From a gamma proteobacterium SCGC AB-629-P17 (GTDB lineage Bacteria > Pseudomonadota > Gammaproteobacteria > PS1 > Pseudothioglobaceae): 44,155 bases of DNA. Under the pieces are notes generated by a model. That model was not told where the DNA came from. It worked only from the letters and a program-made list of their open reading frames with translations, and made no database searches. The translations under genes and the position numbers were made by a program. Below are positions 1 through 44,155 of this stretch, piece by piece. The stretch spans positions 43,530-87,684 of the forward strand of contig KB889780.1 of assembly GCA_000372785.1 (NCBI GenBank), written 5' to 3'. Numbering within the stretch: position 1 is the first letter of the stretch; each line of letters begins with the position of its first letter.

Positions 1-792
1 ATTGTTGCCGCTAGTAGTTTTGGATCAAAGACTTTTTACTCGGGCAAGGTGGCGAATGATTGGGAAGGTGATTTTTTCGTAAAAGATTTAAACGCTGCTG
101 GTGTTGATTTTCATGATGTATCAGCAAGCGACGGTACCACAGGAAAATGCCTTGTTATGATTACTCAAGATGCAGAACGATCTCTAAACACTTTTTTGGG
201 AGTGAGTATAGATATTTCATTAAAAGAGATTGATATGAAATCCTTAGAAAACTCAAAGTGGTTATATATGGAAGGCTATCTTGTCACCGATAAAGCAAGG
301 ACTGATGTTGCCATTAATGCCATGGCTTGCGCTAAACAAAAAGGTGTAAAAACATCTTTAAGTCTATCGGATCCTTATGTAGTAAAAATTTTTTCAGAGA
401 GTCTTAAAAGTGTCATAGGAGAAGGTATTGACTTACTTTTTTGTAATACTGATGAGGCTAGAAGGTTTACAGGAACACATACAGTTGAGGCTGCTGCGGA
501 TATTCTCAAACAGTATGCCAAAACATTTGTCATTACCCGAGGCCCAGGAGGCTCTTTGACATATGACGGTCACCAGCTTATACATACACCAGGAGTGTCA
601 ACCAATGCTGTAGACACCAATGGAGCGGGAGATATGTTTGCAGGATCTTTTTTGTATGCCATTAGTAGTGGTCATGATTACGCTTGGGCAGCAAGATTTG
701 CCAACGCTACAGCTGCCTTAGTGGTAGGTCAGTTTGGCACTCGGATTGAGGCAATTGAGTACATTAGTCTCAAGCAGCAATTCAATATCTAA
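1..792 (+). CDS. PfkB-family carbohydrate/nucleoside kinase, 5'-truncated
   Basis: C-terminal part of a ribokinase/PfkB-fold kinase; the frame is open from base 1 and continues off the left edge, so the GTG at 49 is an internal codon, not the start. The first codons read as the typical glycine-rich N-terminal region (FGSKTFYSGKVANDWEGDFF). The PfkB signature DTNGAGDMFAG is at nt 613-645; GAGD (622-633) forms the anion hole and its Asp is the catalytic base of the family. NTDEARRFTG and TRGPGGSL are also family-typical. Members phosphorylate adenosine, ribose, fructose or related substrates with ATP; adenosine kinase is a common annotation for this marine/proteobacterial branch, but the substrate cannot be read from the sequence. 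It converges on mfd with only 2 nt between the stop codons. Confidence 0.85.
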   Translation: MVAASSFGSKTFYSGKVANDWEGDFFVKDLNAAGVDFHDVSASDGTTGKCLVMITQDAERSLNTFLGVSIDISLKEIDMKSLENSKWLYMEGYLVTDKARTDVAINAMACAKQKGVKTSLSLSDPYVVKIFSESLKSVIGEGIDLLFCNTDEARRFTGTHTVEAAADILKQYAKTFVITRGPGGSLTYDGHQLIHTPGVSTNAVDTNGAGDMFAGSFLYAISSGHDYAWAARFANATAALVVGQFGTRIEAIEYISLKQQFNI

Positions 793-794
793 TC

Positions 795-3700
795 TTAATT
801 CAACTGATTTATTAGATTTTTGACTCTTTCAATTCGAGAGCCGTCTTCATCCATCGAAACATTAAAGACCAGGGTATGCTGATTTTTTAATTGGTATTTT
901 TGTGGTTGTTTTTGAATTAGATTAATTATTTTTTTTGTTTCAACAGTGTTTTTTTGATTTAAAGTAATTTCAGCCTTATCATCTGTGATGTTGATTTTTT
1001 CAATGCCAATCTTTTTGGAAAAAATCCTCAATGAAGTTGAGGCAAAGAGGTTTTTAGTTGCGTCTGGCAACAGACCAAAGCGATCGATCATCTCGATCTT
1101 TAAATCTTTTAATTCGCTATCATCTTCAGCACTGGCAATTCTTTTATATAGTATTAAACGTTCATGAACGTCGTCTAGATAGGTTTCAGGGATAATACAA
1201 GCAATACCAATATTGATATCGATCTCTTCGATCAATGAATCATCAAGGTCGAGCTTGGTGTTATTTTTAATTGCCTGAATTGTTCGTTTCAAGAGGTCAT
1301 GATAAAGATTGAAACCGATCTCGGATATCTTGCCACTTTGGTTCTCTCCTAACAAGTCACCAGCGCCACGTATTTCTAGATCGTGATTAGCCAACATAAA
1401 GCCGGCACCAAGTTCTTCTAAAGACGCAATCGCATTTAGACGCTTTCTAGCATCAGCGGTTATGGATTGATGTGATTTTATAATGAGATAAGCATAAGCT
1501 TTATGATGCGAACGACCTACTCGGCCACGAAGTTGGTGAAGTTGAGCAAGACCAAAATTTTGTGCATTATTAATAATGATAGTGTTGGCGCTTGGAATAT
1601 CAATTCCTGTTTCAATAATTGTAGTACAAACCAGCAATTGAAAACGCTGATGGTAAAAATCAGCCATAATTTGTTCTAGTTCTTTATTTGGCATTTGACC
1701 GTGGGCGATACGAACACGTAGATTTGGCATCATTTCACTTAGTGACGCTGCCATATTGTCAATCGTGTCAATGTCGTTATGAAGGACAAAAATTTGCCCA
1801 CCTCGGTGTAATTCACGCGAACAAGCCTCCTTGATTATTTCATCATCCCACTCATCGACAAAGGTTTGGATGGCACTACGTTTAGCGGGAGGTGAGGCAA
1901 TAATGGAAAGTTCCCTAAGCGAACCAAGTGCCATATTAAGTGTTCTCGGTATTGGCGTTGCAGTCATTGTTAATATATCACTTTGTCCTCGAAGCTGTTT
2001 GAGGATTTCTTTTTGTTTAACTCCAAAGCGATGCTCTTCATCAATAATAATTAATCCTAATTTTTTGTATTTAATTGAACCTTGGATAAGTTTATGAGTC
2101 CCAATTACAATATCGATTTTGCCTTCCTGAAGGGAGCCTTTAATTTGTTTTTGTTCTTTTATACTTTGGAATCTAGAAAGAGATTTAATCAATACAGGAT
2201 ATTTTGCGAAGCGATCAACAAAAGTTTGATAGTGCTGACTGGCTAATAAAGTCGTTGGTACCAGCATCACAACTTGTTTACCAGCTTCAACAGCTACAAA
2301 AGCAGCTCGCATAGCAATCTCAGTTTTGCCAAAACCTACGTCCCCACAAACCAAACGGTCCATTGGTTTCTCAGATTGCATGTCCAGCAAAACATCATCC
2401 ATTGTTTTAAGTTGATCGGGTGTTTCTTCAAAAGCAAAGCTGGCAACAAAAGAGCTATATGAATCACTAGGCTCAGGGTAAGCAAAACCTTTTTGTGATT
2501 CTCTCTTGGCGTATATCTCTAATAGTTCTGCGGCGACATCATAGAGGGCTTCTGCAGCCTTTTTCTTTGCTTTTGCCCATTGTCCGCTTCCGAGTTTGTG
2601 AAGTGGAGCATGCTCAATGTTTGCGCCAGAATAACGAGAAATTAAATTAAGAGAGGTAATAGGTACCAACAGTATTGCACCATTGGCATATTCAAGGGAT
2701 AAAAAATCTTGTTGATTGTCATCAAAGATACGACTTTTGAGGCCAAGGTACCGACCCACCCCATATTGTTCATGAACTATAGGGTCACCCAATTGAATCT
2801 CAATAAGGCTTTTAATAGCTTCATCAAAATCTTTGTGTTTGGCACGCCTACGCCGCTGTTGCTTAACAACATCTTTGCCAAATAAATTGTTCTCAGTAAT
2901 GATTGCAAACTGATCACAAAGAATACCCTCACTTAGACTGGCATTAGTAATACAAAGCTTTTCTTTTTGTTCAAGAAAGTCAATCCAATGGTCACAATTA
3001 ACCGCACTTAACTGATAACTTGAAAGGAGGTCGGTGAGTACACTCTGCCGTCCTTGAGATTCACAAACAATCAATACTCTGCCTTCAAAATTCTCTAGAA
3101 ATTTGATTAATTTTTTGAGTGGATTTTTTGTTTGAGATTGAATTTTCAGAGGAGGCAACAATGCTGAAGAAAAGTTTATAGATTCTTTTTTATTGGACTT
3201 AGAGGGTTGTGTTTGTATTTTCTTTTTGTCTTGCAATATTTCGGAGAGCTCCTCAACTTTCAAAAAAACCTTATTGATTGGCAAAGGTAGTCTTTGAAGT
3301 GAGAGTTTGCAGTATTCAAAACGATCTAAGAGTTCAACACTAAGAAGTTGAGCTGCCTCAACAAATCCTTTCTGATAAACAATAATTGGTTTTGTTTTTA
3401 AATAGTCAAGTAGGGTATTTGTTTTATTAAAGAAAAGAGGCAAGTAGAATTCAATACCACCTGGAAACCTGCCTTCGCTGATCTCTTTATAAATGAAACC
3501 ATCTGTGTTGCCGAACTCAGAAAGATAATTTTTCTTAAAGATTGAGATACTTTCCCTATCAGTTGCAAATTCACGTGCAGGCAAAAGGTTAATATGGTTT
3601 ATAACCTCAATTGACCTCTGGGTTGAAGCTTTAAAGGTTCGGATTGAATCAATTTCATTGTCAAATAAATCAATTCGATAAGGACTTTTAGCACCCATGG

Positions 3701-4223
3701 GATAAAGATCAATCAAGGCACCTTTGATATTAAATTCCCCTTGTTCCATTACAGTTGATACCCTACGATATCCAATCTTCAAAAGCTTGTTAACAAAGGG
3801 TTCAATTTCAAGTGTTTCACCAGCATTCAAAATGAAACTATATTTATCAATATAATCAGTAGGGCACAATCTCTGTGATAAGGATTCTAAAGTCGTGATA
3901 ACAATTCCAGCTTTAAGAGTAGCAAGTTGTGAAAGTGTTTGAAGACGAGATGAAACAATATCTGGATGAGGTGAAAAGTGGTCAAAAGCTAGAACTTCCC
4001 AGTTAGAGAAGCCTAATATCTTCATAGAAGAATTGTAAAAATTCAACTCCCTTTGAATTTGTACGTAATGTGTAATATCTTTCGCCACATAGAGTACAAG
4101 CTGTTGTTGAGTTTTAGCAAACTCTATTAATGCGAGTGCCTCTGAAGAGCCAAAAAGCGAGCCCCAGTAATATGTCGATCCCGACGAAAACGTTTTGCAG
4201 TTTTCAGGATAAAGGATGTTCAT
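795..4223 (-). CDS. mfd: Transcription-repair coupling factor Mfd
   Basis: ATP-dependent DNA translocase that removes RNA polymerase stalled at lesions and recruits UvrA. The 1142 residues match the usual length (about 1150). Domains in order: N-terminal UvrB-like region (about 1-350); a lysine-rich linker; the RNA-polymerase-interaction (CarD-like) domain starting near LGDPIVHEQYGVGRYLG; a RecG-like SF2 motor with Walker A GDVGFGKTE (Lys near 633), Walker B IIDEEHRFG, TATPIPRTL and LRGRVGRS; and the C-terminal TRCF domain. The ATG at 4221-4223 is the only sensible start. The gene is alone in its transcription unit, divergent from the small secreted protein gene at 4420. Confidence 0.97.
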   Translation of the reverse strand: MNILYPENCKTFSSGSTYYWGSLFGSSEALALIEFAKTQQQLVLYVAKDITHYVQIQRELNFYNSSMKILGFSNWEVLAFDHFSPHPDIVSSRLQTLSQLATLKAGIVITTLESLSQRLCPTDYIDKYSFILNAGETLEIEPFVNKLLKIGYRRVSTVMEQGEFNIKGALIDLYPMGAKSPYRIDLFDNEIDSIRTFKASTQRSIEVINHINLLPAREFATDRESISIFKKNYLSEFGNTDGFIYKEISEGRFPGGIEFYLPLFFNKTNTLLDYLKTKPIIVYQKGFVEAAQLLSVELLDRFEYCKLSLQRLPLPINKVFLKVEELSEILQDKKKIQTQPSKSNKKESINFSSALLPPLKIQSQTKNPLKKLIKFLENFEGRVLIVCESQGRQSVLTDLLSSYQLSAVNCDHWIDFLEQKEKLCITNASLSEGILCDQFAIITENNLFGKDVVKQQRRRRAKHKDFDEAIKSLIEIQLGDPIVHEQYGVGRYLGLKSRIFDDNQQDFLSLEYANGAILLVPITSLNLISRYSGANIEHAPLHKLGSGQWAKAKKKAAEALYDVAAELLEIYAKRESQKGFAYPEPSDSYSSFVASFAFEETPDQLKTMDDVLLDMQSEKPMDRLVCGDVGFGKTEIAMRAAFVAVEAGKQVVMLVPTTLLASQHYQTFVDRFAKYPVLIKSLSRFQSIKEQKQIKGSLQEGKIDIVIGTHKLIQGSIKYKKLGLIIIDEEHRFGVKQKEILKQLRGQSDILTMTATPIPRTLNMALGSLRELSIIASPPAKRSAIQTFVDEWDDEIIKEACSRELHRGGQIFVLHNDIDTIDNMAASLSEMMPNLRVRIAHGQMPNKELEQIMADFYHQRFQLLVCTTIIETGIDIPSANTIIINNAQNFGLAQLHQLRGRVGRSHHKAYAYLIIKSHQSITADARKRLNAIASLEELGAGFMLANHDLEIRGAGDLLGENQSGKISEIGFNLYHDLLKRTIQAIKNNTKLDLDDSLIEEIDINIGIACIIPETYLDDVHERLILYKRIASAEDDSELKDLKIEMIDRFGLLPDATKNLFASTSLRIFSKKIGIEKINITDDKAEITLNQKNTVETKKIINLIQKQPQKYQLKNQHTLVFNVSMDEDGSRIERVKNLINQLN

Positions 4224-4234
4224 AAGAGTTACTC

Positions 4235-4262
4235 AATTTAATTAGAAAACGCGTCATATCAA
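4235..4262 (-). promoter_or_regulatory. Candidate sigma70 promoter for mfd
   Basis: On the minus strand, TTGATA (4257-4262), a 16-nt spacer and TAAATT (4235-4240) lie just upstream of the mfd ATG. The -35 is close to consensus; the -10 is weaker. Position and orientation fit; assignment by eye only. Confidence 0.4.
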
Positions 4263-4371
4263 CAATTTCATTATTAGAAGTGCGTGCGAACCTCTACATT
4301 TAATGCATTAGGTAGTGTACAGTTATTATACTTAGTGCGAACTTTTATGCGAAGTAGATGACTTCTCTAAT

Positions 4372-4393
4372 CATCAAACGAAATTTGGACTTT
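4372..4393. repeat. 22-bp direct repeat, left copy
   Basis: This 22-bp segment begins CATCAAACG and ends TTGGACTTT, and is repeated without mismatch at 4949-4970, on the other side of the 4420-4905 gene. Outside the 22 bp the flanks differ. The TTGGAC inside it could also act as a -35 element. Confidence 0.9.
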
Positions 4394-4419
4394 AGTTCAA
4401 GTTGATATACAATCAAAGT

Positions 4420-4905
4420 ATGAAAAAACTAATATTGGCTCTGTTAATCTTTCTAGTTTCTATTTCATCCATTAAGGCAGAAGACCCTCTAGTAGCTGAC
4501 CCAATAATTAACCATCTGAGATTAGCAATGGAAGATGACAAAGAATTGGAATATTCTTTGAAGCGTTGTGCTGGTTTATTTCTGGCTTCTGGAACTGCTT
4601 TACATAAACTAGTAGAGGAAAACCATCCGGATGCTCAGCAATTTGTTGATTTGGGAGAGGAATTGATGGAATATCTAGCCAAGTATCAAATAATTGTCAT
4701 AGATAGTAGTGAGCTAACTCAAGAGGCATTTAACAAAACTTATAGGAAAAATATTGAGGAAGTACAACGTATGAATAGAAGCTATTATGCTCGCATGAGC
4801 GATAACTTTTCAACTTCTGGTACGATAATTGAAAATGATGTGCCTTTGGGTGATGATGTATTTACTTGTATTGGTTTTCACGAACAAATATTTGGCGACC
4901 AATAG
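4420..4905 (+). CDS. Small secreted protein of unknown function
   Basis: I do not recognise this 161-residue protein. The start is taken as ATG at 4420, giving a textbook signal peptide (MKKLILALLIFLVSISSIKA, cleavage likely before EDP); an in-frame TTG at 4402 would only add residues in front of it. The mature part is acidic and mostly helical, with a Cys near the front (LKRCAGLFLASG) and one near the end (FTCIGFHEQIFG), which could form a disulfide in the periplasm. There is no membrane segment after the signal and no lipobox. There is no good Shine-Dalgarno sequence. The gene stands alone between mfd and yceF and is bracketed by a 22-bp direct repeat, so it may be a recently gained or mobile single-gene insert; that is inference. 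Confidence 0.75.
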   Translation: MKKLILALLIFLVSISSIKAEDPLVADPIINHLRLAMEDDKELEYSLKRCAGLFLASGTALHKLVEENHPDAQQFVDLGEELMEYLAKYQIIVIDSSELTQEAFNKTYRKNIEEVQRMNRSYYARMSDNFSTSGTIIENDVPLGDDVFTCIGFHEQIFGDQ

Positions 4906-4948
4906 AGTCTGTTCCACTCGGCTATGTATTAATATAACCTCCCTCACA

Positions 4949-4970
4949 CATCAAACGAAATTTGGACTTT
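4949..4970. repeat. 22-bp direct repeat, right copy
   Basis: Perfect second copy of the 4372-4393 element. Its TTGGAC (4962-4967) is followed after 17 nt by TATACA (4985-4990), a plausible promoter reading rightwards into the 3' end of yceF. Immediately after the repeat is an 11-bp near-tandem duplication (TTAATATACAT then TTAATATACAG, 4970-4991). Confidence 0.9.
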
Positions 4971-5039
4971 TAATATACATTTAATATACAGATATTAAGA
5001 TATGTTGTAGGAATAGGGGTTGTAGACACTGTAAAGTAT

Positions 5040-5630
5040 TTATAAGATATGAACATTTTCCTTATTAAGCATTTTGCTTAGTTGAATCGTAGGTAATCCT
5101 ATTAAAGCGTTTGGATCGTTACCTTCAGTACGATTAAATAGAGAAACTCCTAGACCTTCAGATTTAAAGCTTCCTGCACAATTAAGAACATCTTCTTTTT
5201 CAAGATAAGACAAAATATGACTATCACTGAGAGACTTGAAAAATACTCGGGAAAACTCCACATGATTTTGAAGAATTCCGGTTTCAGTATTAAGTAGAGC
5301 AATACTTGTAAGGAATGTCACAGTTCTACCTGAGCTTTTTTTTAGTTGTGCAAAGGCATTCTGGTGAGTAAGCGGTTTATTGAGTATTTCATCGCCTTCT
5401 TCGTTACCACTATCCAAGGTAGCTACTTGATCAGAAGCTATGATAAGTCCAGAGTGAGTTTTTGCTACTTCTTTTGCTTTTTCTTCAGCCAAACGATGGA
5501 CCAAATTATATGGTGTTTCCGGTTTTTTCCTAGTTTCATCAATATTTGGAGAGACAGTGATAAAGGAAATACCAAGTTTCTCTAAAATAGCTTTTCTGAA
5601 GGGCGAAGAGGAGGCAAGAATGAGCGACAC
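5040..5630 (-). CDS. yceF: Maf-family nucleotide pyrophosphatase, YceF type
   Basis: Nucleoside-triphosphate pyrophosphatase of the Maf/HAM1 superfamily. The YceF branch acts on 7-methyl-GTP, and this sequence shows the branch features ASSSPFRK at the N-terminus, IASDQVA with the catalytic Asp (about 67), CAGSFKSEGLG, and EGNDPNALIGLP near the end. I chose the GTG at 5628-5630, giving 196 residues beginning MSLILASSSP as in the family; the longer frame from a TTG at 5660 adds ten residues with no family counterpart and overlaps a palindrome. It is divergent from folA, with a 9-bp inverted repeat between them. Confidence 0.92.
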   Translation of the reverse strand: MSLILASSSPFRKAILEKLGISFITVSPNIDETRKKPETPYNLVHRLAEEKAKEVAKTHSGLIIASDQVATLDSGNEEGDEILNKPLTHQNAFAQLKKSSGRTVTFLTSIALLNTETGILQNHVEFSRVFFKSLSDSHILSYLEKEDVLNCAGSFKSEGLGVSLFNRTEGNDPNALIGLPTIQLSKMLNKENVHIL

Positions 5631-5646
5631 TAGAAGTTCAAAAATT

Positions 5647-5668
5647 GTAAAATATCCCAATATTTTAC
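5647..5668. promoter_or_regulatory. Perfect inverted repeat between divergent yceF and folA
   Basis: GTAAAATAT (5647-5655), a 4-nt centre CCCA, and ATATTTTAC (5660-5668) form a perfect 9-bp dyad. It is 16 nt upstream of the yceF GTG and 19 nt upstream of the folA ATG, a place where one regulator could control both genes. It could also be a short hairpin in a leader. The binding protein is unknown. Confidence 0.5.
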
Positions 5669-5687
5669 TTTATTCAGGCCAGGCTTT

Positions 5688-6173
5688 ATGCGCTTATCTA
5701 TTGTTGTTGCGATGGATGAAAATCACCTAATTGGAAAAGGCAATGGATTGCCTTGGCATCTTCCGGCGGATTTAGCTTTTTTTAAAAAAATTACTACTGG
5801 CAATTCAATCTTGATGGGTCGTAAAACTTATGACTCAATAGGCAAGCCATTACCAAATCGTCGAAATATTGTAATCACCAGAAATCCGGATGTTTCAACT
5901 CCAGGTTGTGAAGTAGTTGACAGTATTGAGAAGGCACTTTCGATTACTCAAGACGAAGAAGAAGTGATGATAATTGGCGGAGCAAACCTATTCGAACAGT
6001 TTCTTCCTAATGTAGGTAGACTCTACATTACTCATATTGAAGGAGAATTTGAAGGGGAAACTTATTTCCCTCATTATGATGAAAACGATTGGCTAGAAGT
6101 AAGTCGTGAGTCACATCAGCCAGATGAGAAAAATAAGTATGCATATCAATTTAGTATTATGGATAGAAAATAA
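5688..6173 (+). CDS. folA: Dihydrofolate reductase
   Basis: NADPH-dependent reduction of dihydrofolate to tetrahydrofolate in the cytoplasm; target of trimethoprim in this family. The 161 residues match E. coli FolA (159). The sequence shows the Met20-loop region GKGNGLPWHLPADLAFFK with the catalytic Asp at position 28, the cofactor segment MGRKTYDSIGKPLPNRRNIVITR, and IIGGANLFEQFLP. The ATG at 5688 gives the canonical N-terminus MRLSIVVAMDEN. The stop codon shares one base with the start of the following lipoprotein gene (TAATG), so the two are probably translationally coupled. Folate metabolism also appears later in the window (folC), but not in the same operon. Confidence 0.97.
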   Translation: MRLSIVVAMDENHLIGKGNGLPWHLPADLAFFKKITTGNSILMGRKTYDSIGKPLPNRRNIVITRNPDVSTPGCEVVDSIEKALSITQDEEEVMIIGGANLFEQFLPNVGRLYITHIEGEFEGETYFPHYDENDWLEVSRESHQPDEKNKYAYQFSIMDRK

Positions 6174-6355
6174 TGAAAAAATTACTTGTGCTTGCTTTAA
6201 TAAGCCTTTATCTTTCAGGTTGTGTATTAACTAAAGTTGTGACTGTTCCTATGAGAGTTACAGGTGCTGTGATTTCTGTAATACCAGTGGTCGGTGATGG
6301 TATAGATGAGGTTTTGGGTCTAAGTGCAGATGTTATAGACGCAATACCTATTTAG
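6173..6355 (+). CDS. Small lipoprotein coupled to folA
   Basis: 60-residue lipoprotein. The signal sequence MKKLLVLALISLYLSGC contains a lipobox LSGC with the lipidated Cys at 17. The mature part is about 43 residues, hydrophobic, with repeated Val/Pro segments (VVTVPMRVTGAVISVIPVVGDGID) and an ending AIPI. It resembles a family of very short gammaproteobacterial lipoproteins that I believe is filed as DUF6726, of unknown function; that name is from memory. Its ATG overlaps the folA stop by one base. Its stop lies inside the end of gltB on the other strand (3-nt tail-to-tail overlap). It is short, but signal, lipobox and coupling support it as real. Confidence 0.8.
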   Translation: MKKLLVLALISLYLSGCVLTKVVTVPMRVTGAVISVIPVVGDGIDEVLGLSADVIDAIPI

Positions 6356-9300
6356 CTTGCTTGCAGTAGTTGTTTATTTTGTGCTGCTAAAACTGCTTTA
6401 AAAGCTTTTGGCATAACCTTCACGAAGTGTGCCAATTCTGTATTCCAATTGCCTAAAATTTGTTTTGCGATTGGAGAACCCGTAAATTCAGCGTGCTTAG
6501 ATAGCAAATCTAACAACTCTTTTTGTGATTCATCATCCATCGGGTCAAAATCAATCATGGATGGGTTAGCTTGACTTTGAAGTGTAAGGTTTGGATTGTA
6601 GACGTAAGCTATACCGCCACTCATACCTGCACCGAAGTTACGTCCAACCTCGCCAAGGATTACTGTCCGACCACCTGTCATGTATTCGCAGCCATGATCT
6701 CCGACACCTTCAACGACGGCAATGAGTCCAGAATTTCTAACACAGAAGCGTTCTGCAACACAACCAGATAAATACATTTCACCGCCAGTGGCGCCATAGC
6801 CGCAAACATTACCAGCAATAATTTCATCCTGTGTAACGAATGTTGAATTTTTAGGTGGATAGATAATAATACGACCACCAGAAAGTCCCTTACCAACATA
6901 ATCATTAGCATCCCCCTCAACAGACAAGGTTATCCCTTTTGCTAGGAATGCGCCAAACGATTGACCCGCGGAGCCTTTAAAGTCAATATGAATTGCATCA
7001 TCAATTAGGTCATTTTTATTCCTTGTTTTAACAACATGGGAAGAAAGCATTGCGCCAACAGTTCTATCAACATTAGTAATAACTGACTCGATTTTAACTT
7101 TTCCATTGCCCTCAATAGCAACCTCAGATTGAGCTATTAACTCATGGTCTAATTGCTGATCGAGTTGATGATCTTGCGGGATGCTTTGATAGGTGCCAGC
7201 ATTTTTATATTGAGTGTCAGCAGGTGTCAAAATTGCACCAAGATCAATAGAGTCTTGTTTCCAGTGATCAATCGCTTTATTCATTTCCAGCATATCGACA
7301 CGACCAATCATTTCGTTGATTGATTTAAATCCAAGATCCGACATAATGATGCGCAACTCTTCAGCGACCATGAATAGGTAATTAACAACATGTTCCGGCT
7401 TGCCTGTAAACTTTTTACGTAAAACCTTATCTTGAGTTGCAATTCCAACAGGACATGTATTGAGATGGCATTTACGCATCATGATACAGCCGAGTGTAAT
7501 CAGCGGCGCCGTAGAGAAACCAAACTCTTCAGCACCGAGCAATGCAGCTATAGCGACATCGCGGCCCGTTTTAAGTTGCCCATCTGTCTGAATGACAACA
7601 CGTGAACGAAGATCATTCATTACCAAGGTTTGGTGGGTTTCGGCAAGACCCAATTCCCAGGGCAGACCAGCGTGTTTAATAGAGGTAAGAGGTGAAGCAC
7701 CAGTACCACCATCATGACCGGCAATGAGGATGTGGTCAGATTTTGCTTTAGTTACACCTGCGGCGACAGTTCCAACGCCCATTTCAGAAACTAATTTCAC
7801 ACTAATACGGGCTTCTGGATTCGATCTCTTAAGGTCAAAAATTAATTGTGATAAATCCTCAATAGAATAAATATCATGGTGTGGTGGAGGGCTAATTAGT
7901 CCAACACCAGCAGTCGAACAACGTATCTTAGCGATACCTTCATCAACTTTTTTTCCTGGCAACTCGCCACCCTCACCCGGCTTGGCGCCTTGCGAGATTT
8001 TGATCTGCAATTCATCGGCATTATTAAGGTATTCTATAGTAACACCAAAACGACCGGAGGCAACTTGCTTGATAGCGCTTCGTCGAGAGTCGCCATTTGA
8101 ATCAGGTGTCCAACGTGCAGGATCTTCCCCACCTTCTCCGGTATTTGACTTACCACCGATACGATTCATGGCGATGGCAAGTGTTTCGTGAGATTCGGCA
8201 GAGATGGAACCAAAACTCATCGCACCTGTGGCAAATCTTTTCACGATTTCTTTGGCAGGTTCAACCATATCAATATCGACTGGGTTGCCTGGCTTAAATG
8301 ACATCAAGCCACGTAGTGTACAGTTACGGGTTCCTTCTTCGTTAGATTTTTTTGAAAATTCCCAATAAGCATCTTTATCATTACTGCGAGCAGCCTTTTG
8401 AAGCTCTGTAATTGTTTGTGGCTCCCACATATGTTTTTCGCCACCACTACGCCAATGATATTGTCCGAGATTATCGAATGAAGTTGAAAGGTATGCCTTT
8501 TTATGCTGAGTTTCGGCTTCAGTTTGCAGGACTTCAAAGCCAACACCACTGATACGACTGGCGGTTTCAAAGAAACATTTGTCCATCACTTCAGGTGATA
8601 AGCCAACCGCTTCGAAGATTTGGGCGCCTTTATAAGACGCCAAGGTTGAAATGCCCATTTTAGCCATCACCTTCAACATACCTTTAGCGACTCCTTTACG
8701 ATAGGCCGTAACAACAGCGTCATCATCTTCTAGTTTGACTAAACTATCGCGCCTTGCCTGCCAAAGTGCTTCAAATGCTAGATATGGGTTAACCGCATCA
8801 GCGCCAAAACCAGTCATTAGACAGAAATGATGGACTTCTCGAGCTTCTCCCGTTTCAACGATGATTCCAACCTGGGTTCTTTTGTGATGGGCTACTAAGT
8901 ATCTATGAAGCGCTGAAGATGCTAATAAAGCGCTTATGGAAGCACGATTTGAATTCACTTTGCGATCAGATAAGACAACCAAGCTGTGACCATCTTTGAT
9001 GGCTTGTGAGCATTGCTGACAAATATCATCAAGCATGTCACTTAAGTTGTGTCCTTCATCAATTTCATAAGTGATATCAATGGTTTTACTTGTCCAGCCT
9101 CGATGGTTGCAATTCTTCAGGGCCGACGTTTCTTTGTTCGTTAGAATGGGATGTTCAATCACCAAACGGTTAGCATTTTCAGCCTTATTGCGAAGCAAGT
9201 TTCCTTCTGGTCCTATAGCACAGCGCAATGACATGACCACTTCTTCTCGAATGGAATCAATAGCAGGATTGGTGACTTGGGCAAATAATTGCTTAAAGTA

Positions 9301-10869
9301 GTCATAAATAATGCGAGATTGATCCGAGAGACAGGCCAATGCCGAATCATTTCCCATTGATCCGACAGGGTCTCTGAGTTCAGTGACGAGCGGCAATAGC
9401 ATGAATTCTAATGTTTCTGTACTGTAACCGAAAGCTTTTAGGCGTTGCAAAAGAGTTTCTGGATAGAAACCATGAACCTCCTCATTACTAGCTAGTTCAC
9501 TTAAATGAATTTGTTGTTCATCAAGCCACTTTTGATAAGGGTTTTTAGAAGAAAAATCGTCCTTTATTTCATCATCATCAACCAGTCTTCCTTGACCAAA
9601 GTCAACTAAAAACATCTTCCCTGGACGAAGTCTACCTTTAGTTTTTATATTGTCAGCTGCAACATCGACAACACCTACTTCGGATGCCATAATGACTCTG
9701 TCATCATGTGTTAGGTAATAGCGTGATGGGCGCAGACCATTTCGATCTAAGACGGCTCCGATATAGCGTCCGTCAGTAAAAGTAATTGAAGCAGGACCAT
9801 CCCAGGGCTCCATAACATTAGAGAAATATTCATAAAAGGATTTCTTCCGATCACTCATTTCGTGATCATTTTGCCATGCCTCAGGAACCATCATCAATAC
9901 AGCTTCCTGCAGGGATCTACCATTCATCAAAAGAAATTCTAGAACATTGTCAAAGCTCCCAGAGTCTGAAACTTCTGTTTCAATGACAGGCAAGGTTTTA
10001 TCTAAATTGTCACCAAAAAAATCACTCTCTAAAACTCCTTCACGAGCCCTCATCCAATTGTAGTTACCTCGAAGTGTATTAATTTCGCCGTTGTGAGCCA
10101 TAAAGCGACAAGGTTGAGCACGATCCCATGAAGGGAATGTATTGGTTGAAAAGCGCGAATGAACCATTGCTAAATATGTTTTGAATTGTTTATTGGTAAG
10201 GTCTGGATAGAAATCCAATAACTGTGAGCCCATCAGCATACCTTTATAAATAATAACTCGGGTAGAAAGACTACAAACATAAAACAGTAAAGCTTGTGAG
10301 AGCGATTCATCCGTACGTATTACTTTTGAAATATGCTTCTTTATAATATAAAGGGCGCCCTCAAAAGCATCATTGTTTATGCCTTCAGCGTTTCCAATAA
10401 TAAGTTGTTTAATGACCGGTTGAGAATTTCTTGCGGTGTCTCCGACATCAGCTTTGATGGCGTCAACGGGAACGTCACGCCAACCAATTAGCGTTTGTCC
10501 TTCATTTTCAACAGCTTTTTCAACTATAGAAATGCAGTATTGTCTTTGTTTATCGTCTTGAGGTAAGAAGATATTTCCAACACCATAGCTGCCAGCTTCA
10601 ACACTAACACCAAATAGAGATTGTAATTCCTGGAAAAAAAAATCATGGGGAATATTAGTCAAAATTCCCGCCCCATCCCCAGTATTGGCTTCACAGCCAC
10701 ATGCGCCTCGATGTCCCATACGAGAAAGCATTTCTAGGGCATCTTCAGTAATTTTGTACGAAGCCTTGCTTTTTATGTTGGCAATAAAACCAACACCGCA
10801 ATTCTCCTTCTCATTGTTTGGATGATAAAGACCATGAGGTTTTGGTAAATATAATTGTTTTTTTATCAT
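6352..10869 (-). CDS. gltB: Glutamate synthase (NADPH), large subunit
   Basis: Large subunit of GOGAT, which makes two glutamates from glutamine and 2-oxoglutarate and is the main ammonium-assimilation route with glutamine synthetase. 1505 residues, family-typical (about 1480-1520). After a 23-residue propeptide comes the class-II amidotransferase nucleophile Cys24 (ENCGVGF); then the central domain, the FMN/synthase domain (GGEDPAR, GAKPGEGGELPG), the 3Fe-4S motif C-x5-C-x4-C (Cys 1128, 1134, 1139) and a C-terminal GXGXG beta-helix. The start ATG (10867-10869) agrees with the propeptide. The small subunit gene gltD, normally adjacent, is not on either side: downstream is a converging lipoprotein gene and upstream the divergent yaaA. 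Confidence 0.98.
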   Translation of the reverse strand: MIKKQLYLPKPHGLYHPNNEKENCGVGFIANIKSKASYKITEDALEMLSRMGHRGACGCEANTGDGAGILTNIPHDFFFQELQSLFGVSVEAGSYGVGNIFLPQDDKQRQYCISIVEKAVENEGQTLIGWRDVPVDAIKADVGDTARNSQPVIKQLIIGNAEGINNDAFEGALYIIKKHISKVIRTDESLSQALLFYVCSLSTRVIIYKGMLMGSQLLDFYPDLTNKQFKTYLAMVHSRFSTNTFPSWDRAQPCRFMAHNGEINTLRGNYNWMRAREGVLESDFFGDNLDKTLPVIETEVSDSGSFDNVLEFLLMNGRSLQEAVLMMVPEAWQNDHEMSDRKKSFYEYFSNVMEPWDGPASITFTDGRYIGAVLDRNGLRPSRYYLTHDDRVIMASEVGVVDVAADNIKTKGRLRPGKMFLVDFGQGRLVDDDEIKDDFSSKNPYQKWLDEQQIHLSELASNEEVHGFYPETLLQRLKAFGYSTETLEFMLLPLVTELRDPVGSMGNDSALACLSDQSRIIYDYFKQLFAQVTNPAIDSIREEVVMSLRCAIGPEGNLLRNKAENANRLVIEHPILTNKETSALKNCNHRGWTSKTIDITYEIDEGHNLSDMLDDICQQCSQAIKDGHSLVVLSDRKVNSNRASISALLASSALHRYLVAHHKRTQVGIIVETGEAREVHHFCLMTGFGADAVNPYLAFEALWQARRDSLVKLEDDDAVVTAYRKGVAKGMLKVMAKMGISTLASYKGAQIFEAVGLSPEVMDKCFFETASRISGVGFEVLQTEAETQHKKAYLSTSFDNLGQYHWRSGGEKHMWEPQTITELQKAARSNDKDAYWEFSKKSNEEGTRNCTLRGLMSFKPGNPVDIDMVEPAKEIVKRFATGAMSFGSISAESHETLAIAMNRIGGKSNTGEGGEDPARWTPDSNGDSRRSAIKQVASGRFGVTIEYLNNADELQIKISQGAKPGEGGELPGKKVDEGIAKIRCSTAGVGLISPPPHHDIYSIEDLSQLIFDLKRSNPEARISVKLVSEMGVGTVAAGVTKAKSDHILIAGHDGGTGASPLTSIKHAGLPWELGLAETHQTLVMNDLRSRVVIQTDGQLKTGRDVAIAALLGAEEFGFSTAPLITLGCIMMRKCHLNTCPVGIATQDKVLRKKFTGKPEHVVNYLFMVAEELRIIMSDLGFKSINEMIGRVDMLEMNKAIDHWKQDSIDLGAILTPADTQYKNAGTYQSIPQDHQLDQQLDHELIAQSEVAIEGNGKVKIESVITNVDRTVGAMLSSHVVKTRNKNDLIDDAIHIDFKGSAGQSFGAFLAKGITLSVEGDANDYVGKGLSGGRIIIYPPKNSTFVTQDEIIAGNVCGYGATGGEMYLSGCVAERFCVRNSGLIAVVEGVGDHGCEYMTGGRTVILGEVGRNFGAGMSGGIAYVYNPNLTLQSQANPSMIDFDPMDDESQKELLDLLSKHAEFTGSPIAKQILGNWNTELAHFVKVMPKAFKAVLAAQNKQLLQAS

Positions 10870-10909
10870 GAAAACTCTAGAAAATAATGAAGGAAAAAAA
10901 ATCTAAGTG

Positions 10910-10938
10910 ATTATAACGTATAACGTATCATTTTTGAA
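10910..10938 (-). promoter_or_regulatory. Promoter of gltB with tandem repeat in the spacer
   Basis: On the minus strand TTCAAA (10933-10938), exactly 17 nt, then consensus TATAAT (10910-10915), about 40 nt upstream of the ATG. The spacer holds two direct copies of ATACGTTAT-like sequence, giving a repeated element that overlaps the promoter and could be an operator. Promoter fit is good; the operator is inference. Confidence 0.6.
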
Positions 10939-10959
10939 TGCCAAATACACTCGATTACA

Positions 10960-10988
10960 TTGTCATAGAAGGCATCTTCGGGTAGAAT
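10960..10988 (+). promoter_or_regulatory. Sigma70 promoter of yaaA
   Basis: TTGTCA (10960-10965), 17-nt spacer, TAGAAT (10983-10988): five of six matches in each box at optimal spacing. Transcription would begin near 10995, leaving only a leader of about 13 nt before the yaaA ATG at 11008. Confidence 0.7.
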
Positions 10989-11007
10989 ATTTCCATTTAT
11001 TGACGAA

Positions 11008-11760
11008 ATGTTAGCAATAATTTCACCTTCCAAAACTCAAGATTTTTCACCATGTGACATAAACTCTTTTACACAGACTCGGCAGTTAGATCACACTCAA
11101 GAATTAGTAAACATCTTAAAAAATAAAACTCAGAGACAAATTTCAAAACTTATGTCTCTGAGTGAAAAGTTATCAAAGTTAAATTTTGATCGCTTTCAAG
11201 CATTTACGATACCATTCTCGTTGAACAATGCCAAGCAAGCTTTATTGGCCTTCAAAGGGGATGTATACAATGGTATTAATGCATCTTCACTTTCTGTTAA
11301 AGATCTTGACTTTGCACAAAAGAATGTACGTATGCTTTCGGGTTTGTATGGTGTTCTTAGACCACTTGATTTGATACAACCCTATCGCTTGGAGATGGGA
11401 ACAAAGCTCAGTAATACTCAAGGAAACAATCTTTATGATTATTGGGGAAGTGGTATTAGTGAAGTCTTGAATGAAGATGAAGAGAAGTTGATTGTTAACC
11501 TAGCATCCAATGAATATTTTAAAGCGATTGACAAAAAAATACTAAAAGCCCAGATACTGGATATCGTTTTTAAGGAGAAGAAAGACGACACTTATAAGGT
11601 TATTGGTATTTATGCCAAGCGAGCAAGAGGCTTAATGATTAACTACATCATCAGAAACCGTTTGACTGATGCCGAGGCGCTCAAAGATTTTTCTGACGAG
11701 GGATACTTATATAATCTGGAACTTTCTAGTGATTCGACATGGATATACGTTAGAGACTAG
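11008..11760 (+). CDS. yaaA: Peroxide stress protein YaaA (DUF328)
   Basis: 250 residues, close to E. coli YaaA (258). The family lowers intracellular free iron during hydrogen peroxide stress, limiting DNA damage, and has DNA-binding activity. Family landmarks visible: N-terminus MLAIISPSKTQDF, the FKGDVYNG segment, LSGLYGVLRPLDLIQPYRLEMG, LYDYWG, LASNEYFKAI and YAKRARGLM near the end. The ATG at 11008 gives the conserved N-terminus and follows a strong promoter. The glutaredoxin gene begins 33 nt downstream on the same strand, so the two may form a small redox-defence unit; that pairing is inferred from position. Confidence 0.93.
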   Translation: MLAIISPSKTQDFSPCDINSFTQTRQLDHTQELVNILKNKTQRQISKLMSLSEKLSKLNFDRFQAFTIPFSLNNAKQALLAFKGDVYNGINASSLSVKDLDFAQKNVRMLSGLYGVLRPLDLIQPYRLEMGTKLSNTQGNNLYDYWGSGISEVLNEDEEKLIVNLASNEYFKAIDKKILKAQILDIVFKEKKDDTYKVIGIYAKRARGLMINYIIRNRLTDAEALKDFSDEGYLYNLELSSDSTWIYVRD

Positions 11761-11793
11761 AATAATTAGTTGCTTCAGAGTATATAGAAAACA

Positions 11794-12060
11794 ATGATTA
11801 AAGTATATACAACCTATTCCTGTCCCTATTGCACTAGAGCTAAAAACTATTTAGATTTGCACGGCATAAAGTATGAAACGTTAAATATTCAAGAAGATAA
11901 TAAGGCTAGAGATTTTTTTATAAAGTCTGGTTATCGAACAGTTCCTCAAATGTTTGTTGGTGACAGGCTTTTATGTGAGGGAGGTTCTGATGGTCTTGTT
12001 AGGATGACTAAAGAAGATATACAAAATAAAGTTTTAGAATTATCAAAAAATAGTAACTAG
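11794..12060 (+). CDS. grxC: Glutaredoxin (GrxC type)
   Basis: 88-residue dithiol glutaredoxin that reduces disulfides with glutathione. The active site CPYC is at residues 10-13 (TTYSCPYCTRAK), the cis-proline is in TVPQMFVG, and the glutathione-binding GG(S/C)D motif appears as EGGSDGL. Length is standard (E. coli Grx3 is 83). It follows yaaA by 33 nt on the same strand, and the window also carries gshA, the first enzyme of glutathione synthesis. Its TAG stop lies within a CTAG palindrome whose other strand supplies the stop of the converging Nudix-ThiE gene. Confidence 0.95.
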   Translation: MIKVYTTYSCPYCTRAKNYLDLHGIKYETLNIQEDNKARDFFIKSGYRTVPQMFVGDRLLCEGGSDGLVRMTKEDIQNKVLELSKNSN

Positions 12061-12992
12061 ATTTGACTGATGCCTGCAACTCCTTGGGCTCCAATACTTA
12101 ATGCCTTATCAAGCGCTTCCTTGCTCATTCCCCCGAGTAGATACACAGGTAAGTTGCTTTTGCTAATAATATCGGCAGCTACTTGCCAGCCAAGAGGTGG
12201 AATATGTGGGTGACTTGGGGTCGGATTTACTGGTGACAAACTAATATAATCCGCAGAAATATTTTCTGCATGTGCTACTTCAATTACATTATGAGTTGAG
12301 ACACCAAGAAGTTTATTGTTGTTGCAAGGCCTTTTTTTAAGAGACATAAGTTCATCGCTTGTTAAATGCCATCCATCACAAAGTTCTTGGTATGTTTTAT
12401 TTGGTGTATTAAGGATAAGACTTGCTTGGTAATCCTGACAGAGTTTGTACACTTTATCTATATAAGAATTTTCAAGAGGCACTTTGCTTCGAAGTTGGAC
12501 GATCCTAGTACCAGTAATTAAGTGTTCATGGCATTTTTCTATAACAGATTCAGAATGATGGTCATCAGGAGTAATCCAGTAATGCCTGGGTAGAGAAATT
12601 TTATGAACAATTTCCCTCATAGTGGGCAGCAATTTATAGTTATTTAGCTGATTTAGACTACACCAGGATGTTTCTTGCCCTTCTTGACCTGATGGCTCTC
12701 CGGAGTATTTGTCAACATAGTATATCCACAATCTTACAACTTTATCTGGGTATTGATGAAACATCGTGTGTTTAAGGTTGATTTTATTAACAGTGACTCC
12801 TAGCTCCTCAAAAAGTTCTCGTTTAAGGCTATCTGTTTTGTTTTCACCAACTTCAATTTTTCCTCCCGGTAATTCCCAATAGCCAGGCATAAACTGGTTA
12901 TTACGTCTTTTAGCAATGAGTATTTGTCCATTTTTGTTTAGAAGGATTCCAACAACTACTTCCTCTTCTTTGATTTTTTTATTAGATGACAT
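12057..12992 (-). CDS. mutT: Nudix hydrolase (MutT) fused to ThiE-like domain
   Basis: 311 residues in two domains. Residues 1-130 are a MutT-type Nudix hydrolase with a perfect Nudix box at 44-66 (G-x5-E-x7-REL-x-EELGV), expected to hydrolyse 8-oxo-dGTP and prevent A:T to C:G changes. Residues 135-311 are a thiamine-phosphate-synthase-like TIM barrel: HYWITPD, RIVQLRSK, SPVNPTPSHPHIPPLGW, VYLLGGM. The fusion is common in Gammaproteobacteria such as Pseudomonas; the ThiE half is usually considered degenerate, and true thiamine synthase activity should not be assumed. The start is ATG at 12990-12992. It is divergent from gshA and ends tail-to-tail with the glutaredoxin gene on a shared CTAG. 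Confidence 0.93.
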   Translation of the reverse strand: MSSNKKIKEEEVVVGILLNKNGQILIAKRRNNQFMPGYWELPGGKIEVGENKTDSLKRELFEELGVTVNKINLKHTMFHQYPDKVVRLWIYYVDKYSGEPSGQEGQETSWCSLNQLNNYKLLPTMREIVHKISLPRHYWITPDDHHSESVIEKCHEHLITGTRIVQLRSKVPLENSYIDKVYKLCQDYQASLILNTPNKTYQELCDGWHLTSDELMSLKKRPCNNNKLLGVSTHNVIEVAHAENISADYISLSPVNPTPSHPHIPPLGWQVAADIISKSNLPVYLLGGMSKEALDKALSIGAQGVAGISQI

Positions 12993-13091
12993 GACTCAGT
13001 AATAATTTATGAAGTTGAACAGAAGTTTTCTATTGTCACCATTGTCAACGGTGCAAGGTAAAATACCTATTTTACTATTTGAGTTAGTGGA

Positions 13092-14648
13092 TTGGACCTT
13101 CTCGATAAAATTCAGTCGTTAGTGCCAGTTAAGGACACACTTATTCAAAACCTTATCGGTATTGAAAAGGAGAGCTTGCGGGTATCGAAAGACGGTAGCA
13201 TTTCACAAGAGCCACATCCAGAGTCCTATGGTTCCCCGCTGACCAATCCTGCAATCACAACTGATTTTAGTGAGGCTTTAATCGAGCTTGTTACTGAACC
13301 ATTTGACAGTGCTGATAAGGCTCTAAATGAGTTAGCTAAAATCCAACATTTTGTCTATCAACATCTGACACCAAGTGAACGTTTTTGGCCAGCAAGTATG
13401 CCTTGTATTTTGCGAGGGCATACCAATATACCTATTGCGAAATATGGCAGTTCAAATTTGGGCACCATGAAAACGGTATATCGTCGCGGCCTTGCAAATC
13501 GTTATGGAAGTGTAATGCAAGCAATCGCGGGCATTCATTTTAATTATTCATTTTCTTTAGATTTTTGGCAAGCCTATCGTGGTTTAACGTCACCAGACAT
13601 GTCTTTAAGAAGATTCATTGATTGCCACTATATGGGGCTTGCACGGAACGTTCTGAGGTACGGCTGGATAATCCCTTATTTGTTTGGCGCCTCTTCATCA
13701 GTTTGTAAGTCTTTTATGAAAGATTACCATGAGCACGATTTAGAAGAGTTTGATGATAATACTTTTTACATGCCATATGCAACCTCACTAAGAATGGGGG
13801 ATATTGGTTATCAGAATTCTCAAGAAGATGAAAAGGGGGTGAAGGCAAATTACAATAGTCTGTGTCACTATGTTCATAGTTTACGGGCTGCAATGAAAAC
13901 TAGTTGTGAGGATTTTGAAAAGATTGGGTTAAAGAAAGATGGGGAATATCAACAACTCAATACCAATATTTTGCAGATTGCAAATGAATATTATGCTTCA
14001 GTGCGCCCGAAGCCCCTATTGCATGGGATGGATAGGCCATTGAGGGCGCTTAACAATAACGGAATTGGTTATATTGAAATTAGATCTTTAGATGTTAACC
14101 CATTAATAAGTTTGGGTATTGATAAGCCACAGATACATTTTTTGGAGGCATTTTTGTTGTTTTGTCTTCTTCAAGATTCTGCGGCTATTTCAACATCAGA
14201 GCAATTCGACATTGATAATAACGATAATTTAGTGGCTCATAAAGGTCGACAACCTGACTTAAAGCTTACCAATAATGGAATGCAGGTATTGTTACAGGAT
14301 TGGGGTAAAGAAATCTTTTCCGGGGTTACAGATTGTTCTAAACTTTTAACCAAAGAGCATCAGAAATCTGTTCAAAAAATGTTAATTCGCATTAATAATC
14401 CTGATTTGACTCCTTCGGCAATAATGCTCGAAGAAATGCAACAGAAAGAGTCAGGTTTCTTTGAATATATAGACAAGTTTAGTCATCAAAATAGTGAGCT
14501 ATATCGAAGCAAGAGTATTGACAAGGATTATTTTGTTGAGTTAGAGAAGTTAGCAATATCTTCACACCAAAAACAACTGAAGATGGAAGCTGAAGATGTT
14601 TTAAGTTTTGACAGATTCATTGAAGAATATTTTGCCGACGATGCATAA
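13092..14648 (+). CDS. gshA: Glutamate-cysteine ligase
   Basis: ATP-dependent ligation of glutamate to cysteine, the first and limiting step of glutathione synthesis. 518 residues, the same length as E. coli GshA, with the family segments GIEKESLRV, TTDFSEALIELVTE, FWPASMPC, GSSNLGTMKTVYRRGLANRYG, IAGIHFNYSFS and YIEIRSLDVNP. The start appears to be TTG at 13092: an in-frame TGA at 13080-13082 excludes anything further upstream, and the next ATG would remove the conserved N-terminus. A rare start codon and weak ribosome site suggest low translation. The last 8 nt overlap the start of mnmE (ATGCATAA). Confidence 0.95.
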   Translation: MDLLDKIQSLVPVKDTLIQNLIGIEKESLRVSKDGSISQEPHPESYGSPLTNPAITTDFSEALIELVTEPFDSADKALNELAKIQHFVYQHLTPSERFWPASMPCILRGHTNIPIAKYGSSNLGTMKTVYRRGLANRYGSVMQAIAGIHFNYSFSLDFWQAYRGLTSPDMSLRRFIDCHYMGLARNVLRYGWIIPYLFGASSSVCKSFMKDYHEHDLEEFDDNTFYMPYATSLRMGDIGYQNSQEDEKGVKANYNSLCHYVHSLRAAMKTSCEDFEKIGLKKDGEYQQLNTNILQIANEYYASVRPKPLLHGMDRPLRALNNNGIGYIEIRSLDVNPLISLGIDKPQIHFLEAFLLFCLLQDSAAISTSEQFDIDNNDNLVAHKGRQPDLKLTNNGMQVLLQDWGKEIFSGVTDCSKLLTKEHQKSVQKMLIRINNPDLTPSAIMLEEMQQKESGFFEYIDKFSHQNSELYRSKSIDKDYFVELEKLAISSHQKQLKMEAEDVLSFDRFIEEYFADDA

Positions 14649-15981
14649 GGTTGAAACTATATGTGCTCTAGCTACTGCTATTGGGCAAAGTGGTATTGGT
14701 GTGATTCGTGTCTCAGGACCTTTGTCTAAATTAATTACTAACAAAGTTCTTAATGTTGAACTCGAGCCCAGAGATGCCTACTATGGATCTTTTTATGATG
14801 AAGAAAGTAACCAGATTGATAAAGGTGTAGCCATTTTTTTCCCTGGACCTCATTCTTATACCGGAGAAGATGTACTAGAACTTCAAGGGCATGGCGGAAC
14901 AAGTGTTTTGAGAAAGCTACTAGAGACAGTCACTTTTTTTGGGGCTCGACTTTCAGAGCCTGGGGAGTTTACAAAGCGTGCGTTTTTAAATGGAAAGATG
15001 GACTTGGTTCAGGCAGAGGCGGTTCAAGATCTGATTCAGGCAAGCTCTGACAAATCAGCTCTCAGTGCAGTAAGGTCACTTTCTGGAGAATTTTCTGAAA
15101 AAATAAACCAACTACTGAGAGATTTAATTGATTTAAGAGTTTTCGTTGAGGCTACTATTGACTTCTCTGATGAGGAGATCGATTTTTTGGAATCTCACGA
15201 AGCGTCAAGAAAACTTGAAGCTTTAAAAAAAGAGCTTCTTGATATACTTGATTGTGCAAACCAGGGAGCTATTCTGAGAGATGGTTTGCATGTTGCAATT
15301 GCCGGTAAACCAAATGCAGGTAAGTCAAGTTTGCTAAATGCTCTAACCAAACAACCCAGCGCAATTGTTACCGATATAGCTGGAACGACACGCGATGTAT
15401 TAAAAGAAACTATACATGTTGACGGTATGCCATTACATATTATCGATACTGCAGGCCTTCACAAAAGTGATAACATCATTGAGCAAGAGGGCATCCGGAG
15501 GGCGCATGCCGAAATTAATAATGCTGACGTTGTATTGTTGGTTTATGACTCACAGGACTCGTCAGCTGATCTTTCAATCTTGCCAGATGTTATGATGGTT
15601 AAACCGATCATAGCTATTAGAAATAAGATTGACTTATTAAAAGCTAAGGCCGAGATACGGCAATTTGAAGGTCGAACAGAAATTAGCTTATCCGCGAAAT
15701 TTGGAGATGGGATTGAGCTATTAAGACAAGCATTATCAGATGTTGCTGGTTATAACCCTGAAGGTGACAGCACTTTTCTTGCTAGAAAAAGGCATATTTT
15801 GGCGATTGAATCAACGCTTATATCTATCAATAGCGCTGTTGAGCAACTAGAAGTTGGTGCGAGTGAATTAGTTGCCGAAGATTTACGGCAAGCAAGCATG
15901 TCACTTGGCGTGATAACTGGGGAGTTTTCTTCAGACGATTTATTGGGAGAAATCTTCTCTTCTTTTTGTATAGGAAAATAG
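14641..15981 (+). CDS. mnmE: tRNA uridine-5-carboxymethylaminomethyl modification GTPase MnmE
   Basis: With MnmG, modifies the wobble uridine of certain tRNAs. 446 residues (E. coli 454). An N-terminal tetrahydrofolate-binding domain (TICALATAIGQSGIGVIRVSG, TGEDVLELQGHGG) precedes helices, an inserted G domain with P-loop GKPNAGKSS (about 221-229), DIAGTTRD, DTAGLH and NKID, and the C-terminal CIGK whose Cys is the family's conserved residue. The longer frame beginning at 14608 was rejected because ATG at 14641 gives the conserved start MHKVETICALAT and overlaps the gshA stop by 8 nt, a normal coupling arrangement. The usual oxaA/yidC and mnmG neighbours are not here. Confidence 0.97.
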   Translation: MHKVETICALATAIGQSGIGVIRVSGPLSKLITNKVLNVELEPRDAYYGSFYDEESNQIDKGVAIFFPGPHSYTGEDVLELQGHGGTSVLRKLLETVTFFGARLSEPGEFTKRAFLNGKMDLVQAEAVQDLIQASSDKSALSAVRSLSGEFSEKINQLLRDLIDLRVFVEATIDFSDEEIDFLESHEASRKLEALKKELLDILDCANQGAILRDGLHVAIAGKPNAGKSSLLNALTKQPSAIVTDIAGTTRDVLKETIHVDGMPLHIIDTAGLHKSDNIIEQEGIRRAHAEINNADVVLLVYDSQDSSADLSILPDVMMVKPIIAIRNKIDLLKAKAEIRQFEGRTEISLSAKFGDGIELLRQALSDVAGYNPEGDSTFLARKRHILAIESTLISINSAVEQLEVGASELVAEDLRQASMSLGVITGEFSSDDLLGEIFSSFCIGK

Positions 15982-16069
15982 AGAAAGATTGAGTTCGAAA
16001 GTTAATCAATTTACGGAACTTATCTAAGGTAATAAATTAGCTCTATAATATTGATTTTACACACTATTG

Positions 16070-16097
16070 TTGACCGTGTAATTTTTGAAAATATAGT
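16070..16097 (+). promoter_or_regulatory. rRNA operon promoter P1
   Basis: TTGACC (16070-16075), 16-nt spacer, TATAGT (16092-16097), followed by a GC-rich discriminator (GCG). The 16-nt spacer and GC-rich discriminator are typical of stringently controlled rrn P1 promoters. It lies 66 nt upstream of a second, similar promoter. Confidence 0.7.
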
Positions 16098-16135
16098 GCG
16101 TCAGACTTTATTTTATAAATATTCAAAATTATAGC

Positions 16136-16163
16136 TTGACGCAACATTTTGAGCCTGTATAAT
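16136..16163 (+). promoter_or_regulatory. rRNA operon promoter P2
   Basis: TTGACG (16136-16141), 16-nt spacer and perfect TATAAT (16158-16163). Immediately upstream (about 16110-16135) is an A+T-rich stretch that could be an UP element for the RNA polymerase alpha subunit. The strongest-looking promoter in the window. Confidence 0.85.
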
Positions 16164-16173
16164 TTCTCGCTCT

Positions 16174-16217
16174 TACCGCTACAAAATGATCAATTTTGGG
16201 GTGGTAGCTCTTTAACA
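16174..16217 (+). promoter_or_regulatory. boxB-like hairpin and boxA antitermination site, 16S leader
   Basis: An imperfect stem-loop (16174-16206, TACC...GGTA ends with ACAAAAT/ATTTTGG inner pairing) is directly followed by AGCTCTTTAACA (16206-16217), which matches the boxA consensus of rrn antitermination (Nus factors). The same pair occurs again before 23S. With the promoters and the processing arm this accounts for the 15982-16350 stretch, which has no gene. Confidence 0.7.
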
Positions 16218-16218
16218 A

Positions 16219-16249
16219 TTTATCAAGCAACTTGTGTGGGCACTCGTGC
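16219..16249 (+). other. RNase III processing stem of 16S, 5' arm
   Basis: This segment is complementary over about 31 nt, with few mismatches, to 17897-17927 just after 16S (shared cores CAACTTGTGTG and CACTCGT). The duplex would loop out the 16S precursor as in other rrn operons. Confidence 0.8.
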
Positions 16250-16350
16250 AAGAAATTGTGCAGTGCACATAAAAAACAAAAGCAGATAAGCTTTTAAAAA
16301 AATTGAACTAATGGTTACTAAATGCCATGTGTTCTAAAAAGTCAAAGATT

Positions 16351-17890
<1,540 letters not shown>

Positions 17891-17896
17891 AGAAAA

Positions 17897-17927
17897 GTAC
17901 GAGTGTTCACACAAGTTGTTTGATAAA
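17897..17927 (+). other. RNase III processing stem of 16S, 3' arm
   Basis: Complement of 16219-16249; see that entry. It lies 7 nt after the mature 16S end. Confidence 0.8.
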
Positions 17928-17982
17928 AATATAGTAAAGAGAGAATAGACCAATAACCCAAAATCAATGTTATTGATATTAA

Positions 17983-18059
<77 letters not shown>

Positions 18060-18085
18060 TTTTACTGGGTTATTAGTTTTATTTT

Positions 18086-18161
18086 GGGGCTATAGCTCAG
18101 CTGGGAGAGCGCCTGATTTGCATTCAGGAGGTCAGCAGTTCGATCCTGCTTAGCTCCACCA
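18086..18161 (+). tRNA. alaT: tRNA-Ala (TGC)
   Basis: 76 nt with encoded CCA. The acceptor GGGGCTA pairs with TAGCTCC (one G-U); the anticodon loop TTTGCAT carries TGC; the T-arm contains AGTTCGATCCTGC. It follows tRNA-Ile by 26 nt, the usual Ile-Ala spacer pair. Confidence 0.98.
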
Positions 18162-18175
18162 TTTTCTCTGATGAA

Positions 18176-18247
18176 AACTTAAATAAGATTTATTGTTAAG
18201 TTTTATTTAAGTTTTTATACCTAACCTTGGTTAGGAGCTCTTTAACA
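18176..18247 (+). promoter_or_regulatory. Hairpins and boxA in the tRNA-Ala/23S spacer
   Basis: First a perfect 11-bp stem (AACTTAAATAA 18176-18186 with TTATTTAAGTT 18203-18213), then a compact 6-bp boxB-like hairpin CTAACC-TT-GGTTAG (18221-18234), then boxA AGCTCTTTAACA (18236-18247), identical to the boxA before 16S. The remaining spacer to 18480 carries only the 23S processing arm; no gene is visible in 18162-18480. Confidence 0.7.
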
Positions 18248-18480
18248 ATTTGGATATGAAGTAAAGTTTGTTAAATACAATACAACGTATAAGTAGATAT
18301 ATGAAAATGTTATCGAAGGTGTATTGCATTGACACAACAATTTCAAAAAATATGGATTCTCGATGATAGATTAATCTCTATCATTGAAAATTGAAATCAC
18401 CGATTAGATCGAAAGATTTAGTTAGTGACTTCACAAGGTGAAATACGAAACCAGATAACCTAGATATTTTGGGGTTATAT

Positions 18481-21371
<2,891 letters not shown>

Positions 21372-21519
21372 ATAACACCCAAGATATTTGGAGATGTTGT
21401 TGTGTCAACGGGCAATATGCCTTATAAACTTTACTTTATTCCATTTTGTTATACCTCTGTGGTATAAAAACTTTTAAATCCGTTTGAGTTAAGTTTTATC
21501 TTAAATCAAACAAGCAGTT

Positions 21520-21639
21520 TGCTTAGTGATAATAGCAAGTGTGACCCACCTGATCCCATCCCGAACTCAGAAGTGAAACCACTTAGCGCCGATGGTAGTG
21601 TGGGGTTTCCCCATGTGAGAGTAGGACATTGCTAGGCTT
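21520..21639 (+). rRNA. rrf: 5S ribosomal RNA
   Basis: About 120 nt aligning base for base with E. coli 5S: TGCTTAGTG at the start, CCCGAACTCAGAAGTGAAA, CGCCGATGGTAGTGTGGGG, and the closing TTGCTAGGCTT. Between 23S and 5S is a small hairpin, TTATACC/GGTATAA (21449-21467). Confidence 0.97.
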
Positions 21640-21646
21640 TAATTCG

Positions 21647-21687
21647 AAATACCCCAATAATCAAAAGATTTTTGGGGTATTTTTTTT
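21647..21687 (+). terminator. Rho-independent terminator of the rRNA operon
   Basis: An 11-bp perfect stem AAATACCCCAA (21647-21657) / TTGGGGTATTT (21672-21682) followed by an uninterrupted T-tract to 21687. The clearest terminator in the window. Confidence 0.95.
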
Positions 21688-21713
21688 ACCACATTTTTTT
21701 AGAAAAAAATACT

Positions 21714-21764
21714 TGATTTAAATCGATTTGAGTCATATTTATGATGTTAGAATGTGATTTAAAT
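21714..21764. promoter_or_regulatory. Repeated TGATTTAAAT element before the MMPL cluster
   Basis: TGATTTAAAT occurs at 21714-21723 and 21755-21764, 41 bp apart, centre to centre. The first lies in the perfect palindrome GATTTAAATC (21715-21724). Both are in the 93-nt gap between the rrn terminator and the ATG at 21781, so they are candidate operator sites. A TAGAAT at 21748-21753 may be the -10 box. No known regulator is assigned. Confidence 0.4.
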
Positions 21765-21780
21765 TCATTACTGAATCATC

Positions 21781-24486
21781 ATGAAGGATTTACTCTTAGC
21801 TCTTAACAAGTACTTTGCCATAGTTCCTGGCCAGTTAAGACCTTATCGAAAAATTGTCCTCATACTTGCACTACTCTCAACCGTTTTTATGGGTTATGGG
21901 GCAACTCGTTTTGTCTTAGACGTATCTTTTGAATCTTGGTTTAGCGAAGAGGATCCGGCAGTGAAATCGTTAAATGAGTTTCGAGAGCAGTTCGGTAGTG
22001 ATGATGGGCTCTTTATTGTATATGAGGCCAAAGACGGAGATGTATTCTCAAATCAATCTTTATCTTTAATTTCTGAAATAACTGAAGTACTTGACAACGA
22101 CGAGCAAATTAGCGATGAAGTTTGGCTTGAGCAATATGGATTAACCTCCAAGGTTGCAGAGACACTAAAACATATAAAGCGGGTTCAATCTTTAACTAAT
22201 GTTCGCATTCAAAAAAATGAAGACGATGTATTAAGTGCACCTCTCTTGGTTCCAAAAACCATTCCTAGAGATATAAACATACTTGGCGAAATTAAGTCTG
22301 AAGCTGGCAAACAATCCAGCCTGCCGCTCTTTATGTTTTCAAAAGACCACCGCTTTGGTGCAATCTCAATTACGACAGATTTTGGAACGATTCCTTTGAT
22401 TGAAAATCAAAATGAAGAGCAGTCCTTGTTTTCTGATGACGATTGGAATGATGATTTTGAAGATTCAGTAGATGACCAAGCTGTTCTTCAAAAAGTTAAA
22501 TTTAAAGATATAGAGCCAACGCTATATATTCCTTTTATGCAGGCTGTTTCCGCAATATATGAACAACCACGTATGTTGGAAAATTTTGATTTTTATCCGA
22601 TCGGGACTTCGGCGATGGTGGAGTTGGCTTTGGGAACAATGATTCAAGCGGGTTTCCTTTTGGTAGGCATGCTGGTTATTATTAATCTTTTGCTTTGGAC
22701 CTTGTTTCGTTCAGCCAGCGCTGTAGTACTTCCACAGTTAGCTATCGGTCTTAGTATTTTGTTTGTAATTGGCGGCCTAAGTTGGCTTAATATAGCCTCC
22801 AACTCACTCATTGCTTTAACAGCAATGTTAGTGATCGCTGTTGGTATAGCGGACTGTGTCCATGTAATGAGTTCTTATCTTTTGTTTAGGCGTTCTGGTA
22901 GTGAACATGAACAGGCCTTGTCGCAAGCTTATGGCAAAGTTGGGGTGCCAATCTTGCTCACCACTATCACAACAATGGCAGGTATGTCCTCACTAGCAGT
23001 GACAGGAATGCCACAGTTTGTTCTGTTTGGATTCTCTTCTGCGGCAGGAGTTGGTCTAGCTTTTCTATATACAATTTATCTATTACCAGTGTTACTGGAT
23101 TACTGGCATCCAATGCAAGACAAGAAAGTCTCAAATGTCGTCCAAGAAAAGAAAACTTTAACAAGCTCAATGAAATCTTTCTTGAAATCGATTCAAGTAA
23201 AAGCTTTAAAGTTTTTATGCTTTTTTGCGAAGCCAGTAATAAATTTATCACAAAGAATTGGCTTAGCTTGGTTGCTAGGAGCAGACTGGCTCCAACCTCT
23301 ATTAGATAAGATTCCAGCTTTTGTGGAGCGCTTTCGTTACGCCATAGTTGTCATTTTTTTTGGTGTATTTGGAATCTGTTTGTACGGTGCAACTCAAGTC
23401 AAAATTGACTCCAACTTGGTTGAGCTTTATTCTGATGATGTTCCTATTGGGCAGGCATATGATATCGTTGATGAGCACATGATGGGTACAGGAAATATGA
23501 TTATTGTGGTTAATACCGGAGAGTCCGACGCCATCACAGATCCTGCAGTTTTAAAGGCAATGAGTCGTCTCCAGAATCAAGTCAAGGAAAGTTATAGCAA
23601 ATATATTATTCGTACTAACTCGTTAGCTGATCTGGTTAAAGAAACTCATGCCATTATGCAAGATGATGAACAGTATCGAACCATCCCTGACAGTCAAATC
23701 ACGGTATCACAGTTGTTGTATTTGTTTAACAGCGCTAACCCAGAAGAGCGACGAGCCTTGGTGAGTGATGACTACAGTAAAAGCCACATTAGTATTCAGT
23801 TAAAAAATGCAGGATCACATGAATACGCAGAATTTTTTGAAGGCATCCGAAATGACATAAACAATGAATTTGATACATTAAAAGACCGTTACCCTAATTT
23901 GGACGTTGAAATTACCGGTACTTTTGCAATGATGATGAGGCTTGCAGATGATTTAAGTAGGAACCAGTTCAAGAGTTTAGCTATAGCTGCTGTAGTTATT
24001 AGTTGCTTGTTGATGGTGACACTGGGTTCACTGCAGGCAGGAGCTATGTCGATTGTCCCTAACTTAATCCCAGCCACTCTGGCGTTTGGCTTGATGGGTC
24101 TTTTAGGAATTCCACTCGACACCGATACTCTGATGATTGCACCCTTGATAATAGGCATAGCGGTAGATGATACGATTCACTTTATTAGTCATTATAGAAT
24201 GTCACTTGCTGAAAAAAATAACATGCGATTGGCGTTGGTTGGGGCAATAAAAGAGGTAGGTCAAGCGGTCACATTTACAACATTAATACTCGGTCTTGGT
24301 TTCTTTATGCTTACGTTTAGTGACTATTTGGGTTTGGCAAAGATTGGCGGTTTTGGATCATTGGCTATATTTGTCGCCCTGCTCTGTGACTTGCTCTTTT
24401 TCCCGGCACTGATTATGATATTTAAACCAAAATTTGGCCAGAAAGATGTTGAAGATAATTTAAATTTTATAGAGGTTGCAAAATGA
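21781..24486 (+). CDS. MMPL/RND-family membrane transporter (COG1033)
   Basis: 901-residue inner-membrane protein of the MMPL/SSD branch of the RND superfamily, whose members move hydrophobic or lipid-like molecules using ion gradients. About 12 membrane segments in two similar halves: TM1 near 25-43, a large periplasmic loop, then five TMs from about 285 to 437; TM7 near 519-540, a second loop, then five TMs from about 731 to 885. The equivalent TM4 motifs are AVGIADCVHVMSSY in the first half and GIAVDDTIHFISHY in the second (about 792), with the acidic residues used for proton coupling. The first loop has a very acidic patch (FSDDDWNDDFEDSVDDQ). It overlaps the next gene by ATGA, and the trio with a LolA-like protein and a barrel suggests lipid traffic to the outer membrane; the cargo is unknown. 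Confidence 0.85.
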   Translation: MKDLLLALNKYFAIVPGQLRPYRKIVLILALLSTVFMGYGATRFVLDVSFESWFSEEDPAVKSLNEFREQFGSDDGLFIVYEAKDGDVFSNQSLSLISEITEVLDNDEQISDEVWLEQYGLTSKVAETLKHIKRVQSLTNVRIQKNEDDVLSAPLLVPKTIPRDINILGEIKSEAGKQSSLPLFMFSKDHRFGAISITTDFGTIPLIENQNEEQSLFSDDDWNDDFEDSVDDQAVLQKVKFKDIEPTLYIPFMQAVSAIYEQPRMLENFDFYPIGTSAMVELALGTMIQAGFLLVGMLVIINLLLWTLFRSASAVVLPQLAIGLSILFVIGGLSWLNIASNSLIALTAMLVIAVGIADCVHVMSSYLLFRRSGSEHEQALSQAYGKVGVPILLTTITTMAGMSSLAVTGMPQFVLFGFSSAAGVGLAFLYTIYLLPVLLDYWHPMQDKKVSNVVQEKKTLTSSMKSFLKSIQVKALKFLCFFAKPVINLSQRIGLAWLLGADWLQPLLDKIPAFVERFRYAIVVIFFGVFGICLYGATQVKIDSNLVELYSDDVPIGQAYDIVDEHMMGTGNMIIVVNTGESDAITDPAVLKAMSRLQNQVKESYSKYIIRTNSLADLVKETHAIMQDDEQYRTIPDSQITVSQLLYLFNSANPEERRALVSDDYSKSHISIQLKNAGSHEYAEFFEGIRNDINNEFDTLKDRYPNLDVEITGTFAMMMRLADDLSRNQFKSLAIAAVVISCLLMVTLGSLQAGAMSIVPNLIPATLAFGLMGLLGIPLDTDTLMIAPLIIGIAVDDTIHFISHYRMSLAEKNNMRLALVGAIKEVGQAVTFTTLILGLGFFMLTFSDYLGLAKIGGFGSLAIFVALLCDLLFFPALIMIFKPKFGQKDVEDNLNFIEVAK

Positions 24487-25400
24487 AACGATTACTAGTT
24501 ACTTCAAATTACTCATTACTCGTTATCGTGCTGAGTGTTGTTTTATCACTATCTAGTGTGCAGATCTATGCTGAAACTAACTTAAGTGCAAGAGAAATTA
24601 TGGAAAAAGTTGACGAAGAAAGCCGTAAGTCTTCAGACTCTGCCTTCACTCGAATGAAGCTTACTACTTGTAAGTATGGTCTTAGTGGAGGAAAGGTAAA
24701 GTGTGCCGAAAAAGCGCGTGTTAAGTTAGTTGAGAGTGCACAAATTAATACCGGTCAAGATAACAAAGACTCCAAGAGTATTGCTATCATCCTTGAACCT
24801 TCAAGTGAGAAAGGTATTGGTATGTTGTCTTACAATTATGATGATAGTGATCGAGACAATGAAACTTGGTTGTATCTCTCAGCTCTTGGAAAAGTGAAGA
24901 GAATTAGTGTTAGAAACAGTGACGATGAAGAAACTGAATCAGCCAGCATTTTTGGAACAGAAATGACAACTGAAGATCAAGAGACTGGGAAGCTTGATGA
25001 CTATACTTATGAGCTACTTGGGCAAGGAAAGTTTAGAGGAAGAGAGGTTGCAGTAATCGAGTCAACACCTAAGCCACACCGTCTCAGTAAAAGCAGCTAT
25101 GGAAAGACGCAAAGCTGGATTGATACAGAAAGATATATAACTCTTAAAGTACAAATGTTTGATAAATACAATAATCCTATTAAGAAGCTTGAGGTAGGTA
25201 AGGTTGAAAAGATCAATGATGTTTGGATGGGAAGAAGTCTTACATTTTTTAATACAGTCAGCAACAGGTTGACCAATATGAAACTTGAGGCGATTAACTT
25301 TGATATGGAAATTAAAGAAGACTTTCTTACCCAGAGGGCATTGACAGATCAAGCTTTTAGGGAAAAGTTTCTCAAAGATTTGCGTAAGCAGGCTAAATAA
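24483..25400 (+). CDS. LolA-like outer membrane lipoprotein-sorting protein
   Basis: 305-residue periplasmic protein. A long N-terminal signal (residues about 1-32, ending VQIYA-ET) is followed by a LolA/LolB-like fold of the type often annotated as outer membrane lipoprotein-sorting protein (TP0789-like). Supporting segments are ETWLYLSALGKVKRISV, SIFGTEMTTED, GREVAVIESTPK, and RYITLKVQMFDKYN. Two cysteines (TTCKYG...KVKCAEK) near residues 60-75 may form a disulfide. Such proteins are habitually encoded next to MMPL transporters and probably receive a hydrophobic substrate from them in the periplasm. Start and upstream stop overlap by 4 nt (ATGA), showing translational coupling. Confidence 0.8.
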   Translation: MKRLLVTSNYSLLVIVLSVVLSLSSVQIYAETNLSAREIMEKVDEESRKSSDSAFTRMKLTTCKYGLSGGKVKCAEKARVKLVESAQINTGQDNKDSKSIAIILEPSSEKGIGMLSYNYDDSDRDNETWLYLSALGKVKRISVRNSDDEETESASIFGTEMTTEDQETGKLDDYTYELLGQGKFRGREVAVIESTPKPHRLSKSSYGKTQSWIDTERYITLKVQMFDKYNNPIKKLEVGKVEKINDVWMGRSLTFFNTVSNRLTNMKLEAINFDMEIKEDFLTQRALTDQAFREKFLKDLRKQAK

Positions 25401-25414
25401 TTTCTAAGTAAGTT

Positions 25415-26680
25415 ATGGCTAATTTAATCAATAAACTGATTATCTGTGTTTTTTTGGGAGCATCTCTTAGCTCGTTTGTTTCGGCTGATGACTTATTATT
25501 TGAGGATGAAGTACTTTTTGAAGAGCCTAGTCAAGAATTTGATGAATGGTCAGATGATAGTGATCTCTTTGGCGATGAAATTAAGAATACGAGACCATTT
25601 GCCTGGTTAAATATTGGGGTTGCGCAAAAATGGGGATTCAATCCAGCAAGTGATTGGAGTACGAAGAAGGAAAGGACCGAGCTTGTTCTTGGAACGACCG
25701 GCTCGGTTTCTAATACCGGCTATGGTGAATTAGAGATAAAGTCAACCAAATACTGGCCAAGTGATAGTTACCATTCAACTAAATCCAGCGATATCGAGAT
25801 AGAAAGAGCCTTTTTACAGTTTAGCTTTGATAAATGGAGCACTAAGCTGGGTCGATATACCATCGGCTGGGGTGAGCTTGAAGGTGGTGCGCTAGACGTT
25901 ATCAACCCATCAGGTGGCTTGACTGATCCATCGACAACCTCTCAGTGGCTTGTGAGTGCCACTCGATATGGGGATAAAAGTGATATTAGTGTTTTTTATA
26001 ATCCCAATCCTAAGATTACGAATAGCACTTTATTGTCCCTAAAGGATGAAAGGCACCGTGAATTTGGTCTGCGTTACGGCATCAATACTGAGGGAAGTGA
26101 CATGGCATTCTATGCTGGCCAATTGATACCCAATGACGCATTAAAGAATCTTACTGATGGGATAGCCTATGCTAGTCCATATGAGTTACTAGGGTTTGGT
26201 ATGAACAAGGTATTTGATGACTATCTGCTTAAATTTGATATAGCCTATAAACGCAATCTACGCCAAAACCGCTTAGGGCAGTTTATAAAAGCTGACAGAG
26301 TTGATTGGGATCTTGCTTTTGACATTCAGAAGAGTGATAGACAATGGTTAATTTCAATTAATTCGCAATATTGGTTGGATTTTTTCAATGACTCTTTAAC
26401 CCCTACTCTGCTAGCAAGTGTAAGCTCTGAAAAAAATATCATGACTTATATGGCTAGTGTAAGTGACAAGTTCGGTGATTCTGATTGGAGCTGGAATTTG
26501 TCCAATATTATTGCTGCAAACAATGACCTTTCATTAATTACTGCTGGCCTTGAATGGGATATTAGTGATAACTTAAATGCCAGAGTAAATGCAACTAAGG
26601 CAAATGCTAAACTTGACCGTGCCTTTAATTTACTTGACGATTATCAGCGAGTCAATTTAGAGGTCGAATTCCAGTATTGA
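25415..26680 (+). CDS. Outer-membrane beta-barrel protein of the MMPL cluster
   Basis: 421 residues with a signal peptide (about 1-24, FVSA-DD) and an extremely acidic mature N-terminus (LLFEDEVLFEEPSQEFDEWSDDSDLF split over about 28 residues). The rest alternates polar and aromatic residues in short strands (FAWLNIGVAQKWGF, AFLQFSFDKWSTKLGRYTIGWG, WLISINSQYW) and ends in NLEVEFQY; a terminal aromatic is the usual BamA recognition signal. It resembles the DUF1302-type porin-like proteins found beside MMPL and LolA-like genes, though I am not sure of the exact family. It begins 14 nt after the LolA-like gene, so it is the third gene of the unit and may complete a path from inner to outer membrane. 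Confidence 0.75.
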   Translation: MANLINKLIICVFLGASLSSFVSADDLLFEDEVLFEEPSQEFDEWSDDSDLFGDEIKNTRPFAWLNIGVAQKWGFNPASDWSTKKERTELVLGTTGSVSNTGYGELEIKSTKYWPSDSYHSTKSSDIEIERAFLQFSFDKWSTKLGRYTIGWGELEGGALDVINPSGGLTDPSTTSQWLVSATRYGDKSDISVFYNPNPKITNSTLLSLKDERHREFGLRYGINTEGSDMAFYAGQLIPNDALKNLTDGIAYASPYELLGFGMNKVFDDYLLKFDIAYKRNLRQNRLGQFIKADRVDWDLAFDIQKSDRQWLISINSQYWLDFFNDSLTPTLLASVSSEKNIMTYMASVSDKFGDSDWSWNLSNIIAANNDLSLITAGLEWDISDNLNARVNATKANAKLDRAFNLLDDYQRVNLEVEFQY

Positions 26681-26756
26681 TTTTGACAGATATATTTGCT
26701 TAGTGTGTTGAGTAGATAATGAGTCGTATCAACTTCTCTAATAGCATAGGACATAG

Positions 26757-26762
26757 TATAAT
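26757..26762 (+). promoter_or_regulatory. -10 box of serS promoter
   Basis: A perfect TATAAT 27 nt upstream of the serS ATG. The -35 is weak (TTCTCT at 26734-26739 with a 17-nt spacer). No terminator was seen after the barrel gene. Confidence 0.45.
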
Positions 26763-26780
26763 TTGCGTAAGTTAATTTAG

Positions 26781-28079
<1,299 letters not shown>

Positions 28080-28105
28080 GCCCTTTATATTTTTTGGAGT
28101 CTAGG

Positions 28106-28378
28106 ATGAATTTACCACCAGAGCTTTTTTTAATAGCAATGTTTGTGTTGATGTATTTTTTGTTAATCAGACCACAACAAAAGCGCGCTAAGGATCATAA
28201 AAATTTACTGAAAGCACTCAAAAAAGGTGACGAGGTTGTTACCAATGGAGGTGTTGTAGGCAAAATTAACTCTGTTGACGAGTCTTTTGCAGCACTAGAG
28301 ATTGCTGAAGGTGTGGTTGTTAAAGTACAAAAACAAGGTATCAACCAAAAAATGCCCAAAGGTAGCGCTAAGCTGTAA
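28106..28378 (+). CDS. yajC: Sec translocon accessory subunit YajC
   Basis: 90-residue protein with one N-terminal membrane segment (LFLIAMFVLMYFLLIRPQQKR) and a cytoplasmic domain with the family's KALKKGDEVVTNGGVVGKI. YajC associates with SecD and SecF in the holo-translocon. The start is ATG at 28106, with GGAG at 28096-28099 as ribosome site; the frame is open from a TTG at 28094, but that would place the Shine-Dalgarno inside the coding region. The order yajC-secD-secF is the universal arrangement. Confidence 0.96.
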   Translation: MNLPPELFLIAMFVLMYFLLIRPQQKRAKDHKNLLKALKKGDEVVTNGGVVGKINSVDESFAALEIAEGVVVKVQKQGINQKMPKGSAKL

Positions 28379-28398
28379 CTTATAAGTAAATAATTTAG

Positions 28399-30246
28399 AT
28401 GAATCATTACCCTATTTGGAAAAATGCATTAATTGTTTTTTTCCTATTTATCTCGGCTTTATATGCATTGCCAAATATTTATGGTTCGGATTTAGCTATC
28501 CAAATCTCTGGCACTGGTGACTATGTTGTCCAAGATCAAGACGTCAAAATCATTAATAACTTATTAGAAGCTAATGAAATTGACTATAAATCAATGGGGC
28601 TAGTCGATAAACGCATTATGATCCGTTTTGAGGATTCACAATCGCAACTCTCTTCAAAAACTTTGTTAAAAAATACTCTTAGTAGGAATTATGTAGTTGC
28701 TTTGAATCTGGCTCCTTCAATTCCGCAGTGGCTATCAAATGTTGGTGGTAAAGCAATGTCACTGGGACTCGATCTAAGGGGTGGTGTACACTTTTTGCTT
28801 GAAGTTGATATGGAAGCTGTAGTTTCAATTGCTATAGACCGATACTATAATGAGTTAAGGGCTGTTCTTCGCGAAGACCGCTTATACAAAAGCATTCGCA
28901 AAGAGGGCAACCTTTTGGTGGTTAACTTTAAGACTGAAAACCTGAAAACGGAAGCTAAAAAGCTCATCAAGGATGAGCTTGCTGATTTAATGATTGTTGA
29001 GGGAAGTGAAACCGATCTGCAGTTGAGTTTGGAGATTTCTTCTGTAGCACAAAGTATAGCTAAAACTAACGCTTTAAAACAAAATATTACAACGCTTCGT
29101 AATCGTGTGAATGAGTTAGGTGTTGCGGAGCCAATTATCCAACGGCAAGGTTCAGAGAGAATTGTAGTGCAATTACCTGGCGTACAAGATACAGCCAGAG
29201 CCAAAGAAATTTTAGGCGCAGTCGCAACCGTTGAGTTTAGAATGGTCGATGAAAAAAATGATTTACAGACGGCAGTTCAGTCAGGGAAAATTCCAGTAGG
29301 TTCAAAGCTTTATAAATTTAAGGACGACACACCGTTGCTTCTTAAAACCGGTGTTATTGTAACTGGTGAGAATATCGTAGATGCAGCCTCAAGTGTCGAC
29401 CAAGACAATAACCCGATGGTTAGTATCACCTTGGACAGCGCTGGCGGAAGGTCGATGCTTGAAACGACCAAGGAGTTTCTACATCATCGTATGGCTGTTG
29501 TTTACATTGAGAACAAAGTTGAGACGATTGTTGAAGATGGAAATACAGTAAAAAAACGTAGTAAAACGCAGGATATTATTAATGCTGCAACCATACAAGG
29601 TACTTTTTCAAATCGCTTCCAGATAACAGGTATAGGTAGTGCCAGAGAGGCAAGAAATCTTGCCTTGTTGCTAAGAGCAGGTTCACTATCAGCGCCTATT
29701 GAAATCATTGAAGAGCGAACTATTGGACCAAGCTTAGGAGCAGATAATATTCAGAAAGGATTGATATCTGTTTTAGTTGGATTTGCTTTGGTTTTAGTTT
29801 TTATGGGCTGGCGCTATAGAGTATTTGGGCTAGTGGCAAATTTAGCTTTAACACTTAACTTAGTGACAATTGTTTCCATTCTTTCTATGCTGCAAGCAAC
29901 CCTGACTTTGCCTGGTATAGCCGGTATCGTCTTGACTGTAGGTATGGCAGTTGATGCCAATGTGCTAATTTTTGAACGCATCAAAGAGGAGTTACAATTA
30001 AATCAAAATATTCAAAAGGCGATTTCTGCGGGATACGCAAAAGCACTATTAACGATTGCCGATGCCAACATTACCACATTGATTGCTTCTTTGGTTTTGT
30101 TTAGTTTTGGTACAGGTCCAGTGAAAGGTTTTGCTGTAACCCTCTCGATCGGAATTATTACATCAATGTTCACTGCAATCGTTGTCTCTCGGGCGGTGAT
30201 TAATCTCATCTACGGTGGCAGAAAAGTTAAGGAGTTAGCAATATGA
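28399..30246 (+). CDS. secD: Protein translocase subunit SecD
   Basis: 615-residue inner-membrane protein (E. coli 615). TM1 is near residues 8-27; a large periplasmic P1 region follows, with AMSLGLDLRGGVHFLLEVDM and LRNRVNELGVAEPIIQRQG; then five C-terminal TMs including GIAGIVLTVGMAVDANVLIFERIKEEL. SecDF uses the proton gradient to complete preprotein export through SecYEG. The last bases overlap secF (ATGA at 30243-30246). Confidence 0.98.
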   Translation: MNHYPIWKNALIVFFLFISALYALPNIYGSDLAIQISGTGDYVVQDQDVKIINNLLEANEIDYKSMGLVDKRIMIRFEDSQSQLSSKTLLKNTLSRNYVVALNLAPSIPQWLSNVGGKAMSLGLDLRGGVHFLLEVDMEAVVSIAIDRYYNELRAVLREDRLYKSIRKEGNLLVVNFKTENLKTEAKKLIKDELADLMIVEGSETDLQLSLEISSVAQSIAKTNALKQNITTLRNRVNELGVAEPIIQRQGSERIVVQLPGVQDTARAKEILGAVATVEFRMVDEKNDLQTAVQSGKIPVGSKLYKFKDDTPLLLKTGVIVTGENIVDAASSVDQDNNPMVSITLDSAGGRSMLETTKEFLHHRMAVVYIENKVETIVEDGNTVKKRSKTQDIINAATIQGTFSNRFQITGIGSAREARNLALLLRAGSLSAPIEIIEERTIGPSLGADNIQKGLISVLVGFALVLVFMGWRYRVFGLVANLALTLNLVTIVSILSMLQATLTLPGIAGIVLTVGMAVDANVLIFERIKEELQLNQNIQKAISAGYAKALLTIADANITTLIASLVLFSFGTGPVKGFAVTLSIGIITSMFTAIVVSRAVINLIYGGRKVKELAI

Positions 30247-31169
30247 GCCTGAGATCATTTAAATTGCCAACAATAGATTTTATCAATAAGCGTAAATACG
30301 CAATGGTGCTCTCTGCATTGTTGTTGATTGTGTCAGTTATCTCACTTGGTTTGCAAGGGCTTAAACTTGGAATTGACTTTACGGGTGGAACCTTAATAGA
30401 GGTGGGTTATCAGCAGACAGCAGACCTTGAAGATATTCGTACAAAATTAGCTAATGCTAACTATACGGGGACAAATGTACAGTACTTTGGATCTGACACA
30501 GAGGTGCTAATACACTTAGAACCTCAGGCTATTTCATCTGCTAAGCTTAGTTCGTCAATTATTCAGATGCTTGGCGAGGGTATTGATGTGCGTCGAGTGG
30601 AGTTCGTAGGACCTAAGGTTGGTGAAGAGTTAACTAATGATGGTGGCTTAGCTTTGCTTTACGCTCTCATAGGTATTTTGATTTATGTTGCTTTTAGATT
30701 TGAATATCGTTTTGCTTTTGGTTCGATTACTGCGCTGATTCATGACGTTATTATTACACTGGGTGTTTTTTCAATTCTGCGAATTGAATTTGATTTAACT
30801 GTGCTGGCTGCAATTCTTGCTGTCATCGGCTACTCCCTTAATGACACGATTGTGGTTTTTGATCGGATTCGAGAAAACTTTCTTTCCACTCGACACATTG
30901 AACCTATGCCGATTGTTAATGATGCCCTAAATCAAACATTAGCACGAACGTTAATGACATCATTGACGACATTGCTGGTTCTTTTAGCTTTGTTTTATTT
31001 GGGTGGTGAAGTGATACATAGCTTTGCTGGTGCACTTATAATTGGTGTTGTTATTGGTACCTATTCTTCTATCTTTGTAGCCAGCTCTATGATTCTAGCA
31101 CTAGGAATATCCAAAGAGGATATGTTACCTTCTGAAAAAGAAAAAAAGGAAATTGACGCCAGACCATAG
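30243..31169 (+). CDS. secF: Protein translocase subunit SecF
   Basis: 308 residues, partner of SecD. TM1 about 19-38, then GLKLGIDFTGGTLIEV (family D-FTGG motif), a small periplasmic domain with VRRVEFVGPKVGEEL, and five TMs including VIGYSLNDTIVVFDRIREN. The start overlaps the secD stop by 4 nt. The cytoplasmic tail (KEDMLPSEKEKKEIDARP) is the part repeated in inverted orientation at the right end of this window, so the terminal copy must not be mistaken for a second gene. Confidence 0.98.
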   Translation: MSLRSFKLPTIDFINKRKYAMVLSALLLIVSVISLGLQGLKLGIDFTGGTLIEVGYQQTADLEDIRTKLANANYTGTNVQYFGSDTEVLIHLEPQAISSAKLSSSIIQMLGEGIDVRRVEFVGPKVGEELTNDGGLALLYALIGILIYVAFRFEYRFAFGSITALIHDVIITLGVFSILRIEFDLTVLAAILAVIGYSLNDTIVVFDRIRENFLSTRHIEPMPIVNDALNQTLARTLMTSLTTLLVLLALFYLGGEVIHSFAGALIIGVVIGTYSSIFVASSMILALGISKEDMLPSEKEKKEIDARP

Positions 31170-31189
31170 GCATCAAGTTATAGCTCCAA
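31095..31189 (+). repeat. 95-bp inverted repeat, original copy (secF 3' end)
   Basis: These 95 bases, the last 25 secF codons plus 20 nt of flank, recur as an exact reverse complement at 44061-44155. This copy sits in an intact gene and is clearly the native one. Confidence 0.95.
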
Positions 31190-31212
31190 TATATAAAAAG
31201 AAGGTTGAAGGT

Positions 31213-32430
31213 TTATTGATTAAATCGTTCAAATACAAGGCAGGCATTCGTACCACCAAACCCAAAGCTATTTGATAGTATACGGTTGAGCTTTAATTGC
31301 GTTGTTTTTCTAACAATAGGCATTCCTTCTGCTTCCTCGTCAAGTGTTTCAATGTTCACCGATTCAGCGACGAAATCATTTTCAAGCATCAGCAATGAGT
31401 AAATAGATTCATTCACTCCTGCTGCTCCTAATGCATGTCCAGAAAGAGATTTTGTCGAACCTATAAGTGGAATCTCTCTATTAAAAACCTGTTTAATGGC
31501 TTGCAACTCTTTCATGTCACCCGCAGGAGTTGAGGTGCCATGAGCGTTGATGTAGTCTATAGAACCGCTGACTTTACTAATTGCTAACTTCATGCAACGT
31601 GATGCTCCTTCTCCAGAGGGTGCGACCATGTCATAACCATCAGAAGTTGCACCATAACCAACGAGCTCCGCGATGATATGAGCGCCGCGAGCTTCTGCAT
31701 GTTCTAAAGACTCAAGTACGAGTGCACCACCACCACCTGAAATAACAAATCCATCTCTATTAGCATCATAAGCTCGAGATGCCTTTTCAGGAGTGTCGTT
31801 ATATTTTGAGGACAATGCTCCCATTGCATCGAATAACATGGTTAGCGACCAGTCTAACTCCTCACCTCCACCAGCAAAGACAACGTCTTGCTTACCTAGC
31901 TGTATTTGTTCCATAGCATTGCCAATACAATGGGCGCTGGTCGAGCAGGCTGAACTGATTGAATAATTGATGCCCTTAATTTTAAATAGGGTGGATAGAC
32001 AGGCTGAGGTTGTTGAGCCCATGGCTCGAGGCACACGATAAGGACCCACTCTTTTAATACCTTTTTCTCGTAAGATGTCTGCAGCCTCGACAACGTTCTG
32101 GTTAGAAGCTCCGCCAGAACCCATAATCAGTCCAGTTCTCTCATTAGAAACAATTTCAGGACTCAATCCTGACTGTTTGATTGCTTCATCCATTGCAATA
32201 GCATTATAGATTGCAGCATCTGCCATGAAACGCAACATCTTGCGATCAATGACGTCACTTGTGTCGATTTCTGAAATAGAGCCATACACATGTGACCTGA
32301 GTCCAATTTCCGCATATTTCTCACTAAACTCTATGCCTGATTTCGCTTTTTTTAGTGATTCAAGGACTTCGGATTTGTTGTTGCCCAAACTGCAAACAAT
32401 GCCCATTCCGGTTACAACGACGCGTTTCAT
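31213..32430 (-). CDS. fabB: 3-oxoacyl-ACP synthase I
   Basis: Beta-ketoacyl-ACP synthase I, which elongates fatty acids and is needed to extend the cis-3-decenoyl intermediate made by FabA to unsaturated fatty acids. 405 residues (E. coli 406). Catalytic triad: Cys162 in [10 protein letters not shown], His near 298 in [11 protein letters not shown] and His near 333 in GHALGAAG; the C-terminus carries [16 protein letters not shown]. Its ATG and the fabA stop share one base (TGATG), so the two are coupled. It converges with secF. Confidence 0.97.
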
Positions 32431-32942
32431 CAGAAAGAAGAGGTGTCAGTAAACAAGCCAACCTTTAGGTTGGTGGCATCGTAAATCAATTTTCCATCAA
32501 CTTCCATGGTTGCATCAGCAATACCCATATAGAGCTTTCTTGCAACAACTCTTGAGAGGCTCACATTGTAGGTTATTTTTTTGTTGTGTGGTAAAACCTG
32601 GCCCGTAAATTTAATTTGCCCCGCGCCCAGAGCACGTCCTCTACCAGGACCTCCTAGCCAACCTAGGTAAAAGCCTACCAATTGCCACATTGCATCCACA
32701 CCAAGGCAACCCGGCATAACAGCGTCTTCGTTAAAGTGACAGTCAAAAAACCATAGGTCTGGGTTGATGTCTAATTCAGCTGTCAATCCACCCTTGCCGT
32801 ATTCTCCATCACTTTCACTAATGCTCGTGATGCGGTCAAACATCAGCATTGGTGGTTGCGGCAGCTGAGCGTTACCGGTCCCAAATAATTCACCTTTACC
32901 GCAAAGAATTAATTCATCATAAGTGTAACTGTTCTGCTTCAT
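32430..32942 (-). CDS. fabA: 3-hydroxydecanoyl-ACP dehydratase/isomerase
   Basis: Bifunctional dehydratase/isomerase that introduces the cis double bond of anaerobic unsaturated fatty acid synthesis. 170 residues (E. coli 172). The hot-dog fold active site is visible: His69 in [14 protein letters not shown] and Asp83 in CLGVDAMWQ, one off E. coli His70/Asp84. It forms a two-gene operon with fabB, as in Pseudomonas; the organism therefore makes unsaturated lipids by the FabA/FabB route. Confidence 0.98.
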
Positions 32943-32958
32943 AAGGATTGATATATCG

Positions 32959-32986
32959 AATATAGCAAGAATTTTATCACAGTTAA
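32959..32986 (-). promoter_or_regulatory. Candidate promoter of fabA-fabB
   Basis: On the minus strand TTAACT (32981-32986), 16 nt, TATATT (32959-32964), about 17 nt upstream of the fabA ATG, in the 63-nt gap after metZ. No recognisable FabR or FadR palindrome was seen. Confidence 0.45.
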
Positions 32987-33005
32987 ATTAAGATAAAAAT
33001 TCAAC

Positions 33006-34163
33006 TTATGGCTTCAAGTCAGCGATAATATCGGATATATCTTCTAGTCCGACAGATATACGAACAAGGTTATCTGAGATGTTGCATTGCTTTTTTTCTT
33101 CGTCTGAAAGTCGAGCGTGAGTTGTTGATGCAGGATGGGTAATGGTACTCTTGGTATCTCCAAGATTTGCAGTAATCGAAATCATTTTGGTATTGTTTAT
33201 AAGTCGAAAAGTGTCTTCTTTCCCACCAGATACTTCGAAGGAGACGATACCACCAAAATCACGTTGTTGCTCTTTGGCGATTTGATGATGAGGATGAGAC
33301 TCTAGTCCAAGGTAGTGTACTTTTTCTACAAAAGACTGATCGTTCAGCCAATTTGCTAGTTGCCGTGCATTTTCACAATGTGCCTTCATTCTCAGGGGGA
33401 GTGTTTCAAGACCTTTGAGAACAACCCAAGCATTAAAAGCGCTCAAGGTTGGCCCTGTTGTTCTAATAAAGCTACTGATTTCCTCTAGCAGCTCACTGCT
33501 TCCTGCGATAGCCCCTGCGAGACATCGGCCCTGACCGTCCATGTATTTTGTTGCCGAGTGAATGACTATATCTGCCCCCAATGCTAATGGTTTTTGAAGG
33601 GCTGGCGTCATCACACAATTATCAACAGCCAATATGATATTGTGTTTTTTGGATATGGTTGAAAGTGCTCGCAAATCGACAACCTCACCTAGGGGGTTTG
33701 ATGGTGTTTCAAGAATGAATAGCTTCGTGTTGGACTGGATACTGTCCTTCCAGGTGATTAAATCGGGTAAGTCTACAAATGTTACTTCGATGCCAAACCT
33801 TTTGACAATGGTATTGAGGAGTACAGTAGTGGTTCCAAACATTCCACGAGATGCAACAATATGATCTCCGGTTTTGGATAGCGCCATAATGGTGGCGAAA
33901 ATAGCCGACATACCACTAGCGGTTGCAAGACATGATTCAGCTCCCTCCAGAGAGGCTAATTTATCTTGAAAAGCTTCTACGGTTGGGTTAGTGAATCTCG
34001 AATATACATTACCCTGTTCTTCCTTAGCAAATCTTAGAGCAGCCTGCTCGGCGCTCTCGAAAGTAAAACTTGAGGTCAGAAAAATAGCAGCAGAATGTTC
34101 TTGTTCTTGGGTAGTTTTATAACCTTCACGAATTGCTTTGGTTTCAAATTTATTATCTTTCAT
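33006..34163 (-). CDS. metZ: O-succinylhomoserine sulfhydrylase
   Basis: PLP enzyme of the Cys/Met metabolism family that makes homocysteine directly from O-succinylhomoserine and sulfide. 385 residues. PLP-binding Lys206 in IHSATKYMDGQGR, with YSRFTNPT and SGMSAIFAT upstream. Cystathionine gamma-synthase and related enzymes share this fold, but the position right after purF (16 nt) is the well-known gammaproteobacterial cvpA-purF-metZ order, and QGRCLAG supports MetZ. Direct sulfhydrylation would mean methionine is made without cystathionine. Confidence 0.93.
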   Translation of the reverse strand: MKDNKFETKAIREGYKTTQEQEHSAAIFLTSSFTFESAEQAALRFAKEEQGNVYSRFTNPTVEAFQDKLASLEGAESCLATASGMSAIFATIMALSKTGDHIVASRGMFGTTTVLLNTIVKRFGIEVTFVDLPDLITWKDSIQSNTKLFILETPSNPLGEVVDLRALSTISKKHNIILAVDNCVMTPALQKPLALGADIVIHSATKYMDGQGRCLAGAIAGSSELLEEISSFIRTTGPTLSAFNAWVVLKGLETLPLRMKAHCENARQLANWLNDQSFVEKVHYLGLESHPHHQIAKEQQRDFGGIVSFEVSGGKEDTFRLINNTKMISITANLGDTKSTITHPASTTHARLSDEEKKQCNISDNLVRISVGLEDISDIIADLKP

Positions 34164-34179
34164 ATAACTTTATAGTTAA

Positions 34180-35697
34180 TCAATCTACTTCATTGTAGAT
34201 TAATTCTGAGTTTTCATTGGTAATATTGTTTTGTTTAGCCTTATCGGATCTAAGGGTTTCAATATTGTCCAGATAAGAAGTATCAATATCTTTAGTAAGA
34301 TATTGACCGTTAAAACAAGAACAATCGAAAGATGAGATATCAGGGTTGCCCTGTTGAACAGACCAAATTAAATCCTCTAGATTTTGATAAATCAATTTAT
34401 CAGCACCAATTGTTTGGCAAACTTCATCGGTGGTTTTGTTGTGCGCAACAAACTCATTCTTGCTGGCCATATCGATACCGTATACATTAGGGTAGCGAAC
34501 CGGTGGTGCAGCTGATGCAAAAAAGACTTTTTTTGCACCCGCAACTCTAGCCATTTGTACAATTTCTTTGCTGGTTGTGCCACGCACAATAGAGTCATCT
34601 ACTAGAAGAACGTTCTTATCCTTGAATTCGAGCTCGATTGCGCTTAGTTTTTGACGTACAGATTTTTTTCTTTGTTTTTGTCCGGGCATAATAAAAGTTC
34701 GAGCAATATAGCGGTTCTTGATAAAACCTTCACGATACTTAAGATCCAATTCATTGGCCAGCTGAAGAGCGGCTGTTCTTGAGGTGTCAGGAACAGGCAT
34801 AACTACATCAATTTTCTCATCTGGCCACTTTGACTTAATTTTTTCTGCTAGTCGTTCGCCCATTCTGAGGCGTGATTTATAAACCGAGATTTTGTCAATA
34901 ATGGAATCAGGTCTTGCAAAATAAACAAATTCAAAAATGCAGGGAGATAGTTCTGAACTGTCTGCACATTTTTTGGAATGAATATTTCCTTTGCGGTCAA
35001 TTACAACAGCCTCTCCTGGCTCTACGTCACGCGTAATTTTGTAACCAAGAGCTGTTAAAGCAACGCTTTCAGATGCAATCATGTAACTAGTGCCTTTCGC
35101 TGTAGTTTTTTCACCCAGGATTAGAGGTCTTATTCCGTGAGGGTCTCTAAATCCAAAGATACCATAGCCTGGAATCATTCCAATCGCTGCATAAGCCCCC
35201 TTGACACGCTGATGAAGTTTTTTTACTGCCTTAAATATATCCGTCTCGTTAATTCGATGTTTTTGTTCTTTTGCTATTTCACTGGCCAATATATTGAGCA
35301 GTATTTCTGAATCAGAGTTGGTATTTATATGCCTCAGATCTTGTTCAAAAAGCTCTTTCGTTAGTGCTTCAGTATTAGTCAGATTGCCATTATGTGCAAA
35401 AGCGATTCCGTAGGGCGAGTTTACATAAAACGGCTGAGCTTCAGCGCCTGAAGAGCTTCCAGCAGTTGGGTAGCGGATATGTCCAATCCCCATATCGCCT
35501 ATCAATTTGGTTATATGTTTTGTTCTAAAAACATTGCGCACCATGCCGTTACCTTTGCGCATGTAAAAGCGCCCTTTACTGGCTGTGGTGATTCCTGCGG
35601 CATCTTGACCACGATGCTGGATAATAGTTAGTGCGTCATAAATATAAACACCTACATCTTTTTTTGTAGTGGATAGCATTCCGACAATACCGCACAT
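34180..35697 (-). CDS. purF: Amidophosphoribosyltransferase
   Basis: First committed step of purine synthesis: PRPP plus glutamine to phosphoribosylamine. 505 residues, as in E. coli (505). Cys2 is the glutaminase nucleophile (MCGIVGML, after Met removal); the N-terminal Ntn domain shows GIGHIRYPTAGSS and AFAHNGNLTN; the C-terminal phosphoribosyltransferase domain has the PRPP motif VLLVDDSIVRGTTSKE. It lies 3 nt after cvpA on the same strand, with metZ next. Confidence 0.98.
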   Translation of the reverse strand: MCGIVGMLSTTKKDVGVYIYDALTIIQHRGQDAAGITTASKGRFYMRKGNGMVRNVFRTKHITKLIGDMGIGHIRYPTAGSSSGAEAQPFYVNSPYGIAFAHNGNLTNTEALTKELFEQDLRHINTNSDSEILLNILASEIAKEQKHRINETDIFKAVKKLHQRVKGAYAAIGMIPGYGIFGFRDPHGIRPLILGEKTTAKGTSYMIASESVALTALGYKITRDVEPGEAVVIDRKGNIHSKKCADSSELSPCIFEFVYFARPDSIIDKISVYKSRLRMGERLAEKIKSKWPDEKIDVVMPVPDTSRTAALQLANELDLKYREGFIKNRYIARTFIMPGQKQRKKSVRQKLSAIELEFKDKNVLLVDDSIVRGTTSKEIVQMARVAGAKKVFFASAAPPVRYPNVYGIDMASKNEFVAHNKTTDEVCQTIGADKLIYQNLEDLIWSVQQGNPDISSFDCSCFNGQYLTKDIDTSYLDNIETLRSDKAKQNNITNENSELIYNEVD

Positions 35698-35700
35698 AGT

Positions 35701-36597
35701 TTATTCCCCTAAAATTTCGCTTTCTATGAATGTGGCAACTGCGTCGCCAGGTTCGAGTTTAACAAATAACAAATGTTCTGACAAAAAAGGTTTAATATCA
35801 ACCGCCCAATCTTGAAATGTTCTCAGTGCCCCACTGGTTTCAACCCATGCATGATTTTGGGTGACCCAGCTTAAGCTTTGCAATACAAGTACTATTATTA
35901 GAACAAAAATTCCGCCCTTAAATAAACCTAAAACTGCACCAAGAAAATTATTCTTCAATCCGCCAACATTGCGTGCATTAATTAACACATCAAGAGCTTG
36001 TAGAATGTTGAGAATTTTTTCAAATACCGGCGCCATCAGGCAAGGCTTTTCAGTATCAATGGTAATATTAAGAAGCTTTGATAAAGCCAATACAGCAGCA
36101 ATAAGTGCAGCAAAAACAATTACGAACGATACAAAAATACGAAAGGAATTGCTAGTCACAATGGATTCCATTGTCTGGAGTTCAGCGACCACTCCCATGT
36201 AGTGGTAACTCAGAATAGCGACCAGTGCCGTTATTATTATCTTTGTGAATGAACGATTCAGTTCACAGGGATTTTCAACTTGTGAAGAGGCTCCTGCAGT
36301 CTTGTAAAGCGCCCTCTTAACAAACCAAATACCAATAAATATAGCTCCAAACGATAGTGCGAAGATTGATTGGCCCTCCGAAGTACTTGGGTCGCTCAAT
36401 AGGGCGTTGGCTAAATTATCATAGTAAAGCCAAGCAAGAGCAATCGCCAGAATCACAAATAATAGGCTAATAATCTCCTTTGCAAGGCCTTGTATAAAAC
36501 CTCTAATAACAAAAAAAACTAGAATGATGAGGGTGAGCCAATCTGACCAAGCCAGCACACTTATCGTGTTCCAAAAGTTGTCAAAAAAATTGCTCAT
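35701..36597 (-). CDS. cvpA: CvpA-family membrane protein, enlarged
   Basis: Inner-membrane protein of the CvpA (colicin V production) family, always next to purF in Gammaproteobacteria. E. coli CvpA has 162 residues; this one has 298. Residues about 18-95 match the first half (LIILVFFVIRGFIQGLAKEI then the TM2-TM3 unit) and 214-298 the last part (NNFLGAVLGLFKGGIFVLI). Between them are about 120 extra residues that look like a second copy of the TM2-TM3 unit: compare ALAWLYYDNLANALL...SIFALSFGAIFIGI (53-90) with AILSYHYMGVVAEL...SFRIFVSFVIVFAALI (127-166). The ATG at 36595-36597 is clear. Confidence 0.88.
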   Translation of the reverse strand: MSNFFDNFWNTISVLAWSDWLTLIILVFFVIRGFIQGLAKEIISLLFVILAIALAWLYYDNLANALLSDPSTSEGQSIFALSFGAIFIGIWFVKRALYKTAGASSQVENPCELNRSFTKIIITALVAILSYHYMGVVAELQTMESIVTSNSFRIFVSFVIVFAALIAAVLALSKLLNITIDTEKPCLMAPVFEKILNILQALDVLINARNVGGLKNNFLGAVLGLFKGGIFVLIIVLVLQSLSWVTQNHAWVETSGALRTFQDWAVDIKPFLSEHLLFVKLEPGDAVATFIESEILGE

Positions 36598-36672
36598 GGT
36601 CTCCCTGATTGATATGGCTAATTTTACAATAGTTTCCTAGGACCGGACACGAACTCCATTAACTAATAATAC

Positions 36673-37869
36673 TCAGATTTCTTTTAAGATAACGCTGGCA
36701 TCGGCGACCGTATAGAAGGAGCCAAAAATGACAACCCTTTGAATTTCTTTCATTGCAAGTGCCTGCTCTATCGCGCTAGCCATGCTAGCGCAAACCGTTG
36801 TCTCTTGAGAGTCGCCAAACTTGTCTTTAAGGGTTTCCATTTGAATAGAACGCGTAGCTGAGAGTGGCACCAAAAACCAGTGCTTAATGTTTGATGAGGC
36901 CAGCTCAATCATGTCATCGATATTTTTGTCAGCTAGTGCGGAAAAAATGGCCACCGTCTCCATGGCTGAGTCTGACAATGTGTCGACCAGAGTCTGAACG
37001 GCTGCAGGGTTGTGAGCGACATCAAGAATGACAGTTTTATTGGCTACCTTGAGAGTTTCAAAGCGGGCAACGATTTGGGCCTGCTTGATTCCGCTTTTAA
37101 TCATTTCCTTGGAAACAGGGAATTGGTCACTGATTGTTTCGATGACTTTTATGGCAACAGCTGCATTGAGTCTTTGGTGGACACCCTCTAGTCCTATTTC
37201 GCCTTCATATTGTTCCTTGACAAGCGTCAATGGTGCACCTATCTTTTTGGCGTAGGCCAGTACACTGTCTGGCGGGTCCTGATCACCGCAAATGCAAGGC
37301 TTTGCAGTGCGCATAATGCCGGCCTTTTCAGTGCCGATTGATTCGCGTGTGTCTCCAAGGTATTCGGTATGATCTATTGCAATATTGGTAATAACACTGA
37401 CATCGCTATCGACAATATTGACCGAATCTAGACGACCTCCAAGACCCACTTCAAGGATGGCAATATCGACATCAGCTTCAGAGAAAATAATTAACGCTGC
37501 CAAGGTTGAAAATTCAAAGTAAGTTAAAGAGACACCTTGCCTTTTTTCCTCAATCGCTTCAAAGGCTTTAATGATCACTTCATCATTAACAATCTCACCG
37601 TCGATTGTGAAGCGCTCGTTGTAGTTAATGAGGTGTGGCGAAGTGGAGCAACCTACTTTATATTTTGAGTTTTTATAAATACTATCGATATAGGCGATTG
37701 TAGAGCCTTTGCCATTTGTGCCAGCAACCGTTATGGCAAAAAACGGCACTCCATCCGGGAAAAGGCGTTGATAGACACGTTGAACTCTGTCTAAGCCGAG
37801 AACAATGGTTTCTTCCATCAGCCGCTCTTGCCAGCTTAGCCATTCATCAAGAGTTTTTTTGTTGTACAT
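36673..37869 (-). CDS. folC: Folylpolyglutamate/dihydrofolate synthase
   Basis: Mur-ligase-family enzyme adding glutamate to dihydropteroate and to folates. 398 residues (E. coli 422). P-loop AGTNGKGSTIAY at 49-60, EVGLGGRLDSVN, and NIAIDHTEYLGDTRESIGTEKAGI for folate and metal binding; the C-terminal domain has VILDVAHNPAAVQTL. It is 75 nt upstream of cvpA, in the order folC-cvpA-purF-metZ; the dedD/SPOR gene often found between folC and cvpA is missing. Confidence 0.96.
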   Translation of the reverse strand: MYNKKTLDEWLSWQERLMEETIVLGLDRVQRVYQRLFPDGVPFFAITVAGTNGKGSTIAYIDSIYKNSKYKVGCSTSPHLINYNERFTIDGEIVNDEVIIKAFEAIEEKRQGVSLTYFEFSTLAALIIFSEADVDIAILEVGLGGRLDSVNIVDSDVSVITNIAIDHTEYLGDTRESIGTEKAGIMRTAKPCICGDQDPPDSVLAYAKKIGAPLTLVKEQYEGEIGLEGVHQRLNAAVAIKVIETISDQFPVSKEMIKSGIKQAQIVARFETLKVANKTVILDVAHNPAAVQTLVDTLSDSAMETVAIFSALADKNIDDMIELASSNIKHWFLVPLSATRSIQMETLKDKFGDSQETTVCASMASAIEQALAMKEIQRVVIFGSFYTVADASVILKEI

Positions 37870-37909
37870 AGTGAGAAGTTACTATACCTAATCTCTAACT
37901 AGTCAAAAG

Positions 37910-38365
37910 TCATTTGTCTTCCCAGAACTCACCTTCGATGGTTTTATTTTTGTTGTCGCTCGTCTGCTCTTGCTTTCCAGTTCTGTGAATAAAAATTGCA
38001 TTTCTCTGGCTAAAAAAACGTTCCGCATTTTTCTCAAGGATGTGATTAATAAAATATCTTCTAGACCAAGGCATTAAGCCTAACAAACCCAAGCCATCTG
38101 TAATGAAACCCGGTGTCAATAGCAAAACACCTGAAACAAGGATAACGACACCCTCAAACATCTCCAATGCGGGCGTTTTGCCTTCAGCTATGCTCTGTTG
38201 GGCCTTAGCCATCGTTGACCAGCCCTGCTGCCTTAATAGGGTCGATCCAATCAGCGCAGTCACAATAACGAGTAGCACAGTTGACAGGCCTCCAATAGCC
38301 TGCCCAACGGTCACAAGGACGTAAATTTCAAGAAGAGTCATTACCACAAAAATAGGGAATAACAT
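37910..38365 (-). CDS. fxsA: FxsA-family membrane protein
   Basis: 151-residue cytoplasmic-membrane protein; overexpressed E. coli FxsA relieves phage T7 exclusion by the F plasmid, but its normal job is unknown. Membrane segments lie at about 2-20 (FPIFVVMTLLEIYVLVTVG), 25-45 and 72-95, with the family-like LRQQGW and GKTPALEMFEGVVILVSGVLLLTPGF. The C-terminal 35 residues are charged and cytoplasmic. It directly abuts trmB (no gap), forming the operon xthA-trmB-fxsA. Confidence 0.9.
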   Translation of the reverse strand: MLFPIFVVMTLLEIYVLVTVGQAIGGLSTVLLVIVTALIGSTLLRQQGWSTMAKAQQSIAEGKTPALEMFEGVVILVSGVLLLTPGFITDGLGLLGLMPWSRRYFINHILEKNAERFFSQRNAIFIHRTGKQEQTSDNKNKTIEGEFWEDK

Positions 38366-39061
38366 CTAACCTCCTTTCGAGTTAGTAAAAATAATATCCC
38401 AGACACCGTGGCCTAATTTTTGACCACGATTTTCAAATTTGGTCAAAGGCCGATGCTTGGGTCTTGGGGAGTATATATGGTCTCCCATGGTGTTTTTAAA
38501 GTGCTGATGAGATTCCAGCGTTTCCATGATGTGATCGGCATAGTTTTCCCAGTCGGTTGCTATATGGACGATTCCACCTTTTTTTAGCTTTTTTGCAAGA
38601 ATGTCTAGAAAGCTGGTTTGCATGATTCTGCGCTTGTGGTGTCTCTTTTTATGCCAAGGGTCCGGGAAGAATAGTTGAAATTTTGATAGGCCGTCGTCAG
38701 CAATATGGTTTTGAAGCACCTCAACTGCGTCCTCTTTAATAATTTTCAGGTTGCCTAGTTGGCGTTTGTTTGCTTCATTGATGAGCCTGCCAATGCCGGC
38801 CTCGTAGACCTCGATTCCTAGGAAGTTTTGCTGCGGTTGCTGGACTGCCATTTCCAGCAGGCTGTCACCATTTCCAAAGCCGACCTCAAGGGTTACATCA
38901 TGTGAATTCATGAAAAGTTCCCCGAAGTTGAGATGTTTGTCTGTCAGATTGACACCGTAGTTTGGCCACAATTCGTTTAGTGCGGTCGCCTGAGCTTTGG
39001 ACAGTCTTCCAGAGCGCCTAACGAAACTTTGAATTTTACGCAAGGACTTGGCCTCAGTCAT
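38366..39061 (-). CDS. trmB: tRNA (guanine-N7)-methyltransferase
   Basis: SAM-dependent methylation of guanosine 46 in tRNA. 231 residues (E. coli 239). SAM-binding motif LEVGFGNGDSLLEMA, and the family signature FFPDPWHKKRHHKRR with the catalytic Asp; the C-terminus has the TKFENRGQKLGHGVWD motif. The ATG overlaps the xthA stop by 4 nt (ATGA on the minus strand). The gene is therefore translationally coupled to xthA. Confidence 0.97.
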   Translation of the reverse strand: MTEAKSLRKIQSFVRRSGRLSKAQATALNELWPNYGVNLTDKHLNFGELFMNSHDVTLEVGFGNGDSLLEMAVQQPQQNFLGIEVYEAGIGRLINEANKRQLGNLKIIKEDAVEVLQNHIADDGLSKFQLFFPDPWHKKRHHKRRIMQTSFLDILAKKLKKGGIVHIATDWENYADHIMETLESHQHFKNTMGDHIYSPRPKHRPLTKFENRGQKLGHGVWDIIFTNSKGG

Positions 39062-39822
39062 AGCTTGTAATCCATAATCAGTGGAGAGTGGTCAGAAAAA
39101 CGTTCTTTCTTGTAGATCTCGCAAGCCGTTGCAAGACCGGTAAGATTTGAACTCACCACCTGGTAGTCAAGACGCCAGCCGGTATTGTTTAGCCAGGCCT
39201 GGCCTCTATTGGACCACCACGTGTATTGAAATTCATCTTGATTGATTTCCCTGAAAGCGTCGATATAGCCTACCTCGTCATAGAGTTTGTCTAGCCAAGC
39301 TCTCTCTTCAGGCAGGAATCCTGAGTTCTTTTGGTTCGATCGCCAGTTCTTTAAATCAATCTTTTTGTGGGCGATATTCCAGTCACCACAGAAAATGTAC
39401 TTTCTACCGTCATTTTGCAATGCATGTAAATGAGGCAGCAAGCGGTCGCAGATGAATTCCATTTTAAAGGCCTGCCTCTCCTCTTTGGAAGAGCCAGAGG
39501 GCAAGTAAATGGAAGCCACGCTTAAATCTCCAAAGTCAGCCTGAATCAGTCGGCCCTCAGAATTGATGTCCTGCCAAGGGCTATAGATCACCCGATCGGG
39601 CTTTGATTTGCAATAAAGAGCGGTTCCACTATAGCCTTTGCGTTCCGCGCTATGATAATAGGTGTACATTCCGGAAGGGTAGAAGCGTTCATCAAGCTGG
39701 TGTTCTTGTGCCTTGATTTCTTGCAAACAGACAACATCCGCATTTTGTTTTTCTAACCAGCTGAAAAAACCTTTTCGTTCAGCCGCTCGAATTCCATTGA
39801 CATTAATTGTTATAATTCTCAT
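39058..39822 (-). CDS. xthA: Exodeoxyribonuclease III
   Basis: AP endonuclease/3' exonuclease of the ExoIII family, active in base excision repair. 254 residues (E. coli 268). Key residues are present: LQEIKAQ (metal-binding Glu), YLPSGS, GDWNIAH (Asp and Asn) and SDHSPLI (Asp-His pair), so it is a real nuclease, not the inactive Pseudomonas Crc paralogue that occupies the same site next to pyrE. The gene is divergent from pyrE with only 31 nt between the starts. Confidence 0.95.
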   Translation of the reverse strand: MRIITINVNGIRAAERKGFFSWLEKQNADVVCLQEIKAQEHQLDERFYPSGMYTYYHSAERKGYSGTALYCKSKPDRVIYSPWQDINSEGRLIQADFGDLSVASIYLPSGSSKEERQAFKMEFICDRLLPHLHALQNDGRKYIFCGDWNIAHKKIDLKNWRSNQKNSGFLPEERAWLDKLYDEVGYIDAFREINQDEFQYTWWSNRGQAWLNNTGWRLDYQVVSSNLTGLATACEIYKKERFSDHSPLIMDYKL

Positions 39823-39853
39823 TGCGATTATTTTAATAGTTTAGGAATATTCG

Positions 39854-40495
39854 ATGGAACAGTATCAAAACGATTTTGTAGACTTTATGTTGGAAATCGG
39901 AGCCCTTAAGTTTGGAGAATTTACACTTAAATCCGGTCGGGTGAGCCCTTATTTTTTCAATGCAGGTCAATTTAATCAAGGCAACCATTTATCCCAGCTC
40001 GGACAATTTTATGCTCAAGCCATCGAGTCCAGCGGCATCAAATTTGATGTTCTATTTGGCCCCGCATATAAAGGAATTCCGCTCGCAGCAGCAACAGCTA
40101 TTGCGCTCAATGACAGTTTCAATAGAAGTGTTCCCTATAGTTTTAATCGAAAAGAAGCCAAGGACCATGGTGAAGGTGGGAACATCGTCGGTCATCCGCT
40201 TGAGAGGGACATTCTAATCATAGACGATGTCATAACCGCTGGAACAGCGATCAGAGAAGCAAAAGACATTATCGAAGCCAATGGCGCCAACACGAAAGGC
40301 GTGGTGGTTGCATTGGACCGACAAGAGAAGGGCGAAGGCGAACTCTCAGCTATTCAAGAGGTGGAACAAAATTTTGGTATTGCCGTTGTGAGCATCATTA
40401 ACTTGTCTCATATCGTTGATTACCTGAAAGCCAATGATGATAAAAATATCATCAGTAGGATTGAGAGTTACCGTTCCCAGTATGGTATTTCCTAA
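39854..40495 (+). CDS. pyrE: Orotate phosphoribosyltransferase
   Basis: Pyrimidine synthesis enzyme turning orotate and PRPP into orotidine 5'-phosphate. 213 residues, as in E. coli. PRPP-binding motif [42 protein letters not shown] contains the mobile catalytic loop. The start ATG is 31 nt from the divergent xthA start. No leader attenuator was seen in the short intergenic region. Confidence 0.98.
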
Positions 40496-40504
40496 TTAAA
40501 TCGA

Positions 40505-40951
40505 TTAGCGGGTTTCTGTAAGGGGTTCAACGATAAGTGTCGAAGAGTCGGTATCAATGATTCGAACTTTTTGTCCAACACTCATTTCACAGCCCTTTGC
40601 AAACCACAAAGACTCACCCAGCCTAACTTTGACAATGCTGTTTTCAATAGAGACAACTGTGCATTCCTTGCCAATGTGGCTCTTAGCATTAATGCTTAGC
40701 TCATCATCAACCGTTTTCACTGGGAAGTATTTTTTTGCTAATAATGTGGAAACTGCTGAGAGCAATACAAAGCTTAGAACTTGTAATCCAGAGGAAACTC
40801 CAGGGTACAAATAGAACACAATACTGATTGTGATAGCGGATGCACCAATCCAGAGCAGGAACATTGACCACAAGAACAGTTCAACGATGACCAATGCGAG
40901 TCCAAATACAAGCCAATGCAAGTAGTTTAGGTTTTCTAACAACATTTCCAT
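40505..40951 (-). CDS. NfeD-family membrane protein (YbbK-like)
   Basis: 148 residues with two to three N-terminal membrane segments (about 12-30, 33-50, 53-70) and a C-terminal OB-fold domain (about 85-145; SHIGKECTVVSIENSIVKVRLGESLWFA...GQKVRIIDTDSSTLIVEP). NfeD proteins normally work beside an SPFH/band-7 stomatin-like partner (QmcA) in membrane quality control, typically encoded next door. No such gene is in this window; the neighbour on the upstream side is the divergent oxygenase cassette. The ATG at 40949-40951 was chosen; a second ATG two codons later is possible. Confidence 0.85.
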   Translation of the reverse strand: MEMLLENLNYLHWLVFGLALVIVELFLWSMFLLWIGASAITISIVFYLYPGVSSGLQVLSFVLLSAVSTLLAKKYFPVKTVDDELSINAKSHIGKECTVVSIENSIVKVRLGESLWFAKGCEMSVGQKVRIIDTDSSTLIVEPLTETR

Positions 40952-41066
40952 GAAGGTGATTTTATATTCTTTATGAGGGAGTAATAAAATTTTCCTTGCT
41001 GTCCGTCTAAAAAATATTTATTTTTTTTACAATTTAGGTCATAATGCAGGTACTACTGGGGTCTTT

Positions 41067-41951
41067 ATGGAAAATGGAAAACCTATAAAAAATAAAAAAC
41101 TGGTTGAAAAGTTTCAAAAGGACGGCTTTGTCGTTCTTGAAAATGCGTTAACTGATTCTCAATTGTCGGCACTCAATAGTGACTTATCAATGTGGGTTGA
41201 AGAGAGCAGAGGAAATGAAAAGTCTTACGGAAAAATCATGGATGGGAGGCCTCGTTTTGATTTGCAACTAGATAACCATTCATTTGATAACCCTGCACTT
41301 AGAAGAGTAACTTCGCCAGCTGAAATTTCACAGGCATGTCTCGATGTGGTCAAGGATAATAAAACTCTAGATCTTATTAGTGAAATTTTTGGACCAAATA
41401 TCAAGCATTGGACAAATAAAATCAACCTTAAGCTTCCAGGCTCAGGCACGGAGGTGAAGTTCCATCAGGATTTCCCTTATGAACCCCATTCAAATGAAGA
41501 CATCATGACAGTTTTATTTTTCCTTGATGACGTGACACTTGAAAACGGGCCTTTAGAAGTAGTTGCGGGTACACACAACGGACCACTTTATTCGCTATGG
41601 CATGACGGCATTTTTACAGGCGCCGTTTCTGCAGAAATTGAAGCCGAATGTAAAATGAAGGCTATCAGTTGTATAGGCAAGGCGGGTTCGGCATGTTTGA
41701 TGCATTCCAAATTAATGCATGGCTCCAAATCAAACAAAACTAAATCCGCGCGTTCTCTGTTCATAGTTTCTTATACAGCGGAAGACGCAGTCAATCTCGC
41801 TGACAACCCGCTTCCAAGTGAATTAGATGGAATGATTGTTCGAGGCAAGAAAACGGGTATCGTTCGTTCTACTAGCTATAGTGTCGAATTGCCGGAATAT
41901 CCCCAAGAGGTATCGTTCTTCGACCAGCAATCCAAAATGAAAGATATTTGA
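41067..41951 (+). CDS. PhyH-family Fe(II)/2-oxoglutarate dioxygenase (PhnY-like candidate)
   Basis: 294-residue dioxygenase of the phytanoyl-CoA hydroxylase superfamily. The iron triad is His133-x-Asp135 (KFHQDFPYEP) and His218 (LMHGSKSN); Arg229 (ARSLFIVSY), 11 residues on, should bind the 2-oxoglutarate carboxylate. It opens with the typical KFQKDGFVVLENALT. PhnY, which hydroxylates 2-aminoethylphosphonate at C1, belongs to this superfamily, and a PhnZ-like gene lies two genes downstream. That makes a phosphonate hydroxylase the best guess, but PhyH proteins are diverse (ectoine and other hydroxylases), so the substrate is open. It is the first of a tightly spaced group; a gap of 30 nt separates it from the next gene. 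Confidence 0.8.
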   Translation: MENGKPIKNKKLVEKFQKDGFVVLENALTDSQLSALNSDLSMWVEESRGNEKSYGKIMDGRPRFDLQLDNHSFDNPALRRVTSPAEISQACLDVVKDNKTLDLISEIFGPNIKHWTNKINLKLPGSGTEVKFHQDFPYEPHSNEDIMTVLFFLDDVTLENGPLEVVAGTHNGPLYSLWHDGIFTGAVSAEIEAECKMKAISCIGKAGSACLMHSKLMHGSKSNKTKSARSLFIVSYTAEDAVNLADNPLPSELDGMIVRGKKTGIVRSTSYSVELPEYPQEVSFFDQQSKMKDI

Positions 41952-41981
41952 TTATCATTCGTACTTTGTTAGGATATTGCC

Positions 41982-43133
41982 ATGTCACAGAAAAAAGAGC
42001 TCATAATAAAATTCTCTATTGCTGATGATGAGTTAGTCATTGAGTGGCATGACGGCAAGGAGAGTCGACTATATAGTCACTGGTTGCGCGACCACTGCCA
42101 AATGCCAACATCTCTAAATGCCGATAATGGACAGCGCCTGTTCAGTGTCGTCGATATACCCAAAGAAACCTACATCGAAAAAGCCTATAAGGACGAAAAA
42201 GGAAATATCTGTGTGCGCTTCCAGCCAGAAAACCATTTGTCTGTTTTTTCACAGAGCTGGTTAAGAAAGAATTGTTATGACCTTAATCTTCACTTCGATG
42301 ACAGAAGTGAAAAACAAAAACACTTATGGCAAAAAGACAGTTTCAAGGCTGGTTTACCGTTCATTAAATACGAGTCCATGTGTAATGACGAGAGTATTAA
42401 GCTGGATGCGCTGCGTTTGGTTAGAGATGTCGGTTTTTTTGTTCTTAAAAATGTTCCAACTATCGAGGGTCAAGTTTTAAAAGTTATTAGCGAGTTGGGC
42501 TACACTCGAGAGACAAATTATGGCGCCATCTTTGAAGTGAGGACTGAGGTCAACCCGAATAACCTTGCCTATACCAATATGGGTCTTGGATCTCATACCG
42601 ACAACCCCTACAGAGACCCGGTACCAACAGTACAACTCTTGCATTGCCTGGAAAGTTCGACGGAGGGTGGAGACTCAGTGCTGGTAGATGGTTTTAAAGG
42701 TGCCACTGTCCTACGTCAAGAAAGCGAAGAAGATTTTGCTGTCTTAACAAGCACCTGGATTAATTTTAGGTTTACTGATGCATCAACTGATCTTCGCTCT
42801 AGAGTGCCAATGATAGAACTAAATGGCAACAGTGAAATTGTCAAAGTGAGGTACAACAATCGCTCGATCGACACAATAAAATTGCCTGAAAATAAAATTA
42901 GGCCTTTTTATAAAGCCTATCGACATTGGAGTGAAATTATTGAAAGAGAAGATTTGAAAATTACATTTAAGCTCTCAGAGGGTGATTTAATGCTATTTGA
43001 CAACACCCGCATAATGCATGCGAGAACAGAATTTTCTAAAAAAGGCAAGCGCCATTTACAGGGCGCCTATACAGACCTAGATGGTCTTTACAGTCTACTC
43101 AATGTTTTGGAGAATCGACAACAAAATGGATAG
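41982..43133 (+). CDS. tmpA: TmpA-like (gamma-butyrobetaine-hydroxylase-type) Fe(II)/2-oxoglutarate dioxygenase
   Basis: 383 residues: an N-terminal DUF971-like domain (about 5-105) and a TauD/GBBH catalytic domain. Iron ligands His205-x-Asp207 (GSHTDNPYRDPVP) and His346 (IMHARTEF); Arg357 for 2-oxoglutarate. TmpA, formerly annotated as gamma-butyrobetaine hydroxylase, hydroxylates 2-(trimethylammonio)ethylphosphonate before TmpB cleaves it. Of the residues corresponding to the trimethylammonium cage of human BBOX1, Tyr180 and Tyr197 are kept, while Trp is replaced by Phe184 and a Tyr by Asn208. The CxC..C zinc cluster of BBOX1 is reduced to Cys39. It overlaps the next gene by 8 nt. A true carnitine-pathway enzyme is the alternative, but the partner gene argues for phosphonate. 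Confidence 0.75.
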   Translation: MSQKKELIIKFSIADDELVIEWHDGKESRLYSHWLRDHCQMPTSLNADNGQRLFSVVDIPKETYIEKAYKDEKGNICVRFQPENHLSVFSQSWLRKNCYDLNLHFDDRSEKQKHLWQKDSFKAGLPFIKYESMCNDESIKLDALRLVRDVGFFVLKNVPTIEGQVLKVISELGYTRETNYGAIFEVRTEVNPNNLAYTNMGLGSHTDNPYRDPVPTVQLLHCLESSTEGGDSVLVDGFKGATVLRQESEEDFAVLTSTWINFRFTDASTDLRSRVPMIELNGNSEIVKVRYNNRSIDTIKLPENKIRPFYKAYRHWSEIIEREDLKITFKLSEGDLMLFDNTRIMHARTEFSKKGKRHLQGAYTDLDGLYSLLNVLENRQQNG

Positions 43134-43689
43134 GATTGGTGTTGACAGCATTGTAGATCATATCGAAGATGTGTTTAGACGTCGTGGTGCTGAGTCATAC
43201 TTAGGCGAGCAGGTTACAATGGCCCAACATATGCTTCAAACAGCGCAATGCGCTGAACAAGCTGGTGCTAATAATAGTCAAATAGTTGCAGCCTTGCTGC
43301 ACGATATCGGCCATTACAAAAATGAAATCCCTGAAACATCATTGGCCAAGGGTGTTGACAATTTTCATGAGGAGGCGGGCGCTAATTTTTTGGAAGATTA
43401 CTTTCCACTTTCTGTTGTTGAGCCTATTCGTCAGCACGTTGCTGCAAAACGATATCTATGTGCAGTTAACTCAGATTATTTCGAGCGCCTTTCGCCAGCC
43501 TCTGTTCACACCCTTAACCTTCAAGGTGGGCCAATGAATACAGAAGAAGTAGAAGAATTTGAAAAAAATGATTACTTAGTGCAATGTATACAATTGCGCT
43601 ATTGTGATGAAGATGGTAAAGACCCAGAAAGGAAACATCCTCCATTTTCCTATTATCGCCCGTTGATTGAATCTCTAGTAAAACGTTGA
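43126..43689 (+). CDS. tmpB: PhnZ/TmpB-type HD-domain mixed-valent di-iron oxygenase
   Basis: 187 residues using ATG at 43126, which overlaps the upstream stop by 8 nt; the frame is open further upstream but that part lies inside the previous gene. HD ligands His35, His59-Asp60, His81, His104 and Asp161 agree in order and spacing with PhnZ (34, 58-59, 80, 104, 161), and the hallmark Tyr25 and Glu28 (SYLGEQ) of the C-P cleaving group are present, as are HVAAKRYL (Lys108) and LQGGPM. PhnZ and TmpB oxidatively cleave a 1-hydroxyphosphonate to phosphate and a carboxylate (glycine or glycine betaine). So this is not an ordinary phosphohydrolase. The adjacent TmpA-like gene favours TmpB; choice between the two substrate types is inference. 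Confidence 0.85.
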   Translation: MDRIGVDSIVDHIEDVFRRRGAESYLGEQVTMAQHMLQTAQCAEQAGANNSQIVAALLHDIGHYKNEIPETSLAKGVDNFHEEAGANFLEDYFPLSVVEPIRQHVAAKRYLCAVNSDYFERLSPASVHTLNLQGGPMNTEEVEEFEKNDYLVQCIQLRYCDEDGKDPERKHPPFSYYRPLIESLVKR

Positions 43690-43714
43690 TTGTTAGAATT
43701 TATTAAATCATTCC

Positions 43715-44077
43715 ATGATTGAAGAATTAATTTTCCCCGCCGGTTGTCGACTTTTTCACCGATGGCAAGAGGGCGACCCGCAAGCCTCAAGTCGGTTAAA
43801 GGAAATATTTGATAAAACCATTGCTGGTGATTATGACGAGATCTTTGCGCTTAAACATTCCCCAAGCTCTGTTCAGGCTTCTGCTTCGATAAATTTATTT
43901 GTATTGGCTGTTTTGACAAGGCTTTACGGTCTTAATTCTGCAGAAGCTTATAAGGGAGATGCGAAACGTTACGTTCGGGTTTCACTTATGATTCGTAAGT
44001 TGCTTGGACTACCAAAGCTATATCTCGAGTGGCCGGTGTATGCATTTACTGCTGAAGCTCTTGGAGCTATAACTTGA
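43715..44077 (+). CDS. Unrecognised protein, C-terminus lost at chimeric junction
   Basis: I do not recognise this protein. The ATG at 43715 follows the HD gene by 25 nt, with no clear Shine-Dalgarno. About 115 native residues remain (MIEELIFPAG...), with a Cys at 11, a mid-part helix rich in small residues (SVQASASINLFVLAVL), and a conserved-looking end (GDAKRYVRVSLMIRKLLG, LEWPVYAFTAEALG). From nt 44061 the sequence is the inverted copy of the secF flank, so the last residues (GAIT) and the TGA at 44075-44077 are not native. The complete gene is likely longer. Its place right after the oxygenases suggests a role in the same process, such as uptake, regulation or methyl transfer, but nothing in the sequence shows which. 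Confidence 0.6.
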   Translation: MIEELIFPAGCRLFHRWQEGDPQASSRLKEIFDKTIAGDYDEIFALKHSPSSVQASASINLFVLAVLTRLYGLNSAEAYKGDAKRYVRVSLMIRKLLGLPKLYLEWPVYAFTAEALGAIT

Positions 44078-44155
44078 TGCCTATGGTCTGGCGTCAATTT
44101 CCTTTTTTTCTTTTTCAGAAGGTAACATATCCTCTTTGGATATTCCTAGTGCTAG
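44061..44155 (-). repeat. 95-bp inverted copy of secF 3' end at the window edge
   Basis: Exact reverse complement of 31095-31189, ending at the last base of the window. Before 44061 identity stops at once (C versus the expected A). A perfect inverted copy with no divergence, interrupting an open reading frame, is typical of amplification chimeras or assembly ends. Confidence 0.95.
44081..44155 (-). pseudogene. secF: Inverted fragment of secF (last 24 codons and stop)
   Basis: Minus-strand frame reading LALGISKEDMLPSE...DARP and a stop, identical to the secF C-terminus. It has no start, is cut by the window edge, and is most likely artefactual rather than a second secF. Confidence 0.85.

What the first reader, a model, noticed from the sequence alone, without database searches (positions are those of the whole stretch)
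41067..43689. Three-oxygenase cassette that probably degrades organophosphonates
A PhyH-type dioxygenase, a TmpA-like dioxygenase and a PhnZ/TmpB-type HD di-iron oxygenase lie in a row, 30 nt apart and then overlapping by 8 nt. The HD protein has all PhnZ iron ligands at nearly identical spacing plus the diagnostic Tyr25/Glu28. Known systems pair one hydroxylase with one HD enzyme: PhnY (PhyH family) with PhnZ for 2-aminoethylphosphonate, TmpA (GBBH family) with TmpB for its trimethyl analogue. Here both hydroxylase types share one C-P cleaving enzyme. Either the cassette handles two substrates, or the PhyH enzyme has a different, undescribed step (for example demethylation or a first oxidation). 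Standard automatic annotation would miss this, calling the genes phytanoyl-CoA dioxygenase, gamma-butyrobetaine hydroxylase and HD hydrolase.
Basis: partly seen in the sequence, partly recalled or inferred. Interest (0 to 1): 0.85.

Follow-up and report, generated by a model that had tools for sequence, protein, structure and literature searches.

The report
Marine betaine-phosphonate degradation gene pair
A marine SUP05-group bacterium carries the known two-enzyme pathway that cuts phosphate off the phosphonate analogue of betaine; the third oxygenase beside it is real, but probably does a different job.

Summary
PhyH (41067-41951), TmpA-like (41982-43133) and HD oxygenase (43126-43689) lie in a row with a 30-nt gap and an 8-nt overlap.

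The last two are a TmpA/TmpB pair. The HD protein falls inside the TmpB clade, not with PhnZ, and has the six iron ligands and the Tyr25/Glu28 loop. The TmpA-like protein carries the phosphonate-binding Asn/Asn/Arg set, which the HD-less homologues examined lack. The pair occurs in 23 of 29 genomes of this SUP05-group genus (Pseudothioglobus), fused into one protein in three. In eight it lies 1-3 kb from a dimethylglycine dehydrogenase gene, which fits glycine betaine as product.

PhyH scores far below a PhyH truly paired with an HD gene. Seven relatives elsewhere are not linked to an HD gene; four sit in an ABC-transporter/LysR cluster. None of 14 other genomes with a full-scoring TmpB has a close PhyH. 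Within the genus PhyH is usually adjacent (20 of 22), but can be unlinked or missing.

New member of a known kind, with a fused variant and one unexplained neighbour.

The parts
41067..41951 (+). PhyH-family Fe(II)/2-oxoglutarate dioxygenase, 294 aa, metal motif H133-Q-D135...H218, candidate 2OG arginine R229; substrate unknown, probably not TMAEP
   Evidence: PF05721 7e-26; invariant residues; dN/dS 0.09-0.12; far from the PhnY-type model
41982..43133 (+). TmpA: 2-trimethylaminoethylphosphonate hydroxylase (TauD/GBBH fold), 383 aa, with the Asn/Asn/Arg phosphonate set
   Evidence: over TmpA cut-off; 6npb TmpA 316 bits, GBBH 187; triad; tree
43126..43689 (+). TmpB: HD-domain di-iron oxygenase cleaving the C-P bond, 187 aa (start at 43126; alternative start 43081)
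   Evidence: 6npa TmpB 195 bits, PhnZ 109; tree, TmpB clade 95/86; ligand positions
43715..44077 (+). 5' part (120 aa) of a UROD-superfamily-like protein; whole copies of about 432 aa follow tmpB in six relatives; here the frame stops 78 nt before the contig end
   Evidence: (NF004889 E=4e-4); no Pfam match
39854..40951 (.). Context: pyrE (+) and an nfeD-like gene (-) upstream, the usual site of the cassette in the genus

Best explanation
41982-43133 and 43126-43689 encode a TmpA/TmpB module for 2-trimethylaminoethylphosphonate (TMAEP), the phosphonate analogue of betaine. TmpA (Fe(II), 2-oxoglutarate, O2) hydroxylates carbon 1. TmpB (mixed-valent di-iron) then oxidatively cleaves the C-P bond, giving phosphate and glycine betaine. 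In several relatives the betaine could pass to a nearby homocysteine-methyltransferase-like protein and a dimethylglycine dehydrogenase, so the module would supply P plus C, N and methyl groups. Shown here: homology, ligand and specificity residues, clade membership, pairing and fusion of the two genes, and the neighbour genes. Inferred: the substrate and the chemistry. The PhyH gene is most likely a separate small-molecule hydroxylase that became a fixed neighbour in this genus; co-transcription is possible.
For: HD best PDB match is 6npa TmpB, 195 bits, against 109 for PhnZ. In a 49-row HD tree the window groups with TmpA-adjacent proteins and 6npa (95/86); PhnZ lies outside. TmpA best match is 6npb, 316 bits, against GBBH 187. 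In the TmpA tree the window is in a clade of HD-adjacent rows with 6npb (98/98) and the GBBH-like rows are outside. Asn187/Asn-or-Ala287/Arg288 occurs in 44 of 44 rows (33 HD-adjacent, 11 genus orthologues whose HD lies beyond the short flank) and in 0 of 12 HD-less homologue rows; each set contains one gene twice (residue roles from PMC9296572 passages). 14 of 14 over-cut-off TmpB loci have TmpA next to them. A TmpA-TmpB fusion ORF occurs in 3 of the 23 genus genomes with TmpB. A dimethylglycine dehydrogenase (504 bits to 4p9s for the G008 copy) lies 1.1-3.3 kb from TmpB in 8 of 29 genomes, with a homocysteine-methyltransferase-like gene beside it in several.
Against: No assay. The HD protein is under the curated TmpB and Phn-HD cut-offs. 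TmpA scores higher on the GBBH model, though HD-adjacent TmpAs of other genomes also pass that model. One HD-adjacent pair, L115 of G050, falls outside both clades on a long branch. No phosphonate transporter was found beside the genes: PF12974 passes its cut-off in 9 of 29 genus genomes, always on another contig than TmpB. Pho-box-like matches are at chance level. The genus has many matches to the dimethylglycine dehydrogenase query, 6 to 24 per genome with partial ones included, so that neighbour is only moderate evidence. Mono- or dimethyl-AEP cannot be excluded as substrate.
Confidence: 0.8

Rival explanations
1. One reading: PhyH is a second phosphonate hydroxylase (for AEP or its mono/dimethyl forms) that feeds the same HD enzyme, so the cassette handles two substrates.
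For: PhyH is directly upstream with a 30-nt gap; linked in 20 of 22 genus genomes that have both genes; all three genes under similar purifying selection.
Against: 33 bits on the PhnY-type model against 207 for an HD-paired PhyH. In the 7 other genomes with a relative at 38-52%, PhyH and HD are not linked; 0 of 14 other full-scoring TmpB genomes has one at 38% or more. TmpAB occurs without the orthologue (G043, L072/G455) or unlinked (G001, G019); a gene is inserted between PhyH and TmpA in G014 and G023. The genus synteny is shared by pyrE, trmB and others, so it counts as few events.
Confidence: 0.13
2. PhyH acts on the same pathway at another step, for example N-demethylating TMAEP, dimethyl-AEP or the glycine betaine product, or oxidising a later intermediate.
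For: Stable adjacency in the genus; relatives have N-methyl metabolism genes near the cassette and elsewhere. 2OG oxygenases can N-demethylate (general knowledge).
Against: Same decoupling as above. Of the 7 relatives outside the genus, 4 lie in an ABC-transporter/LysR cluster (one copy, G208, searched protein by protein) with no N-methyl enzyme recognised, and the neighbours searched in 2 others (G296, G050) suggest no pathway.
Confidence: 0.15
3. The TauD-type protein is a true gamma-butyrobetaine hydroxylase for carnitine and the HD neighbour is incidental.
For: Highest NCBIfam score is TIGR02409 gamma-butyrobetaine dioxygenase, 512 bits.
Against: TIGR02409 also gives 513-523 bits on four HD-adjacent TmpAs of other genomes. 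Arg288 and both Asn are present, whereas the three over-cut-off HD-less proteins have Ser-Asn-Phe. The two genes are fused in three relatives.
Confidence: 0.05

Closest known systems
TmpA/TmpB of Leisingera caerulea (TMAEP to glycine betaine and phosphate; PDB 6npb, 6npa)
   Same: Same two protein families, same iron ligands, YxxE loop and phosphonate triad; same clades; described as a two-gene operon (PMC10574752, passages)
   Different: HD below the curated TmpB cut-off; a PhyH gene upstream in most genus members; no LysR gene among the direct neighbours, whereas one is nearby at all three alphaproteobacterial plasmid loci that I opened
PhnY*/PhnZ (2-aminoethylphosphonate; methylphosphonate in Gimesia)
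   Same: HD enzyme of the same superfamily, and a PhyH gene in the same row
   Different: HD lies in the TmpB clade, not with PhnZ; PhyH is far from the PhnY-type model
PhoF, fungal PhnY-PhnZ fusion (PMC10574752, passages)
   Same: Hydroxylase and HD oxygenase in one polypeptide, as in G001, G019 and G043 of this genus
   Different: Here the fused hydroxylase is TmpA-type; fused only in 3 relatives, not in the window
Actinobacterial plasmid clusters (Dietzia pI, Rhodococcus NJ-530)
   Same: Two 2OG oxygenases beside one HD enzyme, one of them PhyH (27% identical to the window's)
   Different: Second oxygenase is DIOX_N-type (Dietzia), PhyH overlaps HD directly, a YaaH-family transporter and a PF01717 MetE-like protein are present; the latter shows no BLASTP similarity to the UROD-like protein

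Membership tests
TmpB (HD-domain phosphonate oxygenase) | H...HD...H...H...D iron ligands | tested here: met
   H35, H59, D60, H81, H104, D161
TmpB (HD-domain phosphonate oxygenase) | YxxE loop (Y30/E33 in TmpB) | tested here: met
   Y25/E28
TmpB (HD-domain phosphonate oxygenase) | Groups with TmpB, not PhnZ, in a tree | tested here: met
   95/86 clade with 6npa and TmpA-adjacent rows; PhnZ outside
TmpB (HD-domain phosphonate oxygenase) | Score over the curated NCBIfam NF049941 cut-off | tested here: not met
   258 bits against 300; a calling threshold rather than a mechanistic feature
TmpB (HD-domain phosphonate oxygenase) | Releases phosphate from (R)-1-hydroxy-TMAEP | not testable with these tools
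   needs an assay
TmpA | Score over NCBIfam NF049936 cut-off | tested here: met
   424.5 against 400
TmpA | Asn187, Asn287, Arg288 phosphonate ligands | tested here: met
   N-N-R at the aligned columns; roles from PMC9296572
TmpA | Gene paired with tmpB | tested here: met
   8-nt overlap in the window; fusion in three relatives
TmpA | Hydroxylates TMAEP | not testable with these tools
   needs an assay
PhnY/PhnY* (PhyH-type phosphonate hydroxylase), for 41067-41951 | Score on the PhnY-type model NF052437 | tested here: not met
   33 bits against a cut-off of 500; the HD-paired PhyH of G418 gets 207, also under the cut-off
PhnY/PhnY* (PhyH-type phosphonate hydroxylase), for 41067-41951 | Relatives genomically linked to an HD oxygenase | tested here: not met
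   0 of 7 sampled genomes outside the genus with a 38-52% relative; within the genus linked in 20 of 22
PhyH superfamily, for 41067-41951 | PF05721 match with HxD...H metal motif | tested here: met
   7e-26; H133-Q-D135, H218, R229 invariant in 26 aligned relatives
gamma-butyrobetaine hydroxylase | No Arg at the TmpA Arg288 column (Ala in human GBBH, Phe in the three over-cut-off HD-less proteins) and no TmpB partner | tested here: not met
   Arg present and TmpB adjacent

The most novel reading that the evidence does not exclude
In this genus the PhyH oxygenase, and in some members the UROD-like protein, add an undescribed branch to TMAEP use: PhyH makes or prepares a further N-methylated aminophosphonate (for example by demethylation or a first oxidation) for TmpB, and the UROD-like protein moves methyl groups from the betaine product.
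Probability: 0.15. Interest if true: 0.7.

Novelty: new member of a known kind. Interest (0 to 1): 0.42.

Why it matters
If TmpAB works here, a genus of marine SUP05-group bacteria would turn the betaine analogue TMAEP into phosphate and glycine betaine, linking phosphonate and methylamine cycling. No title or abstract start in the search listings joins this group to TMAEP; the papers in the listings were not opened, and the original TmpA/TmpB paper did not come up. The TmpA-TmpB fusion is a useful enzyme for study, and the steady PhyH neighbour is a well-defined orphan to assay.

Tried and rejected
Structure of PhyH from 12 genus sequences: mean pLDDT 32.5, unusable. Structure of the UROD-like protein from 5 sequences: mean pLDDT 44.7, not used for fold search. 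PDB searches with the UROD-like protein gave no relevant hit. The profile of PhyH relatives matches EctD (97 bits), leucine hydroxylase (91) and phytanoyl-CoA dioxygenase (84) about equally, so no substrate could be read from it. The PhyH tree puts the HD-linked G418 PhyH far outside, but on a very long branch, so I lean on the model scores instead. The idea that the UROD-like protein matches the MetE-like gene of the actinobacterial clusters failed: no BLASTP similarity. Promoter, terminator and Pho-box scans are near chance. No viral contig matched the TmpA patterns; 1 of 50,697 phage records holds an HD match at 44%. A strong PF12974 hit in the window's own assembly (G000:C18) was set aside: that contig holds a TrmB-like protein (read, not searched) although the window already has trmB, and the assembly is 5.4% contaminated, so it may be foreign. 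In one search, 11 genus rows show HD absent only because their fetched flank is short; I counted them apart. In one search I dropped 14 near-duplicate rows, 6 near-duplicate PhyH rows. In the maps overlapping ORFs were filtered, which hid PhyH itself at G425 and G058; linkage there rests on the coordinates. One search failed on a grouping error and was repeated.
Full report
Observation. PhyH (41067-41951) is followed after 30 nt by a TauD/GBBH-type dioxygenase (41982-43133), which overlaps the HD protein (43126-43689) by 8 nt. Pfam gives PhyH, TauD plus GBBH-like_N, and HD. dN/dS against three close relatives is 0.09-0.12 for each gene; a fourth, more distant comparison was saturated. The window is the end of contig C24 of a 1.42-Mb assembly, 77% complete and 5.4% contaminated. 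The same gene row recurs in many relatives, so it is not contamination. Record titles of relatives name Candidatus Thioglobus and Candidatus Pseudothioglobus, two with the family Pseudothioglobaceae. I call the genus Pseudothioglobus on that basis; the SUP05-group label is recalled.

The HD protein is TmpB-like. phmmer against solved structures gives TmpB 6npa 195 bits and PhnZ 109 bits. The ligands are H35, H59-D60, H81, H104 and D161, with the YxxE loop Y25/E28 (loop described in PMC8177086, passages). In a tree of 49 HD proteins the window lies in a clade of 32 rows that holds 6npa and otherwise only TmpA-adjacent rows (95/86). PhnZ 4mlm and the HD of G418 lie outside. One TmpA-adjacent row (L115, G050) falls outside that clade on a long branch. 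NCBIfam scores are 258 for TmpB (cut-off 300) and 196 for Phn-HD (cut-off 214.6), so curated cut-offs miss it.

The TauD-type protein is TmpA-like. It matches TmpA 6npb at 316 bits and human GBBH at 187. It passes the TmpA cut-off but scores higher on the gamma-butyrobetaine model. That model also gives 513-523 bits on four HD-adjacent TmpAs of other genomes, so it does not separate the two. The residues do. TmpA binds the phosphonate with N187, N287 and R288, while human BBOX uses two Asn (PMC9296572, passages). At the aligned columns all 44 TmpA rows (33 seen next to an HD gene, 11 genus orthologues with short flanks) have N187 and R288; position 287 is Asn in 41 and Ala in 3. None of 12 HD-less homologue rows has the set: they show S-N-F (3), N-N-W (2), D-P-R (5) or V-D-R (2), so Arg alone is not diagnostic. 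One gene stands twice in each set (L101/L183; L062/L083). In the tree the window is in a clade of HD-adjacent rows with 6npb (98/98); the L115 row again falls outside.

The pair is the functional unit. In the genus a TmpA orthologue (69% or more) is in 23 of 29 genomes (24 of 29 have any match) and TmpB in 23 of 29, partial at contig ends in some. In G001, G019 and G043 the two are one ORF of 569-587 aa. In a sample of 397 phylum genomes 14 exceed the TmpB cut-off, and all 14 have TmpA beside it. L072 lies in an assembly that, by identical hits, is G455 of another genus of the family. There TmpA is 84% and TmpB 87% identical to the window's, while folC is 55%, trmB 59%, xth 72%, fxsA 74% and pyrE 82%. 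That suggests exchange of the pair between lineages. A pirin-family gene stands there where PhyH stands in the window, and G455 has only a 38% PhyH elsewhere.

Product side. In G008, G021, G041, G004, G003, G040, G014 and G002 (8 of 29) an orthologous 811-aa protein is encoded 1.1-3.3 kb from tmpB. The G008 copy matches mammalian dimethylglycine dehydrogenase at 504 bits. Beside it is a homocysteine S-methyltransferase-like protein with weak similarity to BHMT (64 bits; G008 copy). That gene is found by clustering in five genomes, and a gene of the same size stands at the same place in G041, G021 and G020. Betaine to dimethylglycine to sarcosine would use such enzymes. This is moderate evidence only: each genome has 6 to 24 matches to that query, partial ones included, and in G006, G001, G019 and G022 the orthologue is elsewhere.

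PhyH. Its orthologue (68% or more) is in 24 of 29 genomes. Of 22 genomes with both PhyH and TmpA, 20 have them linked and 2 (G001, G019) do not. In G005 and G012 PhyH sits at a contig end. G043 has TmpAB and no orthologue. G009, G013, G016 and G022 have neither; they are 54-89% complete. Among the linked ones, G014 has a HalD-like oxygenase gene and G023 a 324-aa gene (not searched) between PhyH and TmpA. In G001, G019 and G043 the pyrE-nfeD interval, the usual site, holds neither gene. Outside the genus, 7 of the 396 other genomes of the phylum sample have a PhyH at 38-52% identity. Two of these have an HD gene of this kind (G050, with TmpA beside it; G058, without); in neither is it linked to PhyH. 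Four (G208, G371, G323, G425; 45-47%) share ABC-transporter- and LysR-type neighbours. The G208 copy, searched gene by gene, also has a solute-binding protein, a class II aldolase, a flavin oxidoreductase, RidA, DUF1028 and an M20 deacetylase; the other three share parts of this by clustering. The two closest in identity after the genus, G050 (52%) and G296 (47%), are not in such a cluster. The 38% relative in G455 has DUF1028-, RidA- and M20-type neighbours by clustering, with HpaB- and GlcD-like genes. None of the 14 over-cut-off TmpB genomes has a PhyH at 38% or more; the best is 32% in G354. The PhnY-type model gives 33 bits, against 207 bits for G418, where a PhyH gene is 1 nt from an HD gene. 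So PhyH is a real, conserved enzyme but not a PhnY by these tests. The most economical view is a separate hydroxylase, perhaps of a nitrogen-containing small molecule. It is not proven.

Transport. PF12974 (phosphonate-binding) passes its cut-off in 9 of 29 genus genomes, always on another contig than TmpB. Two G008 copies pass the broad phosphate/phosphite/phosphonate model but not the PhnD cut-off. How TMAEP would enter is open.

Other sources. On plasmids, 28 of 72,556 records have an HD match; the seven best (49-53%) are alphaproteobacterial by name. Three were opened (Labrenzia, Aliiroseovarius, Phyllobacterium): TmpA is annotated as TauD/TfdA dioxygenase or gamma-butyrobetaine dioxygenase, a LysR gene is nearby and no PhyH is annotated within 4.5-6 kb. 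PhyH on plasmids reaches 29% at best in the 25 of 44 records listed. PhyH-paired HD genes appear in Dietzia and Rhodococcus, with a MetE-like protein, a second 2OG oxygenase and a YaaH transporter. So two 2OG oxygenases beside one HD enzyme is not unique to the window.

Fourth gene. 43715-44077 is the first 120 aa of a 432-aa protein that follows tmpB in G017, G021, G001, G019, G043 and L072. It has no Pfam match and one weak NCBIfam match to methylcobalamin:coenzyme M methyltransferase (E=4e-4). In the phylum sample it is found in 1 of 397 genomes, the window's own. In the window the frame stops 78 nt before the contig end; whether that is real or an assembly fault cannot be told.

Literature. 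TmpA/TmpB, PhnY*/PhnZ, the Gimesia pair and PhoF are the four oxidative versions known to the review PMC10574752 (passages). PMC9381506 was searched for terms: SUP05, Thioglobaceae and TMAEP do not occur in its main text. Searches for Thioglobus or SUP05 with phosphonate and for Thioglobus singularis with betaine were seen as listings only (in one search, 15 of 16 papers); none of those papers was opened. The library holds open-licence papers only.

Verdict. A TmpA/TmpB pathway in a marine genus where my limited searches showed no report: new member of a known kind, with a fused variant. The claimed three-oxygenase phosphonate cassette is not supported as such.

Noticed in passing
window 43715-44077: Truncated UROD-superfamily-like gene directly after tmpB; whole 432-aa copies follow tmpB in six relatives, with no Pfam match; seen only in this genus and G455 in my searches.
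   Followed up: partly
L081:8625-10376, L083:8464-10173, L084:8929-10692: TmpA and TmpB fused in one ORF in G019, G001 and G043.
   Followed up: yes
L264:209-4558 and L266:2211-6573: Dietzia and Rhodococcus plasmids share a five-gene row: MetE-like, second 2OG oxygenase, YaaH-family transporter, PhyH, HD oxygenase; looks like an uncharacterised oxidative phosphonate cluster.
   Followed up: partly
L196:5816-14971, L195:2122-11157, L193:3154-10647, L194:2600-11605: Gammaproteobacterial cluster around four PhyH relatives: ABC transporter and LysR in all four, with varying class II aldolase, flavin oxidoreductase, RidA, DUF1028 and M20 deacetylase; substrate unknown.
   Followed up: partly
L089:10356-13719: Dimethylglycine dehydrogenase and homocysteine-methyltransferase-like genes 1-3 kb from tmpB in several relatives.
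   Followed up: yes
L088:9330-10118: In G014 a HalD-like 2OG oxygenase gene is inserted between PhyH and TmpA, giving three 2OG oxygenases beside one HD enzyme.
   Followed up: no
L081:2937-4043: A distant TmpA/GBBH paralogue (31%) with D-P-R at the ligand columns lies beside dadA-, alr- and ridA-like genes (names by reading, not searched) near the fused TmpAB.
   Followed up: partly
L254 (G000:C18): Contig of the window's assembly with a PF12974 phosphonate-binding protein and a TrmB-like protein (read, not searched) although the window has trmB; possibly contamination.
   Followed up: partly
L257:4751-8739: In G019 the dimethylglycine dehydrogenase orthologue sits next to an MttB-family methyltransferase, a possible betaine demethylation pair.
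   Followed up: no
L072:4037-4768, L191:7799-8719: A pirin-family gene takes PhyH's place beside tmpA in L072, and another pirin-family gene stands beside the PhyH relative of G296.
   Followed up: no
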